Part shown: positions 1 through 45,921 of the stretch, piece after piece
Layout of the letters: every line of letters starts with the position of its first letter
Numbering within the stretch: the stretch's first letter is position 1
Source: Herpetosiphonaceae bacterium
GTDB taxonomy: Bacteria > Chloroflexota > Chloroflexia > Chloroflexales > Kallotenuaceae
Direction: 5' to 3'
Assembly (NCBI GenBank): GCA_013821605.1
Contig: JACDGP010000034.1
Coordinates: 1 to 45,921 of the forward strand
DNA length: 45,921 bases
Notes under the pieces: model-generated
The model's input: the letters and a program-made list of their open reading frames with translations, nothing else
The model's database searches: none
Told to the model about the DNA's origin: nothing
Made by a program: the position numbers and the translations under genes

Positions 1-2154
1 GTGCTTGGCTGGGGAGTTGGACAGCTTAGTGTGTTCCTGCTTGAGCGAACAGCGCTGTTTCAGCAACTAGGCGGTAGTGCGACCATTACATGGCGCTTTA
101 TTCTAGTAGCCGCTGAGCTGGGCGGTGCGATGCTGTTGATCGCCGTGCTCGGTCTGGCATTCGCAGCCTGGAGGGCGCTCGCACACTCGTCCGTCACACT
201 GCGCACGGCCTGGGCGCGCCCGTCACGCGAAGCAGGCTGGCGGCGCTGGCAACTGGATGTGCTGCTGCTCCTGTTCGCAGCGTGGGCTTGGTGGCAGCTA
301 CAGCGCTCCGGCGGTAGTCTGATCACGACGCCCAACGGGGTCGTCCATATCGATCTGCTGGTCTTAGCCGCGCCGACCCTGCTGCTGATCGTTGGCGCGC
401 TCTTGTTCCTGCGGCTTTTCCCGTTCGTCGCACGCGGGCTGGGCATAATCCTGCGGCGCCGGCGCGGGCTGGTACCGGCCCTCAGCACGTGGCAGTTGGC
501 GCGCAATCCGGTGCTATATGGGCGGCTGGTGTTGCTGCTCACCCTCACGGTCGGCTTGGGCGTGTATAGCCAAATCGTGAACGGCACGATCACCCGTTCC
601 CAGGTGCGGCATGCATTGGATGTTGCCGGAGCCGATGTGCGCATCCCACTCGAGCCGCACGATGATCCGGCGACCATCCTTGCCACGATCCCGGCTGCCG
701 CTTCGACGCTCGTGAGTCGGGTTGACACACAGTATTTGGGCGAACAGGGGCAAAGCACTGTGGCTGTCCAGGATACGATGGTTCTGCTGGGTATCGATGG
801 ACCGGCACTCAGCACGGTGCTGGCCGCATCCGGCAGCGACGACGTAGGGTGGCTGGCGGCACTGCGGAGTCTGGGGGCGGCAACAACGCCTTTGGGCTTG
901 CCGTTGCCGGCGGGCACCGCAGTGGTCGAGGTCCAGCTTCAAAGTTTGGTCACCGAGGTTATGGTGTATGCTAAGTTCGGCGGGGCCAACGGTGAGCGTT
1001 TGGTCGCTTTGGGCCAGCCAGGTGCCGCTTGGCAGGACTTTCAAGCGCCGCTGCCACGCGATCTGCAGCAACCGGTCTCCTTGCAGTCCTTCATCGTTGC
1101 GCCGAAGAAGGAGGAGGTGAGCATGAGTGGGCAGCCACTGGTGTTTGACCAACTCACCGCGCGGGTCGGTACGACGGAGGTGCCACTGGGCAGTTTTGAG
1201 CAGCTTGATGGCTGGGAGGCAATCGGCCCGAGCACCGGTGACGCGCACCTGAGCGCGACCTTCGGCGTCAAGGGGGATCTTTCTGCGGCGCAACTCCGCG
1301 TGGCTACGCTGCGACCGGGCGAGTGGGCAGCGCTCCGTTTGCGGGTACCGTTTACAGTTGAGGGCTACCTGGCACAAGCAGCCGGTGATACGGAAGCGCA
1401 TGCGAGGCAGCCGGTGGTGCGCATCGGTGATCAGGAGTTCGCGGTCAAGGTGCGGCAGCGACTCGGTCAATTTCCAGGGGTAGCGGACCAGCCGACCGCG
1501 CTGATCGCCAGCCGCGATCACCTCCAAGCCCTGCTGAGCTATGGCAAGCCCACGACCGAGCGCCCTCAAGAGCTAGCACCCAGCGATCCAACGCGGTTCC
1601 AATCTGATCTCCCCACCAGCTTGTCGCCGACCGCACTTTGGGTTGCCTTGCAACCGGGCGCGCAACCACGGCTCGGTCCAAACGCCGTGACGAAGGCGAC
1701 GGCCTTGTTCGTGCAACAAGCGGACCCGTTGGGCAACGGTCTGTATGTCGCCTTGGTGTTGGGCTTCGGCTGTGCCCTCCTGTTCAGCTTGATCGGCTTC
1801 CTCACCTCGAACGCGCTCACGATCCAAGCACGGGCGCTCGACTGGGCAGTGTTAGGCAGCCTCGGCCTTGCACGCAGGGAGTTGCTGTGGATCATTGCAG
1901 CCGAGCAAGGCGTCGTGCTGGGTGGCAGTTTGGTGGGCGGCAGCGTGGTAGGCCTGCTGCTGGCCGCGCTCACGCGCCCACTGCTGCAGGTGGTCGCCGG
2001 GAACATTGCGAACGAGCCAGCGCATGTGGATTGGCTGGGGCTGCTGTTGCTGCTTGGTGGCCTGCTGCTTGCGTTTGCGATCGCACTGGTTGCGATGTTG
2101 GTCAATGTGCAGCGCCGCGGGCTGACCCGTGCGCTGCGTTTAGGAGAAGGTTGA
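1..2154 (+). CDS. FtsX/MacB-type ABC transporter permease, C-terminal part (open at left edge)
   Basis: This is an integral-membrane permease of the FtsX/MacB class. Two hydrophobic segments lie near the visible N-terminus and a pair near residues 120-200. A large, mostly extracytoplasmic region (about 200-560) follows. Three further membrane segments close the protein (about residues 575-715, containing FSLIGFLTS, GGSLVGGSVVGLLLA and LLLLLGGLLLAFAIALVAML), which is the FtsX-domain arrangement. The reading frame is open from base 1, so the true start probably lies upstream and what is seen is the distal half of a longer permease. Its stop overlaps the start of the next gene (TGATG), which indicates translational coupling with the two ATPases. 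Such sets usually export or extract lipids, lipoproteins or peptides; the substrate is unknown here. Confidence 0.85.
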   Translation: MLGWGVGQLSVFLLERTALFQQLGGSATITWRFILVAAELGGAMLLIAVLGLAFAAWRALAHSSVTLRTAWARPSREAGWRRWQLDVLLLLFAAWAWWQLQRSGGSLITTPNGVVHIDLLVLAAPTLLLIVGALLFLRLFPFVARGLGIILRRRRGLVPALSTWQLARNPVLYGRLVLLLTLTVGLGVYSQIVNGTITRSQVRHALDVAGADVRIPLEPHDDPATILATIPAAASTLVSRVDTQYLGEQGQSTVAVQDTMVLLGIDGPALSTVLAASGSDDVGWLAALRSLGAATTPLGLPLPAGTAVVEVQLQSLVTEVMVYAKFGGANGERLVALGQPGAAWQDFQAPLPRDLQQPVSLQSFIVAPKKEEVSMSGQPLVFDQLTARVGTTEVPLGSFEQLDGWEAIGPSTGDAHLSATFGVKGDLSAAQLRVATLRPGEWAALRLRVPFTVEGYLAQAAGDTEAHARQPVVRIGDQEFAVKVRQRLGQFPGVADQPTALIASRDHLQALLSYGKPTTERPQELAPSDPTRFQSDLPTSLSPTALWVALQPGAQPRLGPNAVTKATALFVQQADPLGNGLYVALVLGFGCALLFSLIGFLTSNALTIQARALDWAVLGSLGLARRELLWIIAAEQGVVLGGSLVGGSVVGLLLAALTRPLLQVVAGNIANEPAHVDWLGLLLLLGGLLLAFAIALVAMLVNVQRRGLTRALRLGEG

Positions 2155-3134
2155 TGCACCAATCTGCGCCGTTGGTCGTCGCCGACGGGCTCGTGAAAAT
2201 CTATAAGGTTGCTGACCTCGAAGTCTTCGCTCTACAAGGGCTGGAGCTTGAGATTCCGGCCGGCGAGATGCTGGCGTTGGTGGGCGCCTCTGGCTCCGGC
2301 AAATCGACGCTGTTGAACGTACTCGGCGGCCTTGATACGCCGACCGCCGGGACCCTGCGCGTCGGGAACGTCAACCTCCTTGACCTGCGCGAGCACGAGC
2401 TGGTTAACTATAAGCGCAAGATGGTCGGCTTTGTGTGGCAGCAGAAGGCGCGCAACCTGCTGCCCTACCTTTCGGCGCTCGAAAATGTTGAGTTGCCGAT
2501 GACCCTGGCGGGTGTACGGGGCCGTGCGCGGCGGGGGCGAGCACTCGACCTGCTCGACGCCGTCGGCTTGGCCGATCGCGTCAAGCACCGGCCCGAACTG
2601 CTTTCAGGCGGTGAGCAGCAGCGGGCGGCGATTGCGGTGGCACTAGCGAACGAGCCACGCTTGCTGCTGGCAGACGAGCCGACCGGTGAGGTGGATAGCG
2701 CGGCAGCCGATACGATCTTCGGGGTGTTGCGCGACCTGAACCAGCGTATGGGTGTGACGGTGATCGTAGTGACGCACGATGTGCAGGTAGCCAAGCGGGT
2801 GGACCGGGTGGTGGCGATCCGAGATGGGCGAACGTCAACGGAAATTCGGCGGCGGCGGGACGTGGCGGGGCATGTGATCCGCGAAGAAGAGTTCGCACTG
2901 CTGGACCGGGTGGGCCGGCTGCAGTTGCCACAACATTTCATGGAGGCGCTGGAGTTGAAGGATCGGGTGCGGCTGGATCTGGAAAGCGACCATGTGAGTG
3001 TCTGGTCGGATCGGGCCGAGGACGAACGGCGACCGCTACCGGATGCACAAGCAAGCGTTAACGCGGCACCCGTGGCCGACGTTACAGTTGGCGACGAGGA
3101 CGACACGCGCTGGCTTCCCCCAGAACGGCGGTAG
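2154..3134 (+). CDS. ABC transporter ATP-binding protein, LolD/MacB class, with C-terminal extension
   Basis: A cytoplasmic ATPase of 326 residues. It has Walker A GASGSGKST (about residues 44-52), Q-loop context VGFVWQQ, signature LLSGGEQQR, Walker B LLLADEPTGEVD and the H-loop VVTHD. After the nucleotide-binding domain comes an unusual tail of about 90 residues rich in acidic and basic residues, which standard LolD proteins lack. The ATG at 2154 overlaps the permease stop. An upstream in-frame ATG at 1638 exists but would place the N-terminus inside the permease gene without homology, so it is rejected. The gene ends three bases before the next ATPase, so permease plus two ATPases form one operon. 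Two different ATPases with one visible permease suggest a heterodimeric motor. Confidence 0.9.
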   Translation: MHQSAPLVVADGLVKIYKVADLEVFALQGLELEIPAGEMLALVGASGSGKSTLLNVLGGLDTPTAGTLRVGNVNLLDLREHELVNYKRKMVGFVWQQKARNLLPYLSALENVELPMTLAGVRGRARRGRALDLLDAVGLADRVKHRPELLSGGEQQRAAIAVALANEPRLLLADEPTGEVDSAAADTIFGVLRDLNQRMGVTVIVVTHDVQVAKRVDRVVAIRDGRTSTEIRRRRDVAGHVIREEEFALLDRVGRLQLPQHFMEALELKDRVRLDLESDHVSVWSDRAEDERRPLPDAQASVNAAPVADVTVGDEDDTRWLPPERR

Positions 3135-3137
3135 CTG

Positions 3138-3815
3138 ATGGACCAACCATTGATTACAACGCGTGACCTGCGGCGCGACTTTCAGCTTGGGGGTGAGACG
3201 ATTCATGCTGTGGATGGCGTGACGGTCGCTATTCCGGCGGGGCAGATGGTCGTCATCCGTGGGCGCTCCGGCTCCGGCAAGACGACACTGCTTAATCTCA
3301 TAGCAGGGTTGGACGAGCCGACCAGCGGCGAGATCTGGATCGACGGGCGGCAGACGTCGGGGTTAAGCGAGCGCGAGCGGGTAGCGCTGCGGCGGGAAAA
3401 GATGGGCTTCGTCTTCCAGGCATTCGGCCTGTTGCCGCTGTTATCCGCGCGTGAAAACGTCGAGGTGCCACTGCGGATCGTCAAGGCGGAGCGCGGCGAG
3501 CGTGAAGCACGTTCGGCAGCGGCGCTGGAGGTGGTGGGGCTGAGCAAGCGCGCGAAGCACCGGCCCTACGAACTGTCGGGCGGGGAGCAACAGCGCGTGG
3601 CCCTGGCACGGGCACTGGTGAAGCAGCCACAGATCATCCTGGCCGACGAGCCGACGGGCCAGCTTGATTCGAACACAGGACGCGAGATCATCGCGCTGAT
3701 GCGGCGACTGGTGGAGCAGCAACGCATCACGTTACTGGTGGTCACGCACGACCCGGTGGTCGTTGAAGCCGCCGAGCTGGTGCACGAACTGCGGGATGGA
3801 AGACTGGTTAGTTGA
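3138..3815 (+). CDS. ABC transporter ATP-binding protein, LolD/MacB class
   Basis: A 225-residue ATPase of standard LolD length. Walker A is GRSGSGKTT, the Q-loop is MGFVFQAFGLLP, the signature is YELSGGEQQRVALARAL, Walker B is IILADEPTGQLD and the H-loop is VVTHDP. It begins three bases after the preceding ATPase stop and should energise the same FtsX-type permease. There is no extension, in contrast to its neighbour. The 144 bases after it (3816-3959) separate it from a convergent dehydrogenase gene and hold nothing recognisable. Confidence 0.9.
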   Translation: MDQPLITTRDLRRDFQLGGETIHAVDGVTVAIPAGQMVVIRGRSGSGKTTLLNLIAGLDEPTSGEIWIDGRQTSGLSERERVALRREKMGFVFQAFGLLPLLSARENVEVPLRIVKAERGEREARSAAALEVVGLSKRAKHRPYELSGGEQQRVALARALVKQPQIILADEPTGQLDSNTGREIIALMRRLVEQQRITLLVVTHDPVVVEAAELVHELRDGRLVS

Positions 3816-3959
3816 GGGCTGCCACAACAATGAGCGCGTTGACTGGGGCCAGTGCTGTCGTTCGCGGCAACGAAGCTGTTCCTTAGACAGAACGCCGGGC
3901 AATTGACGATGCAGATAGCGTAGACTGGGTGCCGCATAGCGTGCTGAACAGCCACACAC

Positions 3960-4997
3960 CTATATCAGTGAAAAGCGTGGGACAACATCCCGGTTGACGA
4001 TATGGGCCTCAGGTGGCCAGTGGCCGCTCAGCACGGCTACCACGTTTTCAATGCCGCCGTGCGTGACATCATGCGCCGCCTGGACAGAATAGGCGGCGAC
4101 GTGTGGCGTGAGAACGACGTTGTCCAGGCTGAGCAATGGATGGTCGGGTTGAGTTGTGGAATCGACAAACACGTCGATTTGCTCGAATGTATCGAGCCCT
4201 GCACCTGCCAGGTGTCCTGTGCGCAGCGCCGCCACCAGCGCAGTTTCGTCAACGATCGCCCCGCGCGAGGTGTTGATGAGCATTGCTCCCGGCTTCATCT
4301 TGCGGAGCGCAGCCTCGTCGATCATATGGTGGGAGTCAGCGCTCAGAGGCAGATGCAGCGACACATAGTCCGACTGCGACAGAAGCCGGTCCAGTTCGAC
4401 CATCTCGACGCCGAGGCGGTCTGCCTCGGCATGCGAGGCGCTCGGATTACGGCGCGTCGCCAGCACACGCAACCCAAACGCGCGGGCACGTTGGGCTGTT
4501 GCCCGCGCGCTGTTGCCGAAGCCGATCAAGCCAAGCACCTGATGCGACAATCGCTGATTATGCGAAGCCTGGCTGCGCGCTCGACGCCAGGCCCCATCGG
4601 CCATCGCCTGTGACATTTGTGGGAGCCGACGTGCAAGCGCAAGCAGCAGGGCCAGCGTGTGATCGGCCTGTTCCTCGACGCAGAAGAAAGGAACGTTGGT
4701 GACCAGGATGCCGCGGTTCGTCGCTGCCTGAACATCGATTTTGTCTGTGCCCGCACCGAGCCGCGAAATGACCCGGCACTGCTTAAGGTGCTCGATGACT
4801 GCCAGGGGGACTTGGGCCGAGATGACGAGTAGGGCGTCACAATTGGCGATCTGCGGGATGATCGCTTCGGGTGCTTCGTTTGCGACGAGCACCGGCTGTA
4901 TTCCGTACTGTGCGAACGTCGCCATCTCATCCTGGCTGGGTGGATACAACCCGGCGTTGAGGCGCGCGACACGATACGCTGCGAAATGATTAGTCAT
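3960..4997 (-). CDS. D-isomer-specific 2-hydroxyacid dehydrogenase (CtBP/phosphoglycerate dehydrogenase family)
   Basis: A 345-residue NAD-dependent dehydrogenase. The N-terminal catalytic subdomain contains VISRLGAGTDKIDV. The nucleotide-binding domain has LGLIGFGNSARATAQRARAFG, in which the expected GxGxxG reads GFGNSA. The substrate/catalytic segments are INTSRGAIVDETALVAAL (arginine), a downstream acidic residue near LDTFEQID, and TPHVAAYS (catalytic histidine). The family reversibly oxidises D-2-hydroxyacids; the exact substrate cannot be read here. Its start overlaps the stop of the GH2 gene by four bases (ATGA), so the two are co-translated. A role in handling a sugar-derived hydroxy- or keto-acid released by the hydrolase is an inference from that coupling. 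Confidence 0.88.
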   Translation of the reverse strand: MTNHFAAYRVARLNAGLYPPSQDEMATFAQYGIQPVLVANEAPEAIIPQIANCDALLVISAQVPLAVIEHLKQCRVISRLGAGTDKIDVQAATNRGILVTNVPFFCVEEQADHTLALLLALARRLPQMSQAMADGAWRRARSQASHNQRLSHQVLGLIGFGNSARATAQRARAFGLRVLATRRNPSASHAEADRLGVEMVELDRLLSQSDYVSLHLPLSADSHHMIDEAALRKMKPGAMLINTSRGAIVDETALVAALRTGHLAGAGLDTFEQIDVFVDSTTQPDHPLLSLDNVVLTPHVAAYSVQAAHDVTHGGIENVVAVLSGHWPPEAHIVNRDVVPRFSLI

Positions 4998-7924
4998 AGG
5001 AACCCAATGTTTGCTAACCAGGTATCAAAATCGGGCGGTAGGAGGATAGGTGACGCGCTTGTCGCTTGGCTCGCGGTGCTGATCAGGTTGAGCAGCAGGC
5101 GATCGGCGGCCGGATGCTGATCGATATGTTCCAGGATACGCAGTGTGTTGAGAAAGAAGCGCCCTGCACCGAAGTGGTATGAACCGGCCAGGATGCCCGA
5201 GGCATAGCCACCGGGCTGGCTATACCCGACTGCGAACGCTGCTGCTGCGACATCGTCAGGCGTGTCCTGTCCATCAAACAGCGCGTGGGGGATCACCGGG
5301 CCGTAGTAATCCCAATCCATGACTCCGGCCGACGGTAGCCCGGCGAAGATCGGATGCGCCTTGCTGACGCATTCCTTATGGTAGAGCCAGTCATTAAATG
5401 CGTAGCAGCGTCCTTTGTTGGCGAGTGGCAGCCAGCCAACTGGGTCGTCACCGCGCCGAAAGGCCGCGGGTGTGAGAAAGACGGCGGCGCTCCCACGAGC
5501 TATACGCCGGGCAAGCGTGGACCAAGCGTCCACGTTCGCGCTCTGCGCCTCCGGCTCGCCCACCAGAATGACGCCGTGGTGCGCCTCGGCCTCAGCGTCA
5601 AATTGCTGGCACGCGACCCCTTGTGCCTCTAGCCAGTGCGCGATGTGCGGCTCGATGCCCCATAGTGTGACAGGCTGGTGAAGGTGTAGCAGCGTCGTCG
5701 CATCCGTAACGTGGAACTGGAGCCGCCCTCCGGCCGGAGCGCCCCCACATTCGAGCGTGGCTGCCAACTCGTAGGTCCCCGATGGGCCGCTGAATGACAC
5801 ATCCGCGCGTAGCACCGGTACGGCCAGTGGTCCGTCCTGTCCAGCCGCAGGCTGCGGAATGTGGACGGTCGATGGTTTGTCCCAGACGACACCCTGCGGG
5901 CCGATGATACGTAGCCGAGCCGGATAGTCGCCCGGCTTCAAGACGTCCTCGTTGGCCAGCACTGCCTCAACGGTGAAGGTGCGACCGGCGTAGCCATGGA
6001 GCGGGTTGCAAAAGAGGCACCAGCGCAGCGGGGCCCAGCCGTCCGTCAGGGTATCCACGATCTGGGGCTTCCATTCGCGCCAGAAGGTCCAGACACCCTC
6101 GCCGGTAATCGCGTGATCGAGCATGCCGGTCAGGTTGTAGCCGCAGAACCGAGGGTTGGACCGGATCAGATCGAAGCCGAGCAGCCGCTGGCGGGCGTGT
6201 AGTCGCTGGCTCGCCAGTAGCATGTCTTCGGGAAAGGCGTAGACGCCGTCCATGCCGAAGCGTTCCCAATCGGCGGCGAGCCGCTCAGCCATGGAGCCGA
6301 TCAAGGTGGCCTCGGGGTTGGATACCGAGCTATGCTGCTCAAACATACGGTATTCGCGGATGGCGTTAAACAGACTGCCGATGCCATACTCGGAAAGAAA
6401 CACGGGTTTGGTGTCGTGACCAATCGCACGGATGAACGCAGAGGTTTCCGGCGTGTGCGGCACCTGCGGGTAGAGATGCGCATCACCGGCGCCGTCGAGA
6501 TAGGCGGGATGGAGCGGATCCCAAGTGCTCGAGACCGGCTCCGCGCCGAGCCGCTCGCTGCCCCATCGGTGTTCCCACTCCGCGCTGCCCGGATTTGCAA
6601 CTGAGCCGATAGCCGGCTGAGCATCCCAGCGCCCGCTGCTCAGTAGGACCAGCCGCGTGTCGTCCAGCGAGCGCACCAGGGGCAGGGTTGCGACCGCATG
6701 GCGAAAGACCGGCCCGTCCCGCGTTTCGTTGAGGAGCCCCCAGATCGTCAGGCTGGGGTGGTTGCGATCACGCAGGACCATTTCGCGCGTCGCCCGGTCG
6801 AAGTGCTCGGCCAATCGCGGCGAGTCCGCCAGGAGCCAGCTTGTCTGTGATTCTTCGTAAACCATCAGCCCGAGCTCATCGCAAAAATCGAGCTGTTCGG
6901 CCAGCGCCATGCCGCAAATGAAGCGCACCATGTTGAAGCCGGAGGCTTTGGCGTAGACTAGGTCGCGGCGCATGAAGTCGAGCTCATGCGCTCGATCCAT
7001 GCCCATCGGGAAATGATTGCCGGTATGGGTCGAGCGCAGGAAGATCCGCCGGTCATTGAGCCGGAAAAAGCCATCGACCACACGGAAGTCGCGGAACCCG
7101 CAGCGTGCCGTGTGGCGATGGGTGAAGGGGTCGCCGTTTGCGTCACGGGCGTCCAGGTTCGCCGTGACCCGATATAGGTAGGGGTCATGGAGTTCCCAGA
7201 GGCGCGGGCTATTGATCGCGAGGGTTAGAGTGTAGGTCGTATCGCCGGGCGCGAAGGTCGCATCGAGCATCGCGCTCGCGAGGAGATCGCCGCTGCTCGC
7301 GGGTTCGGCCGTAGCAACGAGGCGGCCTGTCACCGCGACTTCCCGGTCGTTGCGTATCGTAAGCGTGATGTGGATGTGGCCGGTCGCGACGTCCGGCTGG
7401 AGGAATAGGTCGATGATGCGCACCGCGGACACCACCACGAACTCCACCGGGGCGATGATGCCGCCGTAGTTGTAGCCGCGCCCAGGCTGGTAGTTGCGAA
7501 TCGTCTTGTTGCGGTGCGGCGTTTCGTCTAGCGCCAGGCCGTCAATCGGTTCGTGGGTCGGGTTCAGCACGCGAACCGCGAGGAGGTTGTCGCCGCCGGG
7601 GTGAATGGCAGCGGTGAGGTCCAGCGTGAACGGCGTATCGCCGCCTTCATGCCCACCGACCGGGACGCCGTTAAGCCAGACGTCGGCCAGGTAGTCCACC
7701 GCGCCACAGCGCAAGAGGTAGCGCTCGTTCGCCGATGCTGTCCGGTGCGCGCGGAAGGTCGTCCAGTACCACGCCACGCCATGATAATCCGGGAAGAGCT
7801 GCTGGATGACGCCTGGAACTCGGGCATCCAGGGCCGCTGCTTGCACAGCGGTGAACCAGTGTTCCTTGCGCCCATGATTCAAAGGATCAATTGCCAGTTT
7901 CCACGGACCGTCGAGAGTCTGCAT
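4994..7924 (-). CDS. Glycoside hydrolase family 2 (beta-galactosidase/beta-glucuronidase type)
   Basis: A 976-residue enzyme with the GH2 layout: a sugar-binding jelly roll (about 1-180), an immunoglobulin-like domain (about 180-290), a TIM barrel (about 290-590) and extra C-terminal domains. The acid/base glutamate is E400 in WGLLNETRDG, and the nucleophile is E512 in FLSEYGIGS. No signal peptide is visible, so it probably acts in the cytoplasm on imported oligosaccharides or glycosides. The start at 7924 was chosen because GGAGGAACC lies directly upstream of ATG; the frame extends 15 codons further but without a ribosome binding site. The specificity (galactoside, glucuronide, mannoside) cannot be assigned. 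It is divergent from the MalT-like regulator and coupled to the downstream dehydrogenase. Confidence 0.9.
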   Translation of the reverse strand: MQTLDGPWKLAIDPLNHGRKEHWFTAVQAAALDARVPGVIQQLFPDYHGVAWYWTTFRAHRTASANERYLLRCGAVDYLADVWLNGVPVGGHEGGDTPFTLDLTAAIHPGGDNLLAVRVLNPTHEPIDGLALDETPHRNKTIRNYQPGRGYNYGGIIAPVEFVVVSAVRIIDLFLQPDVATGHIHITLTIRNDREVAVTGRLVATAEPASSGDLLASAMLDATFAPGDTTYTLTLAINSPRLWELHDPYLYRVTANLDARDANGDPFTHRHTARCGFRDFRVVDGFFRLNDRRIFLRSTHTGNHFPMGMDRAHELDFMRRDLVYAKASGFNMVRFICGMALAEQLDFCDELGLMVYEESQTSWLLADSPRLAEHFDRATREMVLRDRNHPSLTIWGLLNETRDGPVFRHAVATLPLVRSLDDTRLVLLSSGRWDAQPAIGSVANPGSAEWEHRWGSERLGAEPVSSTWDPLHPAYLDGAGDAHLYPQVPHTPETSAFIRAIGHDTKPVFLSEYGIGSLFNAIREYRMFEQHSSVSNPEATLIGSMAERLAADWERFGMDGVYAFPEDMLLASQRLHARQRLLGFDLIRSNPRFCGYNLTGMLDHAITGEGVWTFWREWKPQIVDTLTDGWAPLRWCLFCNPLHGYAGRTFTVEAVLANEDVLKPGDYPARLRIIGPQGVVWDKPSTVHIPQPAAGQDGPLAVPVLRADVSFSGPSGTYELAATLECGGAPAGGRLQFHVTDATTLLHLHQPVTLWGIEPHIAHWLEAQGVACQQFDAEAEAHHGVILVGEPEAQSANVDAWSTLARRIARGSAAVFLTPAAFRRGDDPVGWLPLANKGRCYAFNDWLYHKECVSKAHPIFAGLPSAGVMDWDYYGPVIPHALFDGQDTPDDVAAAAFAVGYSQPGGYASGILAGSYHFGAGRFFLNTLRILEHIDQHPAADRLLLNLISTASQATSASPILLPPDFDTWLANIGFL

Positions 7925-7961
7925 GGTTCCTCCAACTAGATACCGGCACATCCCGACGAGA

Positions 7962-7969
7962 TTGTACAA
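7962..7969. promoter_or_regulatory. Palindrome TTGTACAA in the divergent GH2/regulator intergenic region
   Basis: A perfect 8-bp palindrome lies 38 bases upstream of the GH2 start, between GH2 and the divergent LuxR-type gene. Its position suits an operator, but no second copy or bound regulator can be shown. Low confidence. Confidence 0.25.
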
Positions 7970-8041
7970 GATCTCCGCTTGGGGAGGCCAATGAATTAAA
8001 GGGGTCCCACAAGCGTAAATATGTGCTATGCTAAGGATGCT

Positions 8042-10816
8042 GTGCTGAAATCACCGTACAATCAGCCCATCACGCTGCTCTCGACCAAGCTCACTCCGCC
8101 CTATCTGCCACCCGCGCTGGTGCAGCGGTCCCGTTTGCTCAACGAACTGGAGGCAGTGCACAGGTATCCTTTGACTCTCATCTGTGCCTCGGCTGGAAGT
8201 GGCAAGACAACTCTGCTCGCTGCGTGGATCGCTTCAGCGGGAGAAGTATATCCTGTGGCTTGGCTTTCCCTTGAGGAGTTGGACAATGATCCCATCCAAT
8301 TCTGGGCAGCGTGCATCGGGACCTTGCAGACCCGTTTGCCGGGGATTGGGGAGATGGCGCTCGCTATGTTGCATGCGCAAGAGGTGCTCCCACTCTCCAC
8401 CTGCCTGATCGCCCTGCTTCACGAGCTAGAACAAGTGGGAAACGAGTTCATTCTTGTTCTGGACGACTACCATCTGATTGCTGACCAGACGATCACAGAA
8501 TCGATGCGCTGGTTGCTCGATCATCTGCCCGCAAACCTCCATCTGGTGCTTGCCACCCGCACAGACCCCGAGTTTCCACTTGCCCGCTTGCGCGTGCGTG
8601 GACAATTGCTTGAGATTCGCGACAGCGACCTCCGCTTTACACCACACGAGGCGAGCCGCTTTCTGGTCGAGGGGATGCGTTTGCCGCTCTCCCAAGACGA
8701 TGTGACTGCACTCCAGACACGTACCGAGGGCTGGATCGCCGGACTGCAACTGGCAGCGCTGTCACTGCGGAAGCGCGAAGACTCTGCCGCTTTTCTGAAG
8801 GAGTTCACCGGCAGCCATCGCTTTGTGCTCGATTACGTGCAGCAGGATATTCTCGTGCGCTTGCCGGACATGCTTCAGGATTTTGTGCTCCAGACCTCGA
8901 TCCTCACGCGCATGAATGCTGCCTTATGTCAGGCGGTCACGATGCTCCCGACGCAACAGGTGTGTCAAGAGTTGTTAGAAACATTGGAGCGGAGTAATCT
9001 GTTTGTGGTGCCGTTGGATGAACAGCGGCACTGGTATCGCTTTCATGATCTGTTTCGTGAGGCGCTGCTGGCACGGTTGCAGGCGACTGTGCCAGAGCTG
9101 GTGCCACAGTTGCACGCGCGTGCGGCACGTTGGTATGCAGGACAGAACCAAGTTCGCGAAGCGATCACTTACGCGCTGACTGCGCAAGACTTTGCGTTGG
9201 CCGCCGAGCTTATGGAACAAGCTGCTGCAGACCTTTCGCTGCGTGGTGAGGCTGCCACGGTGCATCGTTGGGTGAGTGCGCTGCCAGATACCGTTCTGCA
9301 ACAGCACGCTCGCCTCGCCCTCGACGCGGCGCTGCGCTTGCTGGAGACGCGCCATATTGCTATAAGCGATGTGTATCGCAGCACGCAGATCGAGGTCGAG
9401 CGAACTATTGCGCGTGTAGAGTCAATGCTTGGAGGTTTGCCCCACATCGAAGTGGCGTTCCTTCAACACCGCATTCACTTGCTCCATGCACTGATAGCGA
9501 CGCGATCGCTCCTTGTGCGATGCGATAGGGAGGGTATGCGGCTGCTCGTGCAGGAGACCGAAACGCTGGCCGATGCTGACGAAATACGCTGGCAGTTGGT
9601 CCCGCTCGCGATTGCCTTTTGGTACACCGAGTCCCTTTTGCGCGAGGGCGCGTTGCTCATCCCACGGCTGCTCCAAACAAAGCGTCAAGTGCTCGCTGCC
9701 GGCGACCAAGGGGCAATCCTGCGTGTGCAGCGTTGGCTGGCGTTTGCATACCTCCGTGCCGGACGGTTACGCTTGGCTGAGGAAGAATGCCTCCAAGCGT
9801 TGGCCTTGACCCACGCCATCGGCGAACACTCCTCAGCCACAGGCTACTTCTACTACTTTCTCGCAGCCGTGTACTATGAAACTAACCGGCTCCCCGAAGC
9901 CTTCAACGCCGTTCATGAACTGCTCCAGATCGCGCAGCTCTGGCAGCAAGCCGATCTGGCGTACGCAGCAAATGAGGAACTGCTGCGGCTTTCGTTGGCA
10001 AACGGCGACAATGCTAGCGCCCATGCAGCACTGGCCGAGCTTGAACAGCGTATGGAGCAGGAACGCCTTGCATCTCATGCAGGAACAGTCGCTGCGCTAC
10101 GAGCCCGCTACTGGCTGGCAACCAGTAACCTCCATGCAGCACGGAATTGGGCCAAGCAGGTCGTCTTCTCGCCCGAAACGTGGGACCCCAACCGCATATG
10201 GGAATTGCAGTTGCTCATTCGCGTATTCCTTGCGGACGAGCGGTACGCACAAGCGCTCGCACTGTTACATCAATACTACGCGTATCCTGATCGGCCAGGA
10301 GACATCATCAATACAATCGGCTTTTTGGCATTGCGCGCTGTTGTCCTGTACAGCACAGGACAAACTGAGCAAGCCCGAGCCACCACAATACGCCTGCTTG
10401 CCTTGACTGAAGCCGACGGCTATGTGCGTGTGTACCTTGACGCCGGCGAACCAATGCGCCGCGTATTGCAGGAACTTCGTGACACCGCGCCCGAGCATGA
10501 AAACGGTCTTGCTCCTGCTTCCGTCCCATTTGTCGCAAAGCTGTTGAGCATCTTTGAAACCGAAGCACAGCATGCTACGCCGGGTCTATACTTTCAGCCC
10601 AAACGTTTAGACGCTCTCGATGAGCCGCTCACCGGACGCGAGCACGAGGTATTGCGACTGCTCGTAGGTGGCGCCTCCAACAACGAGATTGCCGACACGC
10701 TCGTGATCTCACTAGCTACCGCCAAGAAGCATGTGAGCAACATCCTCGGCAAGCTCCAAGTCACAAGTCGCGCCCAAGCGATTGCCCGCGCCAACAACCT
10801 GCCTGACCTCGTCTAA
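8042..10816 (+). CDS. MalT-like LuxR-family ATP-dependent transcriptional regulator
   Basis: A regulator of about 924 residues with the large MalT/LAL architecture. It has an N-terminal STAND ATPase (Walker A CASAGSGKTT; FILVLDDYH resembling Walker B), a winged-helix region, a long helical TPR-like sensor region (about 350-830), and a C-terminal LuxR helix-turn-helix (LTGREHEVLRLLVGGASNNEIAD ... AKKHVSNILGKL). The family activates transcription after binding an inducer and ATP. The GTG at 8042 has AAGGA four bases upstream. An in-frame ATG at 8021 would add seven residues but has no ribosome binding site, so either is possible. It is divergent from GH2 and upstream of an MFS gene, so either could be its target. 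Confidence 0.9.
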   Translation: MLKSPYNQPITLLSTKLTPPYLPPALVQRSRLLNELEAVHRYPLTLICASAGSGKTTLLAAWIASAGEVYPVAWLSLEELDNDPIQFWAACIGTLQTRLPGIGEMALAMLHAQEVLPLSTCLIALLHELEQVGNEFILVLDDYHLIADQTITESMRWLLDHLPANLHLVLATRTDPEFPLARLRVRGQLLEIRDSDLRFTPHEASRFLVEGMRLPLSQDDVTALQTRTEGWIAGLQLAALSLRKREDSAAFLKEFTGSHRFVLDYVQQDILVRLPDMLQDFVLQTSILTRMNAALCQAVTMLPTQQVCQELLETLERSNLFVVPLDEQRHWYRFHDLFREALLARLQATVPELVPQLHARAARWYAGQNQVREAITYALTAQDFALAAELMEQAAADLSLRGEAATVHRWVSALPDTVLQQHARLALDAALRLLETRHIAISDVYRSTQIEVERTIARVESMLGGLPHIEVAFLQHRIHLLHALIATRSLLVRCDREGMRLLVQETETLADADEIRWQLVPLAIAFWYTESLLREGALLIPRLLQTKRQVLAAGDQGAILRVQRWLAFAYLRAGRLRLAEEECLQALALTHAIGEHSSATGYFYYFLAAVYYETNRLPEAFNAVHELLQIAQLWQQADLAYAANEELLRLSLANGDNASAHAALAELEQRMEQERLASHAGTVAALRARYWLATSNLHAARNWAKQVVFSPETWDPNRIWELQLLIRVFLADERYAQALALLHQYYAYPDRPGDIINTIGFLALRAVVLYSTGQTEQARATTIRLLALTEADGYVRVYLDAGEPMRRVLQELRDTAPEHENGLAPASVPFVAKLLSIFETEAQHATPGLYFQPKRLDALDEPLTGREHEVLRLLVGGASNNEIADTLVISLATAKKHVSNILGKLQVTSRAQAIARANNLPDLV

Positions 10817-10954
10817 TTCCCACCCCGGCTCGACGCCAAGATACTCCCTCAATAGTAGCCCTTTGACTACCGTACTCGCTGGGGACGGACGCTATGCTGT
10901 CCTCAGTGATATGCAAGGAGCACAAGTACGTAGAATTGCAGAAAGGACGAGGAT

Positions 10955-12190
10955 ATGCAGCTTTCCAATACAGACCAGGGCGACGACTATGCATCCAATA
11001 TTCCCCGCTATTTCGTGTACATCGCGCTCAAGGGCTTTGGCTTCGCGCCAATCGCTGTACTGTGGGTGATCTACCTGCAACAGCAGCGCGGCCTTAGTCT
11101 CGCTCAGGCGGCGCTCGTTGATGCCACCTTCTTTATTACAGCCTTGTTCAGCGAGGTGCCAACGGGCGTCGTCGCGGATAGATTTGGTCGGAAAGTCTCG
11201 CTTACGATAGGTGCAGCTTTGATGGCTGCAGGTGTCCTAGCATGGACGTTTGCGCCGACGATCCCACTGATCATGCTGGCCTACGCGGCGTTGGCAATCG
11301 GATTCACCTTCCTTTCAGGGGCGGACGATGCGTTCTTCTACGAAACACTGCAACGAACAGGACGGGCGAGCGACTACACCCGCCTTGTCGCACGCGCTGG
11401 TGCAACGAATGTTGGCGCGCTGGCGCTGGGAAGTGTTGCAAGTAGTCTGCTCGCCAGCGTTGATCTCCGCCTACCTTTCCTTGTTGCAAGTCTGAGCCTG
11501 CTTATTATGATGATAGTTGTTCTTTCGTTCAAAGAGCCCAAGATTATTGTATCTGATGAACAAGCGCGAACGTCGATTCGCCAGGTGCTGCAGCAATCGG
11601 TGACGCTGCTGCGCGATCGCCCAAGCCTGCGCTTTCCGATGCTGTATGTGGCACTCATCCCAGTTGCATCGGTGATCATGGAAACTCTGTTCTTGCAGCC
11701 GCAAGCACTGGCAGTGGGCGTGCCGCTTGCCAGTATCGGCATCGTGGCGTTAGCGGCGCAGCTCGCAAGCATCGGGGGTTCAATGTGGTCCACTAAGCTC
11801 AAGGGGCGCGTTGGCGAAGGGCGCATCCTCACCGCTGCTCCGGTCCTGATTATCGCCTGCTTGCTGCTCCTCAGCATCATGCAGCTCGCTCCCGCCTTGC
11901 TGTTTATTGCTGGGATCGGTTTTCTTACGGCAGTCGTGAACCCAATTGTCTTGAATCGCATGCAGGACGCGGTATCAGACGACATCAGAGCGACGACGCT
12001 TTCGCTGCAATCGCTGCTGTTTAGCCTGTTTCTGGCAGGTGCTCAACCGAGCTTAGGCTTTGTCGCAGACAGGTTCGGATTGCCTGCTGCTTATGTTGGA
12101 CTCGCCAGCGGTCTGGGCATTCTGATGCTGTGCTTGTTGTGGACGGGTCGCCAGCACGTTCAACAAGCCGAACCGCAGGCCGTTCTGTAG
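10955..12190 (+). CDS. MFS transporter
   Basis: A 411-residue major-facilitator protein with about 12 hydrophobic segments. The family signature after helix 2 is GVVADRFGRKVSL, and the equivalent in the second half is FVADRFGLP. A ribosome binding site (AGGACGAGG) directly precedes ATG. This single-domain size and the SEVPTGVVADRFGRK loop are typical of drug/metabolite exporters of the DHA1-like group, but the substrate is unknown. It follows the MalT-like regulator by 138 bases on the same strand; that gap has no obvious terminator, so shared transcription is possible. Confidence 0.85.
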   Translation: MQLSNTDQGDDYASNIPRYFVYIALKGFGFAPIAVLWVIYLQQQRGLSLAQAALVDATFFITALFSEVPTGVVADRFGRKVSLTIGAALMAAGVLAWTFAPTIPLIMLAYAALAIGFTFLSGADDAFFYETLQRTGRASDYTRLVARAGATNVGALALGSVASSLLASVDLRLPFLVASLSLLIMMIVVLSFKEPKIIVSDEQARTSIRQVLQQSVTLLRDRPSLRFPMLYVALIPVASVIMETLFLQPQALAVGVPLASIGIVALAAQLASIGGSMWSTKLKGRVGEGRILTAAPVLIIACLLLLSIMQLAPALLFIAGIGFLTAVVNPIVLNRMQDAVSDDIRATTLSLQSLLFSLFLAGAQPSLGFVADRFGLPAAYVGLASGLGILMLCLLWTGRQHVQQAEPQAVL

Positions 12191-12248
12191 CAGCGACCGT
12201 GTCTGCTCGATACACCGCTTGCATGTAACGTGGAACAGGAGGACACAT

Positions 12249-12482
12249 GTGCAGTATCACATTCGCATCAAAGGCCACTTGGACGTTGCTTGGCAGGGCT
12301 GGTTTGCCCCGTTGGAGATCGCGCACGAGCCGACGGGAACAACCACCCTATCAGGAACCTTGCCCGATCAGGCTGCGCTCAATGGCGTGTTGTTGAAGAT
12401 CAACCGGCTAGGTTTGGTGCTGCTGGCAGTTGAGAGTAGTGAAGCGCAGCCCGAAGCACGGGCTGCGCTAGAGAACACGTAG
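12249..12482 (+). CDS. Conserved small protein of unknown function (77 aa)
   Basis: A 77-residue soluble protein with no signal peptide. The pattern (YHIRIKGHLDVAWQGWF ... HEPTGTTTLSG ... DQAALNGVLLKINRLGLVLLAVE) matches, from memory, a common uncharacterised family in Actinobacteria and Chloroflexota with a bEWSDWF...GxTxLxGxxxDQAALhGLL core. The GTG at 12249 is preferred because AGGAGGA lies five bases upstream. A TTG start at 12219 is possible on length alone. It is often found near small oxidoreductases and regulators; here two DHFR-like genes follow at once. The function is unknown. Confidence 0.7.
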   Translation: MQYHIRIKGHLDVAWQGWFAPLEIAHEPTGTTTLSGTLPDQAALNGVLLKINRLGLVLLAVESSEAQPEARAALENT

Positions 12483-12527
12483 TTTCACAGCCTTAGGCGA
12501 AACGATCCTGAACCGAGGAGGTAAAAC

Positions 12528-13112
12528 ATGGGAAAGGTTATCCTCGACATCAGCATGTCGCTGGACGGTTTCGTAACCGCCGCGAATCGTCGTCCGGAGG
12601 AGCCGATGGGCGATGGCGGACAGCAGTTGCACGCATGGGCGATGGCTGATGAAGACACGCGCAACCACAAGCTGCTTGAGGATGCTGTAGCGGATGAAGG
12701 GGCGACTATCGCTGGCCGAGCCACGTACGATACCTCAGTACCTTGGTGGGGAGCGGATGGCCCGACCGGTTCCGCACGGCGTCCAGTGTTCGTCGTCACC
12801 CACAATGTGCCGTCCGAGACGCCCGAAGGAGGTGTCTACACGTTCGTAACCGAGGGTATCGAGCGCGCCTTGCACGAGGCGAAGACAGTCGCTGGAAACA
12901 AAAATATAAGCGTGATGGGTGGAGCAGAGATCGGGCAACAGTTCATCAGGGCAGGGCTCGTTGACGAAATCGTTATCCACCTTGTGCCCGTGCTGTTCGG
13001 CAATGGCACCCGGCTGTTTGAACATCTTGGCGGTGAGCATATGCAACTCGAAACCATCGAGGTGATTGAGACGCGAACGGCCATCCATCTCCGCTTCCAC
13101 GTCGTCAAGTAA
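12528..13112 (+). CDS. Dihydrofolate reductase-like (RibD C-terminal domain) protein
   Basis: A 194-residue NADPH-dependent reductase-fold protein. It starts with the family hallmark ILDISMSLDGFV and contains GATIAGRATYD, PVFVVTHN, ISVMGGAEIGQQFIRAGLVDEI and HLVPVLFGNGTRLFEHLG, the RibD_C pattern. These stand-alone proteins are usually annotated as DHFR family but seldom proven to reduce folate. The start is supported by AGGAGG seven bases before ATG at 12528. A second copy follows in tandem, 26 bases after the stop. Confidence 0.88.
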   Translation: MGKVILDISMSLDGFVTAANRRPEEPMGDGGQQLHAWAMADEDTRNHKLLEDAVADEGATIAGRATYDTSVPWWGADGPTGSARRPVFVVTHNVPSETPEGGVYTFVTEGIERALHEAKTVAGNKNISVMGGAEIGQQFIRAGLVDEIVIHLVPVLFGNGTRLFEHLGGEHMQLETIEVIETRTAIHLRFHVVK

Positions 13113-13138
13113 TCATGTTAAAAGGAAGGAGCATATTT

Positions 13139-13744
13139 ATGGGAACCGTCAAAACAGGACTTTCGATGTCACTCGATGGATTTATCGGCGGGTTGGGTGA
13201 TCAAGCGTGGCCAGTTCATGAGCTGCTCCTTGGGTGGAAGTTTGATCTCGCCAGCTTTCGCGAGCGTATCGGTCTCGAAGGCGGTCAGTCCACTATCGAC
13301 TCTGAGATCGAGAGCGAAGAGTACCTGCACAACGGAGCCTATGTTATGGGCAGGCGCATGTTTGACTCTGGAGAAGTGCCGTGGGGTGACAATCCGCCGT
13401 TCCATGCGCCAGTGTTTGTTCTCACCCACCACGCGCGAGCGACGGTGTTGCGGGAGGGTGGCACGAGCTTCATCTTCGTCACCGATGGGATCGAAAGTGC
13501 AATCCGGCAAGCGAAAGCCGTAGCCCAAGACAAAGATGTGTTCATTTCGGGCGGCGCGAGTGGCGTGCAGCAGGCGCTCAAAGCCGGTCTGCTTGATGAA
13601 TTGCAGCTTCATGTCGTTCCCGTGCTGCTCGGTGAAGGAGTCCGCTTGTTCGAGCATCTAGGCACAAAGCCGATTGAATTGGAACGCGTCAGCCTCGTTG
13701 AGGGCACGGGAGTGACACATTTACGTTTCCGAATCATCAAGTAG
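13139..13744 (+). CDS. Dihydrofolate reductase-like (RibD C-terminal domain) protein, second copy
   Basis: A 201-residue paralogue of the preceding gene. It shares the N-terminal KTGLSMSLDGFIGG, GAYVMGRRMFD, PVFVLTHH, VFISGGASGVQQALKAGLLDELQLHVVPVLLGEGVRLFEHL and a closing HLRFRIIK. The ATG at 13139 was chosen because AAGGAAGGA lies eight bases upstream; the frame opens at 13115 but without a ribosome binding site. The two copies have clearly diverged, so this is an old tandem duplication or a paired acquisition rather than a recent event. The substrate is unknown. Confidence 0.88.
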   Translation: MGTVKTGLSMSLDGFIGGLGDQAWPVHELLLGWKFDLASFRERIGLEGGQSTIDSEIESEEYLHNGAYVMGRRMFDSGEVPWGDNPPFHAPVFVLTHHARATVLREGGTSFIFVTDGIESAIRQAKAVAQDKDVFISGGASGVQQALKAGLLDELQLHVVPVLLGEGVRLFEHLGTKPIELERVSLVEGTGVTHLRFRIIK

Positions 13745-13766
13745 CCGATCTGATACCAGGACGAAC

Positions 13767-13865
13767 ATGGGCAAAGTTATTTCAAACGGCATCCACTTGG
13801 TTGGTCAGCTTGGCATGGAACCGAATGATCTTGAACGTCTGCACGTTACGGAGCTTACACAATGA
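13767..13865 (+). other. Short ORF fragment (32 aa) of unknown origin
   Basis: A 32-codon frame opens with MGKVISNG, as DHFR-like proteins do (compare MGKVI in the gene at 12528), then departs from that family. Its TGA overlaps the ATG of the next fragment. No ribosome binding site of note precedes it. It is probably a leftover of a third DHFR-like gene start fused to other sequence. Function is not expected. Confidence 0.3.
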
Positions 13866-14095
13866 CAACCGAGACACCAATCCCTAATTCGGACCTCACA
13901 TCGCTAGAGCGCCTAGTCGGCACCTGGCAAGTGTCCGGGGATGCCCAAGGACAGGTGCACTACGAATGGACCGAGGGCAAGTTCTTCCTCCTTCAGCACT
14001 TCGACCTTGTACATGGTGGCCGTACCATCAAGGGCATCGAGGTGATTGGCCATCTGCGCCAAGATCGGCGAGACATGGCAGTTCAGCTTTGTTGA
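13862..14095 (+). pseudogene. Truncated DUF1579-like/lipocalin-type protein, N-terminal remnant
   Basis: A 77-codon frame whose first 66 residues (SLERLVGTWQVSGDAQGQ ... HFDLVHGGRTIKGIEVIGHLR) match, from memory, the start of a common beta-barrel family of about 140-150 residues. The match stops abruptly at HLR. It is followed by an unrelated 11-residue tail and a stop, so roughly half the protein is missing. The DNA after the break (about 14060-14140) reads in another frame as a short unrelated C-terminal-like segment, which suggests a deletion junction. Confidence 0.5.
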
Positions 14096-14140
14096 GGTAG
14101 CGAGCCAACTGCGCAGGGGCATCAGATACGGCTTGTTGGG

Positions 14141-14599
14141 TTAGCGAGACTGGAACTGGACCTCTGGATAGTCCGATGAGGAACCTCGAAGCAGAGGTGA
14201 GGAGATACCTTTGAGGTAGGTATCGAAGAACGCCCGGGTGTAGTCGGCACTGATTTTAAGCCCGCGTTGACCATTGATCGGGCCAAGGCCGCCGAGCAAC
14301 TTTAATAAGGGTACGTCCATCACAGCATAATCGGCGAAGTTAAAATGGCGTGTGCCCGCAATCGTGAGTTGATAGCTGCCATGCGGGAGGCTGTCGAAGA
14401 CGTTCTGCACAGCATGGGCTGCTTGCAGCGCTGCTGCATCCGGTGGGCCGGCTGGCTGGCTCCAGATGAACATGAACGGCCGGTGCAGCCCTTGCTGGAC
14501 GACATCGCCGTACAGCGAGCCGTCGAGATCGACACCTGATAGACCGTCCTCCACGACCAACGCAAACCATATGTGATGTGGAGGTGCGTAGGCAAGCAC
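14141..14599 (-). pseudogene. Alpha/beta-hydrolase (PAF-acetylhydrolase-like), C-terminal remnant
   Basis: A 152-codon frame matching only the second half of a PAF-acetylhydrolase/dienelactone-hydrolase-like enzyme. It contains the acid-residue region VDLDGSLYGDVV, the substrate-pocket segment PFMFIWSQ, the catalytic histidine motif GTRHFNFADYAV and the typical closing segment TRAFFDTYLKGISSPLL. The nucleophile elbow GxSxG and everything before it are missing, and a TAG stop immediately precedes the first codon (a GTG). Without the nucleophile it cannot be an active hydrolase. It lies directly downstream of DUF1810 on the same strand. Confidence 0.65.
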
Positions 14600-14636
14600 C
14601 TAGGTGCAAGGGGAGTGCGCTATACCATCTGCATCG

Positions 14637-15122
14637 TTAGGTTTGTTTGTCGCTCGTATTGTCCCCAAGCTGCTCTAAGATACGGAGTGTTTCGCGATCC
14701 TGCACACCCTTGAAATATTTATCGAGGACGCGGGTAAAGACGGAGCCGAGTGGTGCAACATAGGCAAATAGGGTCATGGACGAACGAAGTTTCTTCTCGT
14801 CAGTATCAGAACGAAAAATCTGTAAAGCTGTTCGTCCCTCACAGGCAAGAATGGCTTGGGCACATTCCGTGAGGCGCGCTCCGAGCACCGGATGATTGAG
14901 GTATGCTCGGGCTTCGGCGATGCTTTTGATGGCGTAGTCTTTTGACATTGAACTCTGTCCCAAGCCTTCGATCTGCGGGAAGATATACCACATCCAGTGG
15001 CCCTTCTTGCAGCAAAGGCGTAACTCTGCGACAGCTTGGTCATAGTCGCGTTCTTGGGCACTGGTGAAACGATGTAAGTCAAACGGGTCGTCACGACTGG
15101 CGGTATCAGTTGCCTGTTGCAT
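14637..15122 (-). CDS. DUF1810 family protein
   Basis: A 161-residue cytoplasmic protein with the DUF1810 signature: DPFDLHRFTSAQ at the start, the strongly conserved KGHWMWYIFPQIEGLGQSSMSKDYAI segment (about 45-66), then a helical domain with GARLTECAQAIL and DEKKLRSSMTLFAYV. The family (E. coli YcgL-unrelated, calpastatin-like by name only) has no agreed biochemical role. ATG at 15122 is preceded by GGGAG seven bases upstream. It is the intact gene at the edge of a strip of broken genes. Confidence 0.85.
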   Translation of the reverse strand: MQQATDTASRDDPFDLHRFTSAQERDYDQAVAELRLCCKKGHWMWYIFPQIEGLGQSSMSKDYAIKSIAEARAYLNHPVLGARLTECAQAILACEGRTALQIFRSDTDEKKLRSSMTLFAYVAPLGSVFTRVLDKYFKGVQDRETLRILEQLGDNTSDKQT

Positions 15123-15227
15123 GCAAAACTCCCATGTTCTGCCTAATGCTCAAGTTCACCCGTCGCGTTCCTATCAAATGAGTGAGCGAGAACTCAGCAA
15201 TCGTAAGAATAGTACCATGACCATCGG

Positions 15228-16031
15228 TTATGAAGACAGAACAGCAGGCAATTCGTGCTGTAGATAGTGTAGGCTGTGCGAGACGCTCGTGATCGGCTCG
15301 TGCGGATTGTCGTGCTCAACGATATACCACTGGGCACCAGCATCGCGGGCCGCCGCCAGCACTGCTGGCCAGTCCAAGGTACCCGAGCCGACATCGGCCA
15401 TGACAATACCATCCCAGAGCGCGTCTTCCGGTCGCTCGCCTTGCGGTGCCAGGTCCTTCACATGCACACGCAGGCAGCGGCCGGCATAACGGTGCAGGAG
15501 CGCGACCGGCTCAACACCGGAGGATGCAATCCACGCTAGATCGGGCTCGAAGCCGACGCTCGGGCCGGCGCTTTCAAACAGCCAATCGAGCGCGAGTTGC
15601 CCGTCGAGATCGGCCATTTCCCAATCATGGTTGTGGTAGAGCAGGTGCATACCTGCCTCCTGGCAGCGCCGACCTAGTTCGCCTAGCAGCCGTCCGGTTT
15701 CTTGAAAGACGTTCGCGCGCCGTTCACCGCGCAGTGCTGGGATAAAGGGCACCACGAGTGTATCGTTGCCAATCGCTTGATTGAAGGCGATAATCTCGGG
15801 CATGTGGTTCTGGAGTGCGTCGAGTTGCAGATGGGTGGAAATCACACGCAGCCGGTGTTTGTCTAATAAGGCGCGCATCTGATCGACCGTGCAGCCATGA
15901 TCGCCGATGGTCTCCACTGCGGTGAAGCCGGCTGCTGCGACCTGCGCGAGCGTGTCATCAAAGCTGCCGGGCAAGGTGCGCAGCGTGTACATTTGGACGG
16001 CGATGGGCAATGATCGTTCTTGATCGGTCAT
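15228..16031 (-). CDS. Sugar phosphate isomerase/epimerase (xylose isomerase-like TIM barrel)
   Basis: A 267-residue AP-endonuclease-2/xylose-isomerase-like TIM barrel. Recognisable strands include VQMYTLR, GFTAVETIGDHG, LLYHNHDWE (metal-binding His/Glu region), VGFEPDLAWIASSG and LRVHVKDLAP, with GTLDWPAVLAAARDAGAQWYIVEHD near the end. Such enzymes isomerise or epimerise sugars or dehydrate inositol derivatives. It is the last gene of the carbohydrate operon, 34 bases after the Gfo/Idh/MocA gene; this pair is a frequent combination acting on the same oxidised sugar or inositol. AGGAG lies ten bases before ATG. Confidence 0.85.
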   Translation of the reverse strand: MTDQERSLPIAVQMYTLRTLPGSFDDTLAQVAAAGFTAVETIGDHGCTVDQMRALLDKHRLRVISTHLQLDALQNHMPEIIAFNQAIGNDTLVVPFIPALRGERRANVFQETGRLLGELGRRCQEAGMHLLYHNHDWEMADLDGQLALDWLFESAGPSVGFEPDLAWIASSGVEPVALLHRYAGRCLRVHVKDLAPQGERPEDALWDGIVMADVGSGTLDWPAVLAAARDAGAQWYIVEHDNPHEPITSVSHSLHYLQHELPAVLSS

Positions 16032-16065
16032 CAGTCAATTCTCCTGTCGGATAGTATGGGCACGG

Positions 16066-17139
16066 CTAGTCACGCATCAGGGCGATCATGTCGTGGAACA
16101 GCTCCAGGTCCTGCCGGAAGTCCGCCGGCGAGGTTTTCGGCGTCCGTCGCTCGACCACGTTCGTGTAGAATGCCTGCCACTCGGCCACGAAGGCATCGCC
16201 CCAGGCCGGCAACTCTGCCCGTTCAATGACCCCGCCCTGCCCGTTGGCTTCGGTGACGTGGACGCGGATCGGCAGGTTACGGACGTAGGGCGTATCGTAT
16301 TGCACGCGCAGGATACGTTCGTTGCCGTAGACCTCAAGATGTGCGTCAAAGCGAGGGATCGTATCGATGCCGGTCTCGTAGTGGCAGACGTAGGTGCCGT
16401 AGTCGAAGGCGGCGGAGAGATAGAGGCCGCCATGGCGCTGGGCCGCGTAGAGTACGCGCTGCGGCATGCCGAGAAGCTCGCGCATGGCGGAGATATCATG
16501 CGAACTCAGACCGAGCATCAGGCCATAGGCACTGCCCAGATCGGCGGATGCCTGGCCGAGTGCTTCAGACAGGCGCTCGGCGTGCAACCGTTGTCCAGCG
16601 GCGATTATGTCGGGCGGGACGTCAGTGCCGCGGATGACGCGTGAGGTGCCTTTGACAATCAGAGCATTTTGACCGATGACGTCGTGGGCTCGGGCGAGGC
16701 GGATCTCGCCCAGCTCGGGCAACAGGCGGCAGGCTTCGAGGAACGCCGGGGCGTAGCGGCGCATGTACCCGACTTGCACGGTCACGCCGGCGCGCTCCTG
16801 AGCAGCGCTGATCGCAGCGGCCTCGCGGAGCGTCATGCACATCGGTTTCTCAATCAGCACGTGCTTGCCCGCCGCGATCGCGGCCAACCCCACCTCCGCA
16901 TGGTAGGCCTCCGGGTTGGCGACCAGCACTGCGTCCACGTCGTCCTGCAGTAGCAGATGCTGGTAGTCGTGATGCAGGTTTGCCACCCGCCACTGCTGGC
17001 CGACGGCCTCCAACACGTGATTGCTGACGTCACAGAGCGCCGTTACGACGAACTGTTCATTGAGCTGCTCGAGGCTGGGCAGGTGTATGACCTGCGTTAC
17101 CTCGCCACAGCCCACGATTCCGATTCTCAGTCGTTGCAT
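16066..17139 (-). CDS. Gfo/Idh/MocA family NAD(P)-dependent oxidoreductase
   Basis: A 357-residue dehydrogenase with an N-terminal Rossmann fold (RIGIVGCGEVTQVIHLPSL). The family motif HVLIEKPMCMTLREA carries the catalytic lysine of EKP, and a C-terminal alpha/beta domain follows. Members oxidise sugars, inositols or related polyols. AAGGAG lies nine bases before the start. The gene follows the ABC permease by 22 bases and precedes the isomerase/epimerase. The context indicates catabolism of the sugar imported by the adjacent transporter; the exact substrate is not readable. Confidence 0.88.
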   Translation of the reverse strand: MQRLRIGIVGCGEVTQVIHLPSLEQLNEQFVVTALCDVSNHVLEAVGQQWRVANLHHDYQHLLLQDDVDAVLVANPEAYHAEVGLAAIAAGKHVLIEKPMCMTLREAAAISAAQERAGVTVQVGYMRRYAPAFLEACRLLPELGEIRLARAHDVIGQNALIVKGTSRVIRGTDVPPDIIAAGQRLHAERLSEALGQASADLGSAYGLMLGLSSHDISAMRELLGMPQRVLYAAQRHGGLYLSAAFDYGTYVCHYETGIDTIPRFDAHLEVYGNERILRVQYDTPYVRNLPIRVHVTEANGQGGVIERAELPAWGDAFVAEWQAFYTNVVERRTPKTSPADFRQDLELFHDMIALMRD

Positions 17140-17161
17140 CGTTGCCCACTCCTTCGTGTGG

Positions 17162-17992
17162 CTAGCCCTTCACACCGCTCCCGATGGCACCATACATCAT
17201 GTACTTCTGTATGAACAGGAACAGGACGAAGGTAGGTAGCATCGCCATCACCGCCGCCGCCATCAGGCTGCCCCAGTCGGTGCTGTACTGCTGCATAAAC
17301 TGCTGGATCCCGACGGGGATCGTGAACAGACTTTCACGGCGCAGGAACACTGCCGCGATCAGGTATTCGTTGTAGGAGAACAGGAAGGCAAAGATCGCCA
17401 CCGCCGCGATCGCTGGTCCGGCCAGCGGCAGCACCACCAGCGCGAAGGACTGCAGTCGGTTCGCGCCGTCGATCCTGGCGGCCTCCTCCAGATCGTGGGG
17501 GATGCCGTCGAAGAAGGCCCGGAACATCGAAGTGGCGAACGGCAACTGCGCCACGGTGTACATGATGATCACCGAGTAGTAGGTGTTGATCAGATTGAGC
17601 TTGCGGAACAAGATGAACAGCGGGATCAGTGCCAGCAGGACGGGGAACATCTGCACGAGGAACAGCCCGGTGCCGTATGCACGGAACACGCGCGTGCGAA
17701 AGCGTGAGAGCACATAGCCGGCCAGCGTGGCAGCTAGGATACTCACGGCCATCCCGCCGCCGGCCATAATCAGGCTGTTGAGCAAGTACTGGAAGAATGA
17801 GGTGCGCTGGGCGACGTAGGCGTAGTTCACCAGCGAGGGCGCCGCCGGTATTAATGACGTCGACGAAAGAATCTCCGCCGTACTGCGGAATGAGTTTAAT
17901 ATCAGGCTGATGATCGGCATGTCGATCACGATCACCAGCAGGCACGCCAGCCCAAAAAGGCTCCAGCGGACCAGGGGTTTTTGCGTTAGCAT
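17162..17992 (-). CDS. Carbohydrate ABC transporter permease (MalG type)
   Basis: A 276-residue inner-membrane permease with about six transmembrane segments. The CUT1 EAA loop reads EEAARIDGANRLQSFALVVLPLAGPAI, the contact site with the ATPase. The start at 17992 was chosen because GAGGAG lies seven bases upstream; upstream in-frame starts at 18007 and 18049 lack ribosome binding sites. It pairs with the MalF-type permease at 18059 and the binding lipoprotein at 19044. No ATPase gene is present in the operon. Confidence 0.9.
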   Translation of the reverse strand: MLTQKPLVRWSLFGLACLLVIVIDMPIISLILNSFRSTAEILSSTSLIPAAPSLVNYAYVAQRTSFFQYLLNSLIMAGGGMAVSILAATLAGYVLSRFRTRVFRAYGTGLFLVQMFPVLLALIPLFILFRKLNLINTYYSVIIMYTVAQLPFATSMFRAFFDGIPHDLEEAARIDGANRLQSFALVVLPLAGPAIAAVAIFAFLFSYNEYLIAAVFLRRESLFTIPVGIQQFMQQYSTDWGSLMAAAVMAMLPTFVLFLFIQKYMMYGAIGSGVKG

Positions 17993-18058
17993 GGCTTCGC
18001 TCCTCATGGTAGTCAGCACGGTGAGTTCTGTGGCAGCGCGATGTATCATATCGATCTA

Positions 18059-18967
18059 TCACGTCTCGCGTTGGCGGCTCAGCAGAGTGATCGCGAAGAT
18101 CATTAAGAGCAGCATGGTGAAGAATGAGATCGCCGCGCCGATACCGACATCGTTGAGGTTGAAGGTGTAGCGGTACGCCAGCACGCTGAGGTTCTCGGTC
18201 GCATTGGACGGACCGCCCTGCGTCAGCAGCCATGGGGTCTCGAAGTCGTTCACGCTCCAGATCGTCATCAAGATCCACAGCACGAACGAGATTGGCAGTA
18301 GGTGCGGCATGGTGATATAGCGAAAGGACTGCCAGCGCCCAGCGCCGTCGATAGCGGCCGCCTCGTAACTTTCGCGATTGAGCGTCTGCAGCGCGGCCAG
18401 GATCGAGAGCATCATGAACGGAAAGCTGCGCCAGATCTTGACTACGATCACTGAGAAAGTGGCCAGTGATCCGGTGCTCAGGAAGTAGATCGGCTTGAGG
18501 CCGATCGCTTGGAGCATGACGTTGACCAGGCCACTCTGGTCACTGATCAGCCAGCGCCAACTAACGACCGACACGATCGAGGGGATAATCCAGGGCAGAA
18601 GCAGTGCTACGCGGAAGAATCCGCGTGCGGGGATGTCCATGTTCAGGAACAGGGCCAAAAGGAGGCCGATGGCCCAGCTACCGAACACGCTGAAGATAGC
18701 GAAAATCGCGCTGAACCACAGCGCGTGGCGGAAGTCAGCCATCCTGAACAGCTGTATGAAGTTCGCCAGACCGACGAAATCGCCCGACTGGAGTAGCGTA
18801 CCGCTCTGCAGGCTGTAGTAGAAGCCGGTCGCGAACGGGTAAATGTTGATGAGCGCGATCAGCAGGGCTGAGGGTAGCAGCAAGATAAAAGGGAAGGCAT
18901 CGAACGGGAGGCTACGTCGCGGTGGCCTAAGCTCTTGGGAGTGCGAAGGGATGGCACGGGTACTCAT
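18059..18967 (-). CDS. Carbohydrate ABC transporter permease (MalF/UgpA type)
   Basis: A permease of about 302 residues with six membrane segments. The EAA loop is YEAAAIDGAGRWQSFRYITMPHLLP, and the N-terminal segment FILLLPSALLIALINIYPFATGFYYS is typical of CUT1 MalF-like subunits. ATG at 18967 has AAAGGA about ten bases upstream. A TTG two codons earlier is nearer to that site and is a possible alternative. It forms the channel with the MalG-type partner. Confidence 0.9.
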   Translation of the reverse strand: MSTRAIPSHSQELRPPRRSLPFDAFPFILLLPSALLIALINIYPFATGFYYSLQSGTLLQSGDFVGLANFIQLFRMADFRHALWFSAIFAIFSVFGSWAIGLLLALFLNMDIPARGFFRVALLLPWIIPSIVSVVSWRWLISDQSGLVNVMLQAIGLKPIYFLSTGSLATFSVIVVKIWRSFPFMMLSILAALQTLNRESYEAAAIDGAGRWQSFRYITMPHLLPISFVLWILMTIWSVNDFETPWLLTQGGPSNATENLSVLAYRYTFNLNDVGIGAAISFFTMLLLMIFAITLLSRQRET

Positions 18968-19043
18968 GAGCAATTATTCCTTTCGGCAGGCATGTCACGC
19001 CTGTCACATGCCTGCCCCGCCCGATCTTCACGTCAGCGCGCGC

Positions 19044-20486
19044 CTATGACTGGAGCGTCTTAAGCCCCTTGAGCGTCGTCTCAAGCTTCTGGAGCGATGC
19101 CTTCACGTCCTGGCCCTGCAGGATGTCGGTGGCCAAGGTCTTCATCATGCCGCCCATGTCAATGTCAGCCAGCGCAGGGAAGGTACCGGATGACCGCGTG
19201 CCAGTGAGCTTACCGATCGGCACCCACTCATCCAGGATGCGCTTTAGGTAAATGTTGTTCTGGAAGTAGGGGTCCTTGGCGATCGACGTCCGCGCCGGCA
19301 AGTTGCCGCATTTCCCCTCGGTCCAGATCGGCAGCGAGTTCGCCGACCACCACTTCAGGAACGACTTCGTGGCGTCTGGGTTCTTGGTCTGCTTGTAGAC
19401 CATGAGGTTGTTGGAGAACAAGAGCGTCCCTTTGTCGCCGTGCGGGCCGGTCATCGGCGCTAGCAATTCGACGTTCTGCTTAACATTCGGTGTCACGCGC
19501 TCCTCGGTGCCGGGGACGAATATCACCATGCCCACACTGCCACTCGAGAACGCCTTTGTCATGTCATCGCCGCTGAAGCCAGCACTGCCGGGATGCACCA
19601 CCCCGTCCTTAACCAGGTTGGAGATGAACGTGAGCGCCTCGACAGTGCGGTCGTTCATAACATCGAGCTTGCGGTCTGCCGTGAAGAGCCCGCCACCGTT
19701 GTTGATCACGAGGCCCCACATCCCCTGCCAGGCGGCATTATCATTGCCAGGGAATGCAATGCCATACTGGTTGCCCGAGGTGAGCTTCTTGAGCCCTGCG
19801 CGCATTTCGTCCCAGTTGGTCGGTGGCTTGACACCGGCCTTGTCGAACAAGTCCTTGCGATAGAACGGGATACGGATGTCGATGCCCCATGGCAGAGCCA
19901 CGTAGTGGCCATTGAACTTCATGCCCTCGATCTGGTTGGGCAGGAAATCGTCCGGCTTAAAGCTGGCGACGACGTCGTCGATCTCGAGAATGGCGCCCTG
20001 CGGGTAGAACTGGATGGCCTGGTAACCACCACCGGTGCTTACGTCGGGCGCGGTGCCGGAGCCCACTGCCGTAGTGAACACCTGTGGCCACGAGCTCCAG
20101 GGATTAGACTGGTAGCTGGCCTTGATGTTGGGGTTCGCCTGGGTAAACTGCTGAACCACCTTCTTGGCGGTGTCGATGTATGCGGGTGGCCCCCAGACCA
20201 TGTCCCAGAACTGGACATCGCCCGCCGCCCCACCGGCGGCTGCCGCAGGAGCCTGCGTGGCCTGCACCGCTGCGGCTGTCGCACCGCCGGTTGTGCCGGC
20301 GTCCGTGGAAGCCGAGGCGGCCGTTTGGCCGCTCGCAGCCCCAGAGGGCGAGGCAGGTGTTGCGCCACAAGCAGCCAACAGTGCTGCGCCGGCTACACCA
20401 CCCGTGACTCTGAGAAAGTCGCGCCGTGAGACCGTGCGTTCTGGTTTTGCTGATCCGTCGTCCGTTTTTTCGTCATGCGTAGACAT
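19044..20486 (-). CDS. Carbohydrate ABC transporter substrate-binding lipoprotein
   Basis: A 480-residue extracellular solute-binding protein (family 1). The N-terminus carries a twin-arginine signal (SRRDFLRVTGG) followed by a lipobox LLAACGA with the lipidated cysteine, then a low-complexity Ala/Ser/Thr/Gly linker. The mature domain contains DVQFWDMVWGPP, a typical binding-fold start, and a C-terminal lobe ending in a helix-rich region. ATG at 20486 is preceded by AGGAGGT at four bases. It is the first gene of the operon and captures the sugar for the two permeases. Confidence 0.92.
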   Translation of the reverse strand: MSTHDEKTDDGSAKPERTVSRRDFLRVTGGVAGAALLAACGATPASPSGAASGQTAASASTDAGTTGGATAAAVQATQAPAAAAGGAAGDVQFWDMVWGPPAYIDTAKKVVQQFTQANPNIKASYQSNPWSSWPQVFTTAVGSGTAPDVSTGGGYQAIQFYPQGAILEIDDVVASFKPDDFLPNQIEGMKFNGHYVALPWGIDIRIPFYRKDLFDKAGVKPPTNWDEMRAGLKKLTSGNQYGIAFPGNDNAAWQGMWGLVINNGGGLFTADRKLDVMNDRTVEALTFISNLVKDGVVHPGSAGFSGDDMTKAFSSGSVGMVIFVPGTEERVTPNVKQNVELLAPMTGPHGDKGTLLFSNNLMVYKQTKNPDATKSFLKWWSANSLPIWTEGKCGNLPARTSIAKDPYFQNNIYLKRILDEWVPIGKLTGTRSSGTFPALADIDMGGMMKTLATDILQGQDVKASLQKLETTLKGLKTLQS

Positions 20487-20579
20487 CACTACCTCCTACA
20501 CTGGATTCTGTATACGAGACACGACCACCGTGTTCGCGGGAGTTGATATAGCAGATCGATGAACGGAGGCGCAAGTTGA

Positions 20580-20949
20580 TTATGAACACTGGCTCAGAAA
20601 GTCCCGGATGACCAGCGCTGCAGCACCGATCGCACCGGCATCCGGTCCCAGTGCGCCGTCCACGATCTGTAGCTGATCCACCATCCTAGGATGCAGGCGC
20701 TGGCGTACCTCTCCGCTCACCCCGTCCAGCACGAGGTTACCTGCACGCATGATTGTTCCGCCGACAACCACGATCTCCGGGTTGAGGAGGTTGGCTACGT
20801 GGGCGATGGCAGCGCCGAGATACCTGCCGGTTTCGTTGAGAAGCGCGTACGCATTGGTGTCGCCCCCTAAGGCGGCTGTGATCACGTCGTCCACCGTCCG
20901 GACGGCTAAGCAGCGTGACATGCTCTACGTGGGGAGTGTGGCGAGCCAT
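20580..20949 (-). pseudogene. Broken ROK-family gene (C-terminal fragment with retained 5' start)
   Basis: A 113-codon frame (20580-20921) matches only the C-terminal third of a ROK sugar kinase/repressor: VDDVITAALGGD, YLGAAIAHVANLLNPEIVVVGGTIM and LGPDAGAIGAAALV. The ATP/phosphate site, the zinc motif and any helix-turn-helix are absent. Just upstream, at 20949, an ATG with AAAGGAG six bases before it starts a different frame that runs into the fragment, and a TAG blocks the ROK frame upstream of 20921. This looks like a deletion that joined the original promoter and start to the tail out of frame. An intact gene here would have been the natural repressor or kinase for the adjacent sugar operon. 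Confidence 0.65.
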
Positions 20950-20993
20950 GCTGAGACTCCTTTGTGTAGCATGATCGTGGCTAACTTTGCAGT

Positions 20994-21022
20994 ACTCTAC
21001 ACCGCCGTGTCTAACTTTGCAA
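20994..21022 (-). promoter_or_regulatory. Promoter upstream of the broken ROK gene, with tandem operator-like repeats
   Basis: On the minus strand, -35 TTGCAA (21017-21022) and -10 TAGAGT (20994-20999) are separated by 17 bases. A 15-bp repeat reading GTGnCTAACTTTGCA on the plus strand occurs at 20977-20991 and 21007-21021. The two copies are exactly 30 bp apart and cover the -35 region and the start region. That is the layout expected of an autoregulatory operator pair. Confidence 0.5.
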
Positions 21023-21042
21023 GCTCGATGGAGGGAGGGGCA

Positions 21043-22524
21043 CTACGGCACAAGGGTGAGGTCGACGAAGCCACGTTCCCAATCGGTGCGTGCGACCCGC
21101 ACACGGATGCGCTCACCGCGACTTAGGCTAGCAGCGGACCGCGCGAGCCGGCCTTCGACGGGTGGATGGTCGAGCCGTGCCCATACACCGTAGTCGTTGG
21201 CGTTGGTCACGGTTGCGTCGAACAGCTCGCTTCGGCGCTCCTGCACGAGCACGGTACCGTAGATCTTGAACATGTCGCGCTCGACCGTCTCGGCGGCGCG
21301 TCGCCGCTCGCGGCAGTGCTCGACAAGGTCGTCGAGTTCTGCGACGGTATAGGGGGCGGGCTGACCGGCGATGGCTGCTTTGAGTAGCCGCTGGACGAGC
21401 AGATCGGCGTAGCGGCGGAGTGGCGCGGTCCCGCGCGTATAGCCGTCAAGAGCCAGGCCGTAATGCGGCGGCGGATCTTCGCCCGGCAGCATCACCAGAT
21501 CTTCGGTGCTGCCCTGCATACGTGCGATGGTAGGCTGAAGCGTTGAGAAGCCGTCTGGGTCCGAGGTACGCAGGTGGTGCACGAAGTCACCGAAGGCGGT
21601 ACGGTTTGGCTCGTCGGGAAGCGCGTAGCCGTGCTCGTCGGCGAGATCGAGCAGGGCGTCCCAGTCGCGTGGGGCTTGGGTGCGGGCGATCCAGGGCAGA
21701 TCGCTGGCGCTCATGAAGCGTGCGATCGCGGCGTTCACCGTGACCATCAGGTGTTCGATCATCGTGCGTGCACGATTGGGCGGCACCACGACCATATCCA
21801 CGATCCGGTCGTCGTCGAAGATGGGCTGTACCTCGGCGCGAACCAGGTCGAGTGCCCCGGCGGTCAAGCGACGGTCGCGTAGCGCCAGCACGGCTGCCTC
21901 GTGGAGGCGAAGCTGTTCCCCAATTGCCGATGAGTCCACAGCGTCTGGAAGCGCAGCTGCATCGCCGTCGAGCCAACTGCCCGCTGCTTCGTACGTGAGT
22001 TGCGCTTGGTTGCGGACTAGGGCGCGGTAGACATCGCTGGAGCGGAGGGTGCCATTTGGGTCCACGATTAGTTCGATTACCAGCGCGAGCCGATCGGTGC
22101 CCGCTATGAGGGAGGTGCGCCCAAGGGCGAGTAGCTCCGGGAGCATGGGATAGGTCACGACGCCGGTGAAGACCGACACGGCATTGCCAGCGGCATGCAG
22201 GTCGAGTGGTGAGCCCTGCGGAACCCAGGCATCGATGTCAGTGATGGCCACGCGAAGGCGGGTAGCACTATCGGCGAGCAATTCGGCAACCGAGAGTTGA
22301 TCGAGGTCGCGCGAGGTAGACTCGTCGATCGAGAGCCATGTGAGGTCGCGCAAATCGCGAACGGTGGTGTCGACCAGCGTATCGAGCGAGACACCCTCCT
22401 GAGCAGCAAGCTGCTCCTTGGCATGCGGCTGCTGCACGCCGAGCAAGAAGCCGGCATCAAGCGTTTTCGTGCGCGCGACCGAGCGGAGGTAGGGGCGGGG
22501 ACTAGGGTTTGTTTGACTGCGCAT
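21043..22524 (-). CDS. RNB-domain (RNase II/R family) exoribonuclease
   Basis: A protein of about 493 residues whose central part is an RNB catalytic domain. The metal-binding segment is WLSIDESTSRDLDQLS, followed by AITDIDAWVPQGSPLD. Later conserved segments are MIEHLMVTVNAAIARF, GLALDGYTRGTAPLRRYADLLVQRLL (the RxxRRYxDL motif) and a C-terminal S1-like barrel (VTNANDYGVWARLDHPPVEG). It lacks the N-terminal cold-shock domains of E. coli RNase II/R. In the aspartate cluster the last position is Gln (DLDQ), as I recall for related short RNB proteins. ATG at 22524 follows the upstream stop by one base; longer starts exist without ribosome binding sites. Confidence 0.88.
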   Translation of the reverse strand: MRSQTNPSPRPYLRSVARTKTLDAGFLLGVQQPHAKEQLAAQEGVSLDTLVDTTVRDLRDLTWLSIDESTSRDLDQLSVAELLADSATRLRVAITDIDAWVPQGSPLDLHAAGNAVSVFTGVVTYPMLPELLALGRTSLIAGTDRLALVIELIVDPNGTLRSSDVYRALVRNQAQLTYEAAGSWLDGDAAALPDAVDSSAIGEQLRLHEAAVLALRDRRLTAGALDLVRAEVQPIFDDDRIVDMVVVPPNRARTMIEHLMVTVNAAIARFMSASDLPWIARTQAPRDWDALLDLADEHGYALPDEPNRTAFGDFVHHLRTSDPDGFSTLQPTIARMQGSTEDLVMLPGEDPPPHYGLALDGYTRGTAPLRRYADLLVQRLLKAAIAGQPAPYTVAELDDLVEHCRERRRAAETVERDMFKIYGTVLVQERRSELFDATVTNANDYGVWARLDHPPVEGRLARSAASLSRGERIRVRVARTDWERGFVDLTLVP

Positions 22525-22525
22525 G

Positions 22526-22984
22526 CTATTTCGCATCGAACATATCATCAACGGGGATCGTGAAGCCGTGAAATAGCGGTGAGGTCGCTGACATCCTGCG
22601 GCGGAAGACGCCGTGCACGATGTAGGAGTCGCCCTGCAGTGTTAGCACGCTCAGCGTTTCATCAAGCGGATTAACGATCCAGTACTCAGGGATACCAGCT
22701 GCAGCATAGTCCAGCGGCTTTTCTTCGGTGTCGCGCTTTGGCTTGTCTGGGCTCACAATCTCCACCTTGAGGCCATCAGCTTTTCGAACAAGCCATAGAT
22801 CAATATCGCCGCTATCAACAGCCATAAGCTGGTTCCCGCCATGCGTGTTTGCCAGTCCTCGTAGTATACCATTGGCACCGCGCTTGGCTCTTGCGAACCA
22901 ATGACTTCCCTGCACTACTTGAAAAAAGAACAGAGAACCTGTGCAAGCTCCTACATCACCAGGGCGATTTACCATTGCTGCCAC
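22526..22984 (-). CDS. Uma2-family (DUF820) endonuclease-like protein, N-terminally truncated
   Basis: The last 85 or so codons (KVEIVSPDKPKRDTEEKPLDYAAAGIPEYWIVNPLDETLSVLTLQGDSY) are a clear match to the C-terminal half of Uma2-family PD-(D/E)xK-fold proteins. They include the EIVSP strand and the DxxxKxxDYAxAGIPEYWIV segment. The preceding 65 codons do not resemble the usual N-terminal half, so the gene is probably a remnant; a shorter start at 22825 is also possible. Uma2 proteins are numerous in Cyanobacteria and Chloroflexota and mostly uncharacterised. It overlaps the end of the YrdB-like gene by 16 bases. Confidence 0.55.
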   Translation of the reverse strand: MAAMVNRPGDVGACTGSLFFFQVVQGSHWFARAKRGANGILRGLANTHGGNQLMAVDSGDIDLWLVRKADGLKVEIVSPDKPKRDTEEKPLDYAAAGIPEYWIVNPLDETLSVLTLQGDSYIVHGVFRRRMSATSPLFHGFTIPVDDMFDAK

Positions 22985-23322
22985 GCGAGTAAGAGGAGCT
23001 CATTAACGACCACGACGGCTCCAAAGGTGATGGCTAGTCTGGAATAACCGGTCCTGGACAATGCGAGGGCAGCAAGACCAAACAGCACTAACGCAAGCGC
23101 TGTTCCCGGGCGCTGATCCAATCGATGCGTGGCCTGTGGAGCCAGAAACAGGCCCCAAATGACGGCGACGGCAAGTGGTGCTCCGAGCCCCAGTAGGCAT
23201 TTGATGATCAGACTCTTGTCGCCGTGAAATCCCCAGTAGCCAAGGGCAGCGAGCATGCAGAGTTCAAGCATAAAGCTTAGGCCGGCATTCAAGAATTTAA
23301 GGATTGCCATGCTATATGTCAT
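22969..23322 (-). CDS. YrdB-like (DUF2568) integral membrane protein
   Basis: A small membrane protein of about 117 residues with four hydrophobic segments. It has the family-type opening LKFLNAGLSFMLELCMLAALGYWGFHG, a middle helix GAPLAVAVIWGLFLAPQA and a closing AITFGAVVVVNELLLL. This matches the DUF2568/YrdB pattern. The start is uncertain: ATG at 23322 or 23310, neither with a strong ribosome binding site. It starts six bases after the upstream esterase stop, which suggests coupling. The function is unknown. Confidence 0.7.
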   Translation of the reverse strand: MTYSMAILKFLNAGLSFMLELCMLAALGYWGFHGDKSLIIKCLLGLGAPLAVAVIWGLFLAPQATHRLDQRPGTALALVLFGLAALALSRTGYSRLAITFGAVVVVNELLLLAWQQW

Positions 23323-23327
23323 TTCCG

Positions 23328-24311
23328 CTATTGTTTGGGATGGCGTGAAAAAAAGTCCCAAATGAGGTCGGTCGCTATGATCTGCCGGCTTACCTTGCCG
23401 ACCACAAAGGCCGGCATATATTGGGGACCACTCGGCCAGGTATGACCACCGCCATTAATGGTATAAGCGTCCACCGCCGTGTCGTCGCGGCAGGGTCCGG
23501 TGAGTTGCCGGTCCACACTGGTGGTATCAGCGGTATTAATGCGCGGGAGGGTCTCGGTTGGTCCGGGAGGCGGGCAGCCATCGATCTGCCGCCAGCGCGC
23601 GACGGTGTCGGGCGTGGACAAGAGCGTCGGTGCATTTTTTCCCATCGTTACGACGCCCCCGGTGTAATGGATGATCGGATCGGCGGTGCCATGAAAGTCG
23701 ATGACGGCGACGGGGTGGGGGGGATTGCAGTGGCTTACTTCCTCCACCCCGATGGCGCCGGCCACGGGTCCAATTGCAGCAATTTTATCTGACAGTTCGC
23801 AGGCCAGACGGTAGGAGAAGCCGGCGCCGTTTGATATGCCGGTGGAGTAGATCCGGTTAGGAGCGATCTGGAAGGTGTGCGAGATCTGATCAATAAGTGC
23901 TGAAGCGAAGCCAACATCATCCACCGCCTTATCGTCCGGCGTCAACTCGGGCTGATCACGCCAGCGGCGGCCTACACCGTCGGGGTAGGCCACGATAAAC
24001 CCCTGTTTATCTGCCGTTTGATTGAAGCCGGTTAAGCCTTCCGTCGATTTGCCCTGACCACTCCCACCGTGGAAGACGAGCACGAGTGGAACTGGGCGGT
24101 TCGCGGGGAGCGACGGTGGCACATGCAGTTCATACGTCCGCAGGTACGTGCCATGTTGGAGCGTATGAACGCCACTTTGAGTGGCAGGCGCGGGGTGGGC
24201 GATGCTTTGCTGACGCAGCGCACGGCGGCGCGCCAGCAGGCCACAGCTTAGTACCACGATGGTCATGAAGATACACACCAAGATGACGAGGCATCGTTTC
24301 ATTCTACGCAT
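23328..24311 (-). CDS. Secreted polyhydroxybutyrate-depolymerase-like esterase (LpqC family)
   Basis: A 327-residue alpha/beta hydrolase. The N-terminus has a basic stretch and a hydrophobic segment (LVILVCIFMTIVVLSCGLLARR), a signal or anchor. The oxyanion region is VPLVLVFHGGSG, the nucleophile serine is in GISNGAGF, and the catalytic histidine is in NGGGHTWPSG. DFHGTADPIIHY probably contains the acid. This is the feruloyl-esterase/PHB-depolymerase-like layout. Substrates may be polyesters or plant cell-wall esters; the second would suit the carbohydrate genes nearby. ATG at 24311 is preceded by AAGGTGG; an ATG seven codons upstream is less likely. Confidence 0.85.
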   Translation of the reverse strand: MRRMKRCLVILVCIFMTIVVLSCGLLARRRALRQQSIAHPAPATQSGVHTLQHGTYLRTYELHVPPSLPANRPVPLVLVFHGGSGQGKSTEGLTGFNQTADKQGFIVAYPDGVGRRWRDQPELTPDDKAVDDVGFASALIDQISHTFQIAPNRIYSTGISNGAGFSYRLACELSDKIAAIGPVAGAIGVEEVSHCNPPHPVAVIDFHGTADPIIHYTGGVVTMGKNAPTLLSTPDTVARWRQIDGCPPPGPTETLPRINTADTTSVDRQLTGPCRDDTAVDAYTINGGGHTWPSGPQYMPAFVVGKVSRQIIATDLIWDFFSRHPKQ

Positions 24312-24434
24312 ATGTTTCCACCTTAGGAGCATGAGCAGTTACGTGATTCTGTTGGGCAATTATAAAGGCGTTCACTGTGATGACGGGCTGACAATTTGTG
24401 CATACCCGCATTTATTCCTATAAAGGAAAGGACG

Positions 24435-26108
24435 ATGTATATGACATCTGCGGTACATGACAAGAGTGCGACGAACGGAAAACCTCAAGCGGATACAGGG
24501 CCGGTGACACCGACGACGTCTCCCACTTCCCGGCCGACAGCCTCAGGCTCGCACTATGCTTCTGCGGCACGGCGACCCCACGGAACGGGCACGCGCGGCG
24601 AGAGTTTGTCGCGGCAGTCATCGATGTTCGAAGGACGCTTTGGACGGATGTTCCGGACCTTACCGGCAGCCTTTCATCACCCGGATGATCTCAAGGCGCT
24701 CGCTACAGAGATGACCGCACTTCCAGAGGATCATCCGACGCCCGAGAACGAACGGGACGATGAAGAGAACCTCGGGATTAGCGCCGGTTATACGTATTTT
24801 GGCCAGTTCATCGATCATGATTTGACCTTCGATCCGGCGAGCAGCCTGCAACGCCAGAACGATCCAGACGGTCTCACCGATTTCCGTACGCCGCGCTTCG
24901 ACCTCGACAATATCTACGGACGCGGCCCCGATGACCAGCCATACCTGTACGCCGATGATGGTGTACATATGCTGCTGGGTCGCATGCTAACCGGGAGCAC
25001 GCATGATGCCCACACGCGGGATGTGCCACGGAATAGCCCCGATCCAGATGATCTGGCGAGTGGAAAACCGGCGCGGGCGTTGATCGGCGATCCGCGCAAC
25101 GACGAGAATGTGATCGTATCACAGTTCCAGGCGACGATCCTGCGCTTTCATAATCGGATCGCCGACGTGCTCATGCTACGCCACGGCACGCTACCAACCT
25201 TTGAACGGGTGCAACGGGAGGTTCGCTTCCACTACCAATGGGCCGTGCTCCACGACTTTCTGCCAACCATCATCGGCCAGGCTATGGTCAATGATATCTT
25301 GCCGCAGTTGGCAGACGAAGACGTCACGGCATTCAAGCCCAACCTCCATTTCTTCAACTGGAAACAGTCGCCGTTCATCCCGGTCGAGTTCAGCGTCGCG
25401 GCCTATCGCTTTGGCCACTCCATGGTACGTCCTATTTACCGGCTGAACACGACCTTGGCGGGACGTCAGATGATCTTTGCCGAAATGGACGCTGAGAAAG
25501 CGGCGGCAAGTCTGGTTGGCTTCCGGGCCTTTCCGGACAGCTGGGCCGTTGACTGGAATTTGTTCTTCAAGATCGATGACAATCCGCCCGACTTGGGCCC
25601 GGACCGGCTGCAGCGATCCTACAAGATCGACAGTTCGCTGGTTAATCCGCTCGGTCATCTGCCACTCAGCGTAGCACACGACGAACACGCACTTGCCGGT
25701 CGGAATCTGCTACGTGGGTTAAGTATGAGCTTGCCGTCGGGCCAGGCAGTAGCGCGGGCTATGGGCGTGACGCCGCTGGATGAGGACGAGTTGCGAGTTG
25801 GTAAGGCAACGGAACAGGAGCATGCTCAGAACAAGCGGTTGATCGACATAGCGCCAGCATTCGCCGATAACGCCCCGCTCTGGTATTACATTTTGGCGGA
25901 GGCTCAGCAAGCGTTCCAAGACAACAACACGACACTGCGTCTCGGCCCGGTGGGCGGTCGGATTGTGGGCGAGGTATTTGCGGGTTTACTGTATGGCGAT
26001 TCGCACTCGTATCTACGGCAGGCGCCCGGCTGGAAGCCATTTCCTGCCTTGAGGCACGGTGACACATTTGGTATCAGCGAGTTGATTCAGGCTGCCCGCC
26101 AGGCTTGA
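24435..26108 (+). CDS. Animal-type haem peroxidase (peroxidase-cyclooxygenase superfamily)
   Basis: A 557-residue protein of the mammalian-like peroxidase superfamily. The distal histidine H128 lies in GQFIDHDLTFD, a calcium-site-like context. The catalytic arginine lies in ALIGDPRNDENVIVSQ (about R221). The proximal haem histidine is H328 in VAAYRFGHSMVRP. The first 60 residues are Ser/Thr/Pro-rich and probably disordered, with no recognisable signal peptide. Such bacterial enzymes oxidise halides or phenolic compounds with hydrogen peroxide. ATG at 24435 is preceded by AAAGGAAAGG. It is transcribed alone and is divergent from the esterase. Confidence 0.9.
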   Translation: MYMTSAVHDKSATNGKPQADTGPVTPTTSPTSRPTASGSHYASAARRPHGTGTRGESLSRQSSMFEGRFGRMFRTLPAAFHHPDDLKALATEMTALPEDHPTPENERDDEENLGISAGYTYFGQFIDHDLTFDPASSLQRQNDPDGLTDFRTPRFDLDNIYGRGPDDQPYLYADDGVHMLLGRMLTGSTHDAHTRDVPRNSPDPDDLASGKPARALIGDPRNDENVIVSQFQATILRFHNRIADVLMLRHGTLPTFERVQREVRFHYQWAVLHDFLPTIIGQAMVNDILPQLADEDVTAFKPNLHFFNWKQSPFIPVEFSVAAYRFGHSMVRPIYRLNTTLAGRQMIFAEMDAEKAAASLVGFRAFPDSWAVDWNLFFKIDDNPPDLGPDRLQRSYKIDSSLVNPLGHLPLSVAHDEHALAGRNLLRGLSMSLPSGQAVARAMGVTPLDEDELRVGKATEQEHAQNKRLIDIAPAFADNAPLWYYILAEAQQAFQDNNTTLRLGPVGGRIVGEVFAGLLYGDSHSYLRQAPGWKPFPALRHGDTFGISELIQAARQA

Positions 26109-26128
26109 TGAGCATGGTCGCGCTGGCG

Positions 26129-26166
26129 TGGACACCTGCGTCCCACTGAGGTGGGGCAGGTGTCCA
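26129..26166 (+). terminator. Hairpin downstream of the peroxidase gene
   Basis: An 11-bp perfect stem (TGGACACCTGC with GCAGGTGTCCA) continues inward through CCCAC/GTGGG after a 2-base bulge, with a TGAG loop. It lies 20 bases after the peroxidase stop. There is no T-run, so it could be a factor-dependent terminator or an RNA-stability hairpin. Confidence 0.55.
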
Positions 26167-26195
26167 TGCGTTTAGGAGCGTTGGAAGGAGGAACA

Positions 26196-26222
26196 ATGAC
26201 GGTATTCAAGGCGGTCGTTTAG
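26196..26222 (+). other. 8-codon micro-ORF with a strong ribosome binding site
   Basis: AAGGAGGAACA immediately precedes an ATG that begins MTVFKAVV and stops at TAG, overlapping by a few bases the end of the convergent ABC exporter gene. The quality of the ribosome binding site suggests the start of a gene whose body has been lost. Translation as such cannot be excluded. Confidence 0.35.
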
Positions 26223-28063
26223 GATGGAACCGGCGTGAGGTCGCCTGACCACAACCGCTGCAACTCCTCGCAGGTAGTAAGCAATACGTCTAGTGTGCCC
26301 GCGGCTTCGACTTTGCCGTCCTTGAGAACGACGATATGATCGGCCCGACGCAAGGCTGCGCGACGATGCGAGACGATCAGGTAGGTGCGGTCAGGGCGGA
26401 GCCGTTCCCACAGCAGCTGTTCGGTCTCAGCATCCAGCGCGCTGGAGAGATCGTCAAAGACGAGCAAATCAGCCTCACGCACAAACATGCGGGCTGCAGC
26501 AGTGCGCTGTACCTGCCCTCCTGAAAGCCGGACGCCGCGTGGCCCAATGAGGGTCGCCAAACCTTGGTCCAGGCCGGCTACGTCCCGCTCAAGCACGGCG
26601 GAGCGGAGCGCTCCGTTGAGATCGGCCTGCCCCTCGACCAGACCAAGCAACACGTTGTCTTTCAAAGTTTCGCTGAACAAGCGTGGCACTTGTGGCGTGA
26701 AGGCCGTGCGCGGCGGCCCGAAAAACAGTGCAGGGTGCTCGACGAGCACATCGTTCCAATGAATCTCCCCGGCCTCCGTCGGTACAAGGCCAAGCAATGC
26801 CGCCAGGAGCGTCGTCTTGCCCGCGCCGATGCGTCCGGTTATCACCGTACAAGTCCCCTGTTGCAGGCATAAATTGATCCTTTCAATGCCACGTCCACTG
26901 CCCGGATGGTGATAAGTCAGGCCGGTCACCTGGAGCGTGCACAGCTGATCGCTGTCTTGTCTCGTCCGAGCTACCTGCGAATCCTGCACACTGGGTAGCG
27001 GTCCAGTGAGATACAGCGGTTCGGGCGTGACGAGCACGACTTCATCAACTGGAGTGGGGCTGCCTGCCTGCAGCAGCGCCAGCATACGTTCAATCGAGAC
27101 GCCCGCCTGTTTATAACCTGTCAGCCAGTCCGCAACCTCTAATGGCCATTGTGCTACCGCCGCTAAATAAGTGACGAACAGCGCGAAATCCCCAACCGTA
27201 AACGTATTGCGGCGCATCGAGCCGCCTGCGAGAAGCAGGATCACACCGGTTCCCAGGTTCACGACGTTACTATTGAAGGCCTCTATCAGCTGCGAGAAGA
27301 CCCTGTCGTGCAGGGCGGCCTTACGCCGCGCGTCGTTGAGCCGGCGAAAATGCACGATCACATGTGGCGTCGCCTCGGCGACTTTGACAAGTTGTACCGA
27401 GTCCAGCAGTTCCCCTAGGAAGGCAGTGACGCGACTCACCGCCTGCTGGCTTTCCGCACGATACTGGATGATGCGCTGCTGGGCCAGGTTGACCAGCGTG
27501 ATGATAATTGCCAGTGGCACGAATACGAGCAGCGTGATGCGCGCGTCGAGGCGCAGCATCACGAACATAGCACCCGACACAAGGAAGGTCCGGCCAAAGA
27601 GATCGGTCCAACGGTCAATAAACTCGACGACCTCCTCTGCATCGTCGCGAAAACGGCTCAACGTGCCTCCCGATGCTTCCGGAAGTGTATGGCCGGCGTG
27701 CCCGCTGAGGAGTTCGCGCAGCAGATTCCGTCGCAAGAGCGCCAGGCTTTTAAAGAGGAGACTACCCCAAGAGAACGAGAGGCTCGCTCCTGATACTATA
27801 TCGGCGACCTCGACTGCGACGAAAAGTCCGATCAACGTCCAGATGTGCGTTCCTACCAGCATACCGGCTGACAGGGCATCGAAGAAGGCGCGCAGTACCA
27901 GACCGGCTGCCAGCGGCAGCCCAAAGACAACGGTGGCGGAGATCAGGCACCAGACGAAGAGGACCGGGCTAAAGCGGAGCACCGCCACGATGAAGCTCAG
28001 GGTCGCGGTTCGCGATCGGCGTGCGGTCCCGGGTGTACCACCTGAGAAACTAGCTGCTGACAT
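26219..28063 (-). CDS. ABC exporter half-transporter (type IV fold) with degenerate catalytic site
   Basis: A 614-residue membrane-ATPase fusion: an N-terminal six-helix domain (about 20-315) and a C-terminal nucleotide-binding domain. Walker A is TGRIGAGKTT (about 409-418), the signature is RLSGGQVQR (about 512-520), and Walker B is LLVFDDLSSALD, with Asp (D538) where the catalytic Glu normally stands. VSHRRA carries the H-loop. ATG at 28063 has AGGAG seven bases upstream and overlaps the end of the previous exporter gene by 14 bases. The Glu-to-Asp change is characteristic of one subunit of heterodimeric exporters such as BmrCD or TM287/288, which fits the paired neighbour. Confidence 0.9.
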   Translation of the reverse strand: MSAASFSGGTPGTARRSRTATLSFIVAVLRFSPVLFVWCLISATVVFGLPLAAGLVLRAFFDALSAGMLVGTHIWTLIGLFVAVEVADIVSGASLSFSWGSLLFKSLALLRRNLLRELLSGHAGHTLPEASGGTLSRFRDDAEEVVEFIDRWTDLFGRTFLVSGAMFVMLRLDARITLLVFVPLAIIITLVNLAQQRIIQYRAESQQAVSRVTAFLGELLDSVQLVKVAEATPHVIVHFRRLNDARRKAALHDRVFSQLIEAFNSNVVNLGTGVILLLAGGSMRRNTFTVGDFALFVTYLAAVAQWPLEVADWLTGYKQAGVSIERMLALLQAGSPTPVDEVVLVTPEPLYLTGPLPSVQDSQVARTRQDSDQLCTLQVTGLTYHHPGSGRGIERINLCLQQGTCTVITGRIGAGKTTLLAALLGLVPTEAGEIHWNDVLVEHPALFFGPPRTAFTPQVPRLFSETLKDNVLLGLVEGQADLNGALRSAVLERDVAGLDQGLATLIGPRGVRLSGGQVQRTAAARMFVREADLLVFDDLSSALDAETEQLLWERLRPDRTYLIVSHRRAALRRADHIVVLKDGKVEAAGTLDVLLTTCEELQRLWSGDLTPVPS

Positions 28064-29831
28064 GGACATACTCCTGATAGGTAGCATCACGCGCTGTCAA
28101 AAGCGTGTGTAAGTGGGAGCGTGAATCTCCTGCCAATTCGCTGCGAGCGCCGTACTCCTCGATCCGGCCGTCTTCCAGGATCAGGATGTCGTCGGCACGA
28201 GCGATGGTCGACAACCGGTGGGCGATGATGATCCCGGTGCGACGTCGCCCTTCTGGCCGGAACAACGTATCGACGGCGTGTTCGATCAGCTGCTCGGTAG
28301 CAGGGTCAAGGCGTGAGGATGCTTCATCCAGTATCACCACGCCAGGATCGTGCAGAAAGACCCGTGCGAAAGCCAGCAATTGTGCCTGTCCCGCCGAGAG
28401 ACCGCCACCACGTGCGCTGAGCTCGCTATCCAGTCCGGCCGCAAATGAGTTGAGCCAGGCTCCGAGGCCAAGCTCTTCGAGCACCTGCATGATGCGGTCA
28501 TCCGGGATGCCGGGGACAAAGAGCGTTAGGTTCTCGCGAATAGTGGCCTGGAAGAGCTGCACCTCCTGCGTTACGACGCCGATACACCGGTGGAGATCGG
28601 CGAGCCGCGCCTGCCGAATGTCGACGCCGGCCAAGCGGATAGTTCCTACTTCCGATTCGTATAGTCGGAGTAGCAGTCGCGAAAGGGTCGTTTTGCCACT
28701 ACCGGTGCGCCCGAGGATGCCCAGCACGGCACCGGCCCGCAGGTGAAAGGAGACGTGCTTGAGAGCGGGCGTGCCATGAAGTTCGCCGCCTGGATACGTG
28801 AACGTGACATCATCGAACTCGACCGAAGCGGGACCAACGGGCAGTATGGCCGCCGGACTAGCGTCGACGAGTGTCGGGCTCATAGAAAGCTGCCGAATGC
28901 GGGCCACGCTGGCGCTCGCAGACTGGAAATCCTGTGCCTCGCTGGCGAACTGTTCCAGCGGACGGCGGAGCATTGCCATGTACTGAAACACCAGGTATAC
29001 CGTCCCGATGCTCATACTGCCGGCGCGATAAAAGGAGGCACCCATGGCAAACACCAGGACCCAGCCAAGTGTGAAGATGGCGCTAGGTACACTCCACAGA
29101 ACGCTGCCCATCAGAAACGCGGTCCGCGAACTTTGGAAGAGTGCCCGCAGGTATGGCTGTAGGCGCCGGAGTATGTAGCCCTGCGCACCACAGGACTGGA
29201 TGTCCACGAGGCCGGCAATGCGTTCCTCTAGGAAACCGAACAGGTCGGCGCTGGCCTGGCGTGCGGCGAGCGCATAGCGGGTTCCCACACTGCGGACGCG
29301 ATTCAAGGTGACGAGCGCCACAACGCTTATCAGTGTCAAGGCGAGCCCGACCTGCCAAGCTTCACGATACAGAAGGAGTAACACGCCAAGCAGCAGCACG
29401 GCACTACCGATGAGCTGCAGGACGAAACGGGAGAAGAAGTGGGCAAGCGTACTCACATCGCCGTCGATGCGCTCGATCAATTCGCCCGGTGTATGAGCAT
29501 TATGGAAGGCCATCGGCAGGTCGAGGCAATGGTGAGCGAGATCGGCGCGCAAAGCGTTCGTCGCCAACCAGCCCAGGTTCTCGGCAGTATACGTTTCGGC
29601 TACGGCAACGGCCTGCGCGAGCACGACCACTCCCAGGAAGAGCACAGCCGAGCGCAGCAAGGCCGAAGTGCTCCCACCTCCCTGCGCAGTGTCGATAAAG
29701 TGCCGCACAATTTGCGGCGTGACGAGTTGTAGGCCGGTGCCGGCGAGCAACAGCACGGCGAGCAACACGGTCCGGTGCCAGTGCGGCATGAAGTAGCGGA
29801 TCAGCAGATCCCGATGGGGCTTGAGCAACAT
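28050..29831 (-). CDS. ABC exporter half-transporter (type IV fold), partner subunit
   Basis: A 593-residue exporter subunit with an N-terminal six-helix domain and a C-terminal ATPase. Walker A is GRTGSGKTTLSR. The signature reads LSAGQAQL, with Ala for the third Gly-like position. Walker B VVILDEASSRLD has the catalytic Glu, and IIIAHRLSTIA carries the H-loop. With its overlapping downstream partner it should form a heterodimer with one canonical and one degenerate ATP site. A likely cargo is a lipid, drug or peptide. A 22-residue peptide gene lies upstream on the same strand, with a hairpin between. AAGG lies about ten bases before ATG. Confidence 0.9.
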   Translation of the reverse strand: MLLKPHRDLLIRYFMPHWHRTVLLAVLLLAGTGLQLVTPQIVRHFIDTAQGGGSTSALLRSAVLFLGVVVLAQAVAVAETYTAENLGWLATNALRADLAHHCLDLPMAFHNAHTPGELIERIDGDVSTLAHFFSRFVLQLIGSAVLLLGVLLLLYREAWQVGLALTLISVVALVTLNRVRSVGTRYALAARQASADLFGFLEERIAGLVDIQSCGAQGYILRRLQPYLRALFQSSRTAFLMGSVLWSVPSAIFTLGWVLVFAMGASFYRAGSMSIGTVYLVFQYMAMLRRPLEQFASEAQDFQSASASVARIRQLSMSPTLVDASPAAILPVGPASVEFDDVTFTYPGGELHGTPALKHVSFHLRAGAVLGILGRTGSGKTTLSRLLLRLYESEVGTIRLAGVDIRQARLADLHRCIGVVTQEVQLFQATIRENLTLFVPGIPDDRIMQVLEELGLGAWLNSFAAGLDSELSARGGGLSAGQAQLLAFARVFLHDPGVVILDEASSRLDPATEQLIEHAVDTLFRPEGRRRTGIIIAHRLSTIARADDILILEDGRIEEYGARSELAGDSRSHLHTLLTARDATYQEYVHVSS

Positions 29832-29856
29832 AGCTTGGTTACCTTATTACAAGAGA

Positions 29857-29889
29857 ACGACCACGCGGCGCGAGTGCGCCCGTGGTCGT
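29857..29889 (-). terminator. Terminator or attenuator hairpin between the micro-peptide gene and the ABC exporter
   Basis: A 9-bp perfect arm pair (ACGACCACG with CGTGGTCGT) is extended by an inner GGCGC/GCGCC pair with one bulged base and a 4-base loop. On the minus strand it is followed by the pyrimidine-rich TTCTCTTGT and then, 26 bases past the stem, by the exporter start. It could end the peptide transcript or act as an attenuator. Confidence 0.55.
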
Positions 29890-30077
29890 CACGGTATCCG
29901 AGCATCTGCGGCAAGCGGAGCTAAGGATCAGCGCGGTGGAGCGGCTACGCCTACAGGAACCGGCATGCAGCCGGTTTTCCCAAGGTCGTGGTCACACCTC
30001 CAGCGCTGGAATTCCTCCATTTCGCTCCGAGGAGATGCTGTTCGGCTATGTCGATGAGGACAAGTTACGAGGCGCAC

Positions 30078-30146
30078 TCAAACCAGGGCAGATACACCAG
30101 TGATGGGGAGATGCAGCCCGGGCACGTTGTAGATTGAGTTCGCCAT
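30078..30146 (-). CDS. 22-residue peptide with its own promoter and strong ribosome binding site
   Basis: A 22-codon gene too short for usual gene callers. The product starts MANSIYNVPG, continues with LHLPITGVS and ends ALV. AAAGGAGGTG sits five bases before ATG, and a near-consensus promoter lies about 40 bases upstream. It has no cysteine, no charged residue except one His, and no signal peptide. The two ABC exporter subunits follow on the same strand after 246 bases that contain two hairpins and no other convincing gene. It could be a precursor or signalling peptide exported by them, a leader peptide, or the retained start of a deleted gene. No homologue is recognised. Confidence 0.45.
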   Translation of the reverse strand: MANSIYNVPGLHLPITGVSALV

Positions 30147-30184
30147 TGCTGCACCTCCTTTCTTGATAAGAATGTTAGAGCACT

Positions 30185-30213
30185 ATGCTAGCATGCCGTC
30201 ATCTAGGAGTCAA
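30185..30213 (-). promoter_or_regulatory. Sigma-70-type promoter of the micro-peptide gene
   Basis: On the minus strand, -35 TTGACT (30208-30213) and -10 TAGCAT (30185-30190) have exactly 17 bases between them. The predicted transcript would start about 30 bases before the peptide's ATG. Confidence 0.6.
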
Positions 30214-30293
30214 TCAGCAGTTTTTTGATTTCTGGTGGCTACCAACATCTATCTCATGTAGTGCTGCTTCACCCGATGAGCAGATACAGCGCG

Positions 30294-30572
30294 TCAGGTC
30301 GACGTCTTGGTGGAGGCGAGCGGGTCATACGGACTGAGCTCGGTGAGGGTGACGTGCATGTAGGGGTGGAGCGGTAGTGAGTTGAGGGCATGCTCGACCG
30401 TCTGCTGGGACTCGCCCACCATGACGAGCCAACCAGCCGAGTTATTGGCTGCGAGGAACAGCGCCTGAATGGCACCCGCGGCAGCCAGTTCTGCGACACG
30501 TGCTTGTTCTGCGGGGATAAGAGATGGGATAATCGGCTCGGGGATAAAGGTGAGGTGGGCCATGAACCGCAT
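30294..30572 (-). CDS. YciI/muconolactone-isomerase-like small protein
   Basis: A 92-residue protein with a ferredoxin-like dimeric alpha-beta barrel pattern: FMAHLTFIPEP, then LIPAEQARVAELAAAGAIQALFLAANNSAGWLVMVGESQQTVEHALNSLPLHPYMHVTLTEL. This pattern is shared by muconolactone delta-isomerase and YciI-like families. Stand-alone copies are usually of unknown function and can be annotated as muconolactone isomerase-like. It is transcribed alone or after the uronate-dehydrogenase-like gene. A second ATG three codons in is an alternative start. Confidence 0.7.
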   Translation of the reverse strand: MRFMAHLTFIPEPIIPSLIPAEQARVAELAAAGAIQALFLAANNSAGWLVMVGESQQTVEHALNSLPLHPYMHVTLTELSPYDPLASTKTST

Positions 30573-30605
30573 TGTTAACCGCCGTTCTCAGGACTGTCAG
30601 GTCCA

Positions 30606-30627
30606 GCGCAATGAGCCGTCATTGCGC
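30606..30627. repeat. Inverted repeat GCGCAATG/CATTGCGC
   Basis: An 8-bp perfect inverted repeat with a 6-base spacer lies between the uronate-dehydrogenase-like gene and the YciI-like gene (minus strand). It may end the first transcript or serve as an operator for the second. No T-run follows. Confidence 0.35.
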
Positions 30628-30701
30628 CGAGTATAGCACACCCAATTTAGCCTATTATCTGCATTGCCTTCACCCGCACTTTCGTCCTGAAGTCCGTTGC
30701 C

Positions 30702-31457
30702 TCACGAGCGATTGCCCCGGTAGATAGCAAAGCCATCATCTTGCGGCTCGTAGCCAAGAAGGGCGCGCGTCGTTGTGATGTCAAGTCGTTTAAAGCGATT
30801 GTTCGAAATACCATGCACAATCGCAAAGGTTATACCGGGCGTCTCGATCGCTTGCACCAGCAAATGGCTCATATCACGCTTGCTGATAAACGCACTGAGG
30901 TGGAGATCCGTGGGGTTGCGATCGATCCAGGGGGCTTCAAAGGCCCCAATGCGGATCGCAATCCCAGAGAGTCCTTCCCTGGTTGCGAAATAGGCACCGA
31001 CTGCCTCGCCAAAACATTTACTGACACCATACATATCCGGCGGTTGTACGGGCATGCTGGTCTGCACTTGCTGCTCTTGTGGGTAGCCATCGACCGCATG
31101 AATACTGCTGGCGAAGATGACGCGGGCACAGCCTTGGTCCTTCGCCGCGCGGAAGATGTTATAGGTCCCTTTGATATTATTGTCGAGCAGCGAGTGGTAA
31201 AAGTCGGCAGCAGGTGAGGGATCAGCAGCGAGATGTACGACGGTGTCAATGCCCTGGCATGCTTGTTGACAATCGTCCAGGTTAGAAATGTTGATGATGA
31301 TCCGATCCTGTCCATCGTCAGGTGGAAGCTGGTCGGCACTTATGATGCCGAGGCGAAAATCATAGCGGTCGGCGGCCGCAGTTCGAAAGGCGGTGCCGAT
31401 GCGGCCCGCAGCGCCCGTTAGCAAGATTTTACGTTTGGGAGCAGCTATGTTTGTCAT
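30702..31457 (-). CDS. NAD-dependent epimerase/dehydratase-family protein, uronate dehydrogenase-like
   Basis: A 251-residue extended-SDR-fold enzyme. The dinucleotide motif is LLTGAAGRIG, the substrate serine lies in FASSIHAVDG, and the catalytic Tyr/Lys pair lies in MYGVSKCFGEA. The region from VHLAADPSP through NIKGTYNIFRAAK to GVSKCFGEAVGAYFATREGL and ITFAIVHGISNNRF resembles uronate dehydrogenases that oxidise galacturonate or glucuronate to aldarolactones. ATG at 31457 follows AAAGGG at five bases; the frame extends 11 codons further without support. A role in oxidising pectin- or glucuronan-derived uronates fits the sugar-acid genes in the window. Confidence 0.75.
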   Translation of the reverse strand: MTNIAAPKRKILLTGAAGRIGTAFRTAAADRYDFRLGIISADQLPPDDGQDRIIINISNLDDCQQACQGIDTVVHLAADPSPAADFYHSLLDNNIKGTYNIFRAAKDQGCARVIFASSIHAVDGYPQEQQVQTSMPVQPPDMYGVSKCFGEAVGAYFATREGLSGIAIRIGAFEAPWIDRNPTDLHLSAFISKRDMSHLLVQAIETPGITFAIVHGISNNRFKRLDITTTRALLGYEPQDDGFAIYRGNRS

Positions 31458-31654
31458 CCCATCCCTTTCTTTTCGAATCGTAGACATCATGTATATGGTC
31501 TATAAGGCCGGCGGCAGCTGCCGCGCCGCCAGGATTGTGCCTATGATCAGCACGGCTGTCAATTGAAGGACCTGGCCTGGCCCAGTGTACAGGAGTCAGG
31601 TATAGTTTGAGCGCAGCGATGAGCTGATCCTACTACCGACTAGGCGTACCATCT

Positions 31655-32092
31655 ATGGATACTGTGGAACAACTCGCGCCTATGCTGTCAGCACAGCAGT
31701 GGGCTACTCTGCGCGTCCTTGTGGATTTGATTATTCCGGCGGATGACGTTCCCGGCGGCTGGGAAGCTGGGGTTGGCGAATATTTGCGCCGTCAGTTCCA
31801 AGGGGCCTTACAGCCCGCCCTGCCATTGTACCGGGATGGGCTCGACGCGCTGGAGCGCGAAGCCCACACCAGAGGTGGAGATAGCTTTGCTATGCTCGAC
31901 AGCGGGGCACAAGAGGCCCTGCTCCATCAGATCGAAGTGGGGGAGGTGCTGGTCGAATGGTCGGTCAGTGCAGCTGGCTTTTTCGCGATGGTGGTCGAGC
32001 ACGTGATGGAGGGTTTCTATAGTGACCCGGCCAATGGCGGGAATCGGGGCGCGGTTGCCTGGAATATGATCGGCTTTGAGGTGCATGGATGA
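31655..32092 (+). CDS. Gluconate 2-dehydrogenase subunit 3-family protein
   Basis: A 145-residue small subunit with the pattern LSAQQWATLRVLVDLIIPADDVPGGWEAGVGEYLRRQF, typical of the gluconate 2-dehydrogenase subunit 3 family. In many bacteria this subunit carries a Tat signal and chaperones or exports the FAD subunit; here no signal peptide is visible. Its stop overlaps the start of the GMC gene (ATGATG), so they are coupled and probably form a complex. No cytochrome c subunit gene follows, so the electron acceptor is unknown. Confidence 0.85.
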   Translation: MDTVEQLAPMLSAQQWATLRVLVDLIIPADDVPGGWEAGVGEYLRRQFQGALQPALPLYRDGLDALEREAHTRGGDSFAMLDSGAQEALLHQIEVGEVLVEWSVSAAGFFAMVVEHVMEGFYSDPANGGNRGAVAWNMIGFEVHG

Positions 32093-33714
32093 TGGTCTAT
32101 GATGTGATTGTGGTCGGTGCAGGTGCGGGTGGCGGTGTGGTAGCAGGTCTGTTGGCTGAAGCGGGCAAGCAGGTGTTGCTGCTCGAACGCGGACGGGATT
32201 TGGCGTTTGGGGAGGTTGGCCGCGATCATCTCCGTAACCACCGGTTGGCGCAGTATGGTCACAATACCGGGCCGGAGTTGTCTGGCAATCCACGCGTCTT
32301 TGTGGATCTCGCCGGTCAAAGCCATGTTGTCCGCCCGCATGAGGCTCAGTACCAGAATAATGCGGCGTGTGTGGGTGGTGGTACGCGTGTGTATGGCGCG
32401 CAAGCTTGGCGCTTTCTGCCGCAGGATTTTCGGATGGCACAGCAGTATGGTGTGCCCACCGGGAGTTCGCTGGCCGATTGGCCGATCAGCTATGCCGACC
32501 TGGAGCCCTTTTATGAACGGGCCGAGTGGGAAGTGGGGGTTGCCGGTGCCAGCAATCATGAGCTGTGGCCACGACGTCGGGACTATCCCATGCCCGCCCT
32601 GCCGGTGAATCGCCAGGGAGCGGTGCTGCGTGCCGGCGCGGCCGCGCTCGGTTGGGAGACCGTGCCGGTGCCGGTCTTAATTAATACGGTGCCTTACGGA
32701 GAGCGCCCGGCCTGTATTCATTGCCAGCATTGTGTAGGGTTTGCTTGTCCGGTTGAGGCAAAGAACGGCACCCATAACACGCTGATCCCACGGGCGCTGG
32801 CGACGGGACGGTGTGATCTCGTAACGGAGGCGATGGTCACGCGCATCGTGACGGACGCGATCGGGCACGTGAGCGGGGTGGAGTATGTTGATCGTGACGA
32901 TCAGTGGCATGAGGTGCGGGCGGAGGTGGTGGTGTGCTCGGCAGGGGCGATCGAGACGGCGCGCTTGCTGCTGAACTCGGCAACGACGAAGCATCCGCTG
33001 GGTCTCGGCAACCAGCATGATCAGGTGGGCCGTCATCTGCAAGGTCACTATTATCCGAGTGCTGTGGGCTTGATGGCCGAGCGAGTCTATGATGGTCAAG
33101 GTCCCGGGGTCTCCACTGCCACCTGTCGCTTTAATCATGGGAATGCAGATCTGATCGGCGGCGGCATGCTGGCCGACGAGTTCATTACACTGCCGATCAT
33201 CTTCTCGAAAGCGCTGTTGCCGCCGGATGTGCCACGCTGGGGTTTGGCCAACAAGAGCTTCATGCGTGAGAATTACAGCCGCGTGCTGCGCGTCATGGGT
33301 CCGGTGCAGGAAATCCCGAGCCCAGAGGCACGTATTACGATCGACAACGCAGTCCGCGACCGATGGGGGCTGCCCGTCGCTCGTTTGTCCGGAGCGACGC
33401 ATCCCGAGACCGTGCGTACTGCCACGTTTATGGCAGAGCGTGCACAACAGTGGCTCCGTGCAGCCGGAGCGACGCGGGTATGGAGTTCGACCCCAACGCT
33501 CCGTCTGAGTGGCGGGCAGCATCAGGCCAGCACCTGTCGTATGGGCCATGAGCCGCGCACGTCCGTCGTTGATCCTTGGGGTCGTGTGCATGGCCATGAC
33601 AACTTATTCGTGGCGGATGGATCGGTGCATGTGACTAATGGTGGCTTTAACCCAGTACTCACTATTCTGGCGCTCGCCTTTCGAATGGCCGATCATCTTG
33701 TGCAAACGTGGTAA
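32089..33714 (+). CDS. GMC-family FAD-dependent oxidoreductase
   Basis: A 541-residue flavoprotein. The FAD-binding motif is VVGAGAGGGVVAGLLAEAG at the N-terminus, with the E of LLERG at its end. The substrate domain carries the C-terminal GMC signature with the active-site His in GGQHQASTCRMG, and NPVLTILALAFRMADHL closes the FAD domain. A cysteine cluster C209, C212, C215, C220 (CIHCQHCVGFACP) resembles the iron-sulfur site of FAD-dependent glucose/fructose dehydrogenases. It probably oxidises a sugar or polyol and passes electrons to the respiratory chain. It is coupled to the small subunit just upstream. Confidence 0.9.
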   Translation: MMVYDVIVVGAGAGGGVVAGLLAEAGKQVLLLERGRDLAFGEVGRDHLRNHRLAQYGHNTGPELSGNPRVFVDLAGQSHVVRPHEAQYQNNAACVGGGTRVYGAQAWRFLPQDFRMAQQYGVPTGSSLADWPISYADLEPFYERAEWEVGVAGASNHELWPRRRDYPMPALPVNRQGAVLRAGAAALGWETVPVPVLINTVPYGERPACIHCQHCVGFACPVEAKNGTHNTLIPRALATGRCDLVTEAMVTRIVTDAIGHVSGVEYVDRDDQWHEVRAEVVVCSAGAIETARLLLNSATTKHPLGLGNQHDQVGRHLQGHYYPSAVGLMAERVYDGQGPGVSTATCRFNHGNADLIGGGMLADEFITLPIIFSKALLPPDVPRWGLANKSFMRENYSRVLRVMGPVQEIPSPEARITIDNAVRDRWGLPVARLSGATHPETVRTATFMAERAQQWLRAAGATRVWSSTPTLRLSGGQHQASTCRMGHEPRTSVVDPWGRVHGHDNLFVADGSVHVTNGGFNPVLTILALAFRMADHLVQTW

Positions 33715-33738
33715 CACTGTTCGGCCAGGGACAGTGTT
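33713..33738 (+). terminator. Hairpin overlapping the stop codon of the GMC gene
   Basis: AACACTGT and ACAGTGTT form an 8-bp perfect stem around a 10-base loop, starting within the TAA stop codon. Only a short TT follows. It probably contributes to transcription termination after the GMC gene. Confidence 0.5.
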
Positions 33739-33768
33739 TCAGTTAACTTACCGGTAAGGTGTACCGGC

Positions 33769-33774
33769 TACACT
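33769..33774 (+). promoter_or_regulatory. -10-like element just before the mini-pilin start
   Basis: TACACT lies six bases before ATG at 33781, so a transcript would begin at or next to the start codon. No Shine-Dalgarno sequence precedes this ATG, which is consistent with a leaderless mRNA. A clear -35 box is not visible. Confidence 0.3.
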
Positions 33775-33780
33775 GTTCCC

Positions 33781-33897
33781 ATGAGAAAGATTTGGCTTCG
33801 TTCAGAAGAGGTTGAGGGCGAGGGGTGCGTTGCCTACCTCCTCATCCTGGTGATCATCGCCATTACAGCCGTTGGTGTTTTGTATCTGCTTGCGTAA
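33781..33897 (+). CDS. Flp-pilin-like 38-residue membrane peptide
   Basis: A 38-residue protein not reported by usual length cut-offs. A short charged N-terminus ending EVEGEG is followed by CVAYLLILVIIAITAVGVLYLLA, a single transmembrane helix. The EGEG plus a Tyr three residues on and a run of I/L/V/A copy the processing region and helix of Flp/Tad pilins (usual pattern G then xxxEYALI). The Glu at position 5 of the mature pilin is absent. It lies alone, far from the TadE/TadG-like genes at 41739-42757. It may be a true pilin-like peptide, a remnant, or an unrelated small membrane protein. Confidence 0.5.
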   Translation: MRKIWLRSEEVEGEGCVAYLLILVIIAITAVGVLYLLA

Positions 33898-34045
33898 GGG
33901 TGTCCGGGATGAGCCGTTGCTTGCAGGATTGTCACATACTGTTCATGTGTCTCCGACTCTGCCCTGGATATTTCGGTACAACATACATAGTGCGTGCCGA
34001 GAAGTTCAATGACCGGTCTTTTGCTATAACGAGGGGGTTATCTTC

Positions 34046-34609
34046 ATGGGTTCAATGTATCGTTCGTCGGTCGTCTTCGTGTTGCTGTTGTTGGCTATGT
34101 TTGTGACGATCACTCCGAGTCATGCGGCGCCGTCCTGCGATGTGAGTAGCTATCCTGCGCTGCAGGGTCGAGACTTGTCAGGATGTGACTTGAGCGCGCT
34201 GGACCTACATGGCGCTAATCTACGTGGTGCCAATCTTAGTGGCACAACCATGATTCAAACTCTGCTGTACGGTGCCAACCTCAATGGGGCTAATCTCAAC
34301 GGAGCCATGCTGGGCGGAGTCGATCTGCTCGGCGCGCAGCTAAGAGGGGCCACGATCATCGGGGTGGACATGACGGCGGCCGAGCTGAAACGGGCCGACT
34401 TCACGGGAGCCGACCTTTCCAATTCGGATCTGCATGACAGCAATTTATATGCGGCGACGCTGAGCCGAGCGACGCTGACGCACACCAATCTCGACTATAC
34501 CTTGACCACACGGGTCAAAACCTTTGGCACACTATGGAGTGATACCACCTGTCCAGATCATACGAATAGTGATCAGAACGGCGGGACCTGTGCTGGGCAT
34601 CTCACCTAG
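34046..34609 (+). CDS. Secreted pentapeptide-repeat protein
   Basis: A 187-residue protein with a cleavable signal peptide (hydrophobic run VVFVLLLLAMFVTITPS, cleavage after SHA). A quadrilateral beta-helix follows, made of A(D/N)LxG pentapeptide repeats from about residue 45 to 150 (LHGANLRGANLSG, LYGANLNGANLNGAML, FTGADLSNSDLHDSNL). A C-terminal region with three cysteines follows. The function of exported pentapeptide proteins is mostly unknown; the fold serves as a protein-contact scaffold. GAGGGGG lies eight bases before ATG. The 148 bases before it hold no convincing gene. Confidence 0.85.
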   Translation: MGSMYRSSVVFVLLLLAMFVTITPSHAAPSCDVSSYPALQGRDLSGCDLSALDLHGANLRGANLSGTTMIQTLLYGANLNGANLNGAMLGGVDLLGAQLRGATIIGVDMTAAELKRADFTGADLSNSDLHDSNLYAATLSRATLTHTNLDYTLTTRVKTFGTLWSDTTCPDHTNSDQNGGTCAGHLT

Positions 34610-34650
34610 CAGAGCCTCCGACCAGCCACCACCATCAACTTGAGGGCCTA

Positions 34651-34695
34651 TGAGTCTCGCCCAGCTCCCAGCATGCGGGAACTGGGCGAGACTCA
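34651..34695 (+). terminator. Long hairpin downstream of the pentapeptide-repeat gene
   Basis: TGAGTCTCGCCCAG pairs with CTGGGCGAGACTCA, continued by TCCC/GGGA after one mismatch, around a 7-base loop. It lies between the pentapeptide gene and the convergent response-regulator gene and can end transcripts from either side. There is no T-run. Confidence 0.65.
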
Positions 34696-34720
34696 GCCAT
34701 TCGTGTAGCATTGGTGGCGT

Positions 34721-34777
34721 GTGCTTGACGCGCACATCGGCGCGCTGCGCAAGGTCAAGGAAACGCTGGGATTGTAG
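34721..34777 (+). pseudogene. Possible fragment of an OmpR-type winged-helix domain
   Basis: Eighteen codons read VLDAHIGALRKVKETLGL before a TAG. This resembles the recognition-helix segment of PhoB/OmpR regulators (xLDVHIxxLRKKL). There is nothing like the rest of such a gene upstream. It may be a decayed remnant or chance. Confidence 0.25.
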
Positions 34778-34797
34778 GCGGAGAAACTGAGCAACAT

Positions 34798-35460
34798 TTA
34801 CGCGTCACCGAGACCGGCTTTCTGAGCTAGCAGGGCGGCCTCCACACGGCTACGCACCTGCAGCTTCGCTAGAATGTTCGTCATGTAATGCTTGATGGTC
34901 TTTTCGGCTAAGTTCAGGTGCTGGCCAATTTCCCCGTTACTCAGACCTTGGACCAGCAACTCCAATACCTCACGCTCGCGTTCGGTTAGCTCATCAAGTG
35001 GGCTGCTCACTCTCCCTTTCGTCATCTCCGCCAGTACGCGACTGGCTAGGGCCGGGGCAACATAGACTTCGCCGGCATTGATCGACCGGACAACCGACAC
35101 CAACTCGCGCGCCGAGAGGCCTTTCAGCAGATAGCCGGAAGCGCCCGCTTTGAGTGCCTGGAGCAGCTTGTCTTCTTCTTCAGATGCAGTGAGGATGACA
35201 ATCTTGGTCGCGGGACAGGCAATTTTGATATCTCGGGCAGCCGTTAGACCACTGCCGGGCATCGTCACATCTAACAATACCAGATCTGGCAGTTGCTGGC
35301 GTGTGAGTTCAAGCGCCTCCGCGGCAGTGCCGGCGCGGCCCACCACAACGATATCACCGGCAGTACTTAACGTATGAATGATGGCGTCAAGGTATAACGG
35401 GTGATCGTCGGCGACGACCACGCGCATCATATCACTGCTACGATGCTGTCCTCGTTCCAT
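34798..35460 (-). CDS. NarL/FixJ-family response regulator
   Basis: A 220-residue two-component regulator. The receiver domain has the acidic pocket VVVADDHP, the phospho-acceptor D64 in LVLLDVTMPG, and the switch residues around ILTASEEED and GASGYLLKG. A LuxR helix-turn-helix closes it (LTEREREVLELLVQGLSNGEIGQHLNLAEKTIKHYMTNILAKL). ATG at 35460 has AGGAGGA just upstream, so the gene starts inside the kinase gene and overlaps its last 34 bases. It should receive phosphate from the kinase encoded immediately upstream. Confidence 0.92.
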   Translation of the reverse strand: MERGQHRSSDMMRVVVADDHPLYLDAIIHTLSTAGDIVVVGRAGTAAEALELTRQQLPDLVLLDVTMPGSGLTAARDIKIACPATKIVILTASEEEDKLLQALKAGASGYLLKGLSARELVSVVRSINAGEVYVAPALASRVLAEMTKGRVSSPLDELTEREREVLELLVQGLSNGEIGQHLNLAEKTIKHYMTNILAKLQVRSRVEAALLAQKAGLGDA

Positions 35461-36821
35461 GCTTCCTCCTTCGTTGGAAGTGGCCAGCAAATGTTGACCG
35501 TGGTGCCCTGGCCGGGCTCTGAATGCAACTGGAAGCGACCGCCCAGCATCTGGGCGCGCTCGCGCATGCCGGCTACACCCAAATGTGGGCGCTCAACACC
35601 CGGCGTATCAATGAGACCGGGGCCCTCGTCTGAGACCGCCAGGTAGAGTTGGTGATCCCCGGTCCAGACGCGTACCATCACCCCGATGCCCCCGGCATGG
35701 CGGGTCGCGTTGGATAACGCCTCCTGCAACGAACGAAAGAGAGTGATCGTGACCGGCAAGGGGGCATGCTCGGGCACATCGTGTACGTTGAGCTGGAGCA
35801 TGATGCCGCTGCGTCGTTCGTGTTCGCGGACAGCACGTTCTACCACCTCCACAACCGTTAATGATTCGAGTTCGGGCAGTACTAAGCCGGCAGAGATGCT
35901 ACGAATTTCGCGGAGGGCGTCTTGCACGGCCTTTTGTACGATCTCGAAATCCTTGGTCTCGCCGCAACAGCGCGCTAAGCCGTCCATGCGTAGGAGAGCG
36001 AGCCCTAGCGTTTGCCCCGGACCATCGTGTAGGTCCGCGCTGATGCGGCGGAGTGCCTGCTCGTTCAAGGTCGTGGTGTGGGCAGCTGCCTGCTGCACTC
36101 GTTCGCTGAGCGAGCGATTTTGGTTCAACAAGGTCGAGAGTTCGACCACCTTCTCGTTAAGTGTCCGCTGCTGGTTACTGATCGTCCGGCTACCCCGACC
36201 GACGATGCCGGCCAGCAAAAGGTAGGTTGCAAGTGTCAGAGCAATGACGACACCCCACGAGCGGAGCCGTGCAGCAGCAATATCGCGCTCTAAGATATCC
36301 GGCAGCTGGTAAAACTCGGCGACGCCGATCACTTTGCCATCGGTCGTGGCATGCACCGGCACATAGACTTGCACCAACTGTGTCCAATGTTGGCGCTCAT
36401 AGACGTTTTCGGGGTCACGTAAATCGCTCATGTTCGCGTTGACTTGACCATTGAGCGCTTGCTGTAGATCATCGCCGATCGCAAAGTGTTGTCCGATAAG
36501 CTGGGGATTTGGGCTATATAGAACGGTGCCATCTCGCGCCCAGATCTTGATCGCCACGATCCGTTCGCGGAACGGACCGCTGGAGAAGTGTCTGTCAAGC
36601 GCAGTCGCTTGAGCGGAGGTGAATTGATGCTGACTGGCGATCGGTTGAAGATATGGTGCAACGACACTCTCGACAAACAGTGCTGTATCGAGGCTGGCAC
36701 TGTGGATGACATTCCCTTCGATTTGCCGTCCGATCCAGAGACCAATGAGCAGGCCGTTGACGAGCAGCACGAGCAAGCTCGCGAGCAAGAATTGACGGGC
36801 TAAGGACCAGGAGATACGCAT
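35427..36821 (-). CDS. Sensor histidine kinase (HisKA_3 type)
   Basis: A 464-residue membrane kinase. Transmembrane helix 1 (about 10-32), an extracytoplasmic sensing domain (about 33-185, dCACHE/PAS-like by length) with the segment IKIWARDGTVLYSPNPQLIGQ, helix 2 (about 188-206) and a coiled linker are followed by the phospho-acceptor H265 in ISADLHDGPGQTLGLALLRMDGL. The HATPase_c domain has the N box (SNATRHAGG), G1 (DEGPGL) and G2 (GVAGMRERAQMLGG). It is transcribed with the response regulator. The 206 bases upstream hold a GTCTAGAC palindrome and a hairpin. The stimulus is unknown. Confidence 0.92.
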   Translation of the reverse strand: MRISWSLARQFLLASLLVLLVNGLLIGLWIGRQIEGNVIHSASLDTALFVESVVAPYLQPIASQHQFTSAQATALDRHFSSGPFRERIVAIKIWARDGTVLYSPNPQLIGQHFAIGDDLQQALNGQVNANMSDLRDPENVYERQHWTQLVQVYVPVHATTDGKVIGVAEFYQLPDILERDIAAARLRSWGVVIALTLATYLLLAGIVGRGSRTISNQQRTLNEKVVELSTLLNQNRSLSERVQQAAAHTTTLNEQALRRISADLHDGPGQTLGLALLRMDGLARCCGETKDFEIVQKAVQDALREIRSISAGLVLPELESLTVVEVVERAVREHERRSGIMLQLNVHDVPEHAPLPVTITLFRSLQEALSNATRHAGGIGVMVRVWTGDHQLYLAVSDEGPGLIDTPGVERPHLGVAGMRERAQMLGGRFQLHSEPGQGTTVNICWPLPTKEEAWNEDSIVAVI

Positions 36822-36901
36822 CTTAAATCACCACAGGCAGATAAGCTGACATCACTCGTTTGACCAGCATGATGGTCTTTGCCTTGTCTATACAGTAACA
36901 C

Positions 36902-36909
36902 GTCTAGAC
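36902..36909. promoter_or_regulatory. GTCTAGAC palindrome upstream of the histidine kinase gene
   Basis: This 8-bp palindrome sits about 80 bases upstream of the kinase start, just before a TATAGA element (minus strand) that could be its -10 box. The same palindrome occurs twice in the inverted repeat at 38094-38142. Confidence 0.4.
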
Positions 36910-36936
36910 TTTGAGATGGAGCGCGTACATATACTA

Positions 36937-36972
36937 AGCGGAGCGAGCACCAGCACTGGCGCTTGCTCCGCT
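36937..36972 (-). terminator. Hairpin downstream of the cupredoxin gene
   Basis: AGCGGAGC and GCTCCGCT form a perfect 8-bp stem, extended by AGC/GCT after one mismatch, with a loop that itself can pair (CCAG/CTGG). It lies 55 bases after the cupredoxin stop on the minus strand. No T-run follows. Confidence 0.55.
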
Positions 36973-37027
36973 GCGGAAGAGGTGCGCTACCTACCTTTGC
37001 TGTGCACACCTCGAACTACGTCTCAGA

Positions 37028-37930
37028 TCAGTGTGTGGTCATCCACCGCCGCAACCGCAGATGGACACCATAACCAAGCAGCAGGGCTAGTAACCCAACC
37101 AACAGGGCCGGTATGATCGCCCCACCCGTGCTGCCAGTGTTTGGCATAGCATGGGGTACGGTTGGGCTCGCCTGAACGGTGAGTTGCATCATGACAACCT
37201 GACCACCAACGGTAACCGGCACATCGGGGCCATTCGGGAACTCGTACACATCGGGCTTACCTGCGTCAATTTGTAGCATTGGCATCAGCTTGTCGCCGGC
37301 CTTGAACGACTTGTTCAGCTTGATCGGCACATTTTGGCGCGTACCGGCGTCAATATAGACGAGCCCGGCGAGCGGTGTGAGGAGAAGTTTGCCGTCCGGC
37401 CCGAACATATGCACTGCGATCCAACCATCTTTGGCCGCTACGACATGGTCGATCGTGATCGTGCCATTGGTGATAGCTTGATCATGCACCATGAGGCTGG
37501 GAGTTGGGGCACCCGACGCAGGAGCCGGGGCGGGAGCAGGAGCCGGGGCGGGCTGGCCCTGGGCTGCCGTGACGACAATCGTGCCAGACATCCCGGCACC
37601 GCCAGGACCACCGTGATACTTACAGTAGTAGGGGAACGTGCCAGGTTTACTGAAGGTGATAGACATGGACTGACCGGCAGCCACATTGCCCGTGTTGAAG
37701 TCGCCCGTGTCCGAGGTCGCCGTGTGCGCGGCTGGGTCCGCATTCGTCCAGGTTACAGTAGTTCCAACGGGCACGGTCAGCGTCTGGGGGGCGAATTTGA
37801 AACCGACCATTTTGACTGTTTGTGTGGCGGCGGATGGTGCCGCGTATGCTCCACCACTAGCCAGGGCGAGGGCAACGAGCGTGACGACCGTGAGAAGACG
37901 AAGCATTCCGATGCGGCGAATGAGTGACAT
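37028..37930 (-). CDS. Secreted cupredoxin-domain protein with DUF-type C-terminal domain and MPNTG anchor
   Basis: A 300-residue exported protein. A signal peptide cleaves at AYA/APS (residue 30). The amicyanin/plastocyanin-like copper domain follows (VKMVGFKFAPQTLTVPVGTTVTW), with predicted ligands H69, C103, H106 and M114 (PYYCKYHGGPGGAGM). A proline-alanine linker (about 127-140) leads to a beta-domain of the kind found next to cupredoxins in archaea and Chloroflexota (GWIAVHMFGPDGKLL). The tail MPNTG, a hydrophobic helix and RLRRW forms a sortase-like sorting signal. It should carry electrons at the cell surface. ATG at 37930 follows AAGGAG. Confidence 0.88.
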   Translation of the reverse strand: MSLIRRIGMLRLLTVVTLVALALASGGAYAAPSAATQTVKMVGFKFAPQTLTVPVGTTVTWTNADPAAHTATSDTGDFNTGNVAAGQSMSITFSKPGTFPYYCKYHGGPGGAGMSGTIVVTAAQGQPAPAPAPAPAPASGAPTPSLMVHDQAITNGTITIDHVVAAKDGWIAVHMFGPDGKLLLTPLAGLVYIDAGTRQNVPIKLNKSFKAGDKLMPMLQIDAGKPDVYEFPNGPDVPVTVGGQVVMMQLTVQASPTVPHAMPNTGSTGGAIIPALLVGLLALLLGYGVHLRLRRWMTTH

Positions 37931-38093
37931 AGACGACTCCTTGTTTCCGTGGTCTGATGTATTTGATGCTAGCAGAGTGCATAACGGTTCTGGAACGGTC
38001 AGCAGTCGCCTCTTCATGCGACTAAAGTCTGAAGATGTTGGCCCTCCAGTCCGTAGCTAGATACAGGTCGTGAGTATATATTTAGGTTGAGCG

Positions 38094-38142
38094 TAGGTCT
38101 AGACAAGCGATTTAGTCAAGGGAGCCCTTGTCTAGACCTACA
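38094..38142. repeat. Perfect 15-bp inverted repeat carrying two GTCTAGAC palindromes
   Basis: GTAGGTCTAGACAAG at 38094-38108 is matched exactly by its reverse complement at 38128-38142, with a 19-base spacer. Each arm contains the palindrome GTCTAGAC. It lies in the divergent gap, 34 bases before the DoxX start. It may be a repressor double site, or a hairpin in the DoxX leader. A weak TTGAGC (38088-38093) lies immediately before the left arm. Confidence 0.55.
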
Positions 38143-38175
38143 AGCAGATAGCCCCTGTAACGTATGGAGGACACC

Positions 38176-38661
38176 ATGGCGCGCGTTTATTCGGAACTCG
38201 ACCGGCGATTTGCAGCCTACCAATCTCTCGTCACGCTACTCCTGCGGCTGGCCGTAGGCCTCACCTTCTTCTTTTCGGGGTATGGCAAAGTGGCGGGCGG
38301 CGTGGCCGGCACATCAAAGTTTTTCGGGTCGCTTGGTATTCCGTTCCCGGCCCTGATGGGACCTTTTATCTCCTACTTGGAGCTGATCGGCGGAGCAGCC
38401 ATCATTATTGGCCTTCTAACCCGTGTGTTCGCGCTTTTGCTGATGGGCGATATGGCGGTCGCGATCCTTGTCGCCTTGCTCCCTAAAGCGCTCAAGGCAG
38501 CGAGCATGGCTGCAGGATGGGCTACGTTCCGCACCGAGGTGTTGTTATTTATGGGCTGTGCAGCACTGCTCGTCGCCGGTGCGGGTGTCCTGTCGGCTGA
38601 CGCTGCGTTGCGTAACCCACGAGGTCGCCAGGTTGTCGAAGAGCGGCCGATCACACCCTAG
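38176..38661 (+). CDS. DoxX-family membrane protein
   Basis: A 161-residue protein with four hydrophobic segments in the DoxX pattern. LLRLAVGLTFFFSGYGKVAGG is the conserved opening helix, and SYLELIGGAAIIIGLLTRVFALLLM comes next; helices 3 and 4 close the protein. Family members take part in sulfur oxidation, quinone handling or stress response; the role here is unknown. ATG at 38176 has GGAGG six bases upstream; a codon-4 upstream ATG at 38164 overlaps that site. It is followed by a strong terminator and so is transcribed alone. Confidence 0.88.
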   Translation: MARVYSELDRRFAAYQSLVTLLLRLAVGLTFFFSGYGKVAGGVAGTSKFFGSLGIPFPALMGPFISYLELIGGAAIIIGLLTRVFALLLMGDMAVAILVALLPKALKAASMAAGWATFRTEVLLFMGCAALLVAGAGVLSADAALRNPRGRQVVEERPITP

Positions 38662-38707
38662 CAGCTAGCATCACATGGGTGATGCCAAGACCACAATCGC
38701 TGCTGCG

Positions 38708-38745
38708 AGTACCGCACTGGAACTGAGCTTCCAGTGCGGTACTTT
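38708..38745 (+). terminator. Rho-independent-type terminator after DoxX
   Basis: AGTACCGCACTGGAA and its exact reverse complement form a 15-bp stem with a 6-base loop, followed by a short T-run (ACTTTG). It lies 46 bases after the DoxX stop and separates it from the UMF1 gene. Confidence 0.8.
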
Positions 38746-38773
38746 GCTGAATTCCAAAAAGCATGACGGTGCG

Positions 38774-38803
38774 TTGAAGCGACCGGATCAAAAATGTTAT
38801 GAT
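38774..38803 (+). promoter_or_regulatory. Promoter of the UMF1/CFA operon
   Basis: -35 TTGAAG (38774-38779), an 18-base spacer and -10 TATGAT (38798-38803) lie 24 bases before the UMF1 start. It follows the DoxX terminator, so the downstream pair is independently expressed. Confidence 0.6.
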
Positions 38804-38827
38804 GACCGTACCCTAGGAGGACGCATC

Positions 38828-40273
38828 ATGAGTACCCTTCCACTTGCTCAGCCTACCGGCGCGGCGACTTCACCCCCCGTACTGGTCAATGATCGCCGTG
38901 AGATCTTTGGCTGGCTCGCGTATGACTGGGCCTATCATGCCTTTACCACCACAGTCGCGACGGCCTTGCTTGGTCCATACCTAACCTCGCTGGCACAGTT
39001 GGCCGTTGGTGACAATGGCGTAGTGATGAGGTTGGGGCCGTTTGGTAACGTTACGGCTACGTCCTTCTTCCCATTTTGTTTGTCGCTTTCGGTCTTTTTG
39101 CAGGTCTTTTTTCTGCCGGTGCTAGGTGCCATCGCCGACTATACCAACTTGAAAAAGCGCTTGCTGGCCCTGTTCTCCTTTATTAGTATCGCCGCCGTTT
39201 GTCTGCTCTTCTTCATCACCGGCAACCGGTATCTGCTGGGTGGGCTCTTATTTGTGATCGCCAACCTGAGCTTCGGGGCGGCTGTCGTCTTCTACAACGC
39301 CTTCCTCAATGATATCTGTACCGAAGACCAGCGCGATAAAGTGTCGAGCCGGGGGTATGCTGCGGGCTATATTGGTGGTGGCTTGCTACTCGCCTTGAAT
39401 CTGGGGCTTGTCCTGGGAGCGAAGACGCTCGGCATCTCGACCGGTCTTGCGGTCCGCTTGTCGCTCCTATCCGCAGGCGTCTGGTGGCTCGCCTTTGCGC
39501 TGTTCTCCTTCGCACGGCTCAAGACGCGCGAGCCGGCCGAGCCGTTGCCCCCCGGCACAAACTACCTTTCGGTTGGCTTTAAAGGCCTATGGACGACCTT
39601 TCGGGAGCTGCGGCGGTTGCCACAGACACTGCGCTATCTGGGAGGATATATGCTGTTCAACGACGGCATCCAGACGGTGATCAGTCTGGCCCCGGTTTTT
39701 CTGGCTCAGGAACTGTTTACGTCTCAACAACGGCTGGACGGCACGTCCCAATCCTTTGTCATTCAGGTGCTGCTGCTGGTGCAATTCGTGGCATTTTTCG
39801 GCGCACTGCTCTTCGAGCGCATTGCCTACCGCATCGGCACCAAATGGGCGATCGTGCTGTCACTCGTGATCTGGTCGGGCATCATCGTCTACGCCTATGG
39901 CTTTTTACATACGACTAACCAGGCGTTAGCCATGGCAGCGGTGATCGCTGTGGTGTTGGGTGGTTCGCAGGCGTTGTCACGATCCTTGTTCTCGCGTATG
40001 ATTCCCGCAGGTCGCGAGTCAGCCTACTATGGCATCTATGAAATCTCCGAAGGCGGCACCTCGTGGATCGGTCCCTTGATCTTTGGTATCGTCGTCGGTA
40101 TCACCGGCTCGTACCGTCAAGCGATTTTGTACCTGATCGTCCTACTGGTTGCCGGTATGGCTATCTTGATCATGACCAATACGGACCAAGCCGTCCACGA
40201 TGCCGGCAACCGTCTGCCCGAGGAAGCAGCCGCCGACCCACGCCTGCCCGTCGAACTTGGATCACCAGCTTAA
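38828..40273 (+). CDS. UMF1-type MFS transporter
   Basis: A 481-residue major-facilitator protein with about 12 helices. The opening REIFGWLAYDWAYHAFTTTVATALLGPYL and VLGAIADYTNLKKRLL, and the second-half GGSQALSRSLFSRMIPAGRESAYYGIYEI, match the UMF1 (Atg22-like) family, thought to export amino acids or other small molecules. AGGAGG lies seven bases before ATG at 38828; longer upstream starts are unsupported. It is followed 17 bases later by a cyclopropane-synthase-like gene, so the two are co-transcribed. Confidence 0.88.
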   Translation: MSTLPLAQPTGAATSPPVLVNDRREIFGWLAYDWAYHAFTTTVATALLGPYLTSLAQLAVGDNGVVMRLGPFGNVTATSFFPFCLSLSVFLQVFFLPVLGAIADYTNLKKRLLALFSFISIAAVCLLFFITGNRYLLGGLLFVIANLSFGAAVVFYNAFLNDICTEDQRDKVSSRGYAAGYIGGGLLLALNLGLVLGAKTLGISTGLAVRLSLLSAGVWWLAFALFSFARLKTREPAEPLPPGTNYLSVGFKGLWTTFRELRRLPQTLRYLGGYMLFNDGIQTVISLAPVFLAQELFTSQQRLDGTSQSFVIQVLLLVQFVAFFGALLFERIAYRIGTKWAIVLSLVIWSGIIVYAYGFLHTTNQALAMAAVIAVVLGGSQALSRSLFSRMIPAGRESAYYGIYEISEGGTSWIGPLIFGIVVGITGSYRQAILYLIVLLVAGMAILIMTNTDQAVHDAGNRLPEEAAADPRLPVELGSPA

Positions 40274-40290
40274 GCATAAGGAGTACACAC

Positions 40291-41580
40291 ATGACTTTGT
40301 CCATCGCTCGCCAAGAAGCAAGCACGACGACCCTGCTCCTGCTCCGTACACTGTTGGATGGCTACCATCCGCGTGATTTCGCCTTTCGCCTGTGGGATGG
40401 AACGACCTGGGGACCCGAGCAGGGCCAACCGACCCGTTGGACGATGGTTCTGAAGCATCCAGGAACGCTGCGACGCATACTCTTACGCCCGACCGAGTTG
40501 GCGCTTGGTGAGGCCTACCTGTACGATGATTTCGATGTCGAAGGCGACATAACCGGCATCTTTCCCCTTGGCGACTATGTGTTAGGCTTGAAGCCCAGGA
40601 TGGTTGAGCAGTTACGCTACGCCCGGCGACTGCTTAAGCTGCCAGCAGTGCCACACCGTGCTACTGAACAACACGCCGCGCGTCAACGTGGCTTGCTACA
40701 CTCGCGGAGGCGGGATCGTGCCGCCGTTTCTTATCACTACGATTTCTCTAATGAGTTCTATGCCCTGTGGCTGGACCGGCATATGCTCTACACCTGCGCA
40801 TATTTTCAAACACCGGAGGAAGACCTTGACGCCGCTCAGGAGCATAAGCTTGACCTTATCTGTCGTAAGCTGCGGCTCCAGCCAGGTGAGCGACTGTTAG
40901 ATATTGGTTGTGGTTGGGGTGGGTTGATGATCTATGCTGCTAAGCATTATGGTGCCAAGGTGGTTGGGATCACCTTAAGCCAGGCGCAGGCCGATCTGGC
41001 CAACGAGCGCATTCGCGAGGCCGGTCTGACCGATGCGTGCCGGGTGGAAATTTGCGACTACCGCGATCTCAACAGCCCTCAGCCCTTCGATAAAATTGCT
41101 AGTGTAGGCATGTTCGAGCAAATCGGTCGTGAGATGTTGCCCGCTTACTTCCGCCAGGCATGGCAGCTCTTAAGGCCCGGCGGCGTATTCCTTAACCACG
41201 GTATCGCTCAGGCGGTTACGGTCCCTGCGACACGTGGTCCCTCCTTCAACGATAAATATGTCTTTCCCGACGGCGAACTCGTTTCCATCAGCACGACCCT
41301 GCGTGCTGCAGAAGCTGCAGGTTTTGAGGTTCGGGACGTGGAAAGCCTGCGCGAGCATTATCCGCTCACCTTGCGCCACTGGCTCCAACGTCTTGAAGCG
41401 GCTCAGGACGCGGCTCGCAAGGCGACTGACGAATTCCGTTACCGTATCTTTCGCTTGTATCTAGCGTATTCGGTCTATGGCTTTACAATCAACCGCACCA
41501 ACGTCTACCAAGCATTGCTCGTCAAGCCGGATGGGGGTAAGAGTGGACTGCCACTAAGACGGACCGATTGGTACAGCTAA
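40291..41580 (+). CDS. Cyclopropane-fatty-acyl-phospholipid synthase-like methyltransferase
   Basis: A 429-residue SAM-dependent methyltransferase. The N-terminal domain (about 1-140) resembles that of CFA synthases. SYHYDFSNEFYALWLD marks the lipid-binding entry, followed by the SAM motif LLDIGCGWGGLMIYAAKHYGA (about 202-222). FDKIASVGMFEQIGRE is a conserved active-site region, and the tail FTINRTNVYQALLVKP is typical. It methylates double bonds of membrane lipids to cyclopropane or methyl-branched forms. AAGGAG lies just before ATG at 40291. Confidence 0.9.
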   Translation: MTLSIARQEASTTTLLLLRTLLDGYHPRDFAFRLWDGTTWGPEQGQPTRWTMVLKHPGTLRRILLRPTELALGEAYLYDDFDVEGDITGIFPLGDYVLGLKPRMVEQLRYARRLLKLPAVPHRATEQHAARQRGLLHSRRRDRAAVSYHYDFSNEFYALWLDRHMLYTCAYFQTPEEDLDAAQEHKLDLICRKLRLQPGERLLDIGCGWGGLMIYAAKHYGAKVVGITLSQAQADLANERIREAGLTDACRVEICDYRDLNSPQPFDKIASVGMFEQIGREMLPAYFRQAWQLLRPGGVFLNHGIAQAVTVPATRGPSFNDKYVFPDGELVSISTTLRAAEAAGFEVRDVESLREHYPLTLRHWLQRLEAAQDAARKATDEFRYRIFRLYLAYSVYGFTINRTNVYQALLVKPDGGKSGLPLRRTDWYS

Positions 41581-41597
41581 CCGGTCCCGCATAAACA

Positions 41598-41651
41598 TTT
41601 ACATTTCTGTTACACCTAACCCTTGTTTCAGGAAGGGCGCATGTGTACCAT
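41598..41651 (+). promoter_or_regulatory. Promoter of the TadE-like gene with an upstream 17-bp motif
   Basis: TTTACA-N3-CTGTTACA at 41598-41614 is followed, 8 bases later, by -35 TTGTTT (41623-41628), a 17-base spacer and -10 TACCAT (41646-41651). The same motif, gap and spacer occur upstream of the Flp-like pilin gene (42904-42957). Confidence 0.6.
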
Positions 41652-41738
41652 AAATGGTGGAGAGTTGGAGGCAGCTTGACGCGGCATGGAACTTGATGCA
41701 TGGGATTTAACGTGCCGCATTGACTGAAAGGGCAGGCA

Positions 41739-42101
41739 ATGTTAAAGCGGAGATGGCGTCAGCAGCAAGGCAGTGCCGTAATCGAGTTTACGGGCGCAGC
41801 TTCTATGCTGGTGCTGACCTTGATCCTTATTCTGCAAGGCGGCTTGTTAATGACGACACAGATCGCCGCTAGTACTGCTGCACGTGAGGGTGCACGCGCA
41901 GCGGTTACAGTACCACCGGGTAATATTCAGAGCGCAGTTACGCGTGCTGCCGCTGGCTATCAAACACAATCTTTGCAAGTTAGGCGTAACGGCGATAGTG
42001 TGACGGTGCAAGTGTATCTTCAGCCACCGGTGGTCTTCGGCATGTTTGCCAACTGGAACTGGCCGATACATGGCGCCACGACGATGCGCCAGGAACGGTA
42101 G
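41739..42101 (+). CDS. TadE-like pseudopilin
   Basis: A 120-residue protein with a short basic N-terminus, the GSAVIEFTGAASMLVLTLILILQGG segment (TadE processing region and membrane helix, Glu at the fifth position after Gly-Ser) and a small extracytoplasmic domain. TadE-like pseudopilins assemble with Flp pilins in Tad type IVc pili. The downstream TadG-like gene follows by eight bases. The ATG is preceded by AGGGCAGGCA, a weak site. No prepilin peptidase or secretion ATPase is in the window. Confidence 0.85.
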   Translation: MLKRRWRQQQGSAVIEFTGAASMLVLTLILILQGGLLMTTQIAASTAAREGARAAVTVPPGNIQSAVTRAAAGYQTQSLQVRRNGDSVTVQVYLQPPVVFGMFANWNWPIHGATTMRQER

Positions 42102-42109
42102 GGTACCAT

Positions 42110-42757
42110 ATGATGCTTCATAAACGTGTTACCCTGCTAGGGGATGAGTCGGGCAGCATAGCATTGGTCTCGACGGCAATGATCATCATGTTTACCCTGC
42201 TGCTGCTACCGGCTGTATGGAATCTGGGAGCGATCAAAGCTGTCCGTCGCCAAAGCCAGAATGGTAGTGATGCGGCAGCACTTTCAGGAGCTGAAACGCT
42301 GGCGCAGCGCTTGAATGCTGCCGGGGCTGACTGGTGGGGTTGTATTCCTCCCGAGACACGCCAAACGATCGTGGGACGCTATGTTGGGATGGTTGTAGCG
42401 CCGCTGGCTGCCAGTAACGCGGGCCAGGGAGATGCTGCAGGCTACTTCTCCAGTAATGGAGGTGCACTCAATGCATATGGGCAGCGCCTACGCTATGGCC
42501 CACATGCGCTGGTTGTTAGTGGTGTGCCCGTTCCACCGATCGTTGATGACGTGAAAGGCGATGTGTCGATGAAAGGCACGATCATCGCATCCATTTACCA
42601 TATAGACGGCGCGCCGATTCGCTCGTCTGCCAGTGGCGAGGCCTATCTAGATGACGTACAAAGTTGGACGACCCCCTGTCCCGCCAATCCGATCCATGCC
42701 ATTGCTTTTCACTACCGCTTCCGCTGGAAAGTGCGCCTCGTACCAACCGGCTATTAG
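42110..42757 (+). CDS. TadG/Tad-domain pilus assembly-like protein
   Basis: A 215-residue protein with the N-terminal DESGSIALVSTAMIIMFTLLLLPAVWNLG helix (the Tad processing pattern, GSIA...) and then RRQSQNGSDAAALSGAETLAQRL, a hallmark of Tad/TadG proteins. It probably forms the tip or minor pseudopilin of the pilus. It follows the TadE-like gene by eight bases in the same operon. TadG proteins usually have a longer C-terminal von Willebrand-like domain that is absent here. Confidence 0.82.
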   Translation: MMLHKRVTLLGDESGSIALVSTAMIIMFTLLLLPAVWNLGAIKAVRRQSQNGSDAAALSGAETLAQRLNAAGADWWGCIPPETRQTIVGRYVGMVVAPLAASNAGQGDAAGYFSSNGGALNAYGQRLRYGPHALVVSGVPVPPIVDDVKGDVSMKGTIIASIYHIDGAPIRSSASGEAYLDDVQSWTTPCPANPIHAIAFHYRFRWKVRLVPTGY

Positions 42758-42820
42758 TCGCACCTGGCTCTGCATGCCACGTTGTGCTAGCTAGTTTCTC
42801 CCTTCACTACAGTTCGTTCG

Positions 42821-42847
42821 AGTCCGCTTCGGCGGACTTTCGTTTTA
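42821..42847 (+). terminator. Rho-independent terminator after the TadE/TadG pair
   Basis: AGTCCGC-TTCG-GCGGACT forms a 7-bp stem capped by a UUCG tetraloop, followed by TTTCGTTTT. It lies 64 bases after the TadG-like stop. Confidence 0.85.
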
Positions 42848-42889
42848 AGCGGAATACTTGGTTTATACCTGCTATAAGTTGTAACGGAA

Positions 42890-42957
42890 TGTTTACAAAA
42901 AGGTTTACAAAACTGTTACAAAGGCCTCTTGAAATGCTCGTTCCTCGGCTGTATGCT
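42890..42957 (+). promoter_or_regulatory. Promoter of the Flp-like pilin gene with activator-type direct repeats
   Basis: Three short repeats (TGTTTACAAAA, GGTTTACAAAA, CTGTTACAAAG) occur at 42890-42923, about one DNA turn apart. The last two make up the 17-bp motif TTTACA-N3-CTGTTACA at 42904-42920. Eight bases later come -35 TTGAAA (42929-42934), a 17-base spacer and -10 TATGCT (42952-42957). The layout suits an activator bound next to the -35 box. Confidence 0.65.
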
Positions 42958-43010
42958 ACCTTCATCGTAATCGCACGGTGTAAACCGTAACACACAAGAG
43001 GATGACAACC

Positions 43011-43223
43011 ATGAACAAGTTGAACGACCTGACGATCTACGCAGCAGCCCGCACGCAAGCCTTCATTACCGTCGCTCAGAACGAAGAGGGCTCGGAAGTC
43101 GCTCAAGCCGCCGGTGTGGCACTGTTGAGTGCCGCGATCATTGGTGCGATGTTGGGCTTACGTGGGAACTTCTCGAGTGCTGTGACCGGTGCCTTCAATA
43201 AGCTCATCGGCAGCTTGAACTAA
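43011..43223 (+). CDS. Flp-like pilin (major pilin candidate)
   Basis: A 70-residue protein. A 30-residue leader (NKLNDLTIYAAARTQAFITVAQ) precedes NEEGSEVAQAAGVALLSAAIIGAMLGL, which is the Flp-type cleavage region (EEG/SE...) and transmembrane helix. It ends in a short soluble tail. It is monocistronic, has its own strong promoter and terminator, and so is likely the abundant pilin subunit for the TadE/TadG-like partners. Compared with classic Flp pilins it lacks the Glu-Tyr pair after the cleavage site. ATG at 43011 follows AGAGGATG; the ORF opens three codons earlier at 43002. Confidence 0.7.
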   Translation: MNKLNDLTIYAAARTQAFITVAQNEEGSEVAQAAGVALLSAAIIGAMLGLRGNFSSAVTGAFNKLIGSLN

Positions 43224-43253
43224 GACCCGTCCTCCCCCACTGACCCTCTAACA

Positions 43254-43294
43254 AACTTTAGGAGCCGTACCCAGTGGGTACGGCTCCTAAAGTT
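43254..43294. terminator. Very long perfect hairpin after the pilin gene
   Basis: A 19-bp perfect inverted repeat with a 3-base loop (arms 43254-43272 and 43276-43294, GGAGCCGTACCC at the core). It lies 30 bases after the pilin stop and is a strong bidirectional-type terminator. Confidence 0.85.
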
Positions 43295-43401
43295 GGCCCT
43301 TCAGAGGATCTTGTGCGACACGGATGCAGAAACGTAAGAGCGTCACCACATTAACGAAGGAAAACAGCCTACCGTGCATATCCATGAGTAGAGGAGCAAC
43401 G

Positions 43402-44187
43402 ATGCAACAACAGGGGGTCGAGTTACAGGGGAACGTAGCGATTGTGACGGGGGCCAGTCGCGAGCTTGGTGCAGCTATGGCCGAAGCTTTAGCCGGTGCT
43501 GGTGCCGCAGTCCTTGTCGCTCATTGCGCTGAGCCCGAGCTTGCTGACACGGTTGTGGAGCGCATCATAGCGCGGGGTGGTCAGGCAGCTGCACATGATG
43601 CCGATTGCTCCAGTGTCGCTGCTAACCAACAGCTTGTCGCCCATGCCGTTGCACTATGGGGACGACTCGACATCTTCGTGGCAAATGCTGGGATTACGAT
43701 GAGCCGTTCTTTTCTTGAAACCGACGAGGCGATGTGGGATCGGTTGAGCAACCTGAACCTGAAAGGCTCGTTCTTTGGTGCACAGGCAGCCGCACGCCAG
43801 ATGATCGCTCAGCCGGCGCAGGGCACCGGTGGCCGGATCGTTTTCTCGTCATCGGTGACCGGTGTACGGGCGGTTCCAAATCTTGCGGCGTATGGGGTCA
43901 CAAAGGCGGGTCTCATACATATGGCCCGCGTCTTGGGCTTTGAGCTAGGCCGCTACGGGATCACGGTGAATGCGCTGGGCATCGGGGCAACCGTCAACGA
44001 GCGTAACTTGCGCGATGATCCGCAGTATGCGGAGCACTGGGATAGCGTGATGCCGACGGGACGGGTCGGACAACCGGCAGATGTTGCGGCGGCGCTGATG
44101 TTTTTGGTCCGCGCGGATGCGGCGATGGTGAACGGGCACACCTTGATGATCGACGGCGGCTGGACGACGTATAGCCCAGTACCATAA
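43402..44187 (+). CDS. Short-chain dehydrogenase/reductase (sugar dehydrogenase type)
   Basis: A 261-residue classical SDR. The cofactor motif reads TGASRELG (residues 16-23), where the usual TGxxxGxG has Glu for its middle Gly. NAGIT, catalytic Ser in FSSSVTG, and YGVTK (YxxxK) are all present, followed by a GRYGITVNAL segment and the closing DGGWTTYSP. It is the neighbour of a YjhG/YagF dehydratase, 18 bases downstream, so it probably oxidises a pentose, hexose or its lactone in that pathway; the exact substrate is inferred. AGAGGAGCAACG lies just before ATG at 43402; earlier in-frame starts lack support. Confidence 0.88.
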   Translation: MQQQGVELQGNVAIVTGASRELGAAMAEALAGAGAAVLVAHCAEPELADTVVERIIARGGQAAAHDADCSSVAANQQLVAHAVALWGRLDIFVANAGITMSRSFLETDEAMWDRLSNLNLKGSFFGAQAAARQMIAQPAQGTGGRIVFSSSVTGVRAVPNLAAYGVTKAGLIHMARVLGFELGRYGITVNALGIGATVNERNLRDDPQYAEHWDSVMPTGRVGQPADVAAALMFLVRADAAMVNGHTLMIDGGWTTYSPVP

Positions 44188-44205
44188 TGGACAAGGAAGA
44201 GCACG

Positions 44206-45921
44206 ATGAACGAACACGATGCACACGCAGCCCTTGATGATCTGCTCGACAATGGCGTACGCTCATACGACATTATCACGAATGCCCCAGGTCCAGGTGG
44301 CTCGTTGCCGTTGTCGGAGGATATGCTGCTGCATGAGCCGAGCGGCAATATCTTCGCCCTCAGCCAAAATGTTGGTATGGGCTGGGATCCCGCAATGCTC
44401 GACCAGCCGCAAATGCTGATCCTCAGTACCCAAGGTGGGATTCGAGGGAGTGACGGCACACCAGTGGCACTAGGCTACCACACCGGCCACTGGGAAGTTG
44501 GTCTGCTGATGCAGGCGGCGGCCGAAGAGTTGCGCCAGCAGCAAGCCATCCCATTTGCGGGCTACTGTACCGATCCGTGTGATGGTCGTAGCCAGGGCAC
44601 GACCGGTATGTTCGACAGCTTGCCGTACCGGAACGACGCCGCGCAAGTGTTTCGGCGCTTGATCCGCTCGTTGCCGACGCGTCATGGCGTACTTGGTGTG
44701 GCAACGTGCGATAAGGGATTGCCGGCGATGTTGATGGCACTGGCCGGCACACCGGATTTGCCGACAGTGCTGGTGCCCGGCGGTGTCACGCTACCACCGA
44801 CCATAGGTGAAGACGCAGGGACCGTTCAGTCGATTGGCGCACGCTTCGCGCATGGTGAGATTAGTTTGCGAGAGGCGGCCGAGTTGGGATGCCGTGCCTG
44901 TGCGACCCCCGGCGGTGGCTGCCAGTTTTTAGGCACGGCGGCCAGTTCACAGGTCGTCGCCGAAGCATTGGGACTGACGTTACCGCACGCCGCCCTTGCT
45001 CCATCGGGCCAGCCAATCTGGCTACAAATGGCACGTGACTCGGCGCGAGCGTTGCTCCATTTGCACGAGCGCAAGCTCACAACGCGCGACATCTTATCGC
45101 CGGAATCGATACAGAATGCGATGGCGCTGCATGCAGCCTTTGGCGGCTCGACCAATTTGCTGCTGCATCTGCCGGCAATTGCCCATGCTGCCGGACTCCC
45201 TCGCCCGAGCGTCGAGGATTGGGCAGCGATGAACCGGCGGGTGCCACGGCTGGTCGATGTGCTGCCGAATGGTCCCAGCAATCATCCGACCGTGCGCGTC
45301 TTTTTAGCCGGGGGGGTGCCCGAGGTGATGCTACACCTGCGGCGGATGGGCGTCTTGCATGAGCAGGTTCTGACCATAACTGGCGAGCCGCTAGGGGCAG
45401 TGCTTGATTGGTGGGAGCAGTCAGAGCGGCGAGCCCGTTTGCGTGAACTATTGCGAACGCGTGATGGTGTGGAGCCGGACGATGTGATTATGGCACCCGA
45501 AGTGGCACAGGCGCGGGGCCTGAAGAGTACAGTGACCTTTCCACGTGGCAATCTTGCCCCGCAGGGTGCCGTCATCAAAAGCACAGCCATTGATCCTCGA
45601 GTGGTGGACGCCGATGGCGTCTATCGTAAGACTGGTCGCGCACGGGTCTTCACCCGTGAGCGAGAGGCGGTTGCAGCCATCAAAAGTCACGGCCCCGAAC
45701 GTGTACAAGGGGGCGATATCGTAGTCTTGATCTGCGGTGGTCCCTTAGGGACCGGCATGGAGGAGATTTATCAGGTCACATCCGCGCTCAAGCACATTAG
45801 CTGGGGTAAGCAGGTTGCGGTGATTACCGACGCGCGCTTTTCCGGCGTCAGTACCGGTGCCTGTATCGGGCATGTAGGGCCCGAGGCGCTAGCTGGTGGT
45901 CCAATCGGCAAGGTACGTGAT
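44206..45921 (+). CDS. YjhG/YagF-family sugar-acid dehydratase (dihydroxy-acid dehydratase superfamily), partial
   Basis: The reading frame is open from ATG at 44206 to the right edge (572 codons visible of about 650 usual for the family), so the C-terminus is missing. It contains [57 protein letters not shown], the iron-sulfur ligand segments [26 protein letters not shown] and [14 protein letters not shown], and a C-terminal swivelling region ([39 protein letters not shown]). The family dehydrates xylonate and related aldonates to 2-keto-3-deoxy acids in the Weimberg/Dahms pathways. AAGGAAGA lies upstream of the start. Confidence 0.9.

Follow-up and report, generated by a model that had tools for sequence, protein, structure and literature searches.

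A 17-bp motif that recurs upstream of pilin-type genes in the genome studied here is, judging from sequence comparisons, very probably the operator of a regulon dedicated to one Tad pilus system; it would be bound by a response regulator encoded within the Tad locus of contig C112, and binding would activate transcription. The window, that is, the whole stretch of 45,921 nucleotides that was analysed, is contig C120 of this Herpetosiphonaceae genome (5.88 Mb in 259 contigs, 99.6% complete) and carries two copies of the motif among the following features:

41598..41614, forward strand: operator 1, a direct repeat (TTTACA-N5-GTTACA, period 11 bp) that precedes the TadE/TadG operon
41623..41628, forward strand: -35-like box TTGTTT, 8 bp past operator 1
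41646..41651, forward strand: -10-like box TACCAT of the operator 1 promoter, after a 17-bp spacer
41739..42101, forward strand: TadE minor pilin, 120 aa (PF07811, E 4.9e-7)
42110..42757, forward strand: TadG/TadE-like protein, 215 aa (PF13400 Tad, E 1.9e-6)
42892..42897, forward strand: additional TTTACA half-site, 12 bp ahead of the first one in operator 2
42904..42920, forward strand: operator 2, a direct repeat of the form TTTACA-N5-GTTACA that precedes the Flp-like pilin gene
42929..42934, forward strand: -35-like box TTGAAA, 8 bp past operator 2
42952..42957, forward strand: -10-like box TATGCT of the operator 2 promoter, after a 17-bp spacer
43011..43223, forward strand: Flp-like pilin, 70 aa (73 aa with a start at 43002)

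The initial annotation of this DNA had described the two copies as TTTACA-N3-CTGTTACA, and re-reading of the window bears this out: all 14 fixed bases are the same at 41598-41614 and 42904-42920, and the distances of 8 and 17 bp that it gave are exact at both promoters, with the boxes as it had named them. The additional TTTACAAAA that it reported one turn upstream of the pilin motif is indeed present at 42892, but the next half-site is 12 bp away and not 11. Nor is an upstream half-site peculiar to this pilin, as had been supposed, since the paralogous pilin of C112 has TTTACC at the same place; at the other C112 pilin, GTTGCA stands 11 bp upstream. What the initial annotation overlooked is that the motif is an 11-bp direct repeat of the OmpR/PhoB type; the likely regulator, which sits on another contig, was outside its view. 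The operator consists of two TTACA-type half-sites with an 11-bp period ([GT]TTACA-N5-[GT]TTACA in relatives), which corresponds to the operator format of the OmpR/PhoB family. The 70-aa pilin has no Flp_Fap (PF04964) match at E<=1 and no NCBIfam match, and we call it Flp-like from its size, its hydrophobic helix, its context, and its relatives.

Across the genome, TTTACA-N3-CTGTTACA has four exact matches against about 0.011 expected from base composition, which excludes chance, and five matches when one mismatch is allowed (the four exact ones plus one). The copies outside the window (C112:18788, C112:19210, and C194:3507) each stand upstream of a pilin gene or of a gene for a 345-aa Flp-headed protein. 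In this genome, searching with the window pilin retrieved six genes that are Flp-like or Flp-headed, and the site precedes all six, with two mismatches within the 17 bp at those on C97 and C31. Seven promoters are thus marked, those of these six genes and that of the TadE operon, and all seven keep the layout 8 bp - TTGNNN - 17 bp - TANNNT around weak core promoters (3-5 of 6 matches at -35 and 3-4 of 6 at -10). The complete 54-bp signature, searched with up to three mismatches, has eight matches in the genome, namely the seven promoters and one unrelated position, against none in a reversed control; the latter (C85:21653, three mismatches) has an unrelated gene downstream and was regarded as a chance match. 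A scan for random scatter found none: all matches with 0-1 mismatch, and all promoter-like ones with 0-2, precede a pilin-like gene or the TadE operon. The signature also flags Flp-like genes missed by the Pfam and NCBIfam models. No promoter of the second Tad locus of the genome (C95) bears a site, the sites being associated exclusively with one of the two Tad systems. The divergent tadA/cpaB promoter of C112 also lacks a site, so that in this genome only pilin-type subunits seem to belong to the regulon. To the earlier question whether sites precede the remaining tad genes, the answer is no at tadA/cpaB here and, in related genomes, yes for TadB/C and the prepilin peptidase; the regulator gene has a site there too.

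The Tad genes of C112 encode TadA, two T2SSF proteins, CpaB, two CpaE-like proteins, a prepilin peptidase, and two pilins, and the Tad/Flp components matched comprise PF07811, PF13400, PF00437, two PF00482, PF16976, AAA_31, and PF01478. Embedded in this locus, in the order cpaB-cpaE-cpaE-RR-HK-prepilin peptidase, are the candidate regulator, at L021:5231-5944, and, following it, a HAMP-HisKA-HATPase kinase. The regulator has the features of the OmpR/PhoB family, with a receiver (PF00072, E 9.9e-27), a winged helix (Trans_reg_C, PF00486, E 1.3e-27), a phospho-acceptor Asp, and a conserved Lys; D16, D59, and K116 are invariant across five members of its clade. It falls under the cut-off of all 25 best-scoring NCBIfam named models and scores 213 bits with the PhoB model (cut-off 296.2), 224 with the MtrA model (cut-off 300), and 150 with the Rhodobacter-type CtrA model RespRegCtrARhodob (cut-off 350).

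We surveyed 82 genomes of the order Chloroflexales, with a regulator tree of 38 proteins. Seven of them (G000, the genome studied here, and G005, G010, G059, G060, G069, and G073) have a member of the regulator clade, whose support is 100/99. A close ortholog of the C112 regulator (72-74% identical) was found only in G005 among 40 relatives; as in G000, two CpaE-type genes come before it, and the full promoter signature is present there at the pilin ortholog and at a Flp-headed operon. Most regulator matches of 47-52% identity in relatives represent, by context and tree, a different paralog outside Tad loci. A search for related loci with the 70-aa window pilin retrieved none because this protein is too short and too divergent. 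TadE, Tad, and pilin genes surround the regulator in the single-contig genome G010, which has sites upstream of the pilin and of further cluster genes. G060 has sites upstream of tandem pilins, of the regulator gene, of TadB/C, and of the prepilin peptidase, the latter two back to back, and G073 upstream of Flp-like pilins, TadB/C, and a Flp-headed protein. The regulator gene itself is preceded by a site in at least G060 and G059, which suggests that the regulator may control its own gene in these genomes. No histidine kinase was seen next to the regulator in G060 or G010. Genes for Ser/Thr protein kinases occur together with the regulator or bear the site at L204 (confirmed by Pfam), L170:18407-19324, and L171:3511-6208; those of G069 were called by eye, together with a phosphatase-like ORF. 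Several long Flp-headed proteins per genome, of about 340-450 aa, combine a Flp-like pilin helix with a long C-terminal part (L022:3592-4629, L061 on C97, L063 on C31, L211, and L131:5648-6673), and they have no confident Pfam match where tested.

The promoter geometry recurs among these relatives. At the loci of the regulator clade, where repeats were fetched without using the geometry, TANNNT lies 31 or 32 bp past 14 of 21 repeats and no other distance recurs often; the -35 box after the site is often poor or absent in the other genomes. Order-wide, KTTACA-N5-KTTACA-N31-TANNNT has 58 matches against one in the reversed control. After removal of 15 DUF4212-type sites by manual sorting, at least two Tad-type sites occur in six of the seven genomes with the regulator clade versus five of the 75 others (Fisher p = 8.7e-6, a value that is only indicative since the genomes are related and the site types were sorted manually). 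A similar site upstream of a pilin occurs in G055 (71% complete), where no clade member was detected. In G022, where the regulator was likewise not detected, a Tad-type site (L215:975) lies beside an apparently decayed operon. Relatives of the regulator outside Chloroflexales showed isolated repeats only, and no Tad genes were apparent in the six loci mapped.

Could a different regulator read the site? The genome has many OmpR-type regulators (14 matches at 1e-40) that could share a half-site, and binding by another member of the family, such as PhoB or a paralog linked to DUF4212, would make the pili follow a general nutrient signal. The nearest other clade, about 50% identical, has a member beside the gene of a DUF4212 protein (PF13937, E 2.9e-32), and in many Chloroflexales a conserved TTTACAGAAACTTTACA repeat lies 31 bp upstream of the -10 box of the DUF4212 gene (L186, L190, L191, L195, L198, and L221 in other genomes of the order), with the form TTTACA-N5-TTTACA and the same spacing as at the Tad sites. 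Half-site and geometry resemble both this site and the PHO box, and at one pstS gene a degenerate repeat lies 31 bp upstream of a -10-like TACCAT. Nevertheless, we consider this reading unlikely: neither pstS promoter has a site with two mismatches or fewer, the DUF4212 site has its own consensus, the genomes with several sites are mostly those with the Tad-linked clade, and in G060 and G059 it is the Tad-linked regulator gene that bears the site. The DUF4212-linked site looks like a second dedicated regulon, and the fact that sister clades each have a TTACA-type tandem site strengthens the assignment of the Tad operator to the C112 regulator; it also suggests a way of assigning operators to paralogous response regulators. 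In G061 (L175:7973-12229) a similar site and a DUF4212 gene are found just downstream of the regulator of the sister clade. Tandem 11-bp repeats of GTTACA/TTTACA followed by GTGATG- or GTTACG-type units (L135-L139 in G013; L140:7954- and 14494- in G002) have the -10 box at the same distance as the Tad sites; they stand upstream of other genes, so they were not counted as Tad sites, and they may belong to a third regulon with this format.

With the C112 regulator as the preferred reader of the site, the C112 histidine kinase would phosphorylate it, and the phosphorylated protein would bind the two half-sites as a head-to-tail dimer at about -60 to -44, just upstream of the weak -35 box. From there the dimer would recruit RNA polymerase, and all the pilin-like genes and the TadE/TadG operon would be switched on together. 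The initial annotation had proposed a dedicated activator; the genome scan substantiates a dedicated regulon, whereas activation is suggested by the position of the sites and the weakness of the core promoters. That position alone leaves the sign of regulation unproven, and in Caulobacter CtrA sites upstream repress pilA (PMC11264516). Repression of the pilin promoters is nonetheless improbable here, as the site lies upstream of the -35 box and not over the core promoter, and the core promoters are weak, with a -35 often poor or absent in other genomes.

A specialised sigma factor reading the site in place of an activator is a very remote prospect. The 191-aa sigma-like ORF adjoining the C112 pilins (L021:10587-11162), possibly an ECF-type factor, is a candidate for this role, but no such ORF stands out at the site-bearing loci of G060 and G010, the conserved blocks cover 54 bp and their third element is a sigma-70-like -10 box, and the half-site format is that of winged-helix dimers. 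Save for one duplicated pair, identity between the promoters drops to near background once the motif is left aside, and as they are mostly unrelated the motif has been preserved by selection and is no relic of duplication. The exceptional pair, the pilin genes at 43011-43223 of the window and at 18912-19121 of C112 (G000), lies on different contigs and encodes pilins 99% identical, with related promoters, which suggests a recent duplication. Although this pair has flanking promoter sequence in common, it is hardly credible that the shared sites in general are relics of promoters duplicated along with pilin genes, with no selected operator, since TadE and Flp-headed promoters show mostly 9-45% identity beyond the motif, -35, and -10, and the occurrence of the same layout in other families of the order contradicts it.

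The Tad pilus is the main candidate that has been put forward as the driver of surface motility in Chloroflexales (PMC7332563). The literature searched contained no description of a regulator or operator for Chloroflexota Tad pili, and the control of surface pili in this phylum appears undescribed. A candidate regulator and a base-exact operator make the motility proposal testable in a culturable relative, since G010 carries both regulator and sites. It is possible, although not probable, that throughout Chloroflexales a self-contained two-component switch governs only an accessory Tad system (pilins, TadE/G, TadB/C, prepilin peptidase, long Flp-headed proteins, and the regulator) and that the second Tad system stands outside it. 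If true, this switch could be what makes these filamentous bacteria use their pili to move over surfaces or to aggregate.

Precedents for two-component control of Tad loci are CtrA at pilA, a Pectobacterium pair, and PprAB. In Pseudomonas aeruginosa, PprA-PprB is a two-component control tied to the tad locus and the Flp pilus; PprB has a DNA-binding domain of the NarL/FixJ type and hence a site format differing from the operator described here. Among the closest parallels is CtrA of Caulobacter crescentus, a response regulator that acts at a Tad pilin promoter through an 11-bp-period direct repeat (TTAA-N7-TTAA) with several half-sites (PMC11264516). However, CtrA acts globally, on roughly 100 targets, and its main site overlaps the -35 box, whereas the C112 regulator sits inside the Tad locus, its sites lie upstream of the -35 box, and its half-site is TTACA. 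In Pectobacterium, ECA0785-ECA0786 likewise consist of an OmpR-type regulator and a kinase adjacent to the flp/tad cluster, and the accessible part of that report describes lower flp, rcpA, rcpB, and tadA expression in the regulator mutant and, unlike here, gives no operator (PMC3767616); the system is enterobacterial and we do not claim orthology. In its architecture the operator resembles those of PhoB in E. coli, whose PHO box is made of two 11-nt direct repeat units (PMC4415409), and of PhoP in Mycobacterium tuberculosis, which recognises 7-bp repeats spaced 4 bp apart (PMC4832192), both being 11-bp-period tandem repeats bound head-to-tail by winged-helix regulators. It differs from them in the half-site sequence and in its targets, which are Tad genes and not phosphate genes. 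Given the precedents of CtrA at pilA and of the Pectobacterium OmpR-type pair, the present system is a new regulon of an already known type; what is new, and well supported, is its own regulator clade, its operator sequence, and its fixed promoter geometry.
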